This document shows positions 1-64,000 of a stretch of 64,000 nt of DNA, one piece after another. Each line of letters starts with the position of its first letter. Within the stretch, counting starts at the first letter, position 1. Location: NCBI RefSeq assembly GCF_022865125.1, contig NZ_CP094828.1:2597219-2661218 (forward strand), read 5' to 3'. A model generated the notes under the pieces. That model saw only the letters and a list, made by a program, of their open reading frames with translations. It did no database searches and was not told the origin of the DNA. Source of the DNA: Acuticoccus sp. I52.16.1 (lineage in GTDB: Bacteria; Pseudomonadota; Alphaproteobacteria; Rhizobiales; Amorphaceae). Both the position numbers and the translations under genes were made by a program.

Positions 1-124
1 TCCTCCGTGGGTCGCGCTCGGCATCGGGGAAGGTCGACTTGGGCAGCGCGGCGCCCACCGAGCCGGCGCCGTAGAGCTCGTCGTTGATCCCGTCCTCGCG
101 GTCGCGGGGGGTGTCCTCGGCCAT
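1..124 (-). CDS. N-terminus of a gene cut by the left edge, possibly glutamate decarboxylase
   Basis: The first 41 codons of a minus-strand gene are present. The start at 124 is supported by a GAGGAGA ribosome site about six bases upstream. The peptide contains INDELYGAG and, a little later, LPKSTFPDAERDPR. That spacing resembles the N-terminal Y-x-S ... (I/L)PK-x-x-(F/M)P-x-x-E pattern of bacterial glutamate decarboxylases, but the PLP-binding core lies outside the window, so this is a weak family call. It begins 46 bases after the stop of the upstream amide hydrolase and is probably co-transcribed with it. If it is a decarboxylase, the pair could take part in acid stress or glutamate metabolism. 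Confidence 0.45.
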   Translation of the reverse strand, partial: MAEDTPRDREDGINDELYGAGSVGAALPKSTFPDAERDPRR

Positions 125-170
125 GGCAGCGTCTCCTCGTCGTCGCTCTGTTGCCCTCTGGGGGCGGCGT

Positions 171-1277
171 TCAGTGGGGGGCGTTCGTCAGCAGCGCGGT
201 GCCGTTCGCGCCATCGAGGTGGGCGAGCGCCACCACCCGAGGCGTCGTCAGCCCGGCGAGTGCGGCAAGGTCGAAGGCGGTGTAGGCGAGGCTCTGGTAG
301 CTGCGCAGGAAGAACTGCCGGCGCGCCAGATCCGAGAGGTTCGTCCACGAGGTGAATTCGGTCGCGTACGGGGTCGCGGTGTCCGCGGCGAGACCGGCCA
401 CCTCCATGTGCCCGCCGCCGGCGTCGGGGGTGTCGATCGTGACGCCGCGCGGCCGGTCGAAGGTGTTCATGATGTGGGCGAGGGTCGTCACCGCGAGGTC
501 GGGCGTCGCCGCCGCCTCGGTGAATTGCGCGTAGTAGGCGGCCCGCACGAACCGGCCGACGGAGGTGTTGGACGCCGGCAGCCCCGCGGTCGCGATCCCC
601 GAATCGGGCTGCGTCGCGGTGTAGGTACCGAACGTCGCGCGGCTGCGGTCGACGTTCGACAGGAAGGTGTAATTGTCGAGGTTGGTGAGGTGCCAGCCGA
701 AGGCCGGGCCGTTGGTCATCACGCCGACGGGGTTGTCGTGGAGCGTCATCGCGCCGTGGTCGAACTCGATCACCAGCGCGGCGCCTGTCGCGTCGTGCAC
801 GACGTAGTGGAACGGGGATTCCACACCGCCCAGCATCGCCAGCGCCTCCAGCATCACCGGCTGTTCGGCGAGGGCGGTCTTCACCTCGGCGACGGTGGCG
901 AACTGCCCCAGCGCCCAGCTTCCGAGGTCGGACGCGGACAGCACCGCCCGCGTCAGGTCGACGGCCTTCTGCTTGCCGCTCGCCGCCGGGTAGGAGAGGA
1001 GGCTGAAGGTCAGCCCCTGATCGTTGAGACCCTCCAGCACCTTGAGGTCGGCGAAGGCGACGGGCGCGTCGGCCGCCGGCACCCGGTCCGGGACGGTGAC
1101 CGCGACGAAGGCATGGCAGGCTCTGTAGCCGAGCGCCGGATGCCCTGCGCTTGCGGAGGAGAAGGGCGTGCCGGGCGGGACGTACGCGACCTGGTAGGGC
1201 AGCTCGACGGTCAGCTCCAGCGTTCGGCCGAAGTAGGGGCGCCCCGCCGCATCGCGGTAGATCAGCGACGTGCACAT
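171..1277 (-). CDS. Linear amide C-N hydrolase (choloylglycine hydrolase family), cytoplasmic form
   Basis: A 368-residue Ntn-hydrolase of the choloylglycine/penicillin V acylase family, which cleaves linear amide bonds such as bile-salt conjugates, penicillin V or acyl-homoserine lactones; the substrate here cannot be read from sequence. I chose the ATG at 1277, inside a longer open frame, because it places Cys at residue 2. Met removal then gives the N-terminal nucleophile, and the following T-S and the GRTLEL segment near residues 17-22 fit the family. Arg18 is present; position 21 is Glu where bile-salt hydrolases have Asp. No signal peptide is visible, unlike the paralogue at 11761-12837. 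It is followed after 46 bases by the edge-truncated gene. Confidence 0.85.
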   Translation of the reverse strand: MCTSLIYRDAAGRPYFGRTLELTVELPYQVAYVPPGTPFSSASAGHPALGYRACHAFVAVTVPDRVPAADAPVAFADLKVLEGLNDQGLTFSLLSYPAASGKQKAVDLTRAVLSASDLGSWALGQFATVAEVKTALAEQPVMLEALAMLGGVESPFHYVVHDATGAALVIEFDHGAMTLHDNPVGVMTNGPAFGWHLTNLDNYTFLSNVDRSRATFGTYTATQPDSGIATAGLPASNTSVGRFVRAAYYAQFTEAAATPDLAVTTLAHIMNTFDRPRGVTIDTPDAGGGHMEVAGLAADTATPYATEFTSWTNLSDLARRQFFLRSYQSLAYTAFDLAALAGLTTPRVVALAHLDGANGTALLTNAPH

Positions 1278-1511
1278 CAGGCGTCGCCCTCGAAGCGCGC
1301 CGGGGGACGGCGGAACGGCGCCGCGCGCCATCCGGCGGGGCGCGGGTCGGGGATGGAGCGCGGCCGGGTCCGCGTCGGGTCTGCGTCTGGCCAGGACATG
1401 GTCTGAGCAGTGGAACCTCTATGACGGTCGCGGCATCCGTCCGGACATATCATATCGATCATATGAAATTAAAGTAACGGCCGGGCGCCACGCCGCGCGC
1501 GTTCGGGACCC

Positions 1512-2654
1512 TCATGGCACCGCCGAGATGATGAGGAAGGCGGCGAAGATCACGAGATGGACCCCGCCCTGCAAGATGGTGCTGCGCCCGGTGGAGGCGG
1601 TCACCGTCGAGATGAACACCGCCAGGATCAGCAGCGTGGTATGCTCGTCCTCGAGGCCCAGGCTGAGCGGAATGCCCAGGATGACGGACGCGAAGGCGAT
1701 GGTGGGGATCGTCAGCCCGATGCTGGCGAGCGCCGAACCGACCGCCAGATTGAGGCTCTGCTGGATGCGGTTCTGCCGCGCCGCCCGCAAGGCCGCGATC
1801 GACTCCGGCAGCAGGATCAGCGCCGCGATGACCACGCCGACGAATGAGAGCGGCAGCCCGGCCGCGGTGATCGCACCCTCCACCGCCGGCGACAGGCCTT
1901 CCGCGATCATCACCACCGCCACCAGCGACACGACGAGAAGCCCCAGGCTGACGGTGACCATGCGGCGGGTGACGACGAGCCCGTGCCCCTCGGCCGCCTC
2001 CGAATCGCCGTCGGAGTCGAGGAAGTGGGCGCGGTGGCGGATCGACTGGACGAACAGGAACAGGAAGTAGAGCGCCAGCGAGGCCATCCCGACGCCGATG
2101 AGCTGCCCGTTGGAGTAGAACGGGCCCGGCACCGCGAGGGTGTAGTTCGGTAGAATGAGCGTCAGCGTGGCGAGCGTGGCCAGCACGCTGATCGCGCCGA
2201 TGGCACCGCGCGCCTGAAATCCCTGCTCATAGAAGCGGATGCCGCCCACCAGCAGGCATGCGCCGATGATCCCCGTGAGCACGATCATCATCGCCGCGAA
2301 CACGGTGTTGCGGGCGATCTCCGAGCCGCTCTCGGGCGAGGCGAGCATGATGGAGATGATGAGCGCTACCTCGATCACGGTGACGGCGATGGCCAGGACC
2401 AACGACCCCATCGGCTCGCCGACCTTGTGCGCGATCACTTCGGCGTGATGCACCGCGCAGAAGATGGTCGCCATCAGCACCGGCACGGCGACGAGCTGCG
2501 CCACGACGTCGTGCAGGCTGACGATGCCGAGGTGCTCCAGCACCACGAACAAGGCCGCGACCGGCGGTACGAGAATCACCCACCGTGGCTGAACCGCGAC
2601 GTGGCCCGGCGTGCTGGCGTCCCGGTCGTCGGGGGTCGGTTGGTCTGAAGTCAT
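1512..2654 (-). CDS. chaA: Calcium:proton antiporter, ChaA type
   Basis: A 380-residue inner-membrane cation exchanger of the CaCA superfamily, expected to export Ca2+ (and perhaps Na+ or K+) against protons. The two inverted halves each carry the alpha-repeat signature. The first, around residues 80-100, has GEPMGSL followed by TVIEVALI; the second, around residues 270-295, has ALILLPESIAALRAA. The acidic Glu in each repeat, needed for cation binding, is present. About eleven hydrophobic segments follow a polar, Asp/Pro-rich N-terminus of some 25 residues. AAGGCA lies about eight bases before the ATG at 2654. It stands alone between the amide hydrolase and the sorbosone-dehydrogenase gene, on the same strand as both. 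Confidence 0.85.
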   Translation of the reverse strand: MTSDQPTPDDRDASTPGHVAVQPRWVILVPPVAALFVVLEHLGIVSLHDVVAQLVAVPVLMATIFCAVHHAEVIAHKVGEPMGSLVLAIAVTVIEVALIISIMLASPESGSEIARNTVFAAMMIVLTGIIGACLLVGGIRFYEQGFQARGAIGAISVLATLATLTLILPNYTLAVPGPFYSNGQLIGVGMASLALYFLFLFVQSIRHRAHFLDSDGDSEAAEGHGLVVTRRMVTVSLGLLVVSLVAVVMIAEGLSPAVEGAITAAGLPLSFVGVVIAALILLPESIAALRAARQNRIQQSLNLAVGSALASIGLTIPTIAFASVILGIPLSLGLEDEHTTLLILAVFISTVTASTGRSTILQGGVHLVIFAAFLIISAVP

Positions 2655-2781
2655 GAGGACTGCCTTGCGCTGAAGTCGGCGCGAGCGGTCGTGCCCGCGC
2701 CCATTCTCACTGTCTTGCCGGGACGGGAGGCGAGCGCCGCCACCGGGACGGCTGGCGCGACCGCGGACCCTTGGGCGGCGT

Positions 2782-4071
2782 CTACGCGCTCGTCACGCGC
2801 CAGATGACGTCGCCGACGTCGTCCGCCATCAGCAGCGACTTGCCGTCCGGACCGACGGCGACGCCCACCGGGCGGCCGTAGGCGAGCTTCTCGTCCTCGG
2901 AGAGGAAGCCGGAGAGGATGTCGCGGGGCGGGCCGGCCGGGCGGCCGTCGGCGAAGGGGACGAAGATCATCTTGTAGCCCGAGAGCGTCGAGCGGTTCCA
3001 CGAGCCGTGCTGGCCGATGACCATGCCGTCGCCGAACCCGTCCAGCGTGCCGGCCGGCATCCAGCACAGGCCGAGCGAGGCGGTGTGCCCGCCGAGCGCG
3101 TAGTCCGGCTTGACGGCGCGGGCGACCATCGCCGCGTCCTGTGGCACCCGGTCGTCCACGACCTGGCCCCAGTAGCAGAAGGGCCAGCCATAAAAGCCGC
3201 CGTCGCTCACCGACGTCAGATAGTCGGGCGGGGTCTCGTCGCCGAGGCCGTCGCGCTCGTTGACGACGGTCCACAGCGCGCCCGTCGTCGGCTCGAACGC
3301 CATACCGACGGCATTGCGCAGGCCCGAGGCGAAGATCCGCGCCGCGCCCGTCGCGATGTCCAGCTCCCAGATCGCGGCGCGCCCTTCCTCCTCCTCCATG
3401 CCGTTGTCGGCGATGTTGGTGAGCGAGCCGACGCCGGCATAGATCTTCGTGCGGTCGGGCGAGACGATCAGACTGCGCGTCCAATGCCCGCCCGGCTTGA
3501 ATTCGACGAGCCTGCGGCCGGGTCCCGCCACCGACGTGGCGCCGTCCTCGTAGTCGAAGGCGACGATGCCGTCGGTGTTGCCGAGGTAGAAGGTCCCCGC
3601 GTGCAGCGCCATGCCGAAGGGCTGGTTCTGACCCTCGACGAAGACGGTGCGCGTCTCGGCCACGCCGTCGCCGTCTTCGTCACGCCACAGGGTGACGCGG
3701 TCGGCGCTGTCGCCGATGGCGCGGGCGCGGGCCATGGTCGCCTGGGCGGCGTGGTCCATGAGGCCGCGCGCCGGGCGGGGGCGCTGCTTGGACTCGGCGA
3801 CCAGCACGTCGCCGTTGGGCAGCACCTCGATCCAGCGCGGGTGGTCGAGCTTCTCGGCGAAGGCGTTGACCTTCAGGCCGGGCGCGACGGTCGGCAGATG
3901 GCCGGGCGCCCAGCCGTGCGCGCTCGGCATCTTCAACGTCATGATCCCTTGCGTCTTCGCGTCGGGGATCTGCGGCGTGGCGCCGATCGCATGCGTCTTC
4001 GGCGCGGACCTGCGCCGTAGGAGAACCATGGTGCCGCCGACGATCGACGTCACCCGTGCCATGAAGTCCAT
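2782..4071 (-). CDS. Sorbosone dehydrogenase-family PQQ beta-propeller protein
   Basis: A 429-residue member of the glucose/sorbosone dehydrogenase (GSDH) beta-propeller family, predicted to oxidise sugars or aldehydes with PQQ in the periplasm. Family marks seen: HPRWIEVLPNGDVLVAES near residue 75, GLRNAVGMAFEP, WTVVNERDGLG, GGFYGWPFCYWG, and HGSWNRSTLSGYKM toward the C-terminus. The start at 4071 is preferred over an upstream GTG because GAGGTGGGG sits seven bases before it. The N-terminus begins with a short hydrophobic stretch (SIVGGTMVLL) followed by RRR, which could be a membrane anchor rather than a cleaved signal. A lipoprotein paralogue lies at 14496-16154. Substrate and PQQ use are inferred from family only. 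Confidence 0.82.
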   Translation of the reverse strand: MDFMARVTSIVGGTMVLLRRRSAPKTHAIGATPQIPDAKTQGIMTLKMPSAHGWAPGHLPTVAPGLKVNAFAEKLDHPRWIEVLPNGDVLVAESKQRPRPARGLMDHAAQATMARARAIGDSADRVTLWRDEDGDGVAETRTVFVEGQNQPFGMALHAGTFYLGNTDGIVAFDYEDGATSVAGPGRRLVEFKPGGHWTRSLIVSPDRTKIYAGVGSLTNIADNGMEEEEGRAAIWELDIATGAARIFASGLRNAVGMAFEPTTGALWTVVNERDGLGDETPPDYLTSVSDGGFYGWPFCYWGQVVDDRVPQDAAMVARAVKPDYALGGHTASLGLCWMPAGTLDGFGDGMVIGQHGSWNRSTLSGYKMIFVPFADGRPAGPPRDILSGFLSEDEKLAYGRPVGVAVGPDGKSLLMADDVGDVIWRVTSA

Positions 4072-4248
4072 TGGGCCCCACCTCGAATCTGTTGCGCGCA
4101 CCCTACCCGATCACGCTCCGCAGTTAACCGCAGAGTTTATGCGGATCATGACGAGCGGCCGGTTCGGGCCTCGTCGTCACCGGGTTCCCGCCCGCAGGCC
4201 GCGACGAGCGCGTGCCCGTGTCCCGGCCGGGCGGTCCCGAGCGTCGCC

Positions 4249-5112
4249 TCAACCGACGATGCGTGCGCGCGCCGCCGCGGGCGTGAGGACGCCGTGCCCC
4301 GCCGCCGCGATGCGCTGGGCCGCACGCGCCACCATCGCGGCGTTCGTCTGCTCGGTGCCGCGCGGGGCGTCCTCGAGGCCGACGCGGATGTCGCACCCGA
4401 GCGCCAGCGCCTCGTCGATCAGCGCGAAGACATCGAAGTCGATGCCGGCGAGCATCCAGCGGTCCACGCCGAGGTGAGCCATCGCCGCGTGTGTCAGGCG
4501 CAGCGTCTCGGGGCTCGGCGGCAACCCCCAGACGAAGCCGTCCGTGAACATCAGCCGAAAGGCCATCCGCCGGGGGTCGAGCCCCGCCGCCCTCGCCGCC
4601 GCGCATGCCGCCCGCGCGAAGCCCAGCTCGTAGATCGCCAGCGCCGGAACCATCGCGCTGTCCCTGGCGAGTTCCACCCCGGCGAGTGTCTCGCGCGGCT
4701 CGTTGACGTAGGCGAACCCGCCCGCGAGGTTGCTCTCCCGCGCGAAGCTGCACGAGCCCGGGTCGAGCACGAACACGTCGACGAGCCCCTCGTCCCGCAA
4801 GGTCCGCTCGATGCGGAACCGCTCCTGGAGCGATGGCGCCGGCGCGTCGCCGCGCCGCGTGAAGGTCGTGCCGTAGACGATCGCGTCGGTCCGCTCACGC
4901 AGCCGCTCCAGCACCGCACGGTGCACGTCGATCGCCCGCTCGTCGTGCGCTCCGGTCGCCTCGTCGTAGGCGTGATAGTGGATGACCGACGCCCCGGCGT
5001 CGAGGCAGGCCAGCGCGTCGGCGACGATCGCGTCGACGCTGGTCGGCATTCCCGGCTGCCATGTGCGGCCGAGCCCGCCGTTGAGCGCCACCTCCAGACA
5101 GATGTCGGCCAT
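4249..5112 (-). CDS. BKACE family (DUF849) 3-keto acid cleavage enzyme
   Basis: A 287-residue TIM-barrel protein of the beta-keto acid cleavage enzyme family, which condenses a 3-oxo acid with acetyl-CoA to give acetoacetate and a new CoA ester, as in lysine fermentation or carnitine breakdown. The start ATG at 5112 has AAGGAGG five bases upstream, a better match than in-frame starts further out. Visible marks are an early LEVALNGG, the HYHAYDE metal-binding stretch near residue 45, and GLEDAPRG near the C-terminus, equivalent to the family's GLED motif. It diverges from the hydrolase gene at 5290 across 177 bases, so the two may share a promoter region. The substrate cannot be predicted. Confidence 0.83.
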   Translation of the reverse strand: MADICLEVALNGGLGRTWQPGMPTSVDAIVADALACLDAGASVIHYHAYDEATGAHDERAIDVHRAVLERLRERTDAIVYGTTFTRRGDAPAPSLQERFRIERTLRDEGLVDVFVLDPGSCSFARESNLAGGFAYVNEPRETLAGVELARDSAMVPALAIYELGFARAACAAARAAGLDPRRMAFRLMFTDGFVWGLPPSPETLRLTHAAMAHLGVDRWMLAGIDFDVFALIDEALALGCDIRVGLEDAPRGTEQTNAAMVARAAQRIAAAGHGVLTPAAARARIVG

Positions 5113-5289
5113 CGGGCCTCCTTGTTGTCGTCGTCCGCCCGAATGTCCGCGGGCATGGGAAAAGGTCATGCTGGTGTTATGGATGCCGGGGTCAAGTTCG
5201 CCGAGCCGGCGCGTCGTGGTCGAGGGCGGGGCCGTCCGTTTCGACCTGCCGCGACCGGCCGGCAGCATCGCGCGCACCGGAGATCAGTC

Positions 5290-5976
5290 ATGACCGTGAG
5301 CTACGAGATCCTCCTCGAGGGGTCGGCCGCCGCGCTCGACATCGGCTACATCGGGCTCACCAACATCACCCTCGTCCACACCGACACGGGGCCGATCCTC
5401 GTCGACGTCGGGCATATGGTGAACCGGCAGGGGTTGGAGCGCGCGCTGGCCGAGCGGGGCATGCGTCCGGCGGACGTCGGGCGGATCTTTCTGTCGCACC
5501 TTCATGGCGACCACGTCCTGAACCTGCACATGTTTCCGACCTCGACCGAGGTCTTCGTCAGCCGGACCGAGTACGAGTATGCGGCGAACCCGCATCCGAA
5601 GGACCCGTTCGTGCCGTTCATGGTGCGCGAGCAGGTCGCCCGGTACCGCACCCGTTTCCTGGAGGGGGCGGGGGAGCTGGCGCCTGGGGTCCGCTATCTG
5701 CCCGCCCCCGGCCATACCCCCGGCTGTACCGCGCTCGTGCTCGACACCGCGGGCGGGCGCACGGTCGTCGCGCAGGACGCGATCAAGTTCCCGAAGGAGG
5801 TCTTCACCCAGCGGGTCAACGACGCGTTCGATACGCCCGAGCGGGCGACGGAGACGATCCGCCATCTCCTCACCCTCGGCGATCGGCTGATTCCGGGCCA
5901 TTTCGTCGAAATGTACCGCGAGGGCGATACGTGGACCTGGGATAAGGCGGCGGAGGTGAACCTGCGCCTGCGCTGA
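5290..5976 (+). CDS. Metallo-beta-lactamase fold hydrolase
   Basis: A 228-residue cytoplasmic metal-dependent hydrolase. The zinc motif SHLHGDH lies at residues 70-76, a further His sits in PAPGHTPGC, an Asp in VVAQDAIKF, and a final His in LIPGHFVEM. This is the full ligand set for a binuclear site as in glyoxalase II and lactonase relatives. GGAG lies about eight bases before the ATG at 5290. The gene is divergent from the BKACE gene and ends 15 bases from the convergent oxyR stop. The role is unknown; hydrolysis of a thioester or lactone made by the neighbouring BKACE enzyme is one possibility from context only. Confidence 0.8.
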   Translation: MTVSYEILLEGSAAALDIGYIGLTNITLVHTDTGPILVDVGHMVNRQGLERALAERGMRPADVGRIFLSHLHGDHVLNLHMFPTSTEVFVSRTEYEYAANPHPKDPFVPFMVREQVARYRTRFLEGAGELAPGVRYLPAPGHTPGCTALVLDTAGGRTVVAQDAIKFPKEVFTQRVNDAFDTPERATETIRHLLTLGDRLIPGHFVEMYREGDTWTWDKAAEVNLRLR

Positions 5977-5991
5977 ACATGCCGGGCCGCG

Positions 5992-6933
5992 TCAGGCCGC
6001 GGGACGGCTCGCCGCCGGGGCGAGGGGGACGGGATCTGCGGACAGAAGCGCCCCGGCGACGGTGCCGAAGAGGTCCGCCATCGCCCCGAACAGCGCGGCG
6101 CGGGCCGACGAGCGGCGCCATACGAGGGCGATGCGCCGGCTCGGCGCCGGGGTGCTGAAGCGCACCAGGCGCACGCCGGGCGCCGCGGTGCCGCCCGTCG
6201 TCGCCAGTTGCGGCAGGAGCGTCACGCCGAGACCGGCGCCGACCATGTGGCGCAAGGTCTCGAGGCTCGCGGCGCGGAAGGCGGGCTGCGGCGCCGCGCC
6301 GGTCAGGCCGCAGATGTCGAGCGCCTGATCACGCAGGCAGTGGCCGTCCTCCAGCAGCAGGAGGGCCTCGCCCTCGATTTCCTCCACCCCGATCCGCCCG
6401 CGCCCGGCGAGCGGATGCGCCGCCGGCACGGCGAACAGGAACGGCTCCTCGAACAGGAATCGCGAGGCGATGGCGTCCCCCTCCACGGGCAGCGCGAGGA
6501 GCGCGGCGTCGATCTCGCCGCCTTCGAGGCGGGCGAGGAGGTCCAGGCTCTTCTCCTCGATGAGGGAGAGCTTGAGGCTGGGGAAGCGCTCGGCGAACCG
6601 CAGCATGATGGCGGGCAGCAAATAGGGCCCCAGCGTCGGGAAGATGCCGAGCCGGACGGCGCCGCTCTCCGGGTCGCGCGCCTCCTGTGCGGCGTCCTTG
6701 ATGTGCTGCACCTCGGCGAGGATCTTGCGCGCCCGCTCGGCCGTCGCCTTGCCGAACGGGGTCAGGAGCACGCCGCCGGTGCCCCGCTCGACGAGCTGCA
6801 TGCCGAGCTCGCCCTCCAGCTTCTTGAGTTGCGTGGAAAGCGTCGGCTGGCTGACGCAGCACGCTTCGGCCGCCCGCCCGAAGTGGCGAAAGCGTGCCAG
6901 CGCGACGAGATATTCCAGCTCTCGCAGGGTCAT
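5992..6933 (-). CDS. oxyR: Hydrogen peroxide-sensing LysR regulator OxyR
   Basis: A 313-residue LysR-type activator matching OxyR along its length. The N-terminal winged helix begins with LRELEYLVALA and carries VSQPTLSTQLKKLE. The sensor domain contains the redox motif GHCLRDQALDIC, in which the two cysteines are nine residues apart as in the E. coli Cys199/Cys208 disulfide pair. It is therefore expected to be oxidised by peroxide and to activate ahpCF. It follows ahpF on the same strand after 26 bases, so it is probably the last gene of the ahpC-ahpF-oxyR unit, unlike E. coli, where oxyR stands apart. The predicted operator is at 9309-9345. Confidence 0.93.
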   Translation of the reverse strand: MTLRELEYLVALARFRHFGRAAEACCVSQPTLSTQLKKLEGELGMQLVERGTGGVLLTPFGKATAERARKILAEVQHIKDAAQEARDPESGAVRLGIFPTLGPYLLPAIMLRFAERFPSLKLSLIEEKSLDLLARLEGGEIDAALLALPVEGDAIASRFLFEEPFLFAVPAAHPLAGRGRIGVEEIEGEALLLLEDGHCLRDQALDICGLTGAAPQPAFRAASLETLRHMVGAGLGVTLLPQLATTGGTAAPGVRLVRFSTPAPSRRIALVWRRSSARAALFGAMADLFGTVAGALLSADPVPLAPAASRPAA

Positions 6934-6959
6934 CGCGCGGCCCGCGGTGCCGGACGGCG

Positions 6960-8540
6960 TCAGGCCGCCTTGCTGCGCGCGTCGTTGGTGACCGAGGCGC
7001 GTATCAGGTGGTCGAACGCGCCCAGCGACGCCTTGGCCCCTTCGCCGACGGCGATGACGATCTGCTTGTAGGGCACCGTGGTGCAGTCGCCGGCGGCGAA
7101 GACGCCCTTCAGCGACGTTTCGCCGTTGGCGGCGACCTCGACCTCGCCGCGGTCGGTCAGCGCCACCGTGCCGCGCAGCCACTCGGTGTTGGGCAGGAGG
7201 CCGATCTGCACGAAGATGCCGTCGACGTCGACCGGGAGCATCTCGCCGGTGATGAGATCCTCGTAGGTCAGGCCGACGACCTTGGCGCCGTCGCCGCGCA
7301 CCTCGGTCGTCCTGGCCGAGGTCAGGACGGTGACGTTGGGAAGGCTGACGAGCTTCTTCTGCAGCACCTCGTCGGCCCGCAGCTCGGCGCCGAACTCCAG
7401 GAGCGTCACATGGCTGGTGATGCCGGCGAGGTCGATCGCGGCTTCGACGCCCGAGTTGCCGCCGCCGACGACCGCGACCGGCTTGCCCTTGAAGAGCGGA
7501 CCGTCGCAGTGCGGGCAGTAGGCGACGCCCTTGTTGCGGTACTCTTCCTCGCCGGGCACGCCCATCTGCCGCCAGCGCGCGCCGGTGGAGAGGATGACGG
7601 TGCGGCCTTTGGCCGAGGCGCCGTTCGCCAGCTCCACTTCGAAGAGGTCGCCGTGCCGGCGCAGCGCGGTGGCGGTCTGCAGCGTCATCAGCTCGACGTC
7701 GTAGTCCTTCACGTGCGCCTCGAGCGCGCCGGCGAACTGCGGCCCCTCGGTGTGCCGCACGGAGACGAAGTTCTCGATCGCCATGGTGTCGAGCACCTGG
7801 CCGCCGAACCGCCCGGCGAGGATGCCGGTGCGGATGCCTTTGCGCGCGGCGTAGACGGCGGCCGCGGCACCGGCCGGCCCGCCGCCGACGATCAGCACGT
7901 CGAAGGGGTCCTGCGCCGCGATCTTCTCGGCCGCGCGCGCCTCGGCGCCGGTGTCGAGCTTGGCGACGATCTCGTCGACTTCCATGCGGCCCTGCGCGAA
8001 CGGCTCGCCGTTGAGATAGACCGACGGGACCGACATCACCTGCCGCGCCTCGACCTCGCCCTGGAAGAGGGCGCCGTCGATGGCGACGTGGCGGATGTTG
8101 GGGTTGAGCACCGCCATCAGGTTCAGCGCCTGCACCACGTCCGGGCAGTTCTGGCAGGAGAGCGAATAGTAGGTCTCGAAGCGGAAGTCGCCGTCGATGG
8201 CGCGGATCGCCGCGATCGTCTCGTCCGAGACCTTGGGCGGGTAGCCGCCGGTCTGCAGGAGGGCGAGGACCAGCGAGGTGAACTCGTGGCCCATCGGGAT
8301 GCCGGCGAAGGCGAGGTGGATGTCCTCGCCCGGGCTCGTCAGCGCGAACGCCGGGGTGCGGGCCGCGCCGCCTCTGCGCTCGGTGACGGTGATGTGGTCG
8401 GAGAGGGTCGCAAGCTCGGCGAGCAGGGTCGCCAGTTCGGCGGACTTGGCGCCGTCGTCGAGGCTGGCGAGGATCTCCACCGGGCGGACCATCCTGGTGA
8501 AGTGCTGCCGCAGCTGGGCCTTCATCGCGTCATCGAGCAT
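6960..8540 (-). CDS. ahpF: Alkyl hydroperoxide reductase subunit F
   Basis: A 526-residue flavoprotein that uses NAD(P)H to re-reduce AhpC; the length fits E. coli AhpF (521). Domain order: an N-terminal tandem thioredoxin-like domain with the redox pair CQNC near residue 130; an FAD-binding site [17 protein letters not shown] near residue 215; the second redox pair CPHC followed by an NAD-binding [10 protein letters not shown] near residue 350; and the closing FAD motif [15 protein letters not shown]. The start ATG at 8540 has AGGAGA seven bases upstream. It lies 132 bases after ahpC, with a strong hairpin in that gap, and 26 bases before oxyR. Confidence 0.96.
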
Positions 8541-8622
8541 CGCGGGATCTCCTGGCACGCGCGAGCGGGCGCGGCCGTGGTCGATACGGGCGGCCGCCGT
8601 GCGGCCGGTCATGGGGCGGTGG

Positions 8623-8654
8623 CCCGTCCGGCGACGAAGGCCGCGCCGGACGGG
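8623..8654 (-). promoter_or_regulatory. Hairpin between ahpC and ahpF
   Basis: A perfect 10-base inverted repeat, CCCGTCCGGC at 8623-8632 and GCCGGACGGG at 8645-8654, separated by 12 bases, sits in the 132-base gap between ahpC and ahpF. No T-run follows on the minus strand, so it is more likely an RNA-stabilising or attenuating stem than a full terminator. It could help make AhpC in excess over AhpF; that role is inference. Confidence 0.5.
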
Positions 8655-8672
8655 GAGGGGCCTCGCGGCCGG

Positions 8673-9236
8673 TCAGATCTTGCCGACGAGTTCCAGCGAG
8701 GGGGCCAGAGTCGCCTCGCCCTCTTCCCACTTCGCCGGGCACACCTCGTTCGGGTGCTCGCGCACGTAGCGGGCGGCCTTGACCTTGCGGACCAGGTCGG
8801 AGGCGTTGCGGCCGATGCCCTCGGCGGTGATCTCGATCGCCTGGATGACGCCGTCCGGGTCGACGACGAACGTGCCGCGGTCGGCCAGGCCCTCGTTCTC
8901 GCGCATGATCTGGAAGTTGCGGGTGATCGTGCCGGTCGGGTCGCCGATCATGGCGTACTGGATCTTGCCGATCGTGTCGGACGTCTCGTGCCAGGCCTTG
9001 TGCGTGAAGTGCGTGTCGGTCGATACCGAGAACACTTCGACGCCCAGCGCCTGCAACTCGTCGTAATGGTCGGCGAGATCGCCCAGTTCGGTCGGGCAGA
9101 CGAAGGTGAAGTCCGCCGGGTAGAAGAAAAAGATGGCCCACTTGCCGCGAATATCGGCGTTGGACACGTCGATGAACTTGCCGTTGTGGAAGGCCTTGGC
9201 GGCAAACGGCTGGACGGGGGTATTGATGACGGACAT
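8673..9236 (-). CDS. ahpC: Alkyl hydroperoxide reductase subunit C (2-Cys peroxiredoxin)
   Basis: A 187-residue peroxiredoxin, exactly the E. coli AhpC length. The peroxidatic Cys47 is in FTFVCPTEL and the resolving Cys near residue 166 is in NEVCPAKW. It reduces hydrogen peroxide, peroxynitrite and organic peroxides and is recycled by AhpF. The start ATG at 9236 gives [11 protein letters not shown], matching the conserved N-terminus; AAGG lies about seven bases upstream. It is the first gene of the ahpC-ahpF-oxyR run, and the OxyR-type operator lies 73-109 bases upstream of the start, the expected place for peroxide-induced transcription. Confidence 0.97.
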
Positions 9237-9832
9237 GGGGAACCTTCGCTGCAATGACAGGCGCTTGCCTTTGCGCCGCAACATATGTGCTGCGCTGCAA
9301 TATAGGAAATAGATAAGTCAGCTAATTCCGATAGATACCTTCTATCGTCAGGTTGCCTTGCCGGTTTGCGCGCGAAACAGCCGCCGAACATATCGTATCG
9401 GTCAGCGAATGCCGGCGTTTTGGGCAAGCTGCCGCGGTGAATCATGGCAGGTCTGCGCGAGGAGGGGGGCTGAGATCGTCTCGCGACACCTTGTCGTTCG
9501 AACGTGAACATTTCCAATCTCGCGCCGCGGTTCGCATTTGGACGCAACCAACACTTATGGTGGCAGCAGAGAGCGCCGCCCGGCCGCGCGCCGCGCCGAT
9601 GGCCTGCGGACTGCTGCCGGCCGAGGGGCGCGCTCACCCGGCGTTCGCTTCAGTCCTGAACGACCGACCATAATTCTTTTCGGTGGCCGCCAGGGGTCGA
9701 CCTTCATCTATCCGGTACGCTAGCAATCGACGGGGCCGAGCGGGGAGACTTGGGCCCTGCAAGGGCCGGTCGCGCGCTCCGGGGGGCGTGCGTGCGCGGT
9801 GGAGCGTTCGAAGACTTGGGCTGGAGTGCATC
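9237..9832. other. 596-base divergent intergenic region between ahpC and the MscS gene
   Basis: The ahpC-proximal part (about 9280-9350) is AT-rich and carries the predicted OxyR operator. From about 9350 to 9830 the DNA returns to high GC; the open frames there have no family resemblance and no convincing ribosome site, so I see no gene. CTGGAG just before 9833 is the ribosome site of the downstream channel gene. Confidence 0.6.
9309..9345 (-). promoter_or_regulatory. Predicted OxyR operator upstream of ahpC
   Basis: The OxyR consensus is four ATAG/CTAT quarter-sites spaced by seven bases. Here ATAG is at 9309-9312, ATAG at 9331-9334 and CTAT at 9342-9345, each in the exact 11-base register; the fourth quarter-site (9320-9323, AGCT) is degenerate. 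Three of four perfect elements in the right spacing, directly upstream of ahpC in a unit that also encodes OxyR, make this a strong prediction. Confidence 0.75.
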
Positions 9833-11713
9833 ATGACGACGTCCCGGATCCTGCAGCCCGCCATCGCCCGAGCGTACCGGGCGGCGCTGGCGGCCATCGT
9901 CGTGGCGAGCTTCGCCGTCATCCTCGCCGGGGCGGCGCGCGCGCAGGACGCCGGCGCGCAGGATGCCTCCGCCTCCGACGCGATCCCGGCCGCGGCGGCC
10001 TCGCCCCTGTCCGTGTCCCTCGCCGCGACCGACTCGCCCCTGTCGCCCGCGCCCACGGGATCGCCGCGCCAGACGCTGGAAAGCTTCCGCGTCCTCTCCA
10101 ACGCCGCCGCCGCCGACCTCGTCGCCGCCTTTTACGAATCCGGCGACCACGAGGGGAGCCTCCTGTTCGACAGCGAGGAGACCGCCGCCTACAAGCGCTC
10201 GGCGATCAACAACCTGACGCGCGCGATGTCGACCATGGACCTCTCCGCCATCGCACCGACGAACCGGCGCACGGTCGGCATCAACTCGGTGCTGCTGCTG
10301 GAGGAGATCCTCGATCGCATCCCGCTGCCCGAGCCCGGCGCGGTCCCCGACGCGGCGGCGGTCGACGACGGCGCCGCGCTCCATGGGTGGACCATCCCCG
10401 GCACGCAGATCCAGATGATCCGCTCCGAGACGCTCTCGGGCGACGCGCGTTTCCTGTTCTCGCCCGAGACCGTCCGTCAATTGCCGAACTTCTACGAGTT
10501 GGTGCGGACCATGCCGCGCATGACCGAGGGCCAGGTCGATTTCTACCGGCACTTCGTCTCGGCGCCCGGCCTGTCGATGCCGATCCAGCTCTACCGTTAC
10601 GTGCTCGACCTGCCGCCCTGGGCGCTGACGATCCACTTCGAGCAGGCGATGTGGCAGTGGATCGCACTCGTCCTCATCACCGCCGTTTTCGGTGTGCTGG
10701 CCTATCTGGTCCTGCACGGCGAGGCGCGCCGCACCTCGTCCCAGGGCGTCGGCGGCGCGATCCACCGCTTGCTGATGCCGATCCTGGTGATCGCCTTCCT
10801 CGGCGTCTATCGCTGGCTGTGCGACGATGTCGTCAACCTCACGGGGGACGTTCTCACCTACGTCGAGCTGACGGTGGAGACCTTGCAGACCATCGCGCTC
10901 GCCGCGCTGGTGCTGTTCGCCTTCAATCTCGTCGCCGCGCTGATCATCTCCTCGCCGCGGATCCGCCAGGAGAGCCTCGACGCCAGCCTGATCCGCCTAG
11001 TGATGCGGGTGATCGGCTTCCTCGCGGCCGGCTTCATCCTCTTCATGGGCGCGACACGCATCGGCCTGCCGGTCTACGGCATCGTCGCCGGCCTCGGGGT
11101 CGGCGGTCTGGCGATCGCGCTGGCGGTGCGGCCGACCTTGGAGAACTTCATCGGCGGGATCATCCTCTATGCCGACCGGCCGGTGAAGGTGGGGGACTTC
11201 TGTCAGTTCGGTTCCATGCTGGGCACGGTGGAGGAGATCGGCCTGCGCTCGACCAAGGTGCGCAGCCTCAACCGCACCCTCGTCACCGTGCAGAACTCCG
11301 AGTTCTCGCAGATGTCGATCACCAACTTCTCGCGCCGCGACGCCAACCTGATGCAGACGGTGGTTCGCCTGCGCCACGAGACCACGTCCGAGCAGCTGAC
11401 CGCCGTGATCGAGGGCATCACGCAGAAGCTGAAAGCCGATCTCCGCGTGAAGGGCGACACCGTGCGCGTGGTGCTGCTCGACATCGCCGAGTCGGCGTTC
11501 GAGGTGGAGATCTGGGCCTACATCAACAGCGCCGACTACACCGAATTCCTCAAGATCAAGCAGGCGCTGTTGCTCAAGGTGATGGACGTGGTCGACGACA
11601 ACGACACCGCCTTCGCCCGCCCGTCGCAGACGACCTACCTCGCCAGGGACCTGAGCGCCGCCCAGCATCCGCCGCTGGAAGGCCTCGACCTCCCCGCCGG
11701 TTCCCCGAGCTGA
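9833..11713 (+). CDS. Mechanosensitive ion channel protein, MscS family, with large periplasmic domain
   Basis: A 626-residue MscS-type channel that would open under membrane tension and release solutes during osmotic downshock. Order: a cleavable signal peptide (about residues 1-35, AARA before QD), a periplasmic region of roughly 220 residues, several membrane segments from about residue 270, then the MscS pore helix (GIVAGLGVGGLAIALAV, near residue 425) and beta domain (NFIGGIILYADRPVKVGD, then LRSTKVRSLNRTLVTVQNS). The C-terminal alpha-beta domain is complete. It is much longer than E. coli MscS (286) and belongs to the large-channel group. CTGGAG precedes the start. The exported amide hydrolase follows 47 bases downstream. 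Confidence 0.87.
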   Translation: MTTSRILQPAIARAYRAALAAIVVASFAVILAGAARAQDAGAQDASASDAIPAAAASPLSVSLAATDSPLSPAPTGSPRQTLESFRVLSNAAAADLVAAFYESGDHEGSLLFDSEETAAYKRSAINNLTRAMSTMDLSAIAPTNRRTVGINSVLLLEEILDRIPLPEPGAVPDAAAVDDGAALHGWTIPGTQIQMIRSETLSGDARFLFSPETVRQLPNFYELVRTMPRMTEGQVDFYRHFVSAPGLSMPIQLYRYVLDLPPWALTIHFEQAMWQWIALVLITAVFGVLAYLVLHGEARRTSSQGVGGAIHRLLMPILVIAFLGVYRWLCDDVVNLTGDVLTYVELTVETLQTIALAALVLFAFNLVAALIISSPRIRQESLDASLIRLVMRVIGFLAAGFILFMGATRIGLPVYGIVAGLGVGGLAIALAVRPTLENFIGGIILYADRPVKVGDFCQFGSMLGTVEEIGLRSTKVRSLNRTLVTVQNSEFSQMSITNFSRRDANLMQTVVRLRHETTSEQLTAVIEGITQKLKADLRVKGDTVRVVLLDIAESAFEVEIWAYINSADYTEFLKIKQALLLKVMDVVDDNDTAFARPSQTTYLARDLSAAQHPPLEGLDLPAGSPS

Positions 11714-11760
11714 CCGCTCGCCGCCACGAGAGCCGACCGCTCCTCGCAACGAGAGACGCC

Positions 11761-12837
11761 ATGCGCCAACTCCTCCGCCGTGCCGCCCGCTTCGGTCTCG
11801 CCGGCACCGTCGCCTTCGCCGGTGCCGTCGCCCCCGTCGTCGGCGCGCACGCCTGCACCCGCTTCGTGTACCTGGGCGCCGGCGACACCGTGATCACCGC
11901 CCGCTCGATGGACTGGAAGACCGACGTCGGCACCAACCTGTGGGTCTTTCCCCGCGGCATGGCGCGCAACGGCAGCGCGGGCGAGAACTCCGTGACCTGG
12001 ACGTCGAAGTACGGCAGCGTGATCGCCTCCGCCTACGACATCGCCACCACCGACGGCATGAACGAGGCCGGCCTGGTCGCCAACGTCCTGTGGCTGGTGG
12101 AATCGGAGTATCCGGCCGAGACGGGCGACAAGCCCGGCCTCACCATCGCCGCCTGGGCGCAATACGTGCTCGACAACTTCGCCACCGTCGCCGAGGCGGT
12201 CGACGCGCTGTCGGCCGAGCCGTTCGTCGTCGTGACCGACCAGGTGCCGGGCGAGAGCCGCCTCGCGACGTTGCATCTGTCGCTGTCGGACGCCGAGGGG
12301 GACAGCGCCATCGTCGAATATATCGACGGCCGGCAGGTCATCCACCACAGCCGCGACTACCAGGTGATGACCAACTCGCCCGCGTTCGAGAAGCAGCTCG
12401 CCCTCGACGCCTACTGGTCCGAGATCGGCGGCACGGTCTTCCTCCCCGGCACCAACCGAGCCGCCGACCGCTTCGCTCGCGCGTCGTTCTATACCAACGC
12501 CATTCCCAAGTTCACGGACGCGAATCGGGCCATCGCCGGGGCATTCTCGGTGATCCGCAACGTCTCGGTGCCGCTAGGGATCGCGACGCCGGACCAGCCG
12601 AACATCTCCTCGACGCGCTGGCGCACGGTCTCCGACCAGGCCCGCAAGCTCTACTTCTTCGAGTCCGCGCTGACCCCGAACACCTTCTGGGTCGACCTCA
12701 CGTCGCTCGACCTGTCCGCCGAGAGCGGCCGAACGCTGAAGCTCGACCTCGGTCCCGATCAGTCGACCACCTATGCCGGCGATGCGACCGGCCGCTTCCA
12801 GCCCGCCGAGCCGTTCACCTTCTTGGGCAAGCGCTGA
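11761..12837 (+). CDS. Exported linear amide C-N hydrolase (choloylglycine hydrolase family)
   Basis: A 358-residue Ntn-hydrolase with a signal peptide of about 31 residues (twin arginine-like RR near the start, hydrophobic core, then VVGAHA). Signal peptidase cleavage after Ala31 would expose Cys32 directly as the catalytic N-terminal nucleophile (CTRFVY), so export and active-site maturation are one step. The conserved ARSMDWKTD segment follows at about residues 50-58, and MTNSPAFEKQ near residue 205 supplies the family Asn. GAGAG lies just before the ATG. It could act on amide-linked compounds in the periplasm; the substrate is unknown. It shares its family, but not its location, with 171-1277. 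Confidence 0.87.
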   Translation: MRQLLRRAARFGLAGTVAFAGAVAPVVGAHACTRFVYLGAGDTVITARSMDWKTDVGTNLWVFPRGMARNGSAGENSVTWTSKYGSVIASAYDIATTDGMNEAGLVANVLWLVESEYPAETGDKPGLTIAAWAQYVLDNFATVAEAVDALSAEPFVVVTDQVPGESRLATLHLSLSDAEGDSAIVEYIDGRQVIHHSRDYQVMTNSPAFEKQLALDAYWSEIGGTVFLPGTNRAADRFARASFYTNAIPKFTDANRAIAGAFSVIRNVSVPLGIATPDQPNISSTRWRTVSDQARKLYFFESALTPNTFWVDLTSLDLSAESGRTLKLDLGPDQSTTYAGDATGRFQPAEPFTFLGKR

Positions 12838-12844
12838 GGGCGCT

Positions 12845-12870
12845 CGGCGCGCCGGTCCCCCGGCGCGCCG
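12845..12870. terminator. GC-rich hairpin between convergent genes
   Basis: A perfect 11-base stem (CGGCGCGCCGG at 12845-12855 with CCGGCGCGCCG at 12860-12870, four-base loop) lies in the 45 bases between two convergent genes. It lacks a T-run on either strand, so it may act as a weak bidirectional terminator or a transcript-end stabiliser. Confidence 0.5.
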
Positions 12871-12882
12871 CGACCGCGCGGG

Positions 12883-13650
12883 TCACGACAAAACGAACGC
12901 CTTGAGCGGCATCCACAGGCCCATGAGCATCATCATGAGGCTCTCGGTCAGCGAAACGAACCCGAGCGGCACCGACGAGGCGCCGCCGACGCACGCGCAC
13001 TTGAGCTCCCGCCGGTCGATGTAGACCGCCTTGACGATGCTCACGACGCCGATCGTGCCGATGAACAGCGCCACCGGCGCCGAGAGGACGACGAGCGCAC
13101 CGGCGGTCATCAACGCGCCGGCCAGCGCCTCGGCGAACGGGTAGATCTTGGCGTAGGGAACCCAGCGCCGGGCGAGCAGGTCGTAGTTGAGGAACATCGT
13201 CGAGAAGCTCTCGACGTCCTGCAACTTCTGAATGGCGAGGATCGTCATCGACAGCGAGACGAACCATTCCGCCGCCCGCAGCGTCAGCGGCGTGCCGTAT
13301 TGGTGCCAAGAGAGGCCGAGCGCCAGAAGGGCGGCGACGGAGAAGATCGCGATCACCGGCTGGTAGGTGGTGTCGCTCTGCTCCTCCTTCGGCGGGTCGA
13401 TGCCGAAGTGGACGCGCAGCTCATCATAGCCGCCGACGCGCTCACCGTCGATGAAGGTCTGCGGCGTTGTCTTCACGCCGTGCTCGTCCATGAAGGCGTC
13501 CGTTTCCTGCCGCGTCTCCAGGTGGTGGTCGTCCACCGTGTAGCCTCGGCGCTCCAGCAGATCCTTCGACTTCAGCCCGTACGGGCAGATGTGATCGGGC
13601 ATCACCATGCGATAGAGGGATGCCGTCTTCGTCGAAACGTGCTGCTGCAT
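12883..13650 (-). CDS. Glutaredoxin-MauE fusion membrane protein
   Basis: A 255-residue two-domain protein. Residues 1-85 form a glutaredoxin fold with a monothiol CPYG site (Cys22), the TTPQTFIDGERVGGYDEL segment that normally holds the cis-Pro, and GG-D near the end. Residues about 95-255 form a four-helix membrane domain of the MauE/DoxX type, with the paired cysteines of KCACVGG near residue 220. MauE is needed for disulfide formation in methylamine dehydrogenase, so a role in moving thiol redox equivalents across the membrane is plausible; the target is unknown. The ATG at 13650 has GGAGG eight bases upstream, preferred over a start 23 codons earlier. Confidence 0.78.
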   Translation of the reverse strand: MQQHVSTKTASLYRMVMPDHICPYGLKSKDLLERRGYTVDDHHLETRQETDAFMDEHGVKTTPQTFIDGERVGGYDELRVHFGIDPPKEEQSDTTYQPVIAIFSVAALLALGLSWHQYGTPLTLRAAEWFVSLSMTILAIQKLQDVESFSTMFLNYDLLARRWVPYAKIYPFAEALAGALMTAGALVVLSAPVALFIGTIGVVSIVKAVYIDRRELKCACVGGASSVPLGFVSLTESLMMMLMGLWMPLKAFVLS

Positions 13651-14053
13651 GATCAAACCTCCGTCGTGTCGTGGGCCAGCCGCCGGATCCGGACGGGAGG
13701 CGGTACGGTCCGCTCGCACCGTCGCGGGCCGGTGGCGTCGCCGAGGCTGCGGGCGGGCGACCGCGCCGCCGCGGCGGCGGGGCGGACGTCGAACCGCGGC
13801 TCACCTTCCCCGGGACCTCTTTTTGAAAGAGCCGAGCGGCCTCACCGTTCCCGCGACGATGTAGCTCGCTGTGAAGCGCCGGCCGCCGGGAACGCATTAT
13901 ATCGCCGGGCTCCGTGCGGGGTTCCGCCAGACAAGGGGCGAGAGACGGAGCCGCGGGGCCGGCGGCGCGTCGCTTAAACTCGCACCGCGGGGGAACTCCG
14001 TCCGCGCTGAACGCGCTTCTTCAGCAACGTCCCACTGAGCCGAGTTCGTCCAT
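13651..14053. other. 403-base divergent intergenic region
   Basis: Separates the minus-strand glutaredoxin-MauE gene from the plus-strand DUF2231 gene and must hold both promoters. I see a small stem (CTCTTT at 13818-13823, AAAGAG at 13827-13832) and an AT patch near 13894-13902 (CATTATAT) that could be a -10 element for the plus-strand run. No gene is apparent. Confidence 0.45.
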
Positions 14054-14503
14054 ATGGCTTCGCCACATTCCTCGCCGGTCGTGATCGGTGGGCCACCGCT
14101 TTATGCGGCGCTGGTCCCGTTCGCGTCGGTCCCGTTCATCCTCGTCCTCGTCAGCGACTTCGTCTATTGGCGAACCGCCAACCTCTTCTGGCAGCACGCG
14201 TCCGAGTGGCTCTTGCTCGCGGCGTCCGTCATGGGCGGCATCGCGCTCGCGATCGGCCTCCTGGAGGTGCTGTTCCGGCGCTCCATTCGCCCTCTTCTGC
14301 CGGGGTGGGGCGCGACGATCTTCTTCGTCGCGGCCTACGCGGTCGGCATCGTCAACAACTTCGTACACGCCCGCGACGGGTGGACCGGCGTCGTCTTCCT
14401 GGGCCTTGGCCTGTCGGCGGCGACGGCCGTGCTCCTCGTCCTCAGCGCGATGACGCGGCGCGCTCCGATCTACCGTCGCGAGTTGGGAGCCCTCCATGCG
14501 TAA
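14054..14503 (+). CDS. DUF2231-like small membrane protein
   Basis: A 149-residue integral membrane protein with four hydrophobic segments (about residues 15-35, 48-68, 85-102 and 113-132) and the HPIH-like opening replaced by VVIGGPPLYAALVPFASVPF. Layout and the SDFVYWRTANLFW segment fit the DUF2231 family, whose function is unknown. Its stop overlaps the start of the sorbosone-dehydrogenase lipoprotein by eight bases, so the two are translationally coupled. A clearer DUF2231 member lies at 17592-18107 beside the oxidase, suggesting that this family belongs functionally with this respiratory cluster, perhaps as a membrane anchor or electron-transfer partner (inference). Confidence 0.7.
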   Translation: MASPHSSPVVIGGPPLYAALVPFASVPFILVLVSDFVYWRTANLFWQHASEWLLLAASVMGGIALAIGLLEVLFRRSIRPLLPGWGATIFFVAAYAVGIVNNFVHARDGWTGVVFLGLGLSAATAVLLVLSAMTRRAPIYRRELGALHA

Positions 14504-16154
14504 CGCCTCCACCCTTCGCCGCTCGACGGCGCTCGTCGGCGGGTGCCTCGCCCTGCTGGTGCTCGCCGGCTGCAACGAGGGCGGCTCCGACTTCGACGTC
14601 TCGTCCCAGATCGGCCCGGATCCGGTCCTGCCGGAGCCCGGCGGGGCGCTCCTCCCGGACCTCAAGGTCGCGTCCGTCGTGGGCTGGGCCGACGGCCAGG
14701 CGCCGACGGTGGCCGACGGTCTCACCGTCAGCGCCTATGCCCGCGACCTCGCCAACCCGCGCACGGTCCATACCCTGCCCAACGGCGACGTGCTGGTGGT
14801 GCAGGGACGCGGCCCCTCCGGAAAGCCCGTCGCGCGGCCGAAGGACCTCATCCGCGGCTTCATCATGCAGATCGCGCACGGCGGCGGCGGAGAGCCGCAG
14901 CCGGAAAGCAATCGCATCACGCTGCTGCAGGATACCGACCGCGACGGCGTGGTCGACGCGCGGAGCGAGCTGCTGACCGGCCTCGCCTCGCCGTTCGGCG
15001 TCGCCTGGATCGACGATACGCTCTACGTCGCGTCCACCGAGGCGATCCTGGCGTACCCGTACGAGCTGGGCCAGACCGAGATCACCGCCGAGCCGACCGT
15101 TCTGACCCCGCTCCCCGGCGGGCCGATCAATCACCACTGGACCAAGGACCTCGCCCTCTCTCCCGACGGGGAGCGGCTCTACGTCTCCGTCGGCTCGAAC
15201 TCCAACGCCGCCGAGCGTGGGCTGGAGGCCGAGAAGGGGCGCGCGGCCATCTGGGAGGTCGATCGTGAGACCGGTGCGGCGCGCGTCTACGCATCGGGCC
15301 TGCGCAACCCCAATGGGCTGACGTTCCATCCGCAGACCGGCACCCTCTACACCGTCGTCAACGAGCGGGACGAGCTGGGGCCGAACTTGGTGCCGGATTA
15401 CATGACCTCGGTCCGGGACGGCGGGTTCTACGGCTGGCCCTGGAGTTATTATGGCGACCACGTGGACGTGCGCGTGCACCCGCCGCGGCCCGACATGGTG
15501 GAGCAGGCGATCGCGCCGGATTATGCGCTGTCGAGCCATGTCGCCGCGCTGGGGATGACCTTCTCGATGGGTTCGGCGCTGCCCGAGGCCTATGCCGACG
15601 GCGCGTTCATCGGTGAGCACGGCAGTTGGAACCGCAACGCCTTCAACGGCTACAAGGTCGTCTACGTGCCGTTCGAGAATGGTGAGCCGGCGGGGATGGC
15701 GCAGGACGTCGTCACCGGGTTCCTGGACGGTGAGGACACCCGTGGCCGCCCGGTCGGCGTCGGCATCGACGGTACGGGCGCGCTGCTCATCGCCGACGAT
15801 GCGGGCAACACCGTGTGGCGCGTGGCGGCGGCCGACGGGACGGTGACGCCCGAGCCGATCGGCACCGACCGCGTGACCCTCGCCACCGCCCCCACCGAGG
15901 CGGGCGAGGCGGGCGACTCCGCGCCGGCGACGGAGGCGGCCGACCAAGCCACCACCGCGGCGGAGACCGAAAGCGAGGCTCCGGCCCCGGCCGATCCTGC
16001 CGCCGCGACCCCCGCGCCGGACACGGCCGGAGAGGCTCCGGCGGACCCGGCCGCCGCAGATCCGGCGACGGACGATGCCGCGACCGAGGAGAGCACCACC
16101 CCGCCGCAGACCGACATCGCCCCGGCGACGTTGCCGGAGTCGCAGACGCAGTAA
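14496..16154 (+). CDS. Lipoprotein sorbosone dehydrogenase-family beta-propeller with acidic low-complexity tail
   Basis: A 552-residue GSDH-family protein. The N-terminus is a lipoprotein signal with lipobox LAGC near residue 27, so it is anchored in a membrane facing the periplasm. The propeller (about residues 60-440) carries NPRTVHTLPNGDVLVVQ, GLRNPNGLTFHP, YTVVNERDELG, GGFYGWPWSYYG and HGSWNRNAFNGYK, as in the paralogue at 2782-4071. The last 110 residues are Ala, Pro, Thr, Glu and Asp rich, typical of a flexible linker. Expected chemistry is PQQ-linked oxidation of a sugar or aldehyde with electrons passed to the respiratory chain. GGGAG lies five bases before the ATG, which overlaps the upstream DUF2231 gene. 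Confidence 0.82.
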   Translation: MRNASTLRRSTALVGGCLALLVLAGCNEGGSDFDVSSQIGPDPVLPEPGGALLPDLKVASVVGWADGQAPTVADGLTVSAYARDLANPRTVHTLPNGDVLVVQGRGPSGKPVARPKDLIRGFIMQIAHGGGGEPQPESNRITLLQDTDRDGVVDARSELLTGLASPFGVAWIDDTLYVASTEAILAYPYELGQTEITAEPTVLTPLPGGPINHHWTKDLALSPDGERLYVSVGSNSNAAERGLEAEKGRAAIWEVDRETGAARVYASGLRNPNGLTFHPQTGTLYTVVNERDELGPNLVPDYMTSVRDGGFYGWPWSYYGDHVDVRVHPPRPDMVEQAIAPDYALSSHVAALGMTFSMGSALPEAYADGAFIGEHGSWNRNAFNGYKVVYVPFENGEPAGMAQDVVTGFLDGEDTRGRPVGVGIDGTGALLIADDAGNTVWRVAAADGTVTPEPIGTDRVTLATAPTEAGEAGDSAPATEAADQATTAAETESEAPAPADPAAATPAPDTAGEAPADPAAADPATDDAATEESTTPPQTDIAPATLPESQTQ

Positions 16155-16393
16155 CCCGGCGCGATCCGCCGCCCGGCGGGTCGCGGATCTATCGCGGCAA
16201 CGATCCCGGCACGCGGACGACGAGGGTCGTCCGCGTGCTTTCGCCGTCCGCCGGCAGAGGCGTCTGGTCGCAGGCGGGCGGGGAACGATCGTCCGCACGC
16301 ATCGGTTTAGTCTTGCGCGGGACCTTATCCGGGCACTCGCCCGCGATCGTTTCGCGGTCCAACGCATCGAGCCCCATGGAGGTCGCCTCCCGC

Positions 16394-17101
16394 ATGAACG
16401 CCACGTACTGCGGACCGCCGCCCCTTCCCGACGCGGTCTGGGCGTCCTGGAACTTCGATCCCGCTCTGCTCGTGGCGCTGCTCGCCCTCACCCTCGTCCT
16501 GCGCCGCCACCCGGCGGGTCTCGCGGCGGTGGGCGTTCTGGCGGTCGCCTTCGTCTCTCCGCTGTGCCCGCTCTCCGCGGCGCTCTTCTCGGCGCGGGGG
16601 GTGCATCACGTCCTGCTGGTGGCGGTCGCGGCGCCGCTTCTCGCGTGCGCGGTGCCTTCGCTTCGCGCGCCACGCATCGCGCTGCCCTTCGCGGTCTCGA
16701 CGGTCGTCCTGTGGGCCTGGCACGTGCCGGCGGCCTACGACCTCGCGCTGGCCAACGTCGCCGTCTACTGGCTGATGCAGCTGAGCCTTCTCGCCAGCGC
16801 CGTCTGGTTCTGGCGCTGCGTGTTCGCGCAGGAAGCCTCGCCGATCGACAGTCTCGCCTTCGTCGTCGCCGGCTTCGCGCAGATGGGCATGCTCGGCGCG
16901 GTGCTGACGTTCGCGCCGCAGCCGCTGTTCGCCGCCCACCTCGCCGCGCCGTTCGCCTTCGGCATCTCTCCGGTGGACGACCAGGCGCTCGGCGGGCTGA
17001 TCATGTGGGTGCCGGCGGGAATCCCTTACGCCGTCGCCGCGGTCATCGTCGCCCGGCGGGGCTGGGCGATGATCGCCCACCGCGGCGCCGCCTCGTGCTA
17101 G
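16394..17101 (+). CDS. ctaG: Cytochrome oxidase assembly factor CtaG (Caa3-type)
   Basis: A 235-residue polytopic membrane protein of the Caa3_CtaG family, needed in Bacillus-type oxidases for CuB-site assembly. About six to seven hydrophobic segments are visible. Conserved features include ARGVHHVLLVAVAAPLLA (His pair near residue 75), LWAWHVPAAYDLAL and an acidic Pro/Val/Asp-Gln-Ala-Leu-Gly-Gly-Leu-Ile-Met-Trp-Val-Pro segment near the C-terminus (SPVDDQALGGLIMWVP). I chose the ATG at 16394, with GGAGG 11 bases upstream, over an ATG six codons earlier that lacks a ribosome site. The next gene starts within its last codons. It probably serves the heme-copper oxidase encoded at 18.1-21.6 kb. 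Confidence 0.8.
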   Translation: MNATYCGPPPLPDAVWASWNFDPALLVALLALTLVLRRHPAGLAAVGVLAVAFVSPLCPLSAALFSARGVHHVLLVAVAAPLLACAVPSLRAPRIALPFAVSTVVLWAWHVPAAYDLALANVAVYWLMQLSLLASAVWFWRCVFAQEASPIDSLAFVVAGFAQMGMLGAVLTFAPQPLFAAHLAAPFAFGISPVDDQALGGLIMWVPAGIPYAVAAVIVARRGWAMIAHRGAASC

Positions 17102-17622
17102 ACGGGCCCGTCCTTTCGGCGCTGACCGCCGCGGTGCCGCTCTTCAAGTCCGTGCACATCGCGGCGCTGCTGGTCTGGGCCGGCGGGCTGGTGGCGCTGC
17201 CGCTCATGCTCGCGCGGCACGACCCCGCCGTGTCGGCGGCGGATTACGACATCATCCGCCGCGCCACGCACGTCACCTACACGCTATGCGTCACGCCGGC
17301 GGCGGTGATCGCCGTGATCGCCGGAACGTGGCTCATCTTCCTGCGCGAGGTGTTCACGCCATGGCTCTACGCCAAGCTGGCGTTCGTCGCGCTTCTGGTG
17401 GTGGCGCACGCGTGGGTCGGCCACATCCTGGCGAAGGTGGCCGAGGAACCCGGCGAGCACACCCCGCCGAGCCCGTGGCTGCCGATCGCGGCCGTGGCGA
17501 TTCCGGTGGTGGCGATCCTGGTCCTCGTCCTCGGCAAGCCGGCGCTGGCCTTCATCGAGTTCCCGGACTGGCTCACCGTCCCGCGCGGCCGTCAGCTGCT
17601 CTTCGATGTCCCCAGCCGATAG
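17095..17622 (+). CDS. CopD/HemJ-like membrane protein
   Basis: A 175-residue protein with four membrane segments and the opening FKSVHIAALLVWAGGLVALP, in which the conserved His and Trp resemble CopD and HemJ family members. Helix three has PWLYAKLAFVALLVVAHAWVGH, again with a His. Roles known for relatives are copper uptake and protoporphyrinogen oxidation; copper delivery to the oxidase fits the neighbourhood but is inference. Translation begins at GTG 17095 inside the ctaG stop region (seven-base overlap), implying coupling. Its 3' end overlaps the convergent DUF2231 gene by 31 bases. Confidence 0.68.
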   Translation: MLDGPVLSALTAAVPLFKSVHIAALLVWAGGLVALPLMLARHDPAVSAADYDIIRRATHVTYTLCVTPAAVIAVIAGTWLIFLREVFTPWLYAKLAFVALLVVAHAWVGHILAKVAEEPGEHTPPSPWLPIAAVAIPVVAILVLVLGKPALAFIEFPDWLTVPRGRQLLFDVPSR

Positions 17623-18107
17623 TCGAACACGAGCTTGCCGCCATGCCAGCCGGTAAATGCCACGACGCCGACGCACAGCGCCGACAGGAGGATGCCATAA
17701 GGCAGCACCGCCGCCTCGAACCCGTAGAGCCGGTGGCCCCAGTTGGCGCCCAAGAGCGCCAGCAGCGTCACCGCGATGATGAAGTGCGTCCAGGCCGGTG
17801 CGCGCGCCCGGATGCCCGAGACGAGCAGCAGCTCGGCCGTGCCCGAGAAGCCGGCGAGCATCCCGAACAGGAACCCGGTGCCGGCGGCCCAGAGCGCGGC
17901 GCGCGCCCAGAAGACGTCACCCGTCCACCAGTAGAGCGCATCGGCGCCGAAGGTGCAGAAGGTGAGCGCGACCGGGAAGGCGACGCTCATCGCGTGGATC
18001 GGATGGCCCATGACGGCGATCCGCGACTCGGTCTCCCGGAAGCCGGGGATCTCGGCGATCGGGTCCGTCAACTCCTCGCCGTCGTTCAGAATCGTTTCGG
18101 ACGTCAT
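17592..18107 (-). CDS. DUF2231 membrane protein
   Basis: A 171-residue membrane protein with the defining MGHPIHAMSVAFPVALTFCTFGADALYWWTG-type opening (split: MGHPIHAMSVAFP near residue 34) and the C-terminal GWHGGKLVFDYRLG of the DUF2231 family. Four hydrophobic helices lie between them. The His residues at each end are conserved and could bind heme or metal, but the function is unknown. It is the only minus-strand gene inside the respiratory block: it overlaps the copD-like gene by 31 bases at its end, and its start is only some 15 bases from the start region of oxidase subunit II, so its promoter must overlap coding DNA. Confidence 0.8.
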   Translation of the reverse strand: MTSETILNDGEELTDPIAEIPGFRETESRIAVMGHPIHAMSVAFPVALTFCTFGADALYWWTGDVFWARAALWAAGTGFLFGMLAGFSGTAELLLVSGIRARAPAWTHFIIAVTLLALLGANWGHRLYGFEAAVLPYGILLSALCVGVVAFTGWHGGKLVFDYRLGTSKSS

Positions 18108-18122
18108 CTCTCACCCCGCATC

Positions 18123-18806
18123 CTGTTCCTGACGACAACGCCCCTCGCGCTGGCCGGTTGCGAAGGGCCGCTGTCGACCCTCGACCCGGCCGGCCCGGCG
18201 GCGCGCGATATCGCGACGCTGTGGTGGGTCATGCTGGTCGGCGCGGTGCTCATTTTCGCCCTGGTGATGGCCCTCGTCGCCGCCGCCTTTCGTCGCCCCG
18301 AAGACGGTGACGCCGGGAGCGGCACGGACGGCGACGCCGCGCGCGTGCGGCTGTTCGTCGTCAAGCTCGGCATCGCCTTCCCGGTGGCGGTCCTGCTGGC
18401 GCTCCTGGCCTACGGTCTCGTCGTCGGCGAGCGGTTGTTGCCGCGCGATGCGCCGGACGTCGTGCGCGTCGCCGCCGAAGGCGGGCGGTCGGCCTGGGTC
18501 TTCTCGTACGGCGACCCTCCGGCCCGCACGAGCCGGAACGTGCTGCACATCCCGGCCGGCCGTCCGGTGGACGTCGCGATCACCACAGCCGACGTGCTCC
18601 ATAGCTTCTGGGTGCCGCGGCTCGCCGGAAAGCTCGACGCGGTGCCCGGCCACACCAACGTCCTGCGTATCGCGGCGGACCGACCGGGCACCTACGCCGG
18701 GCTCAGCGCGGAATTCTCCGGCCCCGGCTACGACCGCCTCACGTTCGAAGTGGTGGCACACGACGCCGCCGGATGGGACGCCTTCATGACGAGCGAGACC
18801 GAATGA
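18123..18806 (+). CDS. Heme-copper oxidase subunit II lacking the CuA site (quinol oxidase type), lipoprotein
   Basis: About 227 residues: a lipoprotein-like leader with LALAGC, two membrane helices (about residues 32-55 and 83-105) and a periplasmic cupredoxin domain. The usual CuA loop C-A-E-F-C-G-x-x-H-x-x-M reads SAEFSGPGYDRL, with both Cys, the His and the Met lost. E. coli CyoA has the comparable SASYSGPGFSGM. This points to quinol rather than cytochrome c as donor. No ATG, GTG or TTG is in frame near the leader; CTG at 18123 or 18129 is the only initiator-like codon, so the start is uncertain. The stop overlaps the subunit I start (ATGA). Confidence 0.75.
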   Translation: MFLTTTPLALAGCEGPLSTLDPAGPAARDIATLWWVMLVGAVLIFALVMALVAAAFRRPEDGDAGSGTDGDAARVRLFVVKLGIAFPVAVLLALLAYGLVVGERLLPRDAPDVVRVAAEGGRSAWVFSYGDPPARTSRNVLHIPAGRPVDVAITTADVLHSFWVPRLAGKLDAVPGHTNVLRIAADRPGTYAGLSAEFSGPGYDRLTFEVVAHDAAGWDAFMTSETE

Positions 18807-21286
18807 GAGCACTCGAGCGCCACCGCAAGCTGACCGCGATCTGGTCGTCCGAGCCGGGGCTCCGGGGCTGGTTCTCCACCGTGAACCACTCCGACGTCGG
18901 CAAGCTTTTCCTCGTCACCGCGTTCGTCTTCTTCCTGATCGGCGGCATCCTGGCGATGCTGATCCGCGCGCAGCTCGCCACGCCGGGCTCGGCCTTCGCC
19001 GGGCCGGAGATCTACAACCAGATCTTCACGATGCACGGGACCATCATGATGTTCCTGTTCGCGATCCCGACGTTCGAAGGGCTCGCGATCTACCTGCTGC
19101 CCAAGCTGCTCGGCACGCGCGACCTCGCCTACCCGCGGCTCACCGCCTACGGTTACTGGTGCTACGTCTTCGGCGGCACGATGCTGCTGGTGTCGATGGT
19201 GCTGGGCATCGCGCCCGACGGCGGCTGGTTCATGTACCCGCCGCTGACCGGCCCGATCTACTCGCCCGGCATCAACACCGATTTCTGGCTCATCGGCATC
19301 ACCTTCGTCGAGATCTCGGCGATGGCGGCGGCCGTCGAATTGTGCGTGTCGATCCTCAAGTACCGTGCGCCCGGCATGTCGTTGGACAAGATGCCGATCT
19401 TCGCCTGGTACGCGCTCGTCACCGCGCTGATGATCCTGACCGGGTTCCCGCCGCTGATCCTGGGGTCGGTGCTGCTGGAGCTGGAGCGCGCCTTCGGTCT
19501 GCCCTTCTTCCAGGCCGATCTCGGTGGCGACAGCCTGCTGTGGCAGCACCTCTTCTGGCTGTTCGGGCACCCGGAGGTCTACATCATCTTCCTGCCGGCG
19601 GCGGGCGTGATCTCGACGGTGCTCCCGGTCATGTGCCGCACGACGCTGCTCGGCTACGGATGGATCGTCGCCGCCGCGGTGGCGCTCGCCTTCCTGTCCT
19701 TCGGGCTTTGGGTCCACCACATGTTCACGACCGGCATCCCGCACATGTCGCTCGCCTTCTTCTCCGCCGCGTCGACGCTGGTGGCGGTGCCGACCGGGGT
19801 GCAGATCTTCGCGTGGATCGGCACCATGTGGAAGGGGCGGCCGGAGCTGCGCCTGCCGATGCTGCACATCCTGGGCTTCTTCGCGACGTTCGTCATCGGC
19901 GGGCTGACGGGGGTGATGGTCGCCGTCGTGCCGTTCGATTGGCAGGTTCACGACACGGCCTTCGTGACGGCGCACCTCCATTATGTCCTCTTCGGCGGGT
20001 TCGTCTTCCCGATGCTCGCCGGGCTCTATTACTGGCTGCCGCAGGCGACCGGGCGCAAGCGCTTCTTCCGCCTCGGCGAGGTCGCCTTCGCGCTCATCTT
20101 CGTCGGCTTCCACGTCACGTTTCTGGCGATGCACTGGGTGGGGCTGCTCGGCCAGCGCCGCCGCATCTCCACCTATCTGCCGGAGGACGGGTGGACGGCG
20201 ATCAATCTCGTCTCCTCGGTCGGCGGCTTCATCATGGCGATGGGGATCGCCATCGTGATCCTCGACGTGATCGTCCATGTTCTGACCGCCTCACGGGGGC
20301 GACGCGACCCGTGGCACGCCGGCACGCTGGAGTGGGCGATGATGCTGCCGCCTCCCGCCTACAACTTCGCCAGCCTGCCGCAGGTCGTCTCGCGCGAGCC
20401 GCTGGCCGACGATCCCGCCCTGGCGGTGCGCCTGGCGCGGGGTGAGGGCTACCTCGGCGAGCCGCGCGGGAACCGGCGGGAGACGTTGATGGTGGACGTT
20501 GCGAGCGGCGCCCCGGACGCGCTCGTCGTCTACCCGGCGAACACGCGCCTGCCGATCGCGATGGCCGCGGTGACGGGGCTGTTCTTCCTCGCGCTGCTCC
20601 TCAAGCTCTACTGGCTCGTGCCGTTCGCGCTAGCCGGTGTGGCGGCGCTGGCATGGCGGTGGGTCTGGCAACTGGGCGCGCGGACCGACGCGCCGGCCGA
20701 GGCGATCGGCCATGGCATCACGCTGCCGCACGCGGGTGCGACGGATCGGTCGCCCGGATGGTGGGGGTCGTCCTTCCTGCTGGTGGCGAACGCGACCTTC
20801 TTCGGCTCGCTGCTGTTCGGCTTCGCCTTCCTGTGGACCGTGGCGCCCGGCTGGCCGCCGCCCGCATGGTTCGAAGCGTCGGTGCCGGAGGTGGCGGTCG
20901 GCCTCTTCGGCGTGGCGGTCGCGGTCGTCGCGACGGGCGTCGCGGGCCGCGCCAACCGGGCCGGTCGTGGGCCGTTGCCGGCGCTCGCCGCCGGGTTCGC
21001 CGGCGTGCTCGCCGTCGCCGCCGTGTGTGCGGCGATGATGCTGCGCATCCCCGCGCCGACGGGCCACGCCTATGATGCGACGCTCTTCGTCCTCGCCGGC
21101 TATGCCCTCTTCCACGCGGTGTTGGTGGGGCTGATGATCGCCTTCCTGATGGCCCGCGTCGGCGCCGGCTTCACTTCCCCGGCGCGCCGGGCCGACTTCC
21201 CCATCGTCGACCTTTGGACGTGGTACCTCGCCCTGACGACGGCGCTCGTCCTGGCAGCAGGCCATCTGCCGGGGTTCCTCGCATGA
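18803..21286 (+). CDS. Heme-copper oxidase fused subunit I/III
   Basis: An 827-residue fusion. Residues 1 to about 540 are subunit I with all ligands: low-spin heme His in TMHGTIMMF, CuB His and cross-linked Tyr in HPEVYI, the CuB His pair in WVHHMF, and the high- and low-spin heme His residues in HDTAFVTAHLHYVLFGG. The HPEVY tyrosine marks a type A oxygen reductase. After a polar linker (about 540-590) come some seven helices of a subunit III domain. It reduces oxygen to water and pumps protons. Start ATG 18803 overlaps the subunit II stop, and its own stop overlaps the next gene, so the three are coupled. Confidence 0.9.
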   Translation: MRALERHRKLTAIWSSEPGLRGWFSTVNHSDVGKLFLVTAFVFFLIGGILAMLIRAQLATPGSAFAGPEIYNQIFTMHGTIMMFLFAIPTFEGLAIYLLPKLLGTRDLAYPRLTAYGYWCYVFGGTMLLVSMVLGIAPDGGWFMYPPLTGPIYSPGINTDFWLIGITFVEISAMAAAVELCVSILKYRAPGMSLDKMPIFAWYALVTALMILTGFPPLILGSVLLELERAFGLPFFQADLGGDSLLWQHLFWLFGHPEVYIIFLPAAGVISTVLPVMCRTTLLGYGWIVAAAVALAFLSFGLWVHHMFTTGIPHMSLAFFSAASTLVAVPTGVQIFAWIGTMWKGRPELRLPMLHILGFFATFVIGGLTGVMVAVVPFDWQVHDTAFVTAHLHYVLFGGFVFPMLAGLYYWLPQATGRKRFFRLGEVAFALIFVGFHVTFLAMHWVGLLGQRRRISTYLPEDGWTAINLVSSVGGFIMAMGIAIVILDVIVHVLTASRGRRDPWHAGTLEWAMMLPPPAYNFASLPQVVSREPLADDPALAVRLARGEGYLGEPRGNRRETLMVDVASGAPDALVVYPANTRLPIAMAAVTGLFFLALLLKLYWLVPFALAGVAALAWRWVWQLGARTDAPAEAIGHGITLPHAGATDRSPGWWGSSFLLVANATFFGSLLFGFAFLWTVAPGWPPPAWFEASVPEVAVGLFGVAVAVVATGVAGRANRAGRGPLPALAAGFAGVLAVAAVCAAMMLRIPAPTGHAYDATLFVLAGYALFHAVLVGLMIAFLMARVGAGFTSPARRADFPIVDLWTWYLALTTALVLAAGHLPGFLA

Positions 21287-21606
21287 GCGATGTCGTGCGC
21301 ATCCTCGTCGCCCCGCTGGTGTGGCTTGCCAGTTTCAGCGCGGTCTACGGGCTGCACGGCCTCCTGTGCGGACACGGGCTGGCGGAGCCGGCGGCCGACC
21401 CGCTGTCGCTGCCGCGCGCCCTCCTCGTCGGCGCATACGGCGTCGCGCTGGCCCTGCAGGTGGCGATCCTCGTCGCCCTCCACCGGCCGGGGCTCGCATC
21501 GTCGTCGCACGTCATCCGGTGCATCAGCGTGGCGACCGGCTGGGTCGGCCTCGTCGCGGCGGCGTGGACGCTGATGCCGGTGCTGACGACGTCGCTGTGC
21601 CGGTGA
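21283..21606 (+). CDS. Small three-helix membrane protein, possible oxidase subunit IV
   Basis: A 107-residue protein whose start overlaps the subunit I/III stop (ATGA). It has three hydrophobic segments (about residues 8-30, 46-66 and 80-102). I recognise no family by sequence. Size and helix count match E. coli CyoD (109 residues, three helices), the small subunit IV of quinol oxidase, and the genetic coupling supports an accessory subunit. That assignment rests on position and topology only. Confidence 0.65.
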   Translation: MSDVVRILVAPLVWLASFSAVYGLHGLLCGHGLAEPAADPLSLPRALLVGAYGVALALQVAILVALHRPGLASSSHVIRCISVATGWVGLVAAAWTLMPVLTTSLCR

Positions 21607-21642
21607 CCGGCGGCGGCTCGGCCGCGCGGCCCGGCAGACGTG

Positions 21643-21679
21643 AAAAAAGCCGGCGAGCGGGAGGCTCGCCGGCTTCGGC
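21643..21679 (-). terminator. Intrinsic terminator of the PepSY gene
   Basis: The stem GCCGGCGAGC (21649-21658) pairs with GCTCGCCGGC (21664-21673) across a five-base loop. Read on the minus strand it is followed by a run of six T (the A-run at 21643-21648). It lies about 100 bases past the minus-strand PepSY stop; on the plus strand it may also act after the oxidase run, although only TTC follows. Confidence 0.8.
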
Positions 21680-21775
21680 ATGTCGATCATGATTGCGGTG
21701 TGACGGCCGCCCGAGGGGGGCTTGGCCGGACACCGTGCCCGCCCGTCCGCCGCCGCGGCGGCGTCGGAGCGCGGA

Positions 21776-22291
21776 TCAGTCGTCGGGCATCAGCGCGCCG
21801 GTCTGCGGGTCGAGCAGCATCTCGCGGTCGCCGGAGGGCATGTCGAACTCGACCTCGTACAGCAGGCGCCCGTCTTCCTCTTCGAGCGAAAGCTCGACGA
21901 TCTGTCCACCGGCCTCGGTCTCGGCCTTGGTGATCATGCCGCCGAGGTCGCCGCTGAGCTGCTGGGCGGCCGCGAGGCGGTCTTCGTCGAACCAGCCGCG
22001 CCAGGTGCCCTCGATGGTCTTCTCGTCGGCGGAGATCACCTCGCCGCTCATCGCGTTGACCTTCACTTCCTGGATCGTCTCGCCGACGACGATGTCGATC
22101 TCCCAGACCAGCTCGCCGCCTTCGGTCTCCAGCTCGGCCTCGAGGATGCCGCCGTTCACCTGCGCCTTGGCGGCGTCGAGCGCGGCTGCGACGCCGATCC
22201 GGCCGTCCGGCATCGTCGTCGCCGTCTGCGCCAGCGCGACCGGGCTCGCGACGATCGCTGCGGCGATCAGGGTGTTGCGGAATATCGTCAT
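21776..22291 (-). CDS. Exported protein with two PepSY domains
   Basis: A 171-residue periplasmic protein with a signal peptide (cleavage probably after VALA, residue 21). Two PepSY-type repeats follow: about residues 30-95 (AALDAAKAQVNGGILEAELE, then VWEIDIVVG and VNAMSGEVIS) and about residues 100-168 (ITKAETEAGGQIVELSLEEE, then YEVEFDMPSG and LDPQTGALM). It is strongly acidic. PepSY domains are often found in protease inhibitors and in sensors of metal or envelope state; I see no catalytic residues. AGGAGGG precedes the ATG. It is monocistronic, with its own terminator. Confidence 0.82.
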   Translation of the reverse strand: MTIFRNTLIAAAIVASPVALAQTATTMPDGRIGVAAALDAAKAQVNGGILEAELETEGGELVWEIDIVVGETIQEVKVNAMSGEVISADEKTIEGTWRGWFDEDRLAAAQQLSGDLGGMITKAETEAGGQIVELSLEEEDGRLLYEVEFDMPSGDREMLLDPQTGALMPDD

Positions 22292-22414
22292 GAAGCTTCC
22301 CTCCTGGGTGGTTCACGACACAAATCCGCAGCCCCACGCTATGGTTTCAAGGTGCGGCAATGAGGGCGCACCGGCGGGCGGCCGGCACCGGCAGCCGGGG
22401 CGCATCGGCCCGCG

Positions 22415-23494
22415 TCACGTCGCGCTGGGCTCCTCGAAGCGGGCGGGGTTGAGATCGAGGGTGATCTCCAGCGTCTCGTCGCCGGCGACCTGGGTGATGG
22501 TGCCGTCCAATTGCAGGCGCACGGACATGTCGAGCATGCGCGCGCCGAATCCGCTGGCTGCGGTCTGCCGTGGCGCCGGCGCGCCCGGCGCATGCTCGGT
22601 CCACGCGAGGATGAACCGCTCCCCGTTCCGGTCGCATCGGATCGAGAGCCGCCCGGACGGGTCGCCGAGTGCGCCGTACTTGGTGGCGTTGGTCACCAGC
22701 TCGTTGAGCACGAGCGCCATCGGGGTGATGGCGGCAGCCAGAAGCTGCGGATTGTCACCGCCGATCTGGAGCCGGTGCGACTGCTCGCCGATGCTGGGGG
22801 CGACCAATGCGGCGATGAGCGAGTGGAGGTCCGTCGTGGCCGGAGAGGCTTGGGCTCCGGCGCCCAGCTTGGAGACGGTCAGCGCGTGGGCGCTGGCGAG
22901 GGCGTGCAGCCGGCTCTGCACGGCGCTCGCCAGCTCCTCCGGCGTCTGCGCTTCCTGGGCGCAGAGCCGCACCATGCTCTCGGCCAGCGCGAAGACGTTC
23001 TTGATCCGGTGCTGCATCTCCGCCAGCAGGAGCTGCTGCTGCTCGTGCGCGCGGTGCCGTTCGGTGATGTCACGCGCGATCTTCGACGCGCCGACGATCA
23101 CCCCGTCCTCGTTGCGCAGCGGGGAGACGGTGAGCGAGATGTGGATCTCTTCGCCGTCCTTGCGGCGCCGGATGGTCTCGTAGTGGTCGATCCGGTCGCC
23201 GCGGCGGATTCGATCGAGGATCTCGGGTTCCTCGTCGTGTCGCTCCGGCGGGATGAGCAGCGTGACCGACTGGCCGACCACCTCGTCGGCGGTATAGCCG
23301 AAGATCCGCTCGGCGCCGCGGTTCCAGCTCGTGATGACGCCGTTCAGGTCCTTGGTGAGGATGGCGTCGTCGGACCCTTGGACGATCGCGGCGAGCTGTT
23401 GGTAGGCGCGGTTGAGATCGGCCGGCGACGTCAGCGGGAAGACGTCGGGCTGCGGGGATACTTTGTCGCTCAGGTCCGGCACGCGGCGCATCAT
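22415..23494 (-). CDS. PAS-domain sensor histidine kinase, HWE/HisKA_2 family
   Basis: A 359-residue soluble kinase. Residues about 30-150 form a PAS/PAC sensor (ITSWNRGAERIFGYTADEVVG, then DITERHR at the end). The dimerisation helix holds AEMQHRIKNVFALAES with the phosphoacceptor His162, the HRxKN form typical of HWE kinases common in Rhizobiales. The ATPase domain has NELVTNATKYGAL as N-box and GFGARMLD as a G-box. No membrane helix is present, so it senses an internal signal such as redox state, light or a small ligand. No response regulator lies beside it, so its partner is elsewhere. Confidence 0.87.
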   Translation of the reverse strand: MMRRVPDLSDKVSPQPDVFPLTSPADLNRAYQQLAAIVQGSDDAILTKDLNGVITSWNRGAERIFGYTADEVVGQSVTLLIPPERHDEEPEILDRIRRGDRIDHYETIRRRKDGEEIHISLTVSPLRNEDGVIVGASKIARDITERHRAHEQQQLLLAEMQHRIKNVFALAESMVRLCAQEAQTPEELASAVQSRLHALASAHALTVSKLGAGAQASPATTDLHSLIAALVAPSIGEQSHRLQIGGDNPQLLAAAITPMALVLNELVTNATKYGALGDPSGRLSIRCDRNGERFILAWTEHAPGAPAPRQTAASGFGARMLDMSVRLQLDGTITQVAGDETLEITLDLNPARFEEPSAT

Positions 23495-23601
23495 GGAAAG
23501 GTCTCATCGGTGCACGCCGGAATGCGTGGCAATTCATCAGCGGTGATCAAAGCGAAGACAAATGATCTTGTCACCTGGATTCGGTCCTGGAACCGGCGCG
23601 C

Positions 23602-24438
23602 CTAGGCTCCGCGATTGGTCCCGAGGGCGATGTCTTCCAGGGAGACCTGGCCGTACATGAGCTGAAGGTGGCCGTGGGCCTGGGCCATGTGCTCCTCCAT
23701 GAGCGCGGCGGCGGCCTCCTCGTCCTCACGCCGCAGCGCATCGAGAATGTCGGAATGGTAGCGGGCGTTCTCGCACGACCACTCGCTGTGCATGCGGTGG
23801 CGGGAACTCTCGCGCGCCGTCGCGTGGACCAGGATCGCGGCGAGCACCTCGATCATCATCGTCAGCAGGCGGTTGGGCGAGCAGCCGGCGATGGCGGTGT
23901 GGAACTCGAACTCGGCCTCGCGCTGGCGCCGTCGGGCGTCCTCGTTGCGGGCGGGGACGGCGGAAAGGTCGGCCAGCTCCTGGAGCCTGGCGAACGACTC
24001 CTCGTCGATGTGGCCGACGACGGAGCGGACCAGGCGCACCTCGAGCAGGGTCCGCAACTCGTAGACGTCGTCGATCGTCACCTTTTCGAAGTAGCAGAAG
24101 TTCTGGATCGCCTGGAGCGCCTCCTGCGAGCCGCTGCCGGCGACGATGGGGCCGCCGGTGGGCCCGGTCTTCATGCGGATGAGGCCCTGGACCTCCAGCT
24201 CCTTCAGCGCCTCGCGGATCGTCGCCCGGCTGACGCCGAAGCTCTCGATCATCTCCTTCTCGATCGGCAGGTTGTCGCCCGGTTGCAGGCCGTCGGCGAT
24301 GATCGAGGCGCGGATCTCGCCGGCCACCACGGACGAAAGCTTCGGCGAGCGGGCCAGAAGGCTGCTCAACTGCGCCTTCCCGCGCCGCTCCTGCCCATCC
24401 GGAACCGTTCTGGGCCTGCGGCCGTCCGACGCGCTCAC
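23602..24438 (-). CDS. GntR-family transcriptional regulator, FadR (FCD) subfamily
   Basis: A 278-residue repressor-type protein. The N-terminal winged helix carries GEIRASIIADGLQPGDNLPIEK, then FGVSRATIREALKELEVQGLI. The C-terminal all-helical FCD domain spans about residues 120-260 and has the metal-binding pattern of an early Arg/Asp segment plus FHTAIAG and later His residues (RYHSDIL). I chose GTG 24438, with AAGGGAGG nine bases upstream. It follows the substrate-binding protein of the LIV transporter by 64 bases on the same strand, so it probably regulates that transporter and the divergent M20/PPOX/lyase genes in response to a carboxylate ligand. Confidence 0.85.
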   Translation of the reverse strand: MSASDGRRPRTVPDGQERRGKAQLSSLLARSPKLSSVVAGEIRASIIADGLQPGDNLPIEKEMIESFGVSRATIREALKELEVQGLIRMKTGPTGGPIVAGSGSQEALQAIQNFCYFEKVTIDDVYELRTLLEVRLVRSVVGHIDEESFARLQELADLSAVPARNEDARRRQREAEFEFHTAIAGCSPNRLLTMMIEVLAAILVHATARESSRHRMHSEWSCENARYHSDILDALRREDEEAAAALMEEHMAQAHGHLQLMYGQVSLEDIALGTNRGA

Positions 24439-24502
24439 GAAGCGATGCCTCCCTTGGCGGGGTCGGCCGGGAACGCCACGTCCCCGGCCCGTATTCGCCG
24501 TG

Positions 24503-25729
24503 TTACTTCGGCTCGGCCGTGGCAACGTTTTCCGGCCAGACGATCTGGTTCATATCGCCTTGCTGCTGCGCGACCGGGATCGGAATAAACTCGGCGCCCG
24601 ATTTGACCGTGTGATCGTCGCCGAATTCCATTGTGCCCACAAGGCAATCGTAGGACGTCGCGCCGATCTTCTCGGCGACGGCGTCCGCGTCGGTCCCGCC
24701 GGCCTCGTCGATCGCGCGCAGCGCCACCATCGCGGTGCAGTAGGCGTGGGCGTGGCTGTAGTTGCCGGGGTGGCCGTACTCGGCCTCGATCCTGTCGGCG
24801 AACGCCTTGTGCGCCGGGGTGATCTCGGGGCTGAACTGCAGGGCCGCCCAGAAGAGGCCGTCGGCGATCTCGGGCGCCTCGGCCTGGAACTCGGGCCGCG
24901 TCGGGTAGAAGATCGCCAGATGCGAGGCCTCGAGCGCCTGCTCGTCGAGCTGGCGGACGAACGACGTGCCCGAGTTGGCGAGCGTGAAGACGGACACCAG
25001 AACGTCCGGGTCCAGGCCGCGCAGCTTCGACAGTTGCGGGTAGAAGTCGGTGGTGCCGGTCGGCGTGGTCTCGGTGGCGACGACCTCCCAGCCGTCCGCC
25101 TCGAACAGCGCGCCGATCTTCTCGGCATTGGCGATGCCGTAGTCGGTGTCCTCGACCACGAAGGCGATCTTCTTGTCGCCCTCGGGCACGACGTCGTTCT
25201 CGAAGGCCCAGCGGTAGAAGCCGTGCACGGCCTGGCCGTACCCGTCGGAGTTGTAGTTGCCCTTGTAGTAGAGCTTGTAGCGCTCCGGATCGGACAGGAC
25301 CTTGTCGGCGATCGCGGAGGAGACCGGCTCGGCGGACAGGATCGGCACGCCGTACTGCGGGGCCATCTCCATCAACGCCAGCGTCACGTGGCTGTGCAAG
25401 GTGTCGCCGATGATGAGGTCGACGCTTTCGCGCGTCATCAGGCGTTGCGCGGCGCTGATCGCGACCTCGGGTTTGGAGTTGGAGTCCTCGAACACCACGG
25501 TGGCGGTCGGGGCGTCGTCGGTGGCGTGCTCCTTGCCGTCGTTCCAGTCCTTGACGGCGAGCTCGATGCCCTCGCGGTGGGCCGCGCCGGTATTGGCGGC
25601 GGGGCCGGTGAGCGGGGCGATGACGCCCAGCTTCACCGTGTCCTGGGCGTGAAGCGGGGACGCGCTCACCATGAGGCCCGCCATCATGAGGCCCCCTGCG
25701 AGGAGGCCGTGGGTCTTACGTGTCGTCAT
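24503..25729 (-). CDS. ABC transporter periplasmic binding protein, branched-chain amino acid type
   Basis: A 408-residue binding protein of the LivK/amide-binding family. The signal peptide ends near residue 29 (SPLHA before QD). The mature N-terminus has VKLGVIAPLTGPAANTGAAHREGIELAV, followed by VFEDSNSKPEVAISAAQRLM, as in leucine- and amide-binding proteins. GAGAGGTG precedes the ATG at 25729. It is the last transporter gene of a five-gene set, 74 bases after livM. The ligand may be a branched-chain amino acid, urea, amide or aromatic acid; the M20 and PLP enzymes opposite suggest an N-acyl or amide-linked amino compound. Confidence 0.88.
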   Translation of the reverse strand: MTTRKTHGLLAGGLMMAGLMVSASPLHAQDTVKLGVIAPLTGPAANTGAAHREGIELAVKDWNDGKEHATDDAPTATVVFEDSNSKPEVAISAAQRLMTRESVDLIIGDTLHSHVTLALMEMAPQYGVPILSAEPVSSAIADKVLSDPERYKLYYKGNYNSDGYGQAVHGFYRWAFENDVVPEGDKKIAFVVEDTDYGIANAEKIGALFEADGWEVVATETTPTGTTDFYPQLSKLRGLDPDVLVSVFTLANSGTSFVRQLDEQALEASHLAIFYPTRPEFQAEAPEIADGLFWAALQFSPEITPAHKAFADRIEAEYGHPGNYSHAHAYCTAMVALRAIDEAGGTDADAVAEKIGATSYDCLVGTMEFGDDHTVKSGAEFIPIPVAQQQGDMNQIVWPENVATAEPK

Positions 25730-25803
25730 GTCGTTGCACCTCTCACTGGTGTTTCGGTGTCTCGCTCGCCGGTCCGCCGCTCGCGCGGGCCGCGTTCGAA
25801 GGG

Positions 25804-26808
25804 TCATGTCGCCTCGGCGGCATCGGGGACCGGCGCGGTCCGCCGGCGGGGCAGGCGCATCGTCAGGCCGGCGATGCCGCGCGGCGCGACGAAGACGAAG
25901 GCGATGATCAGCGCGCCGTAGAGCAGCATGCGGAAGTCGCCGAATTCGCGCAGCAGCTCCGACACGATGGTCAGCAGGAAGGCGCCATAGAGCGGGCCGT
26001 AGAACCGGCCGACGCCGCCGACGATAATGATCGCGAGGAGCGTGATGAGCATCTCCGGCCCGGCGACGGAGGTCGGCGTGAGGATCATCACGTAGTGGGC
26101 GTAGATCGCGCCGCTGAGGCCGACCACCGCCGCACTGACGCCGAACGCCAGGAGCTTCCACCACGCCAGGCGGATGCCGAGGCTTTCCGCGGCCGCCTCG
26201 GAGTCCTTGATGGCGAGGAAGGTGAGCCCCGGCCGTGAGGTCAGGAACAGCAGGAGGGCCAGCTGCACGGCGACGAAGAAGACGGCCGCGAGCCCGTACG
26301 AGCCCAGCGCGTTGCCGATGCCGAAGCGAATCGTCGTGTCGCCGATGGCGATCGGGTCGAACGGCGGGATCCCCCAGAAGCCGAGCTCGCCACGGGTGAT
26401 GCTCTTGAGATTGGAGAAGATCAGCCGGACGATCTCGGCGAACGCGAGCGTGACGATCGCCACGTGCGGCATGGAGCGGATCCGCAGGATCGGGAAGCCG
26501 ATCAGCACGCCCGCCGCGGCCGCCGCCGCCGCGCCCACCCAGATCGTCAACCAAGGGCTGACGCCGCCGTAGTAGGCGACGATCGCCGAGATGTAGGCGC
26601 CGATGGCGAAGAAGGCGTTGTGACCCAGCGTCTTCAGGCCGAGGATTCCGAGCGTGATGTTCCACCCCGTCGCGAAGACGGCGAAGATCAGCGACAGGGT
26701 CAGGACGTGGAAGATGTAGTCGTTCACCGGCAGGAACGGCACCGCCGCCAGGAGGGCGGTGAACACCAGCAGCATGAGGAAGGGCCGGCGGCCGAAGACC
26801 TCGTTCAT
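25804..26808 (-). CDS. livM: Branched-chain amino acid-type ABC transporter permease LivM
   Basis: A 334-residue inner-membrane permease with about nine hydrophobic segments. The family hallmark GILGLKTLGHNAFFAIGAY lies near residue 55 (the usual G-x-x-S-L-G-H-A segment has Thr-Leu-Gly-His-Asn), and GGVGRFYGPLYGAFLLT near residue 265 matches the conserved GG-G-x-x-G-P-x-x-G-A motif that contacts the ATPase. The start ATG at 26808 lies four bases after the livH stop, so the two are coupled. With LivH it forms the translocation pore. Confidence 0.9.
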   Translation of the reverse strand: MNEVFGRRPFLMLLVFTALLAAVPFLPVNDYIFHVLTLSLIFAVFATGWNITLGILGLKTLGHNAFFAIGAYISAIVAYYGGVSPWLTIWVGAAAAAAAGVLIGFPILRIRSMPHVAIVTLAFAEIVRLIFSNLKSITRGELGFWGIPPFDPIAIGDTTIRFGIGNALGSYGLAAVFFVAVQLALLLFLTSRPGLTFLAIKDSEAAAESLGIRLAWWKLLAFGVSAAVVGLSGAIYAHYVMILTPTSVAGPEMLITLLAIIIVGGVGRFYGPLYGAFLLTIVSELLREFGDFRMLLYGALIIAFVFVAPRGIAGLTMRLPRRRTAPVPDAAEAT

Positions 26809-26812
26809 CGGA

Positions 26813-27688
26813 TCAGGCCTCCCGCCCGGCAAAGAGCCCGCTGGGGCGCACACAGATGACGGCGATCAGGAAGGTGAAGGCGATGACGTCGCGCCATTCG
26901 GTCGGCGCGAAGAACACGCTGAACGACTCGATCATGCCGAGCAGGAAGCCCGCCGCCACCGCGCCGCCGAACGAGCCGAGCCCGCCGAGGATGACGACCG
27001 CGAAGCCCTTCAGCAGGTAGGACACCCCCATCCACGGATTGACCGTGACCAGCGGCGACAGAAGGATCGCCCCCGCGCCGGCGAGGGCCGCCGACATCGC
27101 GAACACCGCGGTGTGGACGAGGCCGGCGGGGATGCCGACGGCCTGTGCCGCTTCCGCGTCCTGCGCCGTCGCCCGGACGATGCGCCCGAGCTGCGTGCGG
27201 TAGAGGACGAGCGCGCACAGCCCCATGATGGCGAGCGCGATCAGCAGGATGGCGATGCGCTGCCAGGGCATGCGCAGCTCGCCGATGACGACTACCCCGT
27301 GGAAGAAGTAGGGCAGGGTGCGGAACTGCTCGCCCCAGACGAGCTGCGCGGCGCTCTGCAGGAAGATCGACAGGCCGATCGTCGCCGCGATCACGCGGAA
27401 GGCCCAGTCTCCCCGCGCCAGGAGCGGCGCGACCGTCACCCGCTGGATCAGTGCGCCGATCGCCGCGACCAGCACGAGCGTCAGCACCGAGGCGAGGAGG
27501 ACGTTCCAGCCCAGCGTCACCGCGAAGAAGAGGACGAGGTAGCCGGCGATCATCAACAGCTCGCCGTGGGCGAAGTTGAGCACCCGCGTCGTGCCGTAGA
27601 CGAGCGCGATACCGGAGCCCACCAGAGCGTAGATCGACCCGGTGATGAGCCCGTTGATGACGAGTTCGAGGAGATAGGAGAGCGTCAC
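26813..27688 (-). CDS. livH: Branched-chain amino acid-type ABC transporter permease LivH
   Basis: A 291-residue permease beginning with GTG at 27688, which overlaps the livF stop (GTGA). The N-terminal LELVINGLITGSIYALVGSGIALVYG and RVLNFAHGELLM are diagnostic of LivH, and VVILGGLGSFGGAVAAGFLLG near residue 225 is the EAA-like coupling segment. Eight hydrophobic segments are visible. It pairs with LivM as the membrane channel of the importer. Confidence 0.9.
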   Translation of the reverse strand: MTLSYLLELVINGLITGSIYALVGSGIALVYGTTRVLNFAHGELLMIAGYLVLFFAVTLGWNVLLASVLTLVLVAAIGALIQRVTVAPLLARGDWAFRVIAATIGLSIFLQSAAQLVWGEQFRTLPYFFHGVVVIGELRMPWQRIAILLIALAIMGLCALVLYRTQLGRIVRATAQDAEAAQAVGIPAGLVHTAVFAMSAALAGAGAILLSPLVTVNPWMGVSYLLKGFAVVILGGLGSFGGAVAAGFLLGMIESFSVFFAPTEWRDVIAFTFLIAVICVRPSGLFAGREA

Positions 27689-28401
27689 GCCGCGCTCTCC
27701 CGGACGCCGAGGTAGACGCGCCTGACCTCGGGATGCTCCAGCATCTCCTCGCCGGACCCGCTGAGGACCACGCGGCCGCTCTCCAGCAGGTAGCCGCGGT
27801 GGCTCATGGCGAAGGAGAGCTTGGCGTTTTGCTCGTTGAACAGCACCGCCACGCCTTCGGAATTGATCGTTTTCATGATGCCGTAGACATTCTTCACCAT
27901 CGCCGGCGACAGGCCGAGGAAGGGCTCGTCCATGAGGAGGACACGCGGCCGCGCCATCAGCCCGCGGGCGATCGCCACCATCTGCTGCTGCCCGCCGCTG
28001 AGTTTCCCGGCCGTCGCGTCCAGATGCGGCTCGATCTCCGGGAACAGGCCGAGCACCCAGGCGAACGACCCCCGCGCCTCGCCGGCCGGCCGGGCATAGC
28101 CGCCGAGCATGATGTTCTCCCGCACGCTCATGCGCGGGAACAGGCGGCGGCGCTCCAGGACGATGCTCATGCCCCGGCGCGGGCGCACCGTCGCCGGTTT
28201 GGCCCGCAGGTCCTCGCCGTCGAACAGGACGGCGCCTGAGGAGGCCTTCTTCAACCCCATCGCCGCCTTCAGCACGGTGCTTTTGCCGGAGCCGTTCGGT
28301 CCCATCACGGCGACCATCTCGCCGGCCCCGACTTCCATCGAAACGTCCCACAGGACCTGCGTCGCGCCGTAGTGGACGTTGACGTTCTCGAGCTTAAGCA
28401 T
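27685..28401 (-). CDS. livF: Branched-chain amino acid-type ABC transporter ATPase LivF
   Basis: A 238-residue ATPase with Walker A GPNGSGKST (about residues 34-42), signature KLSGGQQQM (about 134), Walker B VLLMDEP (about 155) and the typical C-terminal EVRRVYLG. At the H-loop the sequence is LFNEQN where relatives have VEQN, as is usual for LivF, which uses Gln/Asn in place of His. It overlaps livG by eight bases upstream and livH by four downstream. With LivG it powers import. Confidence 0.92.
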   Translation of the reverse strand: MLKLENVNVHYGATQVLWDVSMEVGAGEMVAVMGPNGSGKSTVLKAAMGLKKASSGAVLFDGEDLRAKPATVRPRRGMSIVLERRRLFPRMSVRENIMLGGYARPAGEARGSFAWVLGLFPEIEPHLDATAGKLSGGQQQMVAIARGLMARPRVLLMDEPFLGLSPAMVKNVYGIMKTINSEGVAVLFNEQNAKLSFAMSHRGYLLESGRVVLSGSGEEMLEHPEVRRVYLGVRESAA

Positions 28402-29125
28402 CGTCGTCGCCCCCCAGGTAGATGCGCCGCACGGCCTCGTGCTCGGCCACCTCGGCCATCGGGCCGGCGACGACGACCTCGCCGCGGTTAAGGAAGATCG
28501 CGTCGTCCGCCAGGCCGAACAGCACTTCCATGTTGTGCTCGACGACGAGGATGGTGATGCCGCGCTCCTCGCGCAGGCGCCGGATCACGTCGAGGATGTC
28601 GGGGATGCTCGGCCGGTCGACGCCGCCGGTCACCTCGTCCAGCAGCAGGAGGCGCGGCTTCGTGGCGAGGGCGCGGGCCAGCTCCAGCCGTTTGCGCTGA
28701 CCGGTGGAGAGAGTGCGGGACGGTTCGTCGATCTTCCCGCCGAGGCCCACGAAGTCGACGTATTCCTCGGCCTCCGCGCGGGCTGCGCGCATCGACACGC
28801 CGCGCGACGTGACGGCGACCATCACGTTCTCGCGCACCGTCAGGTCGGCGAAGGGCTGCGTGATCTGGAAGGTGCGGGCGATGCCTTGGCGGCAACGCCA
28901 GCTCGGCAGCGCCGCGGTGATGTCCCGCGCATCGAACGAGATGCTTCCGGCGCTGGGCCGCACGACGCCGGCCACGGCATTGAACAAGGTCGTCTTGCCC
29001 GCCCCGTTGGGGCCGAGGATCGCCGTGGTGCGACCGGTCTCGACGACGAGATCGACCTTCTGCAGGGCGACGAGTCCGCCGAAGCGGACGCTCACCTGGT
29101 CGATGCTGAGGAGAGGATGGGCCAT
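28394..29125 (-). CDS. livG: Branched-chain amino acid-type ABC transporter ATPase LivG
   Basis: A 243-residue ATPase with Walker A GPNGAGKTT, the LivG-type IARTFQITQPFADLTVRENVMV, Walker B LLLLDE, and H-loop VVEHNM. The signature reads LSTGQRKRLELARAL, with Thr where LSGGQ or LSYGQ is usual, a mild variation. Two residues after the Walker B Glu come Thr-Gly-Gly (DEVTGGVD) where family members have AG-L, a small departure near the D-loop. ATG 29125 is chosen over GTG 29128 because GGAAGG sits at the right distance. It is the first gene of the livG-F-H-M-binding protein-FadR run. Confidence 0.9.
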   Translation of the reverse strand: MAHPLLSIDQVSVRFGGLVALQKVDLVVETGRTTAILGPNGAGKTTLFNAVAGVVRPSAGSISFDARDITAALPSWRCRQGIARTFQITQPFADLTVRENVMVAVTSRGVSMRAARAEAEEYVDFVGLGGKIDEPSRTLSTGQRKRLELARALATKPRLLLLDEVTGGVDRPSIPDILDVIRRLREERGITILVVEHNMEVLFGLADDAIFLNRGEVVVAGPMAEVAEHEAVRRIYLGGDDDA

Positions 29126-29324
29126 CACGCCTTCCCAGATTGCGGTGGACGGAGGCTATGTGGCCTATTTATGATAATCAACCGACTGAACCGCTCGAAT
29201 TGACGTCACCGGCCGCGTGACATTTGTGCATGAGCCTTGCGCGCATCGGTGGCATGCTCGGTCCACCCGCGAGGCTCCCCGCGGATCCCCGGCCGAGCCG
29301 CCCGAAAACGAGAGAGATCGAACC

Positions 29325-30617
29325 ATGACCCTGACTGCCCAGATGCGCGATGACATCGTCCGCTCGGTCGAGGACGGGTTCGCCGCGCAGGTGGAGTTCA
29401 CCGGGGCACTGGTCGGATTCCGGAGCAATCGCGGCGAAGAGCACACCATCCAGGACTTCATCTATCGCGCCCTCGGCGACCGCGGGTATGCGCGCGACCG
29501 CTTCGCGATGGATCCCGAGGCGATCGCGCGGCATCCGGGCGGCGCGCCCTGGTCCGATACCCACTCGGAGGCGCCGATCGTCGTCGGCATCCACCGCCCG
29601 CGCGCGGAGGCCGGCCGCTCGCTGATCCTGCAATCGCACCTCGACGTGGTGCCCGCCGGGCCCCGCGCGATGTGGGCCAGCGACCCCTACGTGGCGCGGA
29701 TCGAGGGAGACTGGATGTTCGGCCGCGGCGCGGCGGACATGAAGGCCGGCGCGGCGGCCAACATCTTCGCCCTCGACGCGCTGCGGCGGATCGGCCTGGA
29801 GCCGGCGTCCACCGTCTACATCCAGTCGGTGGTCGAGGAAGAGTCGACCGGCAACGGCGCGCTGATGACGCACCTGCGCGGCTATCAGGCCGACGCGGTG
29901 CTGATTCCGGAACCGGAGGACGAGATGCTGGTGCGGGCCAACACCGGCGTCCTGTGGTTCCGGGTCGAGGTCTCGGGCCTGCCGGTCCATGTGCGCGAAA
30001 TGGGCAGCGGGACCAATGCGATCGACGCCGCCTATCGCCTCGTCGGCGCGCTGCGTGAGCTGGAGGCGCGCTGGAACGCGAAGAAGGCGGACCATCCGCA
30101 CTTCGCCGACCTCGATCACCCGATCAACCTCAATGTCGGCCGGATCGAGGGGGGCGACTGGGCCTCGTCGGTTCCGTGCTGGTGCGCGATCGACTGCCGC
30201 ATCGCCATCTATCCGGGGACCGACGCCGGCGCCGCGGCGTCCGAGATCCGGGACTGCCTCGCCCAGTTCTCGCGCGCCGACCCCTACCTCTCCAACAACC
30301 CCCCCGTCGTCACCTTCGACGGCTTCCATGCCGAGGGTTACGTGCTGGAGGCGGGATCGGAGGCCGAGGCGGTGCTCGGCCGGGCCCACGAGGAGGCGAT
30401 CGGCACGCCGCTGCAAAGCTTCACCACGCCCGGCTATCTCGATACCCGGGTCTACGCGCTCTACGACCGGATCCCGGCGCTGTGCTACGGGCCGATCTCG
30501 CGCAACATCCACGGCTTCGACGAGTGCGTCAGCCTCTCCTCGGTCCAACGGATCACCACCGCCATGGCGCTGTTCATCGCCCATTGGTGCGGGGTGAAAC
30601 CCATCGACAAGGCTTGA
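29325..30617 (+). CDS. M20 family metal-dependent amidohydrolase (ArgE/DapE-like)
   Basis: A 430-residue two-domain metallohydrolase. Binuclear zinc ligands are in SHLDVVPAG (His/Asp), FGRGAADMKAG (the bridging Asp), VVEEESTGNG (catalytic Glu and ligand Glu) and IHGFDE near the C-terminus. The dimerisation domain (about residues 205-320) holds the WFRVEVSGLPVHVREMGSG stretch. ArgE/DapE relatives deacylate N-acyl amino acids. It heads a plus-strand run with the PPOX and PLP-lyase genes and diverges from the LIV importer, so it probably deacylates the imported compound. The start ATG is preceded by GAGAG. Confidence 0.88.
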   Translation: MTLTAQMRDDIVRSVEDGFAAQVEFTGALVGFRSNRGEEHTIQDFIYRALGDRGYARDRFAMDPEAIARHPGGAPWSDTHSEAPIVVGIHRPRAEAGRSLILQSHLDVVPAGPRAMWASDPYVARIEGDWMFGRGAADMKAGAAANIFALDALRRIGLEPASTVYIQSVVEEESTGNGALMTHLRGYQADAVLIPEPEDEMLVRANTGVLWFRVEVSGLPVHVREMGSGTNAIDAAYRLVGALRELEARWNAKKADHPHFADLDHPINLNVGRIEGGDWASSVPCWCAIDCRIAIYPGTDAGAAASEIRDCLAQFSRADPYLSNNPPVVTFDGFHAEGYVLEAGSEAEAVLGRAHEEAIGTPLQSFTTPGYLDTRVYALYDRIPALCYGPISRNIHGFDECVSLSSVQRITTAMALFIAHWCGVKPIDKA

Positions 30618-30686
30618 GCCGCGATCCGGCGCGCGCCGGGTTCCTCTCGCTAAGACAACAACTTGCGTCCGGAAGGAAACGTGACG

Positions 30687-31307
30687 ATGACGACCCATCG
30701 CATTACGACGCTCGACGAGCTGGACGAGCGCTACGGCCCGCCGGCCACGGCGGCGATCCAGAAGGAATTGCCCGCTCTGATGCCGGGCTACCGCGCGATG
30801 ATCGAGGCGTCGCCGTTCGTCGCGATCGCCAGCTCCGCCCCGGACGGCGGGCTCGACTGTTCGCCGCGCGGCGACCCGGCGGGGTTCGTCCACGTCGCCG
30901 ACGAGCGGACGATCATGCTGCCAGACCGGCCGGGCAACCGCCGCGTCGACACGATGCGCAACATCCTCGTCGACCCGCGAGTGGCGCTGCTCTTCCTCAT
31001 CCCCGGCCTCGGCGAGACGCTGCGCATCAACGGCCGTGCCGAGATCTCGACCGACCCGGAGCACCTCGCCCTGTTCGAGATCAAGGGCAAGCAGCCGATC
31101 ACGGTGCTGATCGTCCATATCGACACGGTCTACTTCCAGTGCTCGAAGGCGATCATCCGCTCCAAGATCTGGGACCCGGCGACGCAAGTCCCGCGGGACA
31201 GCCTGCCCACCGCCGGCCAACTCCTCGAAGAGGCGACGAACGCGGAGATGCTGGCCTCCGAGTACGATCCGTGGCTGCAGGAGCGCATCAAGCAGACCCT
31301 CTATTGA
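30687..31307 (+). CDS. Pyridoxamine 5'-phosphate oxidase-family FMN-binding protein
   Basis: A 206-residue split-barrel protein of the PPOX class, of the type annotated as MSMEG_1061 family. It has the early ASPFVAIASSAPDGGLDCSPRGD, DRPGNRRVDTMRNIL and PRVALLFLIPG segments that form the FMN phosphate site, and a C-terminal QCSKAIIRSKIWDP typical of this subgroup. It probably uses FMN or F420 to reduce or oxidise a small molecule. GGAAGG lies ten bases before the ATG. It sits between the M20 amidohydrolase (69 bases upstream) and the PLP lyase, suggesting one step of a short pathway. Confidence 0.8.
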   Translation: MTTHRITTLDELDERYGPPATAAIQKELPALMPGYRAMIEASPFVAIASSAPDGGLDCSPRGDPAGFVHVADERTIMLPDRPGNRRVDTMRNILVDPRVALLFLIPGLGETLRINGRAEISTDPEHLALFEIKGKQPITVLIVHIDTVYFQCSKAIIRSKIWDPATQVPRDSLPTAGQLLEEATNAEMLASEYDPWLQERIKQTLY

Positions 31308-31458
31308 CGCCCCGTCCGGAGGCCGGGCCCGCGCAAGTCGGCGCACGGCGTGAAGCCGCGGCGAAGGGGCGACGCGGTGGGGCGGGACGACAACGGCAGT
31401 CGCCGGTGCCGGACACGGTGCCGTGTGCATGTCGCGCGATCTCGCGATATTGAGGGAC

Positions 31459-32505
31459 ATGCCGACCGATGATCCCACGCGGCCCACCGGCCGCACGCTG
31501 TTCGTTCCGTCCGCGGACCGGCCGCTCGCGCTGCTCGGCCAATGTCCGGCCTATGCGCCGACGCCGCTGCGGCGCATGGATGGGCTGGGCGCGGAGGCCG
31601 GCGCCGGCGTGCTCTTCGTCAAGGACGAGAGCACGCGGATGGGGCTCGGCAGCTTCAAGGCGCTGGGCGGTGCGTTCGCCGTGGCGCGGATGATCTGCGA
31701 CGCGGCCGGCACCGAGGATCTCGCCGGCCCGCGCGCGCGCGCCGTGGCATCCGGGATGACCTTCATCACCGCGAGCGCCGGCAATCACGGCCTCTCTGTG
31801 GCGGCAGGGGCGGGACGCTTCGGGGCGCGGTCGGTGATCGTCCTGGCGGCGACGGTGCCGGAGAGCTTCGCCGCCCGCATCCGCGCCAAGGGTGCCGGGA
31901 TCCTGCGCGTCGACGGGGACTATGAGGCGAGCGTCGCGGTGGCGCGGCGAGAGGCCGAACGGCGCGGCTGGCTCCTCCTCGCCGACGGGTCGTGGCAGGG
32001 ATATGTCGATCGCCCGGCGCTGGTGATGGAGGGCTATACCGTGCTGGCCGAAGAGTGCCGCGCCGCCTTCGCCGCGATTGAAGTGTGGCCGAGTCACATC
32101 GTCCTGCAGGCCGGCGTCGGCGGGCTCGCGGCCGCGGTCGCGACGCATGCGCGGCTGAATTGGCAGGGGGCGCCCGCGATCACCGTCGTCGAACCGGAGG
32201 CCGCGCCGTGCTTGCGGGCGAGCGTCGCGGCCGGTCGCCTGACGCCGGTGAGCGGCCCGCACTCCGACATGGGGCGGCTCGATTGCAAGGACGCCTCGCT
32301 GATCGCCTTCGAGGCGTTGCGGCGGGACGCCGACGCGTTCGTGACCGTCGGCGACGCGGCCGCCGCCGAGGCTGCCGCGGATTTCGCCCGCCACGGCATC
32401 CGCACGACGCCGAGCGGTGCGGCGGGGCTCGCGGCACTGAAGGCGCTGGACCTCCCGGCGGACGCGCGCGTCCTGCTGATCGCATCCGAAGGGCCGGAGG
32501 ACTGA
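31459..32505 (+). CDS. PLP-dependent lyase, diaminopropionate ammonia-lyase-like
   Basis: A 348-residue fold-type II PLP enzyme. The cofactor lysine is in GLGSFKALGGAFAV (about residue 70), the phosphate/carboxylate loop in TASAGNHGLSVAAGA, and the glycine-rich site in LQAGVGGLAAAVATHARL. The KDESTRMGLGSFKALGG stretch is typical of diaminopropionate ammonia-lyase, which turns 2,3-diaminopropionate into pyruvate and ammonia; threonine dehydratase relatives differ there. It is about 50 residues shorter than E. coli YgeX (398), so the exact substrate is open. The start at 31459 is the best of three in-frame ATGs, though its ribosome site is weak. An inverted repeat lies at 31413-31426. Confidence 0.8.
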   Translation: MPTDDPTRPTGRTLFVPSADRPLALLGQCPAYAPTPLRRMDGLGAEAGAGVLFVKDESTRMGLGSFKALGGAFAVARMICDAAGTEDLAGPRARAVASGMTFITASAGNHGLSVAAGAGRFGARSVIVLAATVPESFAARIRAKGAGILRVDGDYEASVAVARREAERRGWLLLADGSWQGYVDRPALVMEGYTVLAEECRAAFAAIEVWPSHIVLQAGVGGLAAAVATHARLNWQGAPAITVVEPEAAPCLRASVAAGRLTPVSGPHSDMGRLDCKDASLIAFEALRRDADAFVTVGDAAAAEAAADFARHGIRTTPSGAAGLAALKALDLPADARVLLIASEGPED

Positions 32506-32867
32506 AGCGAGACGCCGGTCTCGAAGGCGACCGCCGGCAACCGCGCGCGGGGACGGGGAGCCGGGGAGCGGCGAGCGGGGAGCCCGCGGGATACGAGACG
32601 AGGGTCCTCACGAGCCCCGCGTCCGACGCATGGCGCTATGCACGACCGCAGGACCCCGGCCGACGCCTCCTGACCTCGCCGGCGTTTGTCCCAGTGTGAT
32701 CAACGCACTGTCCGGTTCGCGGCTCGCCGGGCGGAACGTCGGCGGCCGAGGGTATTGGCTCCAGGCATAGGTCGATCATACAAAGATATGTGCATTGCCA
32801 CCCATTGTGCGAGATTACACGGTGTCCATATTCGGCGTCGCCTTGGCTTGCCCAACAGGAGGCGCCC
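32506..32867. other. 362-base intergenic region upstream of the RND efflux genes
   Basis: Just after the lyase stop is a small perfect stem (CGAGAC 32508-32513, GTCTCG 32518-32523) without a T-run. The middle is GC-rich with GGGGAG-type direct repeats. From 32750 to 32835 the DNA is AT-richer and holds CATA-N6-TATG (32777-32790), a candidate operator. AGGAGG at 32857-32862 serves the TTG start at 32868. No regulator gene is adjacent and no gene is seen here. Confidence 0.5.
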
Positions 32868-34016
32868 TTGTCCCGCATCGCCATCGTCATCCTCGGCGTC
32901 GCCGCCCTCGGCCTCGCGGCCTGCGAACCCGAGGCGCAGAGCGCCGCCGCTCCGCCCCCGCCCGAAGTCACCGTCGCCAAGCCCGTCACCCGCCAGATCG
33001 TCGAGGACGACGAGTTCGTCGGCCGTTTCGCGGCGGTGAACGAGGTGGAGGTGCGGGCGCGCGTCGCCGGCTACCTCGCTCAGATCCACTTCACCGACGG
33101 TCAGATGGTTAGGGAGGGCGACCTGCTCTTCACCATCGACCAACGTCCCTACGCCGCCGAGAAGGAGCGGGCCGAAGCGCAGGAGCGCGTCACCGCCGCC
33201 CAGCTCGACTACGCCAAGCAGCAGTTCGACCGTGGCGCCGACCTCGTCAAACGCGGCACCATCCCACAGTCGCAGTACGACGAGCGGATGCAGGCCCACC
33301 TCGCCGCGCAGGCGAACGCCGAGGCCGCGAAGGCCGCCACCCGCACCGCCAGCCTCAACTACGACTATACCGAGATCCACGCCCCCATCTCGGGCCGCAT
33401 CGACCGGCGGTTCGTCTCCGTCGGCAACCTGGTGCAGCCGGACCAGACGCTGCTGACCCGCATCGTCTCGCTCGACCCGATCGACATCTACTTCGACATC
33501 GACGAGCGCTCGCTGCTCGGCTACGCGCGCGATGCGCGGGCCCGCGGCGCCGACCTGCAACAGGGCGGCGGCCTCGAGGTGAAGGTGCGCCTCGCCGACG
33601 AGACCGATGGTCCCTTCACCGGCAATCTCGACTTCGCCGAGAACAGGATCGACGACGCTTCCGGCACGATCCGCCTGCGCGCGCGGCTGACCAATCCGGA
33701 CTTCATCATGCAGCCGGGCATGTTCGGGCGCGTCAACGTCCCGGCGTCGCTGCCGCACGACGGCGTGCTGCTGCCCGACGTCGCCGTTTCCTCCAACCAG
33801 AACCAACGCATCGTCTACGTCGTCGACGGCGACAACACCGTGTCCGCCAAGCCCGTGCGGCCCGGCCCGCGGATCGACGGTTACCGTGTCATCCGCTCCG
33901 GCCTCGACGGCAGCGAGACGGTGGTCATCGACGGGCTGATGCGCGTGCGGCCGGGCGTGACGGTGACCCCGAAGCCGACCGAGCTGCCGCCCACCAACCT
34001 TCCGACCGAGGGGTAG
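32868..34016 (+). CDS. RND efflux periplasmic adaptor (AcrA/MexA type), lipoprotein
   Basis: A 382-residue membrane fusion protein starting at TTG, chosen because AGGAGG lies five to six bases upstream and it gives a short lipoprotein leader with lipobox LAAC near residue 18. Order: leader, barrel-sandwich hybrid first half (VRARVAGYLAQIHFTDGQMVREGDLLFTID), alpha-hairpin (about 95-165), second half (YTEIHAPISGRIDRRFVSVGNLV), beta-barrel, and membrane-proximal domain (FDENRIDDASGTIRLRARL-like segment). It links the AcrB-like pump to an outer-membrane TolC protein, which is not encoded here. It ends three bases before the pump gene. Confidence 0.92.
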   Translation: MSRIAIVILGVAALGLAACEPEAQSAAAPPPPEVTVAKPVTRQIVEDDEFVGRFAAVNEVEVRARVAGYLAQIHFTDGQMVREGDLLFTIDQRPYAAEKERAEAQERVTAAQLDYAKQQFDRGADLVKRGTIPQSQYDERMQAHLAAQANAEAAKAATRTASLNYDYTEIHAPISGRIDRRFVSVGNLVQPDQTLLTRIVSLDPIDIYFDIDERSLLGYARDARARGADLQQGGGLEVKVRLADETDGPFTGNLDFAENRIDDASGTIRLRARLTNPDFIMQPGMFGRVNVPASLPHDGVLLPDVAVSSNQNQRIVYVVDGDNTVSAKPVRPGPRIDGYRVIRSGLDGSETVVIDGLMRVRPGVTVTPKPTELPPTNLPTEG

Positions 34017-34019
34017 GCC

Positions 34020-37000
34020 ATGTCGTTCTCGCACTTCTTCATCGACCGGCCGATCTTCGCGACGGTCGTGTCGGTGCTCATCGTCATCCTCGGCGGGCTC
34101 GCCTACACGCAGCTCCCCGTGGCGCAGTATCCCGAGATCGCGCCGCCGACCATCGTGGTGCGCGCGTCTTACCCGGGCGCCGACGCCGATACGGTCGCCC
34201 GCACCGTCGCCACCCCCATCGAGGAGGAGGTGAACGGCGTGGAGGACATGCTCTACATGTCGTCCTACTCCACGGCCGACGGGTCGATGGCGCTGACCAT
34301 CACATTCCGTCTCGGCACCGACCTCGATCAGGCGCAGGTGCTGGTGCAGAACCGCGTCGCCATCGCCGAACCGCGGCTGCCGGAGGAGGTGCGCCGCCTC
34401 GGCATCACGACGCTGAAGTCCTCGCCCGACCTCATGATGGTCGTCCACATGCTCTCGCCGGACGACACCTACGACCAGCTCTACATCTCCAACTACGCCC
34501 GCAGCCGCGTGCGCGACATCCTCACCCGGCTGGACGGGGTGGGCGATCTCATCATCTTCGGCGAGCGGCGCTACGCGATGCGCATCTGGCTCAACCCGGA
34601 GCGGCTGTCGGCCTACGGGATGACGGCGTCGGACGTCGTCGAGGCGCTGCGCCAGCAGAACGTGCAGGTCTCGGGCGGCACCATCGGCGCGCCGCCGGAG
34701 CCGGACGGCAACGACTTCCAGCTCGCCGTGACCACCCAAGGCCGCTTCGACGACGCGCGCGATTTCCGCTACGTGATCGTCAAGAACACCGAGGACGGGC
34801 GGCTGATCCAGCTCCAGGACATCGCCCGGATCGAGCTCGGCGCGCAGGACTACGTCACCAACTCCTACCTCAACAATCAGCCGGCGGTGGCGCTCGCCAT
34901 CTTCCAGCGGCCCGGCACCAACGCGCTCGACGCCGCCGAGGAGATCCAGGGGACGATGACCGAGCTCGCGGCCGATTTCCCGCCGGGGCTCGAGTACCGG
35001 ATCGTCTACAACCCGACCGAGTACATCGCCGAGTCGGTGAACGAGGTCTACAAGACGATCATCGAGGCGATGCTGCTCGTCATCCTCGTCGTGATCGTCT
35101 TCCTCCAGTCGTGGCGCACGGCGATCATCCCGATCATCGCGATTCCGGTCTCCCTGATCGGCGCGTTCGCGATCATGCTGGCGTTCGGCTACTCGTTGAA
35201 CCTCCTCACCCTGTTCGGCCTCGTCCTCGCCATCGGCATCGTCGTCGACGACGCGATCGTCGTGGTCGAGAACGTGGAGCGCAACATCGACGAGGGGCTG
35301 GGGCCCCGCGCCGCCTCGCACCGTACGATGAACGAGGTCGGCTCGGCGGTCATCGCGATCACGCTCGTCCTGATCGCGGTGTTCGTGCCGACGGCGTTCA
35401 TCCCCGGCATCTCGGGGCAGTTCTACCAGCAGTTCGCGGTCACCATCGCGGCGGCGACGGCGCTGTCGGGCCTCAACTCGCTGACCCTGTCGCCCGCGCT
35501 CGCCGCGCTCTTCCTCAAGGCGCGGCACGAGCACCGCGAGCCGCGCGGGATCGGCCGCGTCGGTGCCGCGCTCGCCGGCGGCTTCAACCGCGGGTTCGAC
35601 CTTCTGGCGCGCGGCTATGCGGCGGTGGTGCGCTTCCTGGTGTCCACCGCGGCGATGCTGACCGTGATGGTCGCCGCCTTCGCGGGTCTGCTGTTCGCGA
35701 CGTGGTGGATGCTGTCGACCACGCCGCAGGGCTTCATCCCCAGCCAGGACCAGGGCTACGCCATCATCGTGGTGAAGCTGCCGGACGGCGCGTCGCTGTC
35801 GCGCACCGACGCGGTGACCCGCGAGGCGTCGGACATCATCCGCGAGACGCCGGGGGTCAAGGACGCGGTGGCGTTCGCCGGCTTCTCGGCGGCGACGTTC
35901 ACCAACCAGTCGGACTCCGCGGCGATCTTCGCCAGCTTCAAGTCCTTCGAGGAACGATTGGAGGAGGGGCATAGCGCGGACGAGATCATCGGCGCGCTCT
36001 ACGGGCGGCTACAGTCGATCGAGGAGGCGTTCATCATCGCCGTGCCGCCGCCCTCGGTGCGCGGTATCGGCCAGCAGGGCGGCTTCAAGATCCAGCTGCA
36101 GGACCGGGACGGCGCCGACGTCGACCGCGTGCTGGCGGCCGCTTACGAGGCGATGGGCATCGCGGCTGAGACGCCGGGGCTCGCCGGCGTGTTCACCACC
36201 TTCTCCGCCTCCAGCCCGCAGGTCTACCTCGACATCGAGCGCGACAAGGCGCGCATGCTCAACGTGCCGATCCCCAACATCTTCGACGCGCTGAGCAACA
36301 ACTTCGGCACGGCCTACGTGAACGACTTCAACGCCTTCGGCCGCGTCTTCCAGGTGCGCGCCCAGGCCGACGCACCCTTCCGGGCCACCGTGAAGGACCT
36401 GCTACGCCTGAAGGTCCGCTCGGCGACGGGCGCGCTGGTGCCGCTCGGCACGGTGATGTCGGTGCAGGACGCGGCGGGTCCGGCGCTGGTCCAGCGCTAC
36501 AACATGTACGTCTCCGTCCCGCTGCAGGGGAACGCCGCGCCGGGCACCGCGACCGGCACCGCGCTCGAGGCCATGGAGCGGGCGGTGAGCGCGGTCGCGC
36601 CGGCCGGCGTCTCGTTTGAGTGGACCGAGCTCGCCTTCCAGGAGCGGGCGACGGGCGACTCGGCGGTCTTTATCTTCGGCCTCGCGGTGCTCTTCGCGTT
36701 CCTGGCGATGGCCGCGCTCTACGAGAGCTGGGTGCTGCCGATCGCCATCATCCTGATCGTGCCGCTGTCGATCCTGGCGGCCCTCGTCGGGGTGAACCTG
36801 CGCGGGCTCGACAACAACATCCTCACCCAGGTGGGGCTGGTGGTGCTGGTCGGCCTGGCGGCGAAGAACGCGATCCTGATCGTCGAGTTCGCGCGGCAGG
36901 GGGAGGAGGCGGGCAAGTCTCTGGTCGCGGCGACGGTCGACGCCTGCCGCCTGCGCCTGCGGCCCATCCTGATGACGGCCTTCGCCTTCATCCTCGGCGT

Positions 37001-37202
37001 GGTGCCGCTGGTGCTGGCGGAGGGGCCGGGGGCGGAGATGCGCATCTCGCTCGGCACCGCGGTGTTTTCCGGCATGCTGGGGGTGACGGTCTTCGGCCTC
37101 TTCTTCACCCCGGTCTTCTACGTCGCCTTGCGCCGCCTGACCGGCGCCCGGCGGCACGAGGCCCCGGCCGAGCCGACCCCGGAGCCGAACCCGGCCGCCT
37201 GA
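34020..37202 (+). CDS. RND multidrug efflux transporter (AcrB/MexB, HAE1 type)
   Basis: A 1060-residue proton-driven pump with the standard 12-helix layout and two large periplasmic loops. The N-terminal FFIDRPIFATVVSVLIV is diagnostic of HAE1 members. The proton-relay residues are present: GIVVDDAIVVVENVER in helix 4 (paired Asp) and GLAAKNAILIVEFARQ in helix 10 (Lys). GAGGGG lies before the ATG. The C-terminus ends in a Pro/Glu/Ala tail. Substrates are probably lipophilic drugs, detergents or bile-like compounds. A strong terminator follows immediately, so this is a two-gene operon; an unlinked TolC is needed. Confidence 0.95.
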   Translation: MSFSHFFIDRPIFATVVSVLIVILGGLAYTQLPVAQYPEIAPPTIVVRASYPGADADTVARTVATPIEEEVNGVEDMLYMSSYSTADGSMALTITFRLGTDLDQAQVLVQNRVAIAEPRLPEEVRRLGITTLKSSPDLMMVVHMLSPDDTYDQLYISNYARSRVRDILTRLDGVGDLIIFGERRYAMRIWLNPERLSAYGMTASDVVEALRQQNVQVSGGTIGAPPEPDGNDFQLAVTTQGRFDDARDFRYVIVKNTEDGRLIQLQDIARIELGAQDYVTNSYLNNQPAVALAIFQRPGTNALDAAEEIQGTMTELAADFPPGLEYRIVYNPTEYIAESVNEVYKTIIEAMLLVILVVIVFLQSWRTAIIPIIAIPVSLIGAFAIMLAFGYSLNLLTLFGLVLAIGIVVDDAIVVVENVERNIDEGLGPRAASHRTMNEVGSAVIAITLVLIAVFVPTAFIPGISGQFYQQFAVTIAAATALSGLNSLTLSPALAALFLKARHEHREPRGIGRVGAALAGGFNRGFDLLARGYAAVVRFLVSTAAMLTVMVAAFAGLLFATWWMLSTTPQGFIPSQDQGYAIIVVKLPDGASLSRTDAVTREASDIIRETPGVKDAVAFAGFSAATFTNQSDSAAIFASFKSFEERLEEGHSADEIIGALYGRLQSIEEAFIIAVPPPSVRGIGQQGGFKIQLQDRDGADVDRVLAAAYEAMGIAAETPGLAGVFTTFSASSPQVYLDIERDKARMLNVPIPNIFDALSNNFGTAYVNDFNAFGRVFQVRAQADAPFRATVKDLLRLKVRSATGALVPLGTVMSVQDAAGPALVQRYNMYVSVPLQGNAAPGTATGTALEAMERAVSAVAPAGVSFEWTELAFQERATGDSAVFIFGLAVLFAFLAMAALYESWVLPIAIILIVPLSILAALVGVNLRGLDNNILTQVGLVVLVGLAAKNAILIVEFARQGEEAGKSLVAATVDACRLRLRPILMTAFAFILGVVPLVLAEGPGAEMRISLGTAVFSGMLGVTVFGLFFTPVFYVALRRLTGARRHEAPAEPTPEPNPAA

Positions 37203-37237
37203 CGGCCCACTCCTCCGCCGCGGAGGTCCACCAAATG

Positions 37238-37271
37238 AGAGGCGCCCGGCCGTCCGGGCGCCTCTTTTGTT
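37238..37271 (+). terminator. Intrinsic terminator of the RND operon
   Basis: A perfect 12-base stem, AGAGGCGCCCGG (37238-37249) and CCGGGCGCCTCT (37254-37265), loop CCGT, is followed by TTTGTTTT. It lies 36 bases after the pump stop and isolates the efflux operon from the following secretion locus. Confidence 0.93.
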
Positions 37272-37573
37272 TTCCGGCCCCCGCGCGCGGCGGCACGATC
37301 CCGACGGATCGCGTTCCTCCTGCGGCAGGACAGGTCGCATCCGTTGGAAGGGGACACCGGTGCCGGATCGAGTGGCAAGCCCGGCGAAAGTATAGAATCT
37401 GCGACGTCCGTCGGATGTTGCAGATAATCTCGGCCGATTCCGCCGATTGTTGTTGGCCAGCGATGTCCTGGGCGCTCAAGCGTACCAGTTATTGAGCGCG
37501 AGCCGCTACAGACTGTCCGCGGTCTTCGTAATTCTTCACGCTCGTATCCGTGGGCTTGTGTGAGGGATGGGAC
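37272..37573 (+). promoter_or_regulatory. Upstream control region of the large repeat protein gene
   Basis: About 300 non-coding bases, AT-richer than their surroundings from 37385 to 37560. It contains two inverted repeats: ATCTGC (37397-37402) with GCAGAT (37420-37425), and GCGCTCAA (37472-37479) with TTGAGCGC (37492-37499). TATAGAAT at 37391-37398 could be a -10 element. GAGG eight bases before 37574 is the ribosome site. A regulatory role for the repeats is inferred from position. Confidence 0.5.
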
Positions 37574-40500
37574 ATGGCGCAGTCGAACGATCAATCGGGG
37601 TCACCGCTGGAGTCGAAGCTCTATGAGACGATCGACGCGTTCGATCCCGCAAACGCCGTCGCCGGCGAGACCAACAACGTCTTCGCCGACCCCGACCTGA
37701 CCGAGACCGCGAACCCCGCCGAAGCCGGCCAGGCGATCCGACAGGAGTTTTCGTCGACAACGGTCACCGGCGTCGCCTCGGACGCGGCCGAGACGGTGGC
37801 CGATCCGTCCGTCGATCTGGAGCGGACCCGGACCGGCGAGCAACGCCCGGCGGCCGCCGCCGGGTCCGAGCGCATCGCCGACCTCGACACCGTATCCGTC
37901 GACCCTGCCGACTTCGCCGCGATCGACAGCCCGGCCGTTGCCGCCGGCGCGGGGGCGGTCGCCGGGCGGGCCGGTGGTGCCGCCGGTGCGGCAGCGGCGC
38001 CGCAGACCGTGGTGGTGGACGTCGCCGCCGATCCCGACGCGCCCGACGCCACCTCGTCCACCCCGCTCGACGCGTCCGACGTCGGAGCTCCCGGCGATCC
38101 GCTCGCCGAACCGGACGGCACCGAGCCGGCCGGCGAGTCGGTCCGCACCGACGAGCCCGGCGCGCTCGAGACACCCGAGATCGCCCCGCTCGGCGTCCCT
38201 GCCGACACGCTCGCCACAGTCACGCCGACGCCCGGCGCCGCGTTCCCCGGTGCCGCCACGCCGCAGGGAACGCCCGGCGCGCCTTCGGTCACCGGCGCAT
38301 CCGACCCCGCCGCCGAGCCTGCCGACACCCCGTCCGCCGACATGACGCCCGTCGACACGACGCCCGCCGATGTGACGGCTGTCGACGTGACGCCCGGCGA
38401 CGTCCCCGGCAGCACGGACACCGACCCCACCCCCGAGGAGCCCGCCGACGATCTCGCCGACGAGCCCGACACCCCCACGCCCGACACCACCGACGTCGGG
38501 CTCCCGACGCTCGATGACCTGCTCACCCCCCAAGACCCGCTCACCCCCCAAGACCCGCTCACCGAGGTCGACATCCCGACCGACACCCTCACCACGCCGG
38601 AAATCGCCCTCCCCTCGATCGACACCCCTTCCGTCGACGTCTCCGTCAACGGCACCCCGACCATCGACGTCCCCATTCTCGAGGTCCCCAATCTCGACAC
38701 CCTGGACGTCGATGTTCCGGCGGCCGAAGTCCCGACGCTCGAAGTCCCGACGCTCGACGTCCCGGCAGGCGACGTCCCGGCAGTCGACGTCCCGATCGTT
38801 GATGTGCCCACCATAGAGCTCGAGGTCGAACTCGATGCCGGTATCCCGGACATCGAGCTCCCCACCGTCGACCCGGTCACCGAGGTCCAGACGCCGACCC
38901 CCGACCCGATCAAGCCCCAGGAGGTCCCGCTCGAAGCCGGCGCGTCCCTCGATGCCGCCGAAATCCTCCTCGGCCTGGTCACCGAAACCCTCGACGACCC
39001 AGCCCCCTCCTTAGCCGCCCTCCCGCCACTCGGCACAGAAGACCCGGAGGAAGGCGACACCGACATGACGCTCGACGTCGACGCCGACCTGCCGTTGGTC
39101 GATGCGGTCGCGGTGGATGCCGAGGTCCCGCTGGACCCGGTCGAGGCGCTGGTAGGCGACATCGACGTGGATATCGGCGCTGACCTCGGGGGCGATCCGA
39201 CGGAAGCCGCGAGCGCGATCGATCCCGAGGTGCCGGGCGATCCGGTTGCTGCTCCTTTGCCACTCGGCGGTGAGAGTTCGGCGGAAGGCGACACAGACGT
39301 CGCACTCGACGTCGACGCCGACCTGCCGTTGGTCGATGCGATTGCGGTGGATGCGGAAATGCCGCTGGACCCGGTCGAGGCGCTGGTGGGCGACATCGAC
39401 GTGGAGATCGGCGCCGACCTCTCGGTCGACCCGGCGGAAGCCGTGGGCGTGATCGATCCCGAGGCGCCTGGCGATCCGGCGATCGCGCTCCCGCCGCTCG
39501 GCGCGGAGGACTCGTCGGAAGGCGACACCGACGTGGTGCTGGACGTCGACGCCGACCTGCCGTTGGTCGAGGCGGCGACGGTGGATGCCGAGGTGCCGCT
39601 GGACCCGGTCGAGGCGCTGGTAGGGGACATCGACGTGGAGATCGGCGCCGACCTCTCGGTCGACCCGGCGGAAGCCGTGGGCGCGCTCGGTCCCGAGGTG
39701 CCGGGTGACCCGGCGATCGCCCCCCCGCCGCTCGGCGCGGAGGACGCGTCGGAAGGCGACACAGACGTGGTGCTGGACGTCGACGCCGACCTGCCGTTGG
39801 TCGATGCGGCGACGGTGGATGCCGAGGTGCCGCTGGACCCGGTCGAGGCGCTGGTAGGCGACATCGACGTGGAGATCGGCGCCGACCTCTCGGTCGACCC
39901 GACGGACGCCGTGGGCGCGATCGATCCCGAGGTGCCGGTCGACCCGGCGATCGCCCTCCCGCCGCTCGGCGCGGAGGACACGTCGGAAGGCGACACAGAC
40001 GTCGCACTCGACGTCGACGCCGACCTGCCGTTGGTCGAGGCGGTTGCAGTGGATGCCGAAGTGCCGCTGGACCCGGTCGAGGCGCTGGTAGGCGACATCG
40101 ACGTGGAGATCGGCGCCGACCTCGGGGTCGACCCGGCGGAAGCCGTGGGCGCGATCGATCCCGAGGCGCCTGGCGAACCGGCGATCGCCCTCCCGCCGCT
40201 CGGCGCGGAGGACTCGTCGGAAGGCGACATCGACGTGGTGCTGGACGTCGACGCCGACCTCCCGTTGGTCGATGCGGTTGCAGTGGATGCCGAAGTGCCG
40301 CTGGACCCGGTCGAGGCGCTGGTAGGCGGCATCGACGTGGAAATCGGCGCCGGCCTCGCGGTCGAGCCGACGGAAGCCGTGAGCGCACTCGATCCCGAGG
40401 TGCCGGGCAATCCGGCAATGGCCCTCCCGCAACTCGGCGCGGAGGACCCGTCGGAAGGCGACACCGACGTGGTGCTGGACGTCGACGCCGACCTCCCGTT

Positions 40501-41686
40501 GGTCGAGGCGGTTGCGGTGGATGCCGAGGTGCCGCTGGACCCGGTCGAGGCGCTTGTGGGCGACATCGACGTGGAGATCGGCGCCGACCTCTCGGTCGAC
40601 CCGACGGACGCCGTGGGCGCGCTCGATCCCGAGGTGGGCGATCCGGCGATCGCCCTTCCGCAACTCGGCGCGGAGGACGCGTCGGAAGGTGACACCGACG
40701 TGGTGCTGGACGTCGACGCCGACCTGCCGTTGGACGATGCGGCGACGGTCGATGCCGAAGTGCCGCTGGACCCGGTCGAGGCGCTGGTGGGCGACATCGA
40801 CGTTGAGATCGGCGCTGACCTCGCGGTCGACCCTGTGGAAGCCGTGAGCGCGCTCGATCCCGAGGTGCCGGTCGACCCGGCGATTGCCTCCCCGCCGCTC
40901 GGCGCGGAGGACTCGCCGGAAGGCGACACAGACGTGGTGCTGGACGTCGACGCCGACCTGCCGTTGGTCGAGGCGGTGACGGTGGATGCCGAGGTGCCGC
41001 TGGACCCGGTCGAGGCGCTGGTGGGGGACATCGATCTGGACGTCGATGCGGATCTCGGCCTTCAGTTCGATGAGGGCGTCGCCGAGGTGGATGCAGCGGC
41101 CGATGAGGATCCGGCCATCGCGCTGCCGGAGGGTGACCCGGCTCACGCGCTCCCGGACGGCGATCCGGCTGACGTGCTCCCGGCGGGCGATGGATCCGAC
41201 GGGGCGGCGGCCGACGAGGCGGCGGAGGACCATGACCTCGTGATCGATCTCGGGGTGGAGGTGCCTGTGGTCGACGAGGTCCAGGCCGGGGTGGACGTGA
41301 CGCTCGACCCGGTCGAGGCCGTCGTCGGGGACGTCGACGTCGCGGTCGAGCTGGACCTCTCGGAAGCGGGCGCCGCCGTCGAGGGGGACGCCGCGCTGGC
41401 CCTGCTCGACGGTCTCGACGCCGAGCTCGTCGCCGCGATCTTCCCGGATGGGCCGGTCGACGACCCCCTCGATCCCCTGGGCGCCGGTGACCATGCCGAC
41501 CCCGGTAGCGCCGAGACCTCGCTCAACGACCTGCTCTCCGACCCGCTCGGCGCCGGCGACGTCGACGGTACGCCGCTCGATGGCGGTGCCTTGCTCGAGG
41601 CCAGCCTCGATCTGGACACGGCGGTGAGCGAGGACGCTGGCCTGGACCTGCTGGGTGACAAGCCTTGGGGGGGGCTCGGGTTCTAA
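37574..41686 (+). CDS. Giant acidic repeat protein, predicted type I secretion cargo
   Basis: A 1370-residue protein I do not recognise as a known family. Residues 1 to about 320 are Ala/Pro/Asp/Thr-rich, disordered-looking and without a signal peptide. About residues 315-430 hold short motifs: PLTPQD copies, then many VPxxDVP-type pentads. Residues 483 to about 1154 are nearly identical 78-residue repeats, each with GAEDxSEGDTDVVLDVDADL, PLDPVEALVGDIDVEIGADL and DPEVPGDPAIA segments. The C-terminus ends DKPWGGLGF. The protein has many Asp and Glu and hardly any Cys, and no GGxGxDxxx RTX motifs. The next three genes encode type I secretion parts, so it is probably exported, perhaps as a Ca2+-binding surface or matrix protein (inference). 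Confidence 0.85.
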   Translation: MAQSNDQSGSPLESKLYETIDAFDPANAVAGETNNVFADPDLTETANPAEAGQAIRQEFSSTTVTGVASDAAETVADPSVDLERTRTGEQRPAAAAGSERIADLDTVSVDPADFAAIDSPAVAAGAGAVAGRAGGAAGAAAAPQTVVVDVAADPDAPDATSSTPLDASDVGAPGDPLAEPDGTEPAGESVRTDEPGALETPEIAPLGVPADTLATVTPTPGAAFPGAATPQGTPGAPSVTGASDPAAEPADTPSADMTPVDTTPADVTAVDVTPGDVPGSTDTDPTPEEPADDLADEPDTPTPDTTDVGLPTLDDLLTPQDPLTPQDPLTEVDIPTDTLTTPEIALPSIDTPSVDVSVNGTPTIDVPILEVPNLDTLDVDVPAAEVPTLEVPTLDVPAGDVPAVDVPIVDVPTIELEVELDAGIPDIELPTVDPVTEVQTPTPDPIKPQEVPLEAGASLDAAEILLGLVTETLDDPAPSLAALPPLGTEDPEEGDTDMTLDVDADLPLVDAVAVDAEVPLDPVEALVGDIDVDIGADLGGDPTEAASAIDPEVPGDPVAAPLPLGGESSAEGDTDVALDVDADLPLVDAIAVDAEMPLDPVEALVGDIDVEIGADLSVDPAEAVGVIDPEAPGDPAIALPPLGAEDSSEGDTDVVLDVDADLPLVEAATVDAEVPLDPVEALVGDIDVEIGADLSVDPAEAVGALGPEVPGDPAIAPPPLGAEDASEGDTDVVLDVDADLPLVDAATVDAEVPLDPVEALVGDIDVEIGADLSVDPTDAVGAIDPEVPVDPAIALPPLGAEDTSEGDTDVALDVDADLPLVEAVAVDAEVPLDPVEALVGDIDVEIGADLGVDPAEAVGAIDPEAPGEPAIALPPLGAEDSSEGDIDVVLDVDADLPLVDAVAVDAEVPLDPVEALVGGIDVEIGAGLAVEPTEAVSALDPEVPGNPAMALPQLGAEDPSEGDTDVVLDVDADLPLVEAVAVDAEVPLDPVEALVGDIDVEIGADLSVDPTDAVGALDPEVGDPAIALPQLGAEDASEGDTDVVLDVDADLPLDDAATVDAEVPLDPVEALVGDIDVEIGADLAVDPVEAVSALDPEVPVDPAIASPPLGAEDSPEGDTDVVLDVDADLPLVEAVTVDAEVPLDPVEALVGDIDLDVDADLGLQFDEGVAEVDAAADEDPAIALPEGDPAHALPDGDPADVLPAGDGSDGAAADEAAEDHDLVIDLGVEVPVVDEVQAGVDVTLDPVEAVVGDVDVAVELDLSEAGAAVEGDAALALLDGLDAELVAAIFPDGPVDDPLDPLGAGDHADPGSAETSLNDLLSDPLGAGDVDGTPLDGGALLEASLDLDTAVSEDAGLDLLGDKPWGGLGF
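38521..38565 (+). repeat. Short 18-base direct repeats encoding PLTPQD
   Basis: CTCACCCCCCAAGACCCG occurs twice in tandem (from 38521) and a third partial copy follows, encoding DPLTPQDPLTPQDPLTE within the N-terminal half of the giant repeat protein. Downstream, to about 38830, degenerate 15-base units encode repeated Val-Pro-x-x-(Asp/Glu)-Val pentads. Confidence 0.8.
39020..41037 (+). repeat. Tandem 234-base coding repeats (about 8.6 copies)
   Basis: Unit starts are at 39020, 39254, 39488, 39722, 39956, 40190, 40424, 40655 and 40889. All spacings are 234 bases except one of 231, where a single codon is missing (EVGDP in place of EVPGDP). The anchor CTGGACCCGGTCGAGGCGCT recurs at 39131, 39365, 39599, 39833, 40067, 40301, 40535, 40766 and 41000. 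High identity at the DNA level, not only in protein, implies recent duplication or ongoing homogenisation. A decayed further copy is visible near 41240-41400. Confidence 0.95.
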
Positions 41687-41695
41687 AAGGTATGC

Positions 41696-43381
41696 ATGTC
41701 GACCTTTGCGACCCCGAATTCGAGCGCCATCAGCAGGATCGAGCCGGCCATCCAGCTCGCCGTCCTGACGATGGCGCTCAACCTCATGGGCCTCGCCCTG
41801 CCGATCGCCGTGGCGCAGATCTTCGACCGGATCATCCCCAATCCGGGCACGTCGACCCTGTCGCTGATCGCGGTCGGCATCGTCGCGATCGGTGCCATGG
41901 ACGCGCTGCTGCGCTACGCCCGGGCGGCGATCCTGGCGCGCGCGGGGGCCAACTTCGCCGGCGCGATGACGCACAGGGTGCTCGCCCAGGTGCTCCTGGC
42001 GCGGCCCGGCGCGGCCGGCACCTCGCCCTCGCAGAGCCTCGAATACCTGTCCGCGATCGGGCAACTTAAAGAAAAGTACAATGGACAGGTGCTCGTCAGC
42101 CTCGTCGAGCTCCTGTTCCTGCCGATGATGGTGGCGGTGATCTTCTGGATCTCCACCACGGCCGGTGTCCTGGTGACGCTGGCGCTCGTCGTCTTCGCGC
42201 TGCGCACCTGGCAGGACGCGGTGCGCATGCGCGGCATCGGCGACCGCATCAAGACCGAGAGCGAGGTCCGCTACAACTTCCTGTTCAACATGCTGGGCGC
42301 GATGCAGGCGATCAAGTCGCTCGGCATCGAGGACATCATCCTGCGCCGTTACGAGGCACTGCACGGGACCCTCGCACGCGGCAACTACAGGCTGGCGCTG
42401 GTGACCGGGCGCCTGCTCAACAGCGGCTCGGTCGCCAGCCAGATGATGGTGGCGGGGGTCCTCGCCTTCGGGGCGCTGGGGGTCAGCCGGGGCACCATGA
42501 CGATGGGCAGCGTCTCCGCTCTCGTCATCATCGCCAGCCGCATCATGGTGCCGGTGCAGCGGGCGGTCTTCGTCTTCGTGCAGATGAAGAACATCGGCGC
42601 CGCGCGCAAGAAGATCGAGGGCGTGCTCGCCCGGCCGCTGATCGCCGCGCCCGACGAGACGATCGACATCAAGAACGAGGGGCGGCTCACGCTCGACGAT
42701 GTCGCCTTCGAGCGTGAAGGGAAGCCCCTCTTCGCCGGCGCGTCGCTCTCCATCGTGCCGGGCGAGGTGGTCGCGCTGTCGGGGCGCTCGGCCGCCGCCA
42801 GCACCGCGTTGTTGAAGCTCGTCGCCGGCATCGAGGTGCCGAGCGAGGGCGAGGTGCGGCTCAACGGCGTGCCGCCGACGCGCTATCCCCAATGGCGCCT
42901 CAACCGCGCGGTCGGCTACGTGCCCTCGTACGGGACGATGTTCCGCGGCACCATCCGCGACAACCTCACCCGGTTCGGCGAGGTCGACGACGACGCCGTC
43001 ATGGCGGTCGCGGCGATCATGGAAATCGACCACCTCATCAAAGAGTTGCCGCAGGGGCTCGACACCGAAGTGCTCGGCGGCGCGACGGAGACGATCCCGC
43101 CCGGCCTCGTCCAGCAGCTGACGCTGCTGCGTGCCCTGGCGACGCGCCCGCGCCTCATCCTGCTCGACAATGTCGACCGTGGGCTCGACCAGGCGGGCTA
43201 CGCCAAGCTCCACCGCTTCGTGGGCGCGGTGCACGGGCAGGCGTCGTTCATCATCGTATCGGACGACGCCAACCTGCTCAGCTACGCCAACAAGCGCTTC
43301 ACACTGGAAGGCGAGGGCCTGCGCCCGACGATGGGATTCGAGCAGACCGAGCGCGTCGCCTACCGGGACTTCAAGCTGTGA
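41696..43381 (+). CDS. Type I secretion ABC half-transporter with degenerate ATPase domain
   Basis: A 561-residue half-transporter: six membrane segments in residues 20-300 and an ATPase domain in 330-545, with no N-terminal peptidase-like domain. Every catalytic motif is altered. Walker A is GRSAAAST (363-370), lacking the Lys; the Q-loop position is Ser411 (YVPSYG); the signature is IPPGLVQQ (467-474); Walker B is LILLDN with Asn492 in place of the catalytic Glu; and the H-loop is VSDD with no His. The fold seems intact (FRGTIRDNL is present), so this is a pseudo-ATPase rather than a broken gene. It starts nine bases after the repeat protein stop and overlaps the second half-transporter (GTGA). 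Confidence 0.88.
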   Translation: MSTFATPNSSAISRIEPAIQLAVLTMALNLMGLALPIAVAQIFDRIIPNPGTSTLSLIAVGIVAIGAMDALLRYARAAILARAGANFAGAMTHRVLAQVLLARPGAAGTSPSQSLEYLSAIGQLKEKYNGQVLVSLVELLFLPMMVAVIFWISTTAGVLVTLALVVFALRTWQDAVRMRGIGDRIKTESEVRYNFLFNMLGAMQAIKSLGIEDIILRRYEALHGTLARGNYRLALVTGRLLNSGSVASQMMVAGVLAFGALGVSRGTMTMGSVSALVIIASRIMVPVQRAVFVFVQMKNIGAARKKIEGVLARPLIAAPDETIDIKNEGRLTLDDVAFEREGKPLFAGASLSIVPGEVVALSGRSAAASTALLKLVAGIEVPSEGEVRLNGVPPTRYPQWRLNRAVGYVPSYGTMFRGTIRDNLTRFGEVDDDAVMAVAAIMEIDHLIKELPQGLDTEVLGGATETIPPGLVQQLTLLRALATRPRLILLDNVDRGLDQAGYAKLHRFVGAVHGQASFIIVSDDANLLSYANKRFTLEGEGLRPTMGFEQTERVAYRDFKL

Positions 43382-45642
43382 GCGCGCTGGCCGTCGGGGT
43401 CGAGGCCGTCGCCGGGCGGCCGCCGGCGATCGCGCCGCCCGCTGCCGCGCCGCCGCCCCCGTCCCCGGCGCCGGACGACGTGGCGAGCGCCACTCCGCTG
43501 TCCGACCTGCAACGCTTCGAGCTGGCGCTGGACCGTCTCGTCGCCATGCTCGGCGCCAGCCGTGGCGAGGCGCGGCGCTCGGGACCGTTGCGCCTCCTGT
43601 GTGCCATGTGCCTCCTGACCGAGACGGACTTCCATGTCCGCCATCTCGCGGCCGCGCTCCCGGCCGAAGCGCGCGCATTGGACGCCGGCGACGTCGTCAC
43701 TGCGATGGCGAACCTCGGGTTCCATGCGACGCGGGCCCGCGGGCGCGGCGCGCATCTGCGGGCGGCGCGGCTGCCGGTCCTCTTCATCCCGCGGCGCGGC
43801 GCACCCATGGTGCTGTTCGCCTGCCCGGACACCGGTGCCCCGCGGATCCTGGGGGACGAGGGGCCGAGCGTGCCGGTCGGGCGTCTGGCCCGCGGCGAAA
43901 GCTGGTCGTTCGCCCGCAACGAGGAGCACCAGCTCGACAAGGTGCAGCGCACGCACACCGGCGACACCTGGTTTCGCGCCATGCTGGCGCTGTTCCCGCG
44001 GGCCGGCATCGCGCTCTTGATGTGCTCGTTCGCCGCCGCGGGCGCCGCGATCCTGCTGCCGCTCTTCACCATCCAGACCTACGCCCAGGTCATCAGCCTC
44101 GGCTCGGCCGAGCCGCTGCCGGCCTTCGTCGTCGGCATGTTGCTTGTGGTGGGGGTGGAGGCCATGCTGCTCACCCGCCGCAAGCGCATCCTCGCCTTCC
44201 TCGCCAATCGCATCGAGTATCTGATCGGCACGCTCTCGTTCGAGCGCATCCTCAAGATCCGCGCCTCGATCGCCGAGCGCGCCGCAGTGACCGACCAGGC
44301 GGCGCGGCTGCGCACGGTGGAGAACGTGCGCGACTTCGTCACCGGACCGGGTTTCGTGTCGATACTGGAGGCGCCGACGGCGCTGGCCTCGGTCGCGGTC
44401 ATGGGATTGCTCGCCGGCTGGGTCGCGGTGGTGCCGGTGTTGGCGATCGCGGCGCACCTCGTCGTCTTCATCCAGATGCGTCGGCGCGCGCGGGTCATGA
44501 CCAGCATCGCCGCCGACGAGTCGACCGAGATGCAGCGCATCACCATCGAGACGTTCGAGAAGCGGGACGCCATCCGCGAGGCCGGGCTGCAACACCTTTG
44601 GTCCGAGCGCATGGTCGATTCGGTGCGCCGCCAGCAGCGCGCCCAGGTGCGCCTCCGGATGACCGGTACGGCGGCCGAGGCGCTCTCCACCTTCGTGCTG
44701 ATGACCGGCGGGATCATGGTTCTCGTCGCCGGGGCGCACGCGGTCTGGGCCGGGGCCATCGGACCGGGCGGGCTCCTGGCGATCACCATCCTCGGCCTGC
44801 GCGCGCTGACGCCCTTCCACACGCTGTGCCTGTCGATCGGGCGGTTCGAGCAGCTGCGCAACTCCGTCCAGCAGATCAACCAGCTGATGGACATGGTGCC
44901 CGAGCGCGACCCCGACCGCGATTATGTGGAGCTGAAGTCGCTGCGCGGCGCGGTGAGCTTCCTCAACGCCGGCTTCCGGGCAAGTGACACGCGGCCCGTC
45001 TTCGTCGGCCTCGACATCGAGATCGAGCCGGGCGACATCGTGGCGATCACCGGAGCCAACGGGTCGGGCAAGTCCACCGTGCTGAAGCTGGTGATGGGTC
45101 TCGGCGACCTCTCGATCGGCGCGATCCGCATCGACGGGATCGACATGCGCCAGCTCGCGCTCGACGAGCTGCGCCGGCGCATCGCCTACGTGCCGCAGCA
45201 ACCGCGCCTCTTTCCGGGGACCCTGCGCGAGAACCTCCAGTTCGCGCGGCCGATGGCGACGGCCGAGAAGATGAAACGGGCGCTGCGCCAGACGGGGCTG
45301 CTGGAGGCGATCGCGCAGCTTCCCGGCGGACTCGACCAAGCCATCGGCCCCGAGGACATCGCCGGGCTGACGCCCGAGTTCGTGTTCAAGTTCGCGCTGG
45401 CGCAGGCGGTCCTGACCGAGCCGAGCCTGCTGCTGATCGACGAGATCCCCAACGCCCTGCTCGACGGGGCCGTCGGCCGCATCCTGAAGCGGCTCGTCGG
45501 CGAGAGCGGCAAGCGTACGACCGTGATCTTCGTGTCGCACCGGACCGACTACCTGGCGCTGGCCGAGCGTGTCGTCGCGCTGCGCTACGGCAAGGTTCCC
45601 GTGGTCTCGACGCCGGCCACCCTGCTCGCGAGGTTCGAATGA
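43378..45642 (+). CDS. Type I secretion ABC half-transporter with C39-like N-terminal domain
   Basis: A 754-residue half-transporter beginning at GTG inside the preceding stop. Residues 1-45 are Ala/Pro-rich; about 45-180 resemble a peptidase C39-like domain without a catalytic Cys/His pair, used in HlyB-type exporters to bind cargo; about 200-500 hold six membrane helices; 520-754 hold the ATPase. Walker A GANGSGKST (559-567), Q607, Walker B LLLIDE (684-689) and H721 are intact, but the signature is LTPEF (664-668) instead of LSGGQ. It probably forms a heterodimer with the pseudo-ATPase partner. ATGA overlap with the HlyD gene shows coupling. Confidence 0.87.
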   Translation: MSALAVGVEAVAGRPPAIAPPAAAPPPPSPAPDDVASATPLSDLQRFELALDRLVAMLGASRGEARRSGPLRLLCAMCLLTETDFHVRHLAAALPAEARALDAGDVVTAMANLGFHATRARGRGAHLRAARLPVLFIPRRGAPMVLFACPDTGAPRILGDEGPSVPVGRLARGESWSFARNEEHQLDKVQRTHTGDTWFRAMLALFPRAGIALLMCSFAAAGAAILLPLFTIQTYAQVISLGSAEPLPAFVVGMLLVVGVEAMLLTRRKRILAFLANRIEYLIGTLSFERILKIRASIAERAAVTDQAARLRTVENVRDFVTGPGFVSILEAPTALASVAVMGLLAGWVAVVPVLAIAAHLVVFIQMRRRARVMTSIAADESTEMQRITIETFEKRDAIREAGLQHLWSERMVDSVRRQQRAQVRLRMTGTAAEALSTFVLMTGGIMVLVAGAHAVWAGAIGPGGLLAITILGLRALTPFHTLCLSIGRFEQLRNSVQQINQLMDMVPERDPDRDYVELKSLRGAVSFLNAGFRASDTRPVFVGLDIEIEPGDIVAITGANGSGKSTVLKLVMGLGDLSIGAIRIDGIDMRQLALDELRRRIAYVPQQPRLFPGTLRENLQFARPMATAEKMKRALRQTGLLEAIAQLPGGLDQAIGPEDIAGLTPEFVFKFALAQAVLTEPSLLLIDEIPNALLDGAVGRILKRLVGESGKRTTVIFVSHRTDYLALAERVVALRYGKVPVVSTPATLLARFE

Positions 45643-46994
45643 AGCTCGTCCCCATCATCGGAGGCGCCCCCGAGCGGCGCGAACCCGAGCCGCCACGGCG
45701 GATCGACCCGCTGCGCCGGTTGACGATGCCCGTGCTCGTCGAGGAGGCGACCAGCGGGGCCTTCCTGCGGCGCACGGCGCTGACGATCGCCGCCGCCTTC
45801 ATCGCGCTCATCGTCTGGTCGGCGCTGGCGACGGTCCACGAGGTGTCCCGTGCGCAAGGCATGGTGGTGCCGGCCGGTTTCGAGCGCATCATCCAGCACT
45901 ACGAAGGCGGGATCGTCGCCGAGATCCTGGTCGAGGCCGGTCAGTCGGTCTACCAGGGCCAGCCGCTGTTCGTGCTCGACGATGCGGCCACCGCGGAGGA
46001 TCTCGCCGTCGCCTCCCGCCAGAGGGACTCCATTGCCGCCGAGATCGAGAGCCTGATGGCCCTCGCCGAGGACCGCGAGCCGGACTTCAGCCGCTTCGAC
46101 TCGCGCGTCGCCGCCAGCATGCGCGTCGCCCACACGTCGCAGCGCGACGCGTTGGACAAGGAGCACACGCTGATCGCCAGCCGCATCGAGCAGGCCCGCT
46201 CGATGCTGAAGAGCGTCGAGGCCCAGCTCGACGGTTACGAGGACGACCGCCGGTTCGCCGAGGAGAATTTCGCCCGCATCGATGCGCTGGTGAAGAAGGG
46301 CTTCTCCACGCGCGCTCTCCTCGCCGAGCGGCGCAAGGCGATCAGCGACGTGGAGAACGCCACCGCCGTCGCCGTCGAGAAGAAGCAGGCCGCGCGCGAG
46401 AAGCTGAACGAGGCGACCGGCAACCTCGCCGCCTTCCTCGCCCGCACCCGCGCCGACCGCGCCACGCGGATCCAGGAGTTGCAGACGACGCTGTCACGCA
46501 TGAGCGGCGACCTCAGCAAGCAGAAGCGCCGGCGCGACCGCCTCACCGTCAGTTCGCCGGTGCACGGCCTGGTGAAGTCTCTCGAGGTCACGACCATCGG
46601 CGGCGTGGTCAAGAGCGGGCAGCCGCTGGCGACGATCGTCCCGGTCGGCGAGGAGCTGACCGCCGAAACGCGCATCCCCGTCAGCGAGATCGGCTACGTG
46701 GCGATCGGCCTCTCCGCCCACGTGAAGGTCTCGGCATTCGATTTCACCCGCTTCGGCTGGATCGAGGGGCGGGTGTCCGACATCTCGCCCTCCTCCTTCG
46801 TCCAGGACGGGCAGGAGCCCTACTACAAGGTCCGCATCGCGCTCGACACCAACCATCTGCCGCAGGTGCCGACGGCGCGCATCGCCCCCGGCATGCAGGT
46901 CGATGCCGACATCATCACCGGCGACAAGACCGTCCTGGCCTACATCCTCAGCCCGATCTCGCGGGCCATGAAAACCGCCTTCGCGGAGAGGTGA
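45639..46994 (+). CDS. HlyD family type I secretion periplasmic adaptor
   Basis: A 451-residue adaptor: a short cytoplasmic N-terminus (about 45 residues), one membrane helix (about 47-65, LTIAAAFIALIVWSALA), a lipoyl half-motif QHYEGGIVAEILVEAGQSVYQGQPLFVLDD, a long coiled coil (about 125-305), the second lipoyl half VSSPVHGLVKSLEVTTIGGVVKSGQPLATIVP, and a beta-barrel ending in PGMQVDADIITGDKTVLAYILSPI, diagnostic of HlyD/PrtE adaptors. It bridges the inner-membrane ABC exporter to a TolC-like outer-membrane channel. No such channel is encoded here. Confidence 0.93.
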   Translation: MKLVPIIGGAPERREPEPPRRIDPLRRLTMPVLVEEATSGAFLRRTALTIAAAFIALIVWSALATVHEVSRAQGMVVPAGFERIIQHYEGGIVAEILVEAGQSVYQGQPLFVLDDAATAEDLAVASRQRDSIAAEIESLMALAEDREPDFSRFDSRVAASMRVAHTSQRDALDKEHTLIASRIEQARSMLKSVEAQLDGYEDDRRFAEENFARIDALVKKGFSTRALLAERRKAISDVENATAVAVEKKQAAREKLNEATGNLAAFLARTRADRATRIQELQTTLSRMSGDLSKQKRRRDRLTVSSPVHGLVKSLEVTTIGGVVKSGQPLATIVPVGEELTAETRIPVSEIGYVAIGLSAHVKVSAFDFTRFGWIEGRVSDISPSSFVQDGQEPYYKVRIALDTNHLPQVPTARIAPGMQVDADIITGDKTVLAYILSPISRAMKTAFAER

Positions 46995-46995
46995 G

Positions 46996-47949
46996 ATGAC
47001 CGCAGTGACGCACGCGTCCCCGTCACGCGCCGCCCGCGCCAGCGACCGCGCCACGGTGCTCCTCGTCGACGACGACCGCAGCGCCCTCCTGATGATGGAG
47101 GGACAGCTCGAGAATCTGGGCTACCAGGTGGTCACCGCGAGCAACGGCGGCGAAGCCTTCGCCCTGCTGCGCGAGAACCCCGCGGTCGCCGACATCGTGG
47201 TCACCGACCGGATGATGCCCGTGCTCGACGGCCTCGGCCTCACCCGCCGCCTCAAGCGCGAGCAGGCGACCAAGCACATTCCCATCGTCATCCTCACCGG
47301 CGCGCGCGACCCGGCAGACGTCAGCGCCGGCATCGAGGCGGGGGCGTTCTACTACCTCACCAAGCCCTCGTCGGCCGAGCTGATCGCCTCGGTCATCGGC
47401 TCGGCGATGGAGGAGGTGCGGCGGCAGAAGAAGCTGCGCGCGGACCTGCGGGGCCATCAGTCCGCCTTTCGCAACATGGAGGTAGTGCGCTTCCGCCTCA
47501 CCGGGCCGGCGGAGGTGGACTCGGTGGTGAGCATGCTCGCCAGCATGCAGGACGCGCCCGACCGCACCATCCAGGGCATCTACGAGCTGCTGCAGAACGC
47601 CATCGAGCACGGCGTGCTGCGCTTCGGCTTGGAGGCCAAGTCGCGGCTCCTGGCCGAAGGGCGGTGGCCGGAGGCGGTCGCCGAGCGGGCCCGTGACCCC
47701 GCCTACGCCGGCGGCTGGGCCCTGGCGACGGCCATGCGCCGGGACGACGGCGTCTACCTCAACGTCAAGGACAACGGGCCGGGGTTCAACTGGCGGCCCT
47801 ACCTCGCGACCGACCCCAGCCGCTCCGGCGCGGCCTGCGGCCGCGGTATCGCCCGCGCCGCCAACTTCGCATTCGACAAGCTCTACTACGACAAATCAGG
47901 AAACCAGGCTGTCGCTTTCGTGGCCAGCGCGCCGCGTGTGCAATGGTAG
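46996..47949 (+). CDS. Response regulator with C-terminal HATPase-like domain
   Basis: A 317-residue protein. Residues 18-140 form a receiver domain with the acidic pocket VDDD (25-27), phosphoacceptor Asp71 (VVTDRMMP), Thr in ILTGA and Lys in TKPSS. Residues about 160-317 have a histidine kinase/anti-sigma-factor type ATPase domain: YELLQNAIEHG as N-box, VKDNGPGFNW as G1 and CGRGIARA as G2. No phosphoacceptor His helix is present, so it is not an ordinary kinase; it resembles an RsbW-type switch under receiver control. It starts one base after the HlyD stop and precedes the hybrid kinase, its likely phosphodonor. Confidence 0.82.
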   Translation: MTAVTHASPSRAARASDRATVLLVDDDRSALLMMEGQLENLGYQVVTASNGGEAFALLRENPAVADIVVTDRMMPVLDGLGLTRRLKREQATKHIPIVILTGARDPADVSAGIEAGAFYYLTKPSSAELIASVIGSAMEEVRRQKKLRADLRGHQSAFRNMEVVRFRLTGPAEVDSVVSMLASMQDAPDRTIQGIYELLQNAIEHGVLRFGLEAKSRLLAEGRWPEAVAERARDPAYAGGWALATAMRRDDGVYLNVKDNGPGFNWRPYLATDPSRSGAACGRGIARAANFAFDKLYYDKSGNQAVAFVASAPRVQW

Positions 47950-47960
47950 AGGTTCATGGG

Positions 47961-50900
47961 ATGAATATCAGGAAACTAGGCTTCCGGAAATCGCTGCCGG
48001 TCATTACGCTTATTTCGATGTCCGTTTTGCTGGCGGCAATCCTCGGAAAATATACGCTCGATCTGGTCGAGACGACTCACGAGCGGTTCCGCGGTCAGAC
48101 CCGCGGCTACGAGCGCGCCATGCGCCAGCAGATCGACACCGGGATGGTTCGCCTCAAGGATGCCGCCGCGTTCGTCCTCGCGGGACGGGCCGACCAGGTC
48201 CACGACAAGCTGCGCCGCGCCAGCCGCCAATCCTCCAGCCTGACGCACCTCGGCTACTTCACGGTCGACGACCACATCGTGCGCTCCTTCATCGGCGACG
48301 GCGATCTCTTCGTCGACCTACGCGAGGGGGGCGAGTCGCTGACGCTCCTCGAGAACCGGCTGATGCAGCACATGGGTCTCGCCGTGTCGGTCAGCCCGAC
48401 GCAATGGCGCGACGTGATGCCGACGCTGCCGGAGAACCAGATCGTCCTGATGCAGGCGATGCCGATCAAGGACGGTGGGCATCTGGTGGTCTTCGTCGCC
48501 CTCGACATCGCCCGCATGGCGCGCGAGGCGGCGACGGGCCTCAGCCATCTCGACCTCGTCAGCGTCCACCTGGAGCCCGACGACGCCGCCGTCACGCTCG
48601 AGTTCGATCCCGAGCCGTCGTTCCTGTTCAAGCTGATGGGGGCCGAAGAGGCGGTCACCCACGTCAAGGTGACGCGCAACCTCGACGCGCAGATCATCCT
48701 GCGCGAGCACTTCGACGACTTGACGTCGCTGCTCTTCATGCTCGGCGGGTTGACGGCGGTGTTCGTCGCGGGGGGCGTGATGGTCGCCGCCTTCAACGGC
48801 ATGCAGCGTCGCGACTCGCGGGAGCTGACGGCGGCGCTGACGAAGGCGGAGACGGCCAACGAGGCGAAGTCGGTCTTCCTCGCCAACATGAGCCACGAGA
48901 TCCGCACCCCTCTGAACGGCGTGCTCGGCATGGCCGAGCTGTTGATGCGCACCGACATGACGCGGGACCAGCGCCGCTATGCCGAGCAGATCGTCGCCTC
49001 CGGCAATACGCTGCTGGCGCTGCTGAACGACGTGCTGGACCTGTCCAAGCTGGAGAGCGGGCAGCTCGCCGTCGACCCGATCCGCACCGGCCTCCCCGAA
49101 CTCGTCACCGACATCGTGCGCTTCTACAACGGCTCGGCGCAGCACAAGGGCCTGCCGCTCCTGATGGACCTCGACCCGCGCCTGCCGGAGTTCGTCGAGG
49201 CGGACCCGATCCGTATCCGGCAAATTCTCGGCAACCTCATCTCCAACGCGCTGAAGTTCACCAAGTCCGGCGAGGTCGTCGTGTCAGTGACGCTCGGCAA
49301 GCTCGACCCCGAGGCGAACCGCTGCGTGATCGAGTTCGCGGTCTCCGACACCGGCATCGGCATCGCCGAGGAGTCGATCGCCAAGCTGTTCTCTCGGTTC
49401 ACGCAGGCCGAGGACAGCACCACGCGGCTTTACGGCGGCACCGGTCTCGGCCTCAGCATCTCCAAGCAGATCTGCGAGCTGATGGGCGGCTCGATCGGTG
49501 TCACCAGCGAGCTCGGCAAAGGCTCGGTGTTTACCTTCGCGCTGCCGCTGACGGCCCTCGAGGGCCCGCGTATCCCGGACGGCAGCGGCCTGCGCGTGGC
49601 GATTCTGTCCTCGTCGGAGACGCTGATGCGCATCGTCGAAGTCGGCCTCGAGACCTACGGGACGGAGTGCCTGGCCTACGATGCGCGGCGCTCGGCGCTC
49701 GATCAGCTCGCCAAGGAGCACGCGCAGGCGCCGGTCGACGTCATCCTGTTCGACGAGGGCCGCAGCATCGAGCACACGATGGCGCTGCGGGCGCGGCTGC
49801 GGACCAACCCGCGGCTGACCGAGATTCCGCTGGTCATCCTGGCGGCGCAGGAGGCGTGCGCGTCCTACCCGGTGTTCGACGGGGTGCTGGTCAAGCCGTT
49901 CGACTGCCGCGTCCTGCTGGCGATGATCCACCGTCTGGCCGGAGGCGAGAGTGCGGAGGAGGCGGTCGTCACCAGCGAAGCCATGGTCGACAGCGCGTTG
50001 GCCAACGGACCGCGCTACAAGGGCCTCCAGGCGCTCCTGGTGGACGACAACACCGTGAACCTGATGTTCGGGTCGGAGGTCCTGGAGGATCTGGGCTTCG
50101 AGGTCTCGGAGGCCAACAACGGCCTGCGCGCGATCGACGTCGCCAAGAAGGGCGACTTCGACATCATCTTCATGGACTGCCAGATGCCGGTGATGGACGG
50201 CTACACGGCGACCGGGAAGATCCGCGCGTTGATGGAGGAAGGCGGGATCCGGCGCGTGCCGATCGTCGCCGTCACCGCCAACGCGCTCAAAGGGGACCGG
50301 GAGAGGTGCCTCGACGCCGGAATGGACCTCTTCCTGACGAAGCCGCTGAAGGTCGCCGAGCTGAAGGCGACGCTGTCCGGCCTGTCGCTGCGTCGCCGGC
50401 CGGCGAAGGCGGCGGCACAACACTCCCCCGAAGCCGCCCCCGCGCCCCAGAGGAAGGCCGCCCCCATGAGTGATCCGACGAGACGCGACACCGCACCCCA
50501 ACCGGCGCCGGCCGTCGCGCCCCAGACGCGCCCGGTCGTGGCCGAGGTGCAGCCCGCTGCGGCCCAGCCGGTGGTGCAGGCGCGGACGGTCGCCCAAGCC
50601 GCCCCCGTCGCCCAAGCCGCCCCCGTCGCCCAGGCCGCGCCCGTCGCCCAGGCCGCGCCCGTCGCCCAAGCGGCGATCCAGGCGGTGGCCCAAGGGGCGC
50701 CCGCCGCCGCACCGCAACGCGCGGCCGCGCCGCAGCCGGTCGCCGCCGCGCAGCCTGCACCGAGCGCCGCGCCGCCCGCCAGGCAGGCCCATCCGGCAAA
50801 CCGGGCGCACGCGGAGGCCAAGGCCGCCGCGCAGGCCAAGGCCGCCGCCCAAGCCGAGGCGCAAGCTGAGGCCAAGGCGCAGGCGGAGGCCGCTGCCGTG

Positions 50901-51494
50901 GCCAAGGCGGCCGAGCAGGCGGCCGCCGCCGCAAAGGCGCAGGAAGCCGCCCAGGCGAAGGCGATGGCGCAAGCCAAGGCCGCCGCACAAGCCAAGGCGG
51001 CCGCCCAGGCGAACGCCGCGGCCGCCCAGGCGAAGACCGCCGCCCTCCAGCCGCAACGCGCAGCCACGCCGGAGAGCCCGCCCGCGCCGCAACCGGCCCC
51101 CGCGCCGGCCCCCGCCGCGAAGGGCAAGGTCCCGCTGGTGGACGTCGCCGCCTTCAAGGCCACCCGCCAGTCGATGAAAAAATTCGACACGTTGCTCGAG
51201 TTCTATCGAACCGACACCGCCGAGTACCTCAAGACGATCCGCGAGGCGCTGGCGATGGGCAACATCGAGGACGCGGTGATGCCGGCCCACACCATCAAGA
51301 GTTCGAGCCGCATCGTCGGCGCGACGGGCCTCGGGACGCTGGCGGAGAGCTTCGAGGCGCGGGCGCGCTCCGGCGATGCCGCCAACCTCCAGGACCTCAA
51401 CAAGTTGCGCGTCCACATGGACCGCATCTTCGACCTGACCCTGCAGGCGATCGAAAAGCTGACCGCCGCCGACCGCACCTCCGACGCCGCCTGA
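47961..51494 (+). CDS. Hybrid sensor histidine kinase with two receiver domains, low-complexity linker and HPt
   Basis: A 1177-residue membrane kinase. Order: helix 1 (about 12-30), a periplasmic sensor of about 220 residues, helix 2 (about 256-276), HisKA with His312 in MSHEIRTPLNG, HATPase (ILGNLISNALKF, DTGIGI, GGTGLGLSIS), a degenerate receiver (about 540-660, VILFDEGRS without a normal Asp pocket), a full receiver with Asp739 (FMDCQMPVMDG), a linker at about 812-1054 made almost wholly of Ala, Gln, Lys, Pro and Val, and an HPt domain with His1110 (AHTIKSSSRIVG). The ATG at 47961 has GAGG eight bases upstream. It probably controls the secretion locus through the adjacent receiver-ATPase. 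Confidence 0.9.
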   Translation: MNIRKLGFRKSLPVITLISMSVLLAAILGKYTLDLVETTHERFRGQTRGYERAMRQQIDTGMVRLKDAAAFVLAGRADQVHDKLRRASRQSSSLTHLGYFTVDDHIVRSFIGDGDLFVDLREGGESLTLLENRLMQHMGLAVSVSPTQWRDVMPTLPENQIVLMQAMPIKDGGHLVVFVALDIARMAREAATGLSHLDLVSVHLEPDDAAVTLEFDPEPSFLFKLMGAEEAVTHVKVTRNLDAQIILREHFDDLTSLLFMLGGLTAVFVAGGVMVAAFNGMQRRDSRELTAALTKAETANEAKSVFLANMSHEIRTPLNGVLGMAELLMRTDMTRDQRRYAEQIVASGNTLLALLNDVLDLSKLESGQLAVDPIRTGLPELVTDIVRFYNGSAQHKGLPLLMDLDPRLPEFVEADPIRIRQILGNLISNALKFTKSGEVVVSVTLGKLDPEANRCVIEFAVSDTGIGIAEESIAKLFSRFTQAEDSTTRLYGGTGLGLSISKQICELMGGSIGVTSELGKGSVFTFALPLTALEGPRIPDGSGLRVAILSSSETLMRIVEVGLETYGTECLAYDARRSALDQLAKEHAQAPVDVILFDEGRSIEHTMALRARLRTNPRLTEIPLVILAAQEACASYPVFDGVLVKPFDCRVLLAMIHRLAGGESAEEAVVTSEAMVDSALANGPRYKGLQALLVDDNTVNLMFGSEVLEDLGFEVSEANNGLRAIDVAKKGDFDIIFMDCQMPVMDGYTATGKIRALMEEGGIRRVPIVAVTANALKGDRERCLDAGMDLFLTKPLKVAELKATLSGLSLRRRPAKAAAQHSPEAAPAPQRKAAPMSDPTRRDTAPQPAPAVAPQTRPVVAEVQPAAAQPVVQARTVAQAAPVAQAAPVAQAAPVAQAAPVAQAAIQAVAQGAPAAAPQRAAAPQPVAAAQPAPSAAPPARQAHPANRAHAEAKAAAQAKAAAQAEAQAEAKAQAEAAAVAKAAEQAAAAAKAQEAAQAKAMAQAKAAAQAKAAAQANAAAAQAKTAALQPQRAATPESPPAPQPAPAPAPAAKGKVPLVDVAAFKATRQSMKKFDTLLEFYRTDTAEYLKTIREALAMGNIEDAVMPAHTIKSSSRIVGATGLGTLAESFEARARSGDAANLQDLNKLRVHMDRIFDLTLQAIEKLTAADRTSDAA
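50588..50680 (+). repeat. 18-base minisatellite encoding AQAAPV repeats in the kinase linker
   Basis: Five near-identical 18-base units, each encoding Ala-Gln-Ala-Ala-Pro-Val, lie in the low-complexity linker of the hybrid kinase. The rest of the linker (to about 51110) is built of AKA, AQA and KAA triplets. Such tracts are prone to copy-number change by slippage. Confidence 0.8.
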
Positions 51495-51550
51495 GGCCCG
51501 GAGGCGCGACGCGGCCGGCCGGTGACGAACGGACCGGCCGCCAGCCGCGA

Positions 51551-51985
51551 TCAACCGAAGAAGCCGAAGAACAGCGACATCAGGTCGTCGATCGGCGAAC
51601 TCTCGGGCGCGACTTCGGTGGTCGCGGTCGCGTCGACCGTGTCGGCGACGTCGGCGATCACGGTCGCCTCGGTCGCCGCGGTGGCATCGACCTACGACAG
51701 GTCCACGTCGGCGCTCGCCTCCACCGCCACCCCGTCGCCGGTGACGTTGACCCCCACCGCCGCGTCGACGGCGCCCAGCGCGGAGACGTCGGCGTAGAGA
51801 TCGAAGCCGCTGCCGAAGGCGGTGGCCACCTCGGCGCTGCCGGCGGTCGAGGGAACCGTCGCCGTCTGGCGCGTCGCGGAGAGGCTCAGGAGCGAGCTGG
51901 TGTCGCTGCGAGCCAAGACGTTGCCTTGCCGGGTGATGGCAAGCGCGGCGTTGAGGGACAGTAGGTCTTGCGTGGCTCCGATCAT
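51551..51985 (-). pseudogene. Small Asp/Val/Ala-rich protein gene interrupted by an in-frame TAG, possible second secretion cargo
   Basis: Starting at ATG 51985, with GAGGAGAG about seven bases upstream, 97 codons run to a TAG at 51692-51694. The same frame continues uninterrupted for 47 further codons to TGA at 51551-51553, with the same composition (VADTVDATATTEVAPES), and ends LMSLFFGFFG. The whole 144-codon reading has an N-terminus MIGATQDLLSLNAALAI, no signal peptide, and an Ala/Val/Asp-rich middle (ADVSALGAVDAAVGVNV) like the giant repeat protein. Its hydrophobic Phe/Gly-rich end looks like a type I secretion signal. The TAG may be a mutation, a sequencing error or a true early stop. 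Confidence 0.65.
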
Positions 51986-52058
51986 GCAGGCTCTCCTCGT
52001 TGATGCGGTGTGCCGACGATGGCGTTACACAAACAATAGGAAGCCTGCCGTTTTTGTT

Positions 52059-52086
52059 CGATTATCTTAGGGATCGCGGATGTCAA
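52059..52086 (-). promoter_or_regulatory. Sigma-70-like promoter of the small cargo gene
   Basis: On the minus strand TTGACA (52086-52081) is followed after 16 bases by TAATCG (52064-52059), in a 130-base AT-rich patch unlike the surrounding GC-rich DNA. The expected start of transcription is near 52052, leaving a leader of about 66 bases before the ATG at 51985. Confidence 0.45.
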
Positions 52087-52162
52087 ATCAGTATAGGTTC
52101 GTGTTCTTCGGGGCGAAGTCTGAAATAAACACCCGGCGATAGGAGCCTGTTCTTCAAGAGGG

Positions 52163-52185
52163 CGGGCGGCCACGGGGACCGCCCG
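52163..52185 (-). terminator. Hairpin after the TRAP dctM gene
   Basis: CGGGCGG (52163-52169) pairs with CCGCCCG (52179-52185), nine-base loop, 19 bases past the minus-strand dctM stop. On that strand it is followed by CCCTCTTG, so the T-run is poor and termination may be partial or Rho-assisted. Confidence 0.45.
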
Positions 52186-52203
52186 ACCCTGTCGGCTCGC
52201 GTG

Positions 52204-53481
52204 TCAGCGCCCGATCAGCGCCAGCGGTGCCGAGGTGATCCACGGCACGTAGGTCACCAGCATCAGGCAAGCGAGGATCACCGCCACCAGCGGCAGCAGG
52301 TGGCGGATCATCCGCTCCAAGCCGATGTTGGCCACCGCGCAGGCGGCGAAGAGGTTCACCCCGAACGGCGGCGTGATCATGCCGAGCGCCAGGTTGGTGA
52401 TCATGATGAGACCGAAGTGCACCGGGTCGATCCCGAAGGCCACCGCCACCGGCGCCAGGATCGGCGCGATGACGACGATGGACGCCGCCGTCTCCACGAA
52501 CATCCCCACCAGGAACAGGAAGGCGTTGACGGCCAGCAGGAATGTGATCGGCCCGTCGAACGTCTCCGCGATGAAGGTGCCGATCATCGCCGGGATCCCC
52601 GCGCGGGTGATCACGAACGAGAACAGCCCCGCCATCGAGATGATGAACATCACGATCGCCGACGACAGCGTCGACCCGCGGATGACCTGGAGCAGGCCGA
52701 GGACCGACAGCTCGCGGTACACCAGCATCGAGACGACGAGCGCGTAGACCACCGCCACCACCGACGCTTCGGTCGGCGTGAAGATGCCGCCGTAGATGCC
52801 GCCCAGGATGACGACGGGCATCAGGAGCGCCAGCAGCGCGCGGCGCAGGCTCCGCCCGAACGGCTTCGCCGGAACGTCCTCCGCCTTGCCGTGCCCGGTG
52901 ATGCGCGTCCACACCAGGACGTAGGCCGTCAGCGCCACCGCGATGAGCGCGCCGGGGCCGAGACCCGCCACGAAGAGGTCGCCCACCGGCGCCTGCGCCG
53001 AGACGCCGTAGAGGATCATCGGGATCGACGGCGGGATGAGGACGCCGAGCTCAGCCGAGGTCGCCTGCAACGACGCGGCGAAGCCGATCGGGTAGTTCTG
53101 CCGCGTCATCGCCGGGATCAGGATCGCGCCGATCGCGAACGTCGTCGCCACCGAGGAGCCGGAGACGGCCGCGAAGATCATGCACACCATGATGCACGAG
53201 ATCGGCAGCCCGCCGCGCACGTCCCGCAGCAGGCTGTCGACGAGGTCGACCAGGCGCGAGGAGATGCCGCCGGCGGCCATGATGTTGCCGGCGAGGATGA
53301 AGAACGGAATCGCCGCCAGCGGGAACTTGTCCAGCGCGATGAACGCCTGCTGCGGCACCACGATGAGCGGCAGGTTGGTGAAGAAGGCCGTGCCGATGAC
53401 GCCGGCGAGCCCGATGGCGACCGCCACCGGCACCGCGAGCAGCATCAGGCCGACCATGGCGATGATCATTGTCGCGAGCAT
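52204..53481 (-). CDS. dctM: TRAP transporter large permease DctM
   Basis: A 425-residue permease with about 12 hydrophobic segments and DctM marks: FPLAAIPFFILAGNIMAAGGIS near residue 52, FAAVSGSSVATTFAIGAILIP near residue 100, LGVLIPPSIPMILYG near residue 145, and the C-terminal FGLIMITNLALGMITPPFGVNLF. It drives sodium- or proton-coupled uptake of a carboxylate delivered by the DctP protein. It follows dctQ after 10 bases and is the last gene of the MR/MLE-dctP-dctQ-dctM run. Confidence 0.93.
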   Translation of the reverse strand: MLATMIIAMVGLMLLAVPVAVAIGLAGVIGTAFFTNLPLIVVPQQAFIALDKFPLAAIPFFILAGNIMAAGGISSRLVDLVDSLLRDVRGGLPISCIMVCMIFAAVSGSSVATTFAIGAILIPAMTRQNYPIGFAASLQATSAELGVLIPPSIPMILYGVSAQAPVGDLFVAGLGPGALIAVALTAYVLVWTRITGHGKAEDVPAKPFGRSLRRALLALLMPVVILGGIYGGIFTPTEASVVAVVYALVVSMLVYRELSVLGLLQVIRGSTLSSAIVMFIISMAGLFSFVITRAGIPAMIGTFIAETFDGPITFLLAVNAFLFLVGMFVETAASIVVIAPILAPVAVAFGIDPVHFGLIMITNLALGMITPPFGVNLFAACAVANIGLERMIRHLLPLVAVILACLMLVTYVPWITSAPLALIGR

Positions 53482-53491
53482 GACGGGCCCT

Positions 53492-54010
53492 TCAGCTCGA
53501 TGCGTCCGGCGCCGACGGGTCCGGCGGCGGGTCGATCACATGGCCGATCAGGGCCAGGATCGAGAGCGCCGCCCCGGTGGGGAGCGCCGCGTAGACATAG
53601 GAGGCCGGCACGCCGAGCCCCGCGATGGTCTGGAACCGGACGCGCCAGACGATGGCGATGCCCTGCCACAGGATCACCCACAAGAGCACCAGGATCGCCC
53701 CCGCCCCGGCGAGGCGAAGCGTCGTGTGCGCCGCCCCCTGCGTCGCCTTCTTCAAGACGTCGACCGAGATGAGGGTGCCGGTGCGCATCGCGCCGCACAG
53801 CGCCAGGTAGGTCATCCAGATCAGCGCGCTCTGCACGAACGGCTCCGACCAGGAGGCCGGGCGGAACAGCACGAACCGCGCCAGCACCTGGTAGAAGCCG
53901 ACGCCGACCGCGGCGACGAGGCACACCGCGCCGAGCGCCACCGCCGTCCACGTCACGGCGCGCTCGATGGTGAGCGCGCCGCGACGGATATGCGCCAGGG
54001 CGCTGCTCAT
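53492..54010 (-). CDS. dctQ: TRAP transporter small permease DctQ
   Basis: A 172-residue membrane protein with four helices and the family patterns VLARFVLFRPASWSEPFVQSALIWMTYLALCGAMRTG (split: VLARFVLF near residue 42, WSEPFVQ near 53, GAMRTGTLISVD near 73). It is the small helper subunit that pairs with DctM. The start overlaps the dctP stop by four bases. The tail is polar (Pro/Asp-rich). Confidence 0.9.
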   Translation of the reverse strand: MSSALAHIRRGALTIERAVTWTAVALGAVCLVAAVGVGFYQVLARFVLFRPASWSEPFVQSALIWMTYLALCGAMRTGTLISVDVLKKATQGAAHTTLRLAGAGAILVLLWVILWQGIAIVWRVRFQTIAGLGVPASYVYAALPTGAALSILALIGHVIDPPPDPSAPDASS

Positions 54011-54981
54011 TCGGCGCTGCGGATCTCGGCGATGCGGTCGGCGCCGAACTCCTCGGCGAACGCGTCGAACACCGGGCCGAGGCTCTCCTGGAAGGAGTCC
54101 TTGTCGACGTCGGCGATCACCGTCATCCCCTGCTCACGCAGCGTGTCGAGGCCGCTGGCGATCGCCTTCTCCACCTCGGCGCGGTTGCGCTCCATCGCGT
54201 GCACGGCCGCCTCCTCGACGATCGCCTTGTCCTCGCCCGAGAGCTGGTCCCACACCATCGGCGAGATCAGCACCACCAGCGGGGTGAAGGCGTGGTCGGT
54301 GAGGCTGACATACTTCTGCACCTCGCCGAAGCGGTTGTTGACGATGGCGCCGATCGGGTTCTCCTGTCCGTCGACCACGCCCTGCTGCAACGCGGTGTAG
54401 ACCTCCGGGATCGCCATCGGCGTCGGCAGCACGCCCAGCGCGTCCCACACCTTGATGTGCATCTCGTTCTGCTGCGTGCGGATCTTGAGGCCCTTCACGT
54501 CCTCGACCGTCTTCACCGGCTTGACCGAGTTGGTCAGCTCGCGGAAGCCCATGCCGCCGAACGCGAGGCCGACGAGACCCTTGCCGGGCATCTCCTCGAG
54601 GATCGCCTCGCCGGTCGGCCCCTCCAGCACCGCCTCGGCGTGGTCGAAGTCGCGGAACAGGAAGGGGATGTCGAAGATCTTCAGCTCGGGCACGAAGTTG
54701 GCGACGATGGACGTCGACGAGACGGTCATGTCCACGGTGCCGAGCTGCAGACCCTCGATGACCTCGCGGTCGCCGCCCAGCGCGCCGCCGCCCTGCAGGC
54801 GGATCTCGATGCGTCCGTCGGTCTTCTCCTTCACCTCGTCGGCGAGCTGGCCCATGGCGATGGCCTCGGGCGCCTGCGGGCCGCCGACGAAGCCGAGGTT
54901 GAGTGTCATGTCCTGCGCCAGCGCGGCGGACGCGGGGAGCGCCACGGCGAGGGCGGCGGTGAAGAGCGTGCGTACGATCAT
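54007..54981 (-). CDS. dctP: TRAP transporter substrate-binding protein DctP
   Basis: A 324-residue periplasmic binding protein with a signal peptide ending ALA before QD (about residue 22). Family marks include ELADEVKEKTDGRIEIRLQ-type text (QLADEVKEKTDGRIEI), GTVDMTVSSTSIVANFVPELKIFDIPFLF, KTVEDVKGLKIRTQQNEMH with the carboxylate-binding Arg, and ALQQGVVDGQENPIG. It delivers an organic or sugar acid to DctQM. AAGGAG precedes the start. It lies 19 bases after the MR/MLE enzyme gene, whose substrate it probably imports. Confidence 0.92.
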   Translation of the reverse strand: MIVRTLFTAALAVALPASAALAQDMTLNLGFVGGPQAPEAIAMGQLADEVKEKTDGRIEIRLQGGGALGGDREVIEGLQLGTVDMTVSSTSIVANFVPELKIFDIPFLFRDFDHAEAVLEGPTGEAILEEMPGKGLVGLAFGGMGFRELTNSVKPVKTVEDVKGLKIRTQQNEMHIKVWDALGVLPTPMAIPEVYTALQQGVVDGQENPIGAIVNNRFGEVQKYVSLTDHAFTPLVVLISPMVWDQLSGEDKAIVEEAAVHAMERNRAEVEKAIASGLDTLREQGMTVIADVDKDSFQESLGPVFDAFAEEFGADRIAEIRSAE

Positions 54982-55000
54982 CTCGAGTCTCCTTCCCTAA

Positions 55001-56152
55001 TTATTGTTCGACGACCCAATGCCCCGTCACGTACGGAGCGATCTGGTCGGGCGTGATGTCGACCCCGAGGCCGGGACCGTCCGGGACCGGGATGGTCCCG
55101 TCGGCGTCCGGCCTGGGGTCGATGACGGCGGCACGCAGCGGGTTGTGGCTGGTGTCGAATTCGAAGAGCGGCAGCCCGCGCGCACCCGGCGCCGGGGCGA
55201 GGACCGCCGCGACCTGCAGACCGGCGAGGAAGTTCACCCCCGCGCCCCACACGTGGGGAATGACGGTCGCGCCGAAGGCCTCGCCGAGGCCGGCGACGCG
55301 CATCGTCTCGGTGATGCCGCCGGTGAGCGCGATATCGGGTTGCAGGATGGCGAGCGCGCGCGTCGCCACCGCCTCGCGGAAGGCGCCGACGCCGCAGAAG
55401 GATTCGCCGCCCGCCAGCGGCACCGGCAGCCGCGCGGCGATCTCGCGGTAGGCGGGGAGGTCGTCGTGCGGCACCGGCTCCTCGATCCAGCGGATGCCGA
55501 CGTCGGCGACCCGCTCGGCGAGCGCCAGCGTGTCGTGGACGGTGGAGCCCTCGTTGAGGTCGAACATCAGGTCGGCGTCCGGGCCGAGGACGCGCCGCGC
55601 GGTGCGGATGGCCGCCTCGTCGGCGTCGAGCCCGGCGCCGACGCGCAGCTTCACGGCGCGGAAGCCGTCCCGCGCGAACCCCGTCACCGCGGCCTCGAGG
55701 CCGGCGAACCGGTCGGCCCCGGCGGGCATCAGCGGGCCGCTGGCGTAGGCGGCGAGCCGGTCGCGCAGCGCCCCGCCGAGGAGCGCCGCGATCGGGAGCC
55801 CCGCGGCCCGGCCGAACGCGTCCCAGAGAGCGATGTCGATGGCGCTGAGGGCCATGTGCGCCTGGCCGCGGCGGTCCGGCACGACGCGCCGCAGCATCGC
55901 CGCCTGCACCGTGCGCGGGCGGGTCGCCGAGGCGCCGAGCACCACCGGCGCCAGCACCGAGCGGATGAACGCGCCCGCCGCGTCCGGAAACGCCCAGGTC
56001 TCGCCCCAGCCGGTCAGCCCGCCGGCCGTCGTGATGCGCACGAGGAGGCTCTGGCGCTCCCGAAACGTCCGCAATGCGTTGCCGGCCTCCTGCGGCATAG
56101 CGCAGGCCAGTGCGAACCCCTCGATCCGCACGATCCGTTCGGCCTCTCCCAC
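55001..56152 (-). CDS. Mandelate racemase/muconate lactonizing enzyme family dehydratase
   Basis: A 383-residue enolase-superfamily enzyme: N-terminal capping domain (about 1-125), then a TIM barrel. Visible active-site segments are AVKLRVGAG (catalytic Lys in a KxR form), metal ligands in LMFDLNEG (Asp), RWIEEPV (Glu) and AGGESF (Glu), and a barrel-end IPHVWGAG His. These suit dehydration or epimerisation of a sugar acid; the substrate is not predictable. The start is set at GTG 56152, for lack of an ATG. It is the first gene of the TRAP run and diverges from a LysR gene across 91 bases containing an inverted repeat. Confidence 0.87.
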   Translation of the reverse strand: MGEAERIVRIEGFALACAMPQEAGNALRTFRERQSLLVRITTAGGLTGWGETWAFPDAAGAFIRSVLAPVVLGASATRPRTVQAAMLRRVVPDRRGQAHMALSAIDIALWDAFGRAAGLPIAALLGGALRDRLAAYASGPLMPAGADRFAGLEAAVTGFARDGFRAVKLRVGAGLDADEAAIRTARRVLGPDADLMFDLNEGSTVHDTLALAERVADVGIRWIEEPVPHDDLPAYREIAARLPVPLAGGESFCGVGAFREAVATRALAILQPDIALTGGITETMRVAGLGEAFGATVIPHVWGAGVNFLAGLQVAAVLAPAPGARGLPLFEFDTSHNPLRAAVIDPRPDADGTIPVPDGPGLGVDITPDQIAPYVTGHWVVEQ

Positions 56153-56175
56153 GTCGCCCCCTATCGTTTCTCGGG

Positions 56176-56221
56176 GCAGATTTATTTCATTGTGTTTTTT
56201 GGATCTAATGAGAATATCTGC
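56176..56221. promoter_or_regulatory. Inverted repeat in the divergent LysR/MR-MLE promoter region
   Basis: GCAGATTTATTTCATT (56176-56191) and AATGAGAATATCTGC (56207-56221) form an imperfect palindrome around a T-rich centre, in an AT-rich island between divergent genes. Position and length fit a LysR operator controlling both the TRAP/MR-MLE operon and the regulator's own gene. Confidence 0.55.
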
Positions 56222-56243
56222 GGCTAACCCATGAGAAACTACA

Positions 56244-57155
56244 ATGAGTCGCATCACCATCGCCCAGCTCGAAGCCTTCCACTGGACGGCGACACTCGGC
56301 ACGGTGGAGCGCGCGGCCAAGCGGCTGAACCTCGCCCAGCCGACCGTCTCGCTGCGTCTCAAGGGCCTCGAAGAGGCGATCGGCAAGCCGCTGTTCGACC
56401 GTTCCGGCCGCAGCGTGCGCCTGACCCCCGTGGGGCGCGAGCTGATGCCCGAGGCGCACGGCGTCCTCCTCAGCATCGAGCGGATCGCCCAGCACGGCGA
56501 GGTCGGCGACGTCGCCGGTCCCATCCGTATCGGCGTCGCGGAGGGGTTCGCGATGGTGTGCCTGTCGCAGATCCTGGAGCGGTTGCAGACCAACTATCCG
56601 CGCCTCCAGCCCGAGCTGATCGTCGCCACGTCGATGACGCTGGAGACGGAGCTGCACAAGACCAACCTCGACCTCGGCATCCTCGTCAGCCCCACCGCCG
56701 CGCCCGGCTTCACGCTGGTCCCCTTCGGCGCGCAGGCGACGGGGTGGATCGCCGGCTCCGGCTGGGACCTCCCACAGATCGTGCGCCCGGCCGACCTCGC
56801 CGACCGCCCGGTCATCGCCAACCCGCCCAACACGGCGAGCTACCGGCAGACCATCGCCTGGTTCGGCGCGGCCGAGCTGACGCCCTCACGCCTCGTCATC
56901 TGCTCCAGCGTCGCCATGCAGGCCCACATCATCGACACCGGCGCCGCCGCCGGCATCTACCCCGTCAAGATGGCCGAGAGCGCGGCGGAGGCGGGACGCG
57001 TGCGCATCCTGGCGACCGACCCGCCGATCCAGGACGTGCCGGTGTGCGCCAAGTACGCCGAGGGTCAGCCCAACCCCGCCGTCGGCGCCGTGCTCGAGAG
57101 TGTGCGCGAGGTGCTGCGCACCATGAACTACATGCGCCCGCTGCCGAGCGACTGA
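56244..57155 (+). CDS. LysR-family transcriptional regulator of the TRAP/MR-MLE operon
   Basis: A 303-residue regulator with an N-terminal helix-turn-helix (ITIAQLEAFHWTATLGTVERAAKRLNLAQPTVSLRLKGLE, split around residue 20) and a C-terminal periplasmic-binding-like effector domain from about residue 90. It is divergent from the mandelate racemase-family gene, the usual arrangement for local control, so its inducer is probably the imported acid or a breakdown product. Its 3' end overlaps the next, convergent LysR gene by 28 bases. Confidence 0.88.
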   Translation: MSRITIAQLEAFHWTATLGTVERAAKRLNLAQPTVSLRLKGLEEAIGKPLFDRSGRSVRLTPVGRELMPEAHGVLLSIERIAQHGEVGDVAGPIRIGVAEGFAMVCLSQILERLQTNYPRLQPELIVATSMTLETELHKTNLDLGILVSPTAAPGFTLVPFGAQATGWIAGSGWDLPQIVRPADLADRPVIANPPNTASYRQTIAWFGAAELTPSRLVICSSVAMQAHIIDTGAAAGIYPVKMAESAAEAGRVRILATDPPIQDVPVCAKYAEGQPNPAVGAVLESVREVLRTMNYMRPLPSD

Positions 57156-58102
57156 GCCGCTTCGCCGGCCGCACCGAATTCCGGCGCGTCGCCACGCGTG
57201 ACGTCGCCCGCCACCACCCCGAGCGCGCCGAGGAGCCAGGTGGCGAAAGTCCGCGTCGCGCGCCCCATCGGCACTGCCCGCGGCACCACCAGCGAGTGGC
57301 CGACGTAGCGAATGTCACGCCCGTTGCCCGCCAAAGGCGCCACCAGGCGGCCGGTGCCGATCGCCTCCTCGGCGAGGCGGGTCGATTCCAGCGCGACGCC
57401 CATGCCGCGCTCGGCCGCCGACAGGGCGATGAAGCTGCGGTCGAAGCGCAGGTGCCGGCTGCCGGACTGGGTCAGGCCGTTGGCCCGCAGCCAGTCGTCC
57501 CAGCGCACCTGCTTCTGCTCGCTCTGGATCAGCGGAAACGCCAGGAGGTCCGCGGGCGCGGCGATCCGGGCGGCGAGGTCTGGCGCGCACACCGGCGTCA
57601 CCGTCTCCTCCCCCAGCGGGACGGCCCGCACCCCCTCGGCACGGACGGGGCCGTAGACGATGTCGAGGTCGAAGTCGTCCGGGGCGAAGCGGGCATAGTC
57701 GGTGTCGGCGCTGAGGCGCACGTCGACCTTCGGGTTGGCCTCCAGGAAGGCGGAGAGCCGCGGCATCAGCCACAGGAGCGCGAAACTCGGGGCCGCGTGC
57801 AGGCGCAGCACCGTCGGCTCCAGCTGGCCGACGTCCTCGATCCCGCGGCGGATCTCGTCGAACGCATGGGCGAGGCGGTTGAAGAGGGCGATGCCCTCCA
57901 TCGTCGCGTGCACCCCCCGACCCGAGCGACGAAAGAGCCGCACGCCGAGGAGACCCTCCAGCTCACGCACCGAGTGGCTGATCGCGCTCGCCGACAGGCC
58001 CAGCTCGTCCGCCGCGCTCTTGAAGCTCGAATGCCGTGCCGCCGCCTCGAAGCTGCGCAGCATGGACAGCGTGATCCCACCCTTCATGACGCCATGAAGC
58101 AT
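57128..58102 (-). CDS. LysR-family transcriptional regulator (GcvA-like)
   Basis: A 324-residue LysR protein. The DNA-binding domain reads LRSFEAAARHSSFKSAADELGLSASAISHSVRELEG, and HAAPSFALLWLMPRLSAFLEANPKVDVRLS near residue 105 is typical of the GcvA/AmpR group. The start may be ATG 58102 or ATG 58087; neither has a strong ribosome site. It diverges from the transketolase gene across 92 bases and is probably its regulator. Confidence 0.86.
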   Translation of the reverse strand: MLHGVMKGGITLSMLRSFEAAARHSSFKSAADELGLSASAISHSVRELEGLLGVRLFRRSGRGVHATMEGIALFNRLAHAFDEIRRGIEDVGQLEPTVLRLHAAPSFALLWLMPRLSAFLEANPKVDVRLSADTDYARFAPDDFDLDIVYGPVRAEGVRAVPLGEETVTPVCAPDLAARIAAPADLLAFPLIQSEQKQVRWDDWLRANGLTQSGSRHLRFDRSFIALSAAERGMGVALESTRLAEEAIGTGRLVAPLAGNGRDIRYVGHSLVVPRAVPMGRATRTFATWLLGALGVVAGDVTRGDAPEFGAAGEAAQSLGSGRM

Positions 58103-58194
58103 GAGCTCAGCTCATCGATCAATGAGAGATCGCCTTTTGTGCCTCATCCGCCGCACCGCTACCTTTCCGCGCAAAGCACAGTGGGGGGAGACCG

Positions 58195-60174
58195 GTGGCA
58201 GACATCGGCCAGATGGCAAACGCGATCCGCTTTCTCGCGATCGACGCGATCCTGAACGCGGGCGAGGGGCACCAGGGCGTGCCGCTCGGCATGGCTGAAA
58301 TCGCCGCCACGCTCTATGCGCGCCACATCGAGGTCGACCCCGCCGATCCGTCGTGGCCCGACCGCGACCGCGTCGTCCTCTCCAACGGCCACGGCTCGAT
58401 GCTGCTCTACGCGCTCCTGCACCTCGCCGGCTACGCGCACGTCCCGACCGAGGCGATCCGCGACTTCCGCAAGCTCCACGCGGTGTGCGCGGGTCACCCC
58501 GAGATCGACCAGCCGGCCGGCATCGAGACGACGACCGGGCTCCTCGGCCAGGGGATCGCCTCGGCGGTCGGCATGGCGGTGGCCGAGGCGCGGCTGGCGG
58601 CCCGCTTCGGCACGGAGCTGGTGGACCATCGCACCTGGGCCTTCGTCGGCGACGGGTGCCTGCAGGAGGGTATCGGGCAGGAGGCGATCTCGCTCGCCGG
58701 GCACCTCCGGCTCGGCAAGCTCACCTTCCTGTGGGACGACAACCATATCACCGACGACGGCGACACCGCGCTCGCGATCAGCGAGGACGTGCCGGCCCGC
58801 TTCCGCGCCGCCCGCTGGCATGTGGTCGAGGTCGACGGGCACGACATCGAGGCGGTCTCCGCCGCGCTGGACGCGGCGACGGCCGACCCGCGCCCCTCGC
58901 TGATCGCCTGCCGCACGGTGATCGCCCGCGGCATCCCGCGGCTGGAGGGGCAGCGCGGCGGCCACAGCGCGCCGCTGACGGCACGCGACTCGGAGGAGGC
59001 GCGCGCCCGCCTCGCCTGGCCGCATCCGCCCTTCGCCGTGCCGCCGTGCGTTCGGGCCGACTGGCACGCCGCCATGGCCCGCGGGCGCGGTGCGCGAGCC
59101 GCCTGGGAGGCACGGCGCGACGCCCACCGCGCCGCCCGCCCGCAGGAGGCGGCGGAGTTCCGCCGCTGGACGGGCGGAACGCTGCCGGCGGCCTGGCCGG
59201 CGATCGGCGAGGCGCTGGTAACTTCGGCCCTCGACCTCGACGGGCCGACGCCGACGATCGCCGCCTCCGGCGCGGTGTGCGATGCGCTGGCGGACCCGCT
59301 GCCCGAGACGCTGGTCCTGTGCGCCGACCTCGAGGCGCCGACCAACCACAAGCGCCGCCGCGCCGCCTTCACCGCGAGCGACCGTGCCGGCGCCTACGTC
59401 CACTGCGGCGTGCGCGAGCACCTGATGGGCGCGATGGCCAACGGCATCGCCGCACACGGCGGTCTCAGGCCGATCAACGTCACCTACTTCGCCTTCGCCG
59501 ATTACGAGCGGGCGGCGATGCGCATGGCGGCGCTGATGGGCCTGCCGGTGACGTACGTCTTCAGCCACGATTCCATCGGCGTCGGCAGCAACGGGCCGAC
59601 GCACCAGCCGGTGGAGATCCTGGCGAGCTTCCGGGCGATGCCCAACATGCGCGTCTTCCGCCCGGCCGACGCGGTAGAGACCGCCGAGGCCTGGCAGCTC
59701 GCCCTCGAGCAAACCGCCGGCCCCAGCCTCCTCGCCCTGTCGCGGCAACCTGCCCTGCCGGTGCGCCGCGCCGCCGACGACCGTCCCACCGGCCGTGGCG
59801 CCTACGTGGTGCGCGAACCGGCCGGAACGCGCGCCGTCACCCTCCTCGCCAGCGGCACCGAGGTCGGCATCGCGGTCGAGGCGGCGGGGCTTCTGGCGGC
59901 AGAGGGGATCGGCGCGGCCGTCGTCTCCATGCCCTGCTGGGAGCTGTTCGAGGCGCAGGACGAGGCCTATCGCGCCGCCGTCCTCGGCGAGGCGCCGCGC
60001 GTCGGCGTCGAGGCGGCGGTGGAGTTCGGCTGGCAACGCTGGCTGCGGCCGGGCGACCGGTTCGTCGGCATGTCCGGCTTCGGCGCCTCGGCCCGGTCCG
60101 AGGTGCTCTACGAGCACTTCGGCATCACTCCTGCACGCATCGCCGAGACCGCACGCGCGCTGGTGGGCCAATGA
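58195..60174 (+). CDS. Transketolase-like TPP enzyme
   Basis: A 659-residue single-chain TPP enzyme with full transketolase layout. The pyrophosphate domain has GDGCLQEGIGQEAISLAGHLRLGKL with the later WDDNHIT (Mg2+-binding Asn). The pyrimidine domain has CGVREHLMGAMANGIAAHGGLRP (catalytic Glu), HDSIGVGSNGPTHQPVE and a C-terminal domain. The early motif reads GHQGVPLGMAE where transketolases have GHPGAPMGMA. Starts at GTG 58195 with GGGGGAG upstream. The next gene overlaps its stop (ATGA). Its placement in a catabolic island, not with Calvin or pentose phosphate genes, suggests an adapted substrate, for example transfer of a C2 unit from an unusual sugar or sugar acid. Confidence 0.87.
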   Translation: MADIGQMANAIRFLAIDAILNAGEGHQGVPLGMAEIAATLYARHIEVDPADPSWPDRDRVVLSNGHGSMLLYALLHLAGYAHVPTEAIRDFRKLHAVCAGHPEIDQPAGIETTTGLLGQGIASAVGMAVAEARLAARFGTELVDHRTWAFVGDGCLQEGIGQEAISLAGHLRLGKLTFLWDDNHITDDGDTALAISEDVPARFRAARWHVVEVDGHDIEAVSAALDAATADPRPSLIACRTVIARGIPRLEGQRGGHSAPLTARDSEEARARLAWPHPPFAVPPCVRADWHAAMARGRGARAAWEARRDAHRAARPQEAAEFRRWTGGTLPAAWPAIGEALVTSALDLDGPTPTIAASGAVCDALADPLPETLVLCADLEAPTNHKRRRAAFTASDRAGAYVHCGVREHLMGAMANGIAAHGGLRPINVTYFAFADYERAAMRMAALMGLPVTYVFSHDSIGVGSNGPTHQPVEILASFRAMPNMRVFRPADAVETAEAWQLALEQTAGPSLLALSRQPALPVRRAADDRPTGRGAYVVREPAGTRAVTLLASGTEVGIAVEAAGLLAAEGIGAAVVSMPCWELFEAQDEAYRAAVLGEAPRVGVEAAVEFGWQRWLRPGDRFVGMSGFGASARSEVLYEHFGITPARIAETARALVGQ

Positions 60175-61148
60175 CACGCATCGTCTTCCTCGACCGGGCG
60201 ACCATCGCCCCGCAGATCCGCCTCGGCCGCCCGGCCTTCCCGCACACCTGGATCGAGTACGACGGCACCGGGCCCGAGGAGACCGCCGCGCGCCTCGCCG
60301 GCGCGACCATCGCCATCACCAACAAGGTGCGGATCGACACGGCGGTCCTCGATGCGGCGCCCGACCTCGCCTGCGTCGTCGTCGCCGCGACGGGGACCGA
60401 CTGCGTCGACACCGCCGCCTGCACCGCGCGGGGAATCCCCGTGTGCAACATCCGCGGCTACTCGACCGCGACGGTGCCCGAGCACGTCTTCACCCTGCTG
60501 CTGGGTCTGCGCCGCGGCCTCACCCTCTACGCACGCGAGGTGCGGGACGGGGCCTGGCAGCGGGCGGGGCAGTTCTGCTTCTTCGCCCAGCCGATCCGGG
60601 ATCTGCGCGGCGCCACCATGGGCGTCATCGGCGCCGGCGGCATCGGCACCCGCGTCGGCGAGCTGGCGGCGGCGTTCGGCATGAACGTCCTCTACTCGGC
60701 CCGGCGCGACCAGACGCCCGCCGGCAACCGCGTCGGCTTCGAGGAATTCCTCGCCCGCGCCGACGTCATCTCGCTGCACTGCCCGTTGCGGCCGGACACG
60801 CGCCACCTCCTCGGCGCCGAGGCGTTCGCCGCGATGAAGCGCAGCCCCATCGTCATCAACACCGCCCGCGGCGCCCTCGTCGACCTCGAGGCGTTGGAGT
60901 CGGCGCTCGACAGCGGCCGGGTCGGCGGCGCGGGGATCGACGTCGCCAGTGTCGAGCCGCCGCCGGCGGACGATATTCTGATGCGCCTCGCTGAGCGGCC
61001 CAACGTCATCGTCACGCCCCACGTCGCCTGGGCCTCGGACGAGGCGCAGCAGGTGCTCGCCGACCAGCTCGTCGAGGTGCTGGAGGCCTACGCCCGCAAC
61101 GCGCCGATCAACATGGTCGCCGCGCCGATGGTCGCCGCGCCGCAGTAG
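60171..61148 (+). CDS. D-isomer-specific 2-hydroxyacid dehydrogenase
   Basis: A 325-residue NAD(P)-dependent enzyme of the D-2-hydroxyacid family. Residues about 95-285 form the Rossmann domain: GATMGVIGAGGIGTRVGELAAAFG with the GxGxxG motif, ISLHCPLRPDTRHLLGAEAFAAMK, and INTARGALVDLEALESAL. Catalytic residues of the family are present: Arg in NTARGALVD, Glu near SVEPPP, and His in VTPHVAWAS. It probably reduces a 2-oxoacid such as hydroxypyruvate or glyoxylate. ATGA overlap with the transketolase gene shows coupling, which fits a route through hydroxypyruvate or a related C2/C3 keto compound (inference). Confidence 0.9.
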   Translation: MTRIVFLDRATIAPQIRLGRPAFPHTWIEYDGTGPEETAARLAGATIAITNKVRIDTAVLDAAPDLACVVVAATGTDCVDTAACTARGIPVCNIRGYSTATVPEHVFTLLLGLRRGLTLYAREVRDGAWQRAGQFCFFAQPIRDLRGATMGVIGAGGIGTRVGELAAAFGMNVLYSARRDQTPAGNRVGFEEFLARADVISLHCPLRPDTRHLLGAEAFAAMKRSPIVINTARGALVDLEALESALDSGRVGGAGIDVASVEPPPADDILMRLAERPNVIVTPHVAWASDEAQQVLADQLVEVLEAYARNAPINMVAAPMVAAPQ

Positions 61149-61192
61149 CGCCGCGCCCGACGCTCGCGATTTTCGTGGGGCTAACGTAGTCT

Positions 61193-61207
61193 TGTAGCCC
61201 GGCTACA
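61193..61207. promoter_or_regulatory. Perfect palindrome just upstream of a LysR gene
   Basis: TGTAGCC (61193-61199), one central C, then GGCTACA (61201-61207): 15 bases with perfect 7-base arms, ending 13 bases before the start codon of the LysR gene at 61221. Its place near the ribosome site fits autorepression. Confidence 0.5.
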
Positions 61208-61220
61208 GGATGGCGAGGCC

Positions 61221-62195
61221 ATGCGCGACATCAACCTGAGGGCCATGCACTGCTTCGAGGCGGTCGCGCGGCTCGGCTCGGTGACCCTGGCGGCGGAGGA
61301 ACTGGGCGTCTCGCCGTCCGCCGTCAGTCAGCAGGTGCGTACGCTCGAGACGCAGTTCGGCGTGCGCCTCTTCCGCCGCGAGAAGCGCCGCCTCTCCCTC
61401 ACCCTCGACGGCGACCGCCTGTTCCAGACCACCACGCAGGCGTTCGGCGCCCTGCGCAACGCGCGCAACGCCATCTCGCGGCAGAAGCAGGTGCGCAGCC
61501 TCACCATCCGCGTCAGCCCCAGCTTCGGCGTGCGGTGGCTCGGCCCGCGCATCGCGGCCTTCTCCTCGGCCAACCCGGAGTGGAACATCCGCATCGACGC
61601 CACGCCCGATTTCACCGACTTCGACACCGAGGCGATCGACTTCGACCTGCGCTACGGCTTCGGCGACTGGGCCGGCCTCTCGGTCACGCGCATCATGAGC
61701 GACATGGTGCTGCCGATGTGCAGCCCGGAATACCTGGCGACCCTCCAGGCGATCTCGGACGACCCGCTGGAGCAGCTGCGCCACGCCCGCCTGATCGACA
61801 GCGTCAAGATGCTCTACCGGTGGGACGTGTGGCTGGCGATGAAGCGCATCGCGCTCGCCGACCTCAGCTACCCGTTCCGCTTCGACCGGTCGTCGATGTC
61901 GATCGAACTCGCCAAGCAGAACGGCGGCATCGCGCTCGACAGCGCCAATCTGTGCCTCTCCGAGCTGGAGCGGGGCGAACTGGTGCCGTTCAGCCCCGCG
62001 TTCCGGGTGATCCACTTCCCGGCCTACTTCCTCGTCTGCCCGCCGCGGCACCACACCCGCCGCATCGTCAAGCGCTTCACCGATTGGATCGACGCCGCCT
62101 GCGGCAGCCACGAGGCGGCGGTGCGCACGCTGCTCGCCGCCAAGGGCTGTACGTTCGCGCAGGCGGTCGGCCCGGACTTCCTGGACGCGGCCTGA
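61221..62195 (+). CDS. LysR-family transcriptional regulator (GcvA-like)
   Basis: A 324-residue regulator with the DNA-binding segment INLRAMHCFEAVARLGSVTLAAEELGVSPSAVSQQVRTLE (around residues 5-44) and the GcvA-type RVSPSFGVRWLGPRIAAFSSANPEWNIRI. It lies 72 bases after the hydroxyacid dehydrogenase on the same strand, but has its own palindromic site, and runs toward the convergent TRAP dctM gene seven bases away. It may control the second TRAP system or the transketolase pair. Confidence 0.87.
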   Translation: MRDINLRAMHCFEAVARLGSVTLAAEELGVSPSAVSQQVRTLETQFGVRLFRREKRRLSLTLDGDRLFQTTTQAFGALRNARNAISRQKQVRSLTIRVSPSFGVRWLGPRIAAFSSANPEWNIRIDATPDFTDFDTEAIDFDLRYGFGDWAGLSVTRIMSDMVLPMCSPEYLATLQAISDDPLEQLRHARLIDSVKMLYRWDVWLAMKRIALADLSYPFRFDRSSMSIELAKQNGGIALDSANLCLSELERGELVPFSPAFRVIHFPAYFLVCPPRHHTRRIVKRFTDWIDAACGSHEAAVRTLLAAKGCTFAQAVGPDFLDAA

Positions 62196-62202
62196 GCCGC
62201 GG

Positions 62203-63459
62203 TCAGTAGATCGTCAGCATCGGCACGTACGAGATCAGCATCAGGACGAGGAGCGCGACGGCGTAGAACGGCAGCAGCGCCTTGACCGTCTGCCCGATGC
62301 CGACCCCCGCGATGGCGGCCGATATGAACAGCGTCGTGCCGACCGGCGGCGTGTAGAGCCCGATCGACAGGTTGACGACGATGATGAGGCCGAGCTGCAC
62401 CGGGTCGAGCCCGATGGCGTTGCCGACCGAGACCAGGATCGGCGACAGGAGCAGCACCGCGGCCGGCATGTCGAGGAAGGCGCCGACCAACAGCAGCACG
62501 GCGTTGATCGCCAGGATCACCATCCACGGCTCGGAAAACGCACTCGTCACCCAGGCGGCGAGCTCCATCGGCACTCGCTCGGCGGTCAGGATCCACTGCA
62601 CCGTGGACGAGGCCATGATGATGAGCATCACCGCCCCGGTCATCAGCCCGGTGTCGACCATCGCGCGCCACAGCGCGCGGAGGCTGAGGTCGCGGTAGAC
62701 GAGGCCGGAGACGATCAGCGCGTAGGCGACCGCCATTACGCTCACCTCGGTGGGCGTCGCGATGCCGAAGCGCAGCGTGCCGATGACGAAGACGGGCATC
62801 AGGATCGCCGGGATCGCGGTCAGGATTTGGCGGCGGAAGGCGCGGAAACCGCCCGGCAGCGGCGCTCGCGGCAGGTTGCGCCAGTGCGCCACCACGCCGA
62901 CCATGCAGAGCATGCCGCCGCCCAGGAGAACGCCCGGAAGCACGCCGGCGACGAAGAGGTCGACGATCGAGACGTTGGCGATCAGCCCGTAGAGGATCAG
63001 CGGGATCGACGGTGGGATCAGCACCGAGATCGTCGCCGAGGAGGCGTTGATCGCCGCCGCGAAGCCGCCGGGATAGCCCTCGCGCTTCTGCACCGGGATC
63101 AGCGCGTTGCCGAGCGCCAGCGCATCCGCCACCGCCGAGCCCGAGACGCCCCCGAACATCACCGAGCCGATGACGGAGACGTGCCCCAGCCCGCCCTTCA
63201 TGTGCCCCACCAGGAGGCGCGCGATGTTGACGAGATATTCCCCGAACCGGCCGGACATCATGACGTTGCCGGCGAGGATGAAGAACGGGATCGCCAGCAT
63301 CGGGAAGCTCTGCGTCGAGGTGTAGAGCCGCTGGGCCATCACGGCCATCGGCTTGCCCTCGATCCACAGCGCCCCGGCGACGCCCCCCAGCATCGCGAAC
63401 GCGACCGGGACGGAGAGGGCGAGGAGGGCGAAGAAAAGAACCGTGAGGATCGGCGTCAT
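62203..63459 (-). CDS. dctM: TRAP transporter large permease DctM (second system)
   Basis: A 418-residue permease with the DctM patterns FPMLAIPFFILAGNVMMSGRFGEY, FGGVSGSAVADALALGNALIP, SVLIPPSIPLILYG and LGLIIVVNLSIGLYTPPVGTTLF. About 12 membrane segments. It starts six bases after the dctQ stop. It is clearly different from the first DctM at 52204-53481, so this is a separate transporter; its binding protein gene is presumably beyond the right edge. Confidence 0.92.
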   Translation of the reverse strand: MTPILTVLFFALLALSVPVAFAMLGGVAGALWIEGKPMAVMAQRLYTSTQSFPMLAIPFFILAGNVMMSGRFGEYLVNIARLLVGHMKGGLGHVSVIGSVMFGGVSGSAVADALALGNALIPVQKREGYPGGFAAAINASSATISVLIPPSIPLILYGLIANVSIVDLFVAGVLPGVLLGGGMLCMVGVVAHWRNLPRAPLPGGFRAFRRQILTAIPAILMPVFVIGTLRFGIATPTEVSVMAVAYALIVSGLVYRDLSLRALWRAMVDTGLMTGAVMLIIMASSTVQWILTAERVPMELAAWVTSAFSEPWMVILAINAVLLLVGAFLDMPAAVLLLSPILVSVGNAIGLDPVQLGLIIVVNLSIGLYTPPVGTTLFISAAIAGVGIGQTVKALLPFYAVALLVLMLISYVPMLTIY

Positions 63460-63465
63460 TGAGGT

Positions 63466-63975
63466 TCAGCTCAGGCTCTGCGCCTCGGGGGCGAGCGGCG
63501 TCGCCGCGCCCGCGCCGAGGAGGCGGATGATGTCCATCACCATGATGACCGCGACGCCCGCGAAGGCGTAGACGAGGCTCGAATAGCCCCAAACCTGTGT
63601 GATCCCGAGGGTCGACAGGCGCTGGAACTGCGAGGCTTTGAGGATCGGCTGGCTGGTCCACACGACGCTGACCGAGATCGCCAGCACGATGACCGAGGTG
63701 ACGACCAGGAGACCGCGCACCGCCCCCGGCGACAGCGCGTCCGGCAGCAGCGAGACGGTGATTTGCCGCGAGCGCGCGCTGGCGATGACGATGCCGGCCG
63801 CGACCAGCCACGGCAGCAGGACGGCATGGATTTCGTAGGCCCAGGCGATGCCGGAGCCGAACGCGTAGCGCAGCACCACATTGACGAGAAGCGCCAGGAA
63901 CAACGTCGACAGCGTGGTGACGACGATGACGCGGCTGACGGCGTCGAGCGCGGCCGTCACCCACCCGGCGAGCAT
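63466..63975 (-). CDS. dctQ: TRAP transporter small permease DctQ (second system)
   Basis: A 169-residue four-helix membrane protein with VVLRYAFGSGIAWAYEIHAVLLPWLVAAGIVIASARSRQITV, the DctQ core (split: VVLRYAFG near residue 33, WAYEIHAVLLPW near 44). The ATG at 63975 gives a plausible length, but no good ribosome site is visible in the last 25 bases of the window, so the true start could lie beyond the edge. It is followed six bases later by dctM. Confidence 0.85.
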   Translation of the reverse strand: MLAGWVTAALDAVSRVIVVTTLSTLFLALLVNVVLRYAFGSGIAWAYEIHAVLLPWLVAAGIVIASARSRQITVSLLPDALSPGAVRGLLVVTSVIVLAISVSVVWTSQPILKASQFQRLSTLGITQVWGYSSLVYAFAGVAVIMVMDIIRLLGAGAATPLAPEAQSLS

Positions 63976-64000
63976 CGGGAGGGGGCCCAGCGGCCCCCGC

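What the first reader, a model, noticed from the sequence alone, without database searches (positions are those of the whole stretch)
51551..51985. Small secretion-cargo-like gene split by one in-frame TAG
The frame from 51985 stops at TAG 51692-51694 but continues cleanly for 47 codons with the same Asp/Val/Ala/Thr composition and ends in LMSLFFGFFG. Continuation of frame, composition and a plausible C-terminal secretion signal say that the ancestral protein was 144 residues. A nonsense change at a single codon, a base-calling error or programmed readthrough are all possible.
Basis: seen in the sequence. Interest (0 to 1): 0.75.

Follow-up and report, generated by a model that had tools for sequence, protein, structure and literature searches.

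The report
Small orphan gene cut by TAG
A small gene without known relatives is interrupted by one stop codon although gene-like sequence runs on behind it; this is most likely an ordinary nonsense mutation or a base error, and nothing found here points to a special decoding mechanism.

Summary
On the minus strand an ATG frame at 51985 runs 97 codons to TAG 51692-51694 and then 46 more open codons to TGA 51551-51553. Openness alone is worth little (chance about 0.52). The codon signal behind the TAG is strong: about 39 bits, 0 of 20,000 shuffles as good. Of 273 stops in the window with 46 open codons on both sides, four look coding on both sides; the other three are borders to long downstream genes. 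So the two parts were most likely one gene.

The rest is only partly backed. No homologue was found, so ancestral length and conservation past the TAG cannot be tested. RF1 is present, no tRNA reading UAG was found, and the RNA near the stop is not unusually structured: programmed readthrough is unsupported. The gene lies beside a type I secretion locus but points the other way, and nothing like it was found in six related loci, so 'secretion cargo' is a guess.

Verdict: an interrupted orphan gene, by real mutation or base error. Low interest.

The parts
51692..51985 (-). ATG-to-TAG reading frame, 97 aa, acidic, no Lys/His/Cys/Trp; GAGGAG ribosome-binding-like sequence just upstream of the ATG
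51692..51694 (-). in-frame TAG that interrupts the coding-like frame
51551..51691 (-). in-frame continuation, 46 codons plus TGA, coding score about 39 bits, ends DDLMSLFFGFFG
51511..51541 (.). inverted repeat between the TGA 51551 and the convergent kinase gene's end at 51494; possible shared transcript end behind the second stop, but not more stable than shuffles (z -0.51)

Best explanation
This is a small, lineage-specific (orphan) protein-coding gene whose single frame of 97 + 46 codons is interrupted by one nonsense change to TAG that is really in the genome. Shown: the frame, the TAG and the coding signature on both sides. Inferred: release factor RF1 ends translation at the TAG, so the cell makes a 97-residue protein (or none that matters), and the last 46 codons, with the aromatic/glycine-rich end, are silent apart from trace leakage. 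The protein's role is not known; a small secreted or surface acidic protein is possible, but nothing here shows it.
For: Coding signal continues in frame directly behind the TAG: tail codons 1-10 score 7.5 bits, codons 11-46 32.2 bits, and the synonymous-choice signal alone 15.5 bits. Among 273 comparable stops in the window this is the only one that scores 15 bits or more on both sides without being a border to a long downstream gene. TAG is a normal terminator here: 5 of 37 chosen genes end in it, and prfA scores 472.1 bits against a cut-off of 423.25. Of 48 tRNA matches in the genome ARAGORN confirms 46, none with a CUA anticodon.
Against: No orthologue was found in the collections searched, so the intact length is inferred from codon statistics alone. 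No read data, so a base error cannot be excluded. The first 48 codons have a weak coding score (12-codon blocks 2.7, 3.3, 1.7, 1.3 bits), so the existence of the gene rests largely on its second half and on the tail. A GTG 10 codons behind the TAG, with GAGG upstream of it, could start a separate 36-codon frame.
Confidence: 0.52

Rival explanations
1. Base-calling or assembly error: the organism has a sense codon at 51692-51694 and makes the full-length protein.
For: One changed codon in an otherwise open frame is all that is seen, with no further stop in the tail. Published precedent: 28 of 73 resequenced interrupted coding sequences of Mycobacterium smegmatis were sequencing errors (PMC1852416; passages seen).
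Against: It is the only such case that the stop scan found in 64 kb (the scan does not see frameshifts). The assembly has six contigs, which does not look poor, but its technology and read depth are unknown.
Confidence: 0.22
2. Two genuine frames: a 97-residue protein that naturally ends at the TAG and a separate small frame from the GTG 10 codons further on (36 codons), possibly translated by re-initiation.
For: GTG with GAGG a few bases upstream; the 36 codons score 32.2 bits.
Against: The 10 codons between TAG and GTG also score as coding (7.5 bits) in the same frame; no relative of the tail was found.
Confidence: 0.09
3. Not a protein-coding gene on this strand: chance frame, or shadow of the antisense frame 51522-51797 (+), which covers the tail and about the last third of the 97 codons.
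For: No homologue; weak score of the first 48 codons; the antisense frame shares its third codon positions and scores 23.1 bits over the tail.
Against: The sense frame scores 16 bits more than the antisense frame over the tail, and all three antisense frames hold a stop over the 97-codon part; position-1 G+C exceeds position-2 G+C in the sense direction on both parts.
Confidence: 0.1
4. Programmed or regulated readthrough of the TAG, giving a short form and a long form with the aromatic C-terminus.
For: The tail keeps a full coding signature and ends in a distinctive motif. A survey argues that in-frame stops in bacterial genes are widespread and often not pseudogenes (PMC7918605; abstract and first part of the discussion read).
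Against: RF1 present; no CUA-anticodon tRNA found; no unusual structure around and behind the stop (z -1.08); no conserved TAG can be shown, since no orthologue was found. The same survey says that many such events are short-lived and assumes that the vast majority have no functional recoding.
Confidence: 0.04

Closest known systems
Interrupted coding sequences / nonsense pseudogenes of bacteria (PMC1852416, passages seen; PMC7918605, abstract and part of the discussion)
   Same: A coding frame broken by one in-frame stop with open, coding-like sequence behind it.
   Different: Such cases are usually recognised by comparison with related intact genes; here no relative was found, so only codon statistics show it.
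Stop-codon readthrough genes
   Same: Open, coding-like extension behind a stop.
   Different: No conserved stop could be shown, no suppressor tRNA and no stimulatory structure were found; RF1 is present.
Type I secretion substrates (ABC exporter / HlyD systems; PMC3034196, passages seen)
   Same: Acidic, Cys-free and Lys-free, lies beside a type I secretion locus, hydrophobic C-terminal end.
   Different: Convergent gene outside the operon, no GGxGxD repeats seen, not found in related loci, end differs from the large cargo of this locus.

Membership tests
Interrupted coding sequence (nonsense-disrupted gene) | coding signal in the same frame on both sides of one stop | tested here: met
Interrupted coding sequence (nonsense-disrupted gene) | intact orthologue with a sense codon at that place | tested here: inconclusive
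   no orthologue found in 8 genus, 10 family and 397 order genomes (each count includes the window's own genome), GTDB representatives, plasmids, phages or IMG/VR
Interrupted coding sequence (nonsense-disrupted gene) | stop confirmed in the reads | not testable with these tools
   no read data
Programmed stop-codon readthrough | stop and downstream frame conserved across species | tested here: inconclusive
   no orthologue found
Programmed stop-codon readthrough | suppressor tRNA for UAG, or loss of RF1 | tested here: not met
   48 tRNA matches, 46 confirmed by ARAGORN, none CUA; prfA over its cut-off. tRNAs that RF00005 misses, and pyrrolysine genes, were not looked for
Programmed stop-codon readthrough | stimulatory RNA structure behind the stop | tested here: not met
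   z -1.08; 31 of 200 shuffles fold as well
Type I secretion substrate | genetic linkage to ABC exporter and HlyD adaptor | tested here: inconclusive
   the locus 37550-51494 is adjacent but the small gene is convergent, and tblastn gives no hit at E<=1 in 152,550 bases (small overlaps included) of six related loci
Type I secretion substrate | Ca-binding GGxGxD (RTX) repeats | tested here: not met
   none by reading the translation; this would rule out RTX proteins only
Type I secretion substrate | functional uncleaved C-terminal secretion signal | not testable with these tools
   needs an export assay

The most novel reading that the evidence does not exclude
The TAG is a regulatory stop: a short cytoplasmic form ends at it, and occasional readthrough adds a 46-residue tail with an aromatic/glycine-rich end that sends the long form out through the neighbouring type I exporter.
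Probability: 0.02. Interest if true: 0.7.

Novelty: new member of a known kind. Interest (0 to 1): 0.13.

Why it matters
Mostly as an annotation point: a gene caller would record a 97-residue orphan and miss 46 codons that look just as coding. If the TAG were shown to be read in the cell it would be an unusual chromosomal case of amber readthrough that changes a C-terminus, but no evidence here favours that.

Tried and rejected
Homologue searches of the 97-residue part: own genome (itself and three matches at E 0.29-1.8), genus and family (best other match E 0.008), plasmids, GTDB representatives, IMG/VR, solved structures. Tail alone: 150 order genomes, 22 other matches listed at E<=1, best E 0.12. 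Full frame with X at the stop: 397 order genomes, 12 other matches at E<=0.01, best E 0.0016; phages; GTDB representatives. Pfam and NCBIfam gave nothing and PHROGs one match at E 0.28. I read the frames of 36 fetched weak matches on the matched strand: none has an FFGFFG-like end, none looks related, and by my own reading they include a LysR-like regulator, a short-chain dehydrogenase, an ABC ATPase and several copies of one HisG-like gene. Not read: L038, L042, three rows and one that got no locus. In some searches I had read the minus-strand matches on the wrong strand; one search replaces those readings.

Lead dropped: the G005 cargo contains SSPWDWLFGGF, which recalls the tail's SSPIDDLMSLFFGFFG. 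The six large cargoes seen end in GLGF, GLEL, SFYL, SFHL, THAM and MVGV, so a shared C-terminal motif was not upheld. A pattern scan for F/G-rich protein ends in the window, L014, L015 and L016 found the tail itself and one frame in L014 that looked like chance. BLASTP of the small protein against the window's large cargo: best E 0.83.

AlphaFold2 of the 97 residues alone: mean pLDDT 43.1, uninformative; no fold search was made. No sigma-70-type promoter found; one weak terminator-like site inside the tail. The hairpin behind the TGA is no more stable than shuffles.

Full report
Observation. The minus-strand frame starts at ATG 51985, behind a purine-rich GAGGAG sequence, runs 97 codons to TAG 51692-51694, and continues 46 open codons to TGA 51551-51553. 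The window lies in a 5.53-Mb, six-contig genome and has about 70% G+C.

Is the continuation more than chance? That 46 codons stay open means little: 0.52 by chance in a third-order Markov model. The codon signature does mean something. Position-specific G+C is alike before and after the TAG (0.68/0.55/0.92 and 0.63/0.50/0.91). With a codon model trained on 37 heuristically chosen genes of the window the tail scores 39.3 bits; real-gene stretches of that length have median 29.0 and 95th percentile 43.0 (269 stretches), and none of 2,580 wrong-frame stretches reaches it. With a slightly different gene set it scores 39.7, and 0 of 20,000 open shuffles reach that. After the stops of the 37 genes the frame stays open in 22, and 1 of 37 scores as high, because the next gene begins in the same frame. 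A scan of the stops in all frames found 273 with 46 open codons on both sides; 4 are at 15 bits or more on both, and the other three are borders to downstream frames of 420-1,061 codons with a start within 1-3 codons. By this scan, which does not see frameshifts, it is the only interrupted coding frame in the window. Caveats: the gene list is heuristic; the first 48 codons score weakly; the antisense frame shares third positions and scores 23.1 bits over the tail, though the antisense frames are all closed somewhere in the 97-codon part.

Relatives. None was found: own genome, 8 genus genomes, 10 family genomes, 397 order genomes, tail alone in 150 order genomes (these counts include the window's own genome), GTDB representatives by peptide patterns confirmed at E<=1e-3, plasmids, phages, IMG/VR, Pfam, NCBIfam, PHROGs, solved structures. 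36 of the weak matches were read and look like chance. The order genomes are a sample of a larger group, and the pattern scans miss distant relatives.

Decoding. TAG is an ordinary stop here: 5 of 37 chosen genes use it. RF1 (prfA) is present above its curated cut-off, 472.1 bits. Of 48 tRNA matches in the genome, ARAGORN confirms 46; none has a CUA anticodon; two weak matches (L113, L114) are not called as tRNAs. The RNA around and behind the TAG is not unusually structured (z -1.08). Pyrrolysine genes were not searched for. So nothing supports programmed readthrough, while background leakage cannot be excluded.

Surroundings and the 'cargo' idea. Next door lies a type I secretion locus: a 1,378-residue acidic repeat protein (37550-41686), two ABC exporters (41696-43381 and one ending at 45642), an HlyD-type adaptor (45639-46994; TIGR01843, 325.3 bits against a cut-off of 208.65), a response regulator (46996-47949) and a hybrid kinase with an Hpt domain (47943-51494). 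The small gene is convergent to the kinase, with 56 bases between its TGA and the kinase's end, or 197 if it ends at the TAG. Besides the window, one search listed 32 places with a related exporter; I fetched six of them: the second copy in the same genome, G005, G007, G170, G143 and, more distantly, G006. tblastn of the small protein, whole or in two parts, finds nothing at E<=1 in 152,550 bases of these loci, small overlaps included. The large cargoes of the window and five of these loci end in GLGF, GLEL, SFYL, SFHL, THAM or MVGV, not in FFGFFG. The acidic, Lys-, His-, Cys- and Trp-free composition would suit a secreted protein but proves nothing. The structure prediction is uninformative.

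Interpretation. The simplest account is one orphan gene broken by one nonsense change, with RF1 termination at 97 residues. A base error is the main rival: resequencing showed 28 of 73 interrupted M. smegmatis coding sequences to be sequencing errors (PMC1852416, passages seen). A survey of in-frame stops holds that they are widespread in bacteria and that many are not pseudogenes, but also that most are short-lived, and it assumes that the vast majority of readthrough events are not functional recoding (PMC7918605, abstract and first part of the discussion read). Both readings are ordinary. Three paper searches were made; I make no claim about what is absent from print.

Noticed in passing
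37550-51494: Type I secretion locus with two ABC exporter genes, HlyD adaptor, its own response regulator and hybrid kinase-Hpt, and a very acidic repeat cargo without Pfam or NCBIfam match; cargoes of relatives (L014/L045, L046, L048) share an LESKLYE-like N-terminus.
   Followed up: partly
L016 and L051 (own genome, C1 about 4447000-4470000): A second copy of the same secretion and kinase locus in the same genome, with another acidic cargo; a protein with RTX-like glycine/aspartate repeats is encoded nearby.
   Followed up: partly
L014 1-6371 and L045 1-9727: In genome G007 the kinase does not follow the response regulator but appears to stand divergently in front of the cargo gene, which seems to run over two contigs.
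   Followed up: no
L067, L088 (G000:C6:14613-14951) and L066, L087 (G000:C1:1781857-1782195): A tRNA-Ile/tRNA-Ala pair occurs on the small contig C6 and on C1 with equal scores, which may mean an rRNA operon on C6.
   Followed up: no
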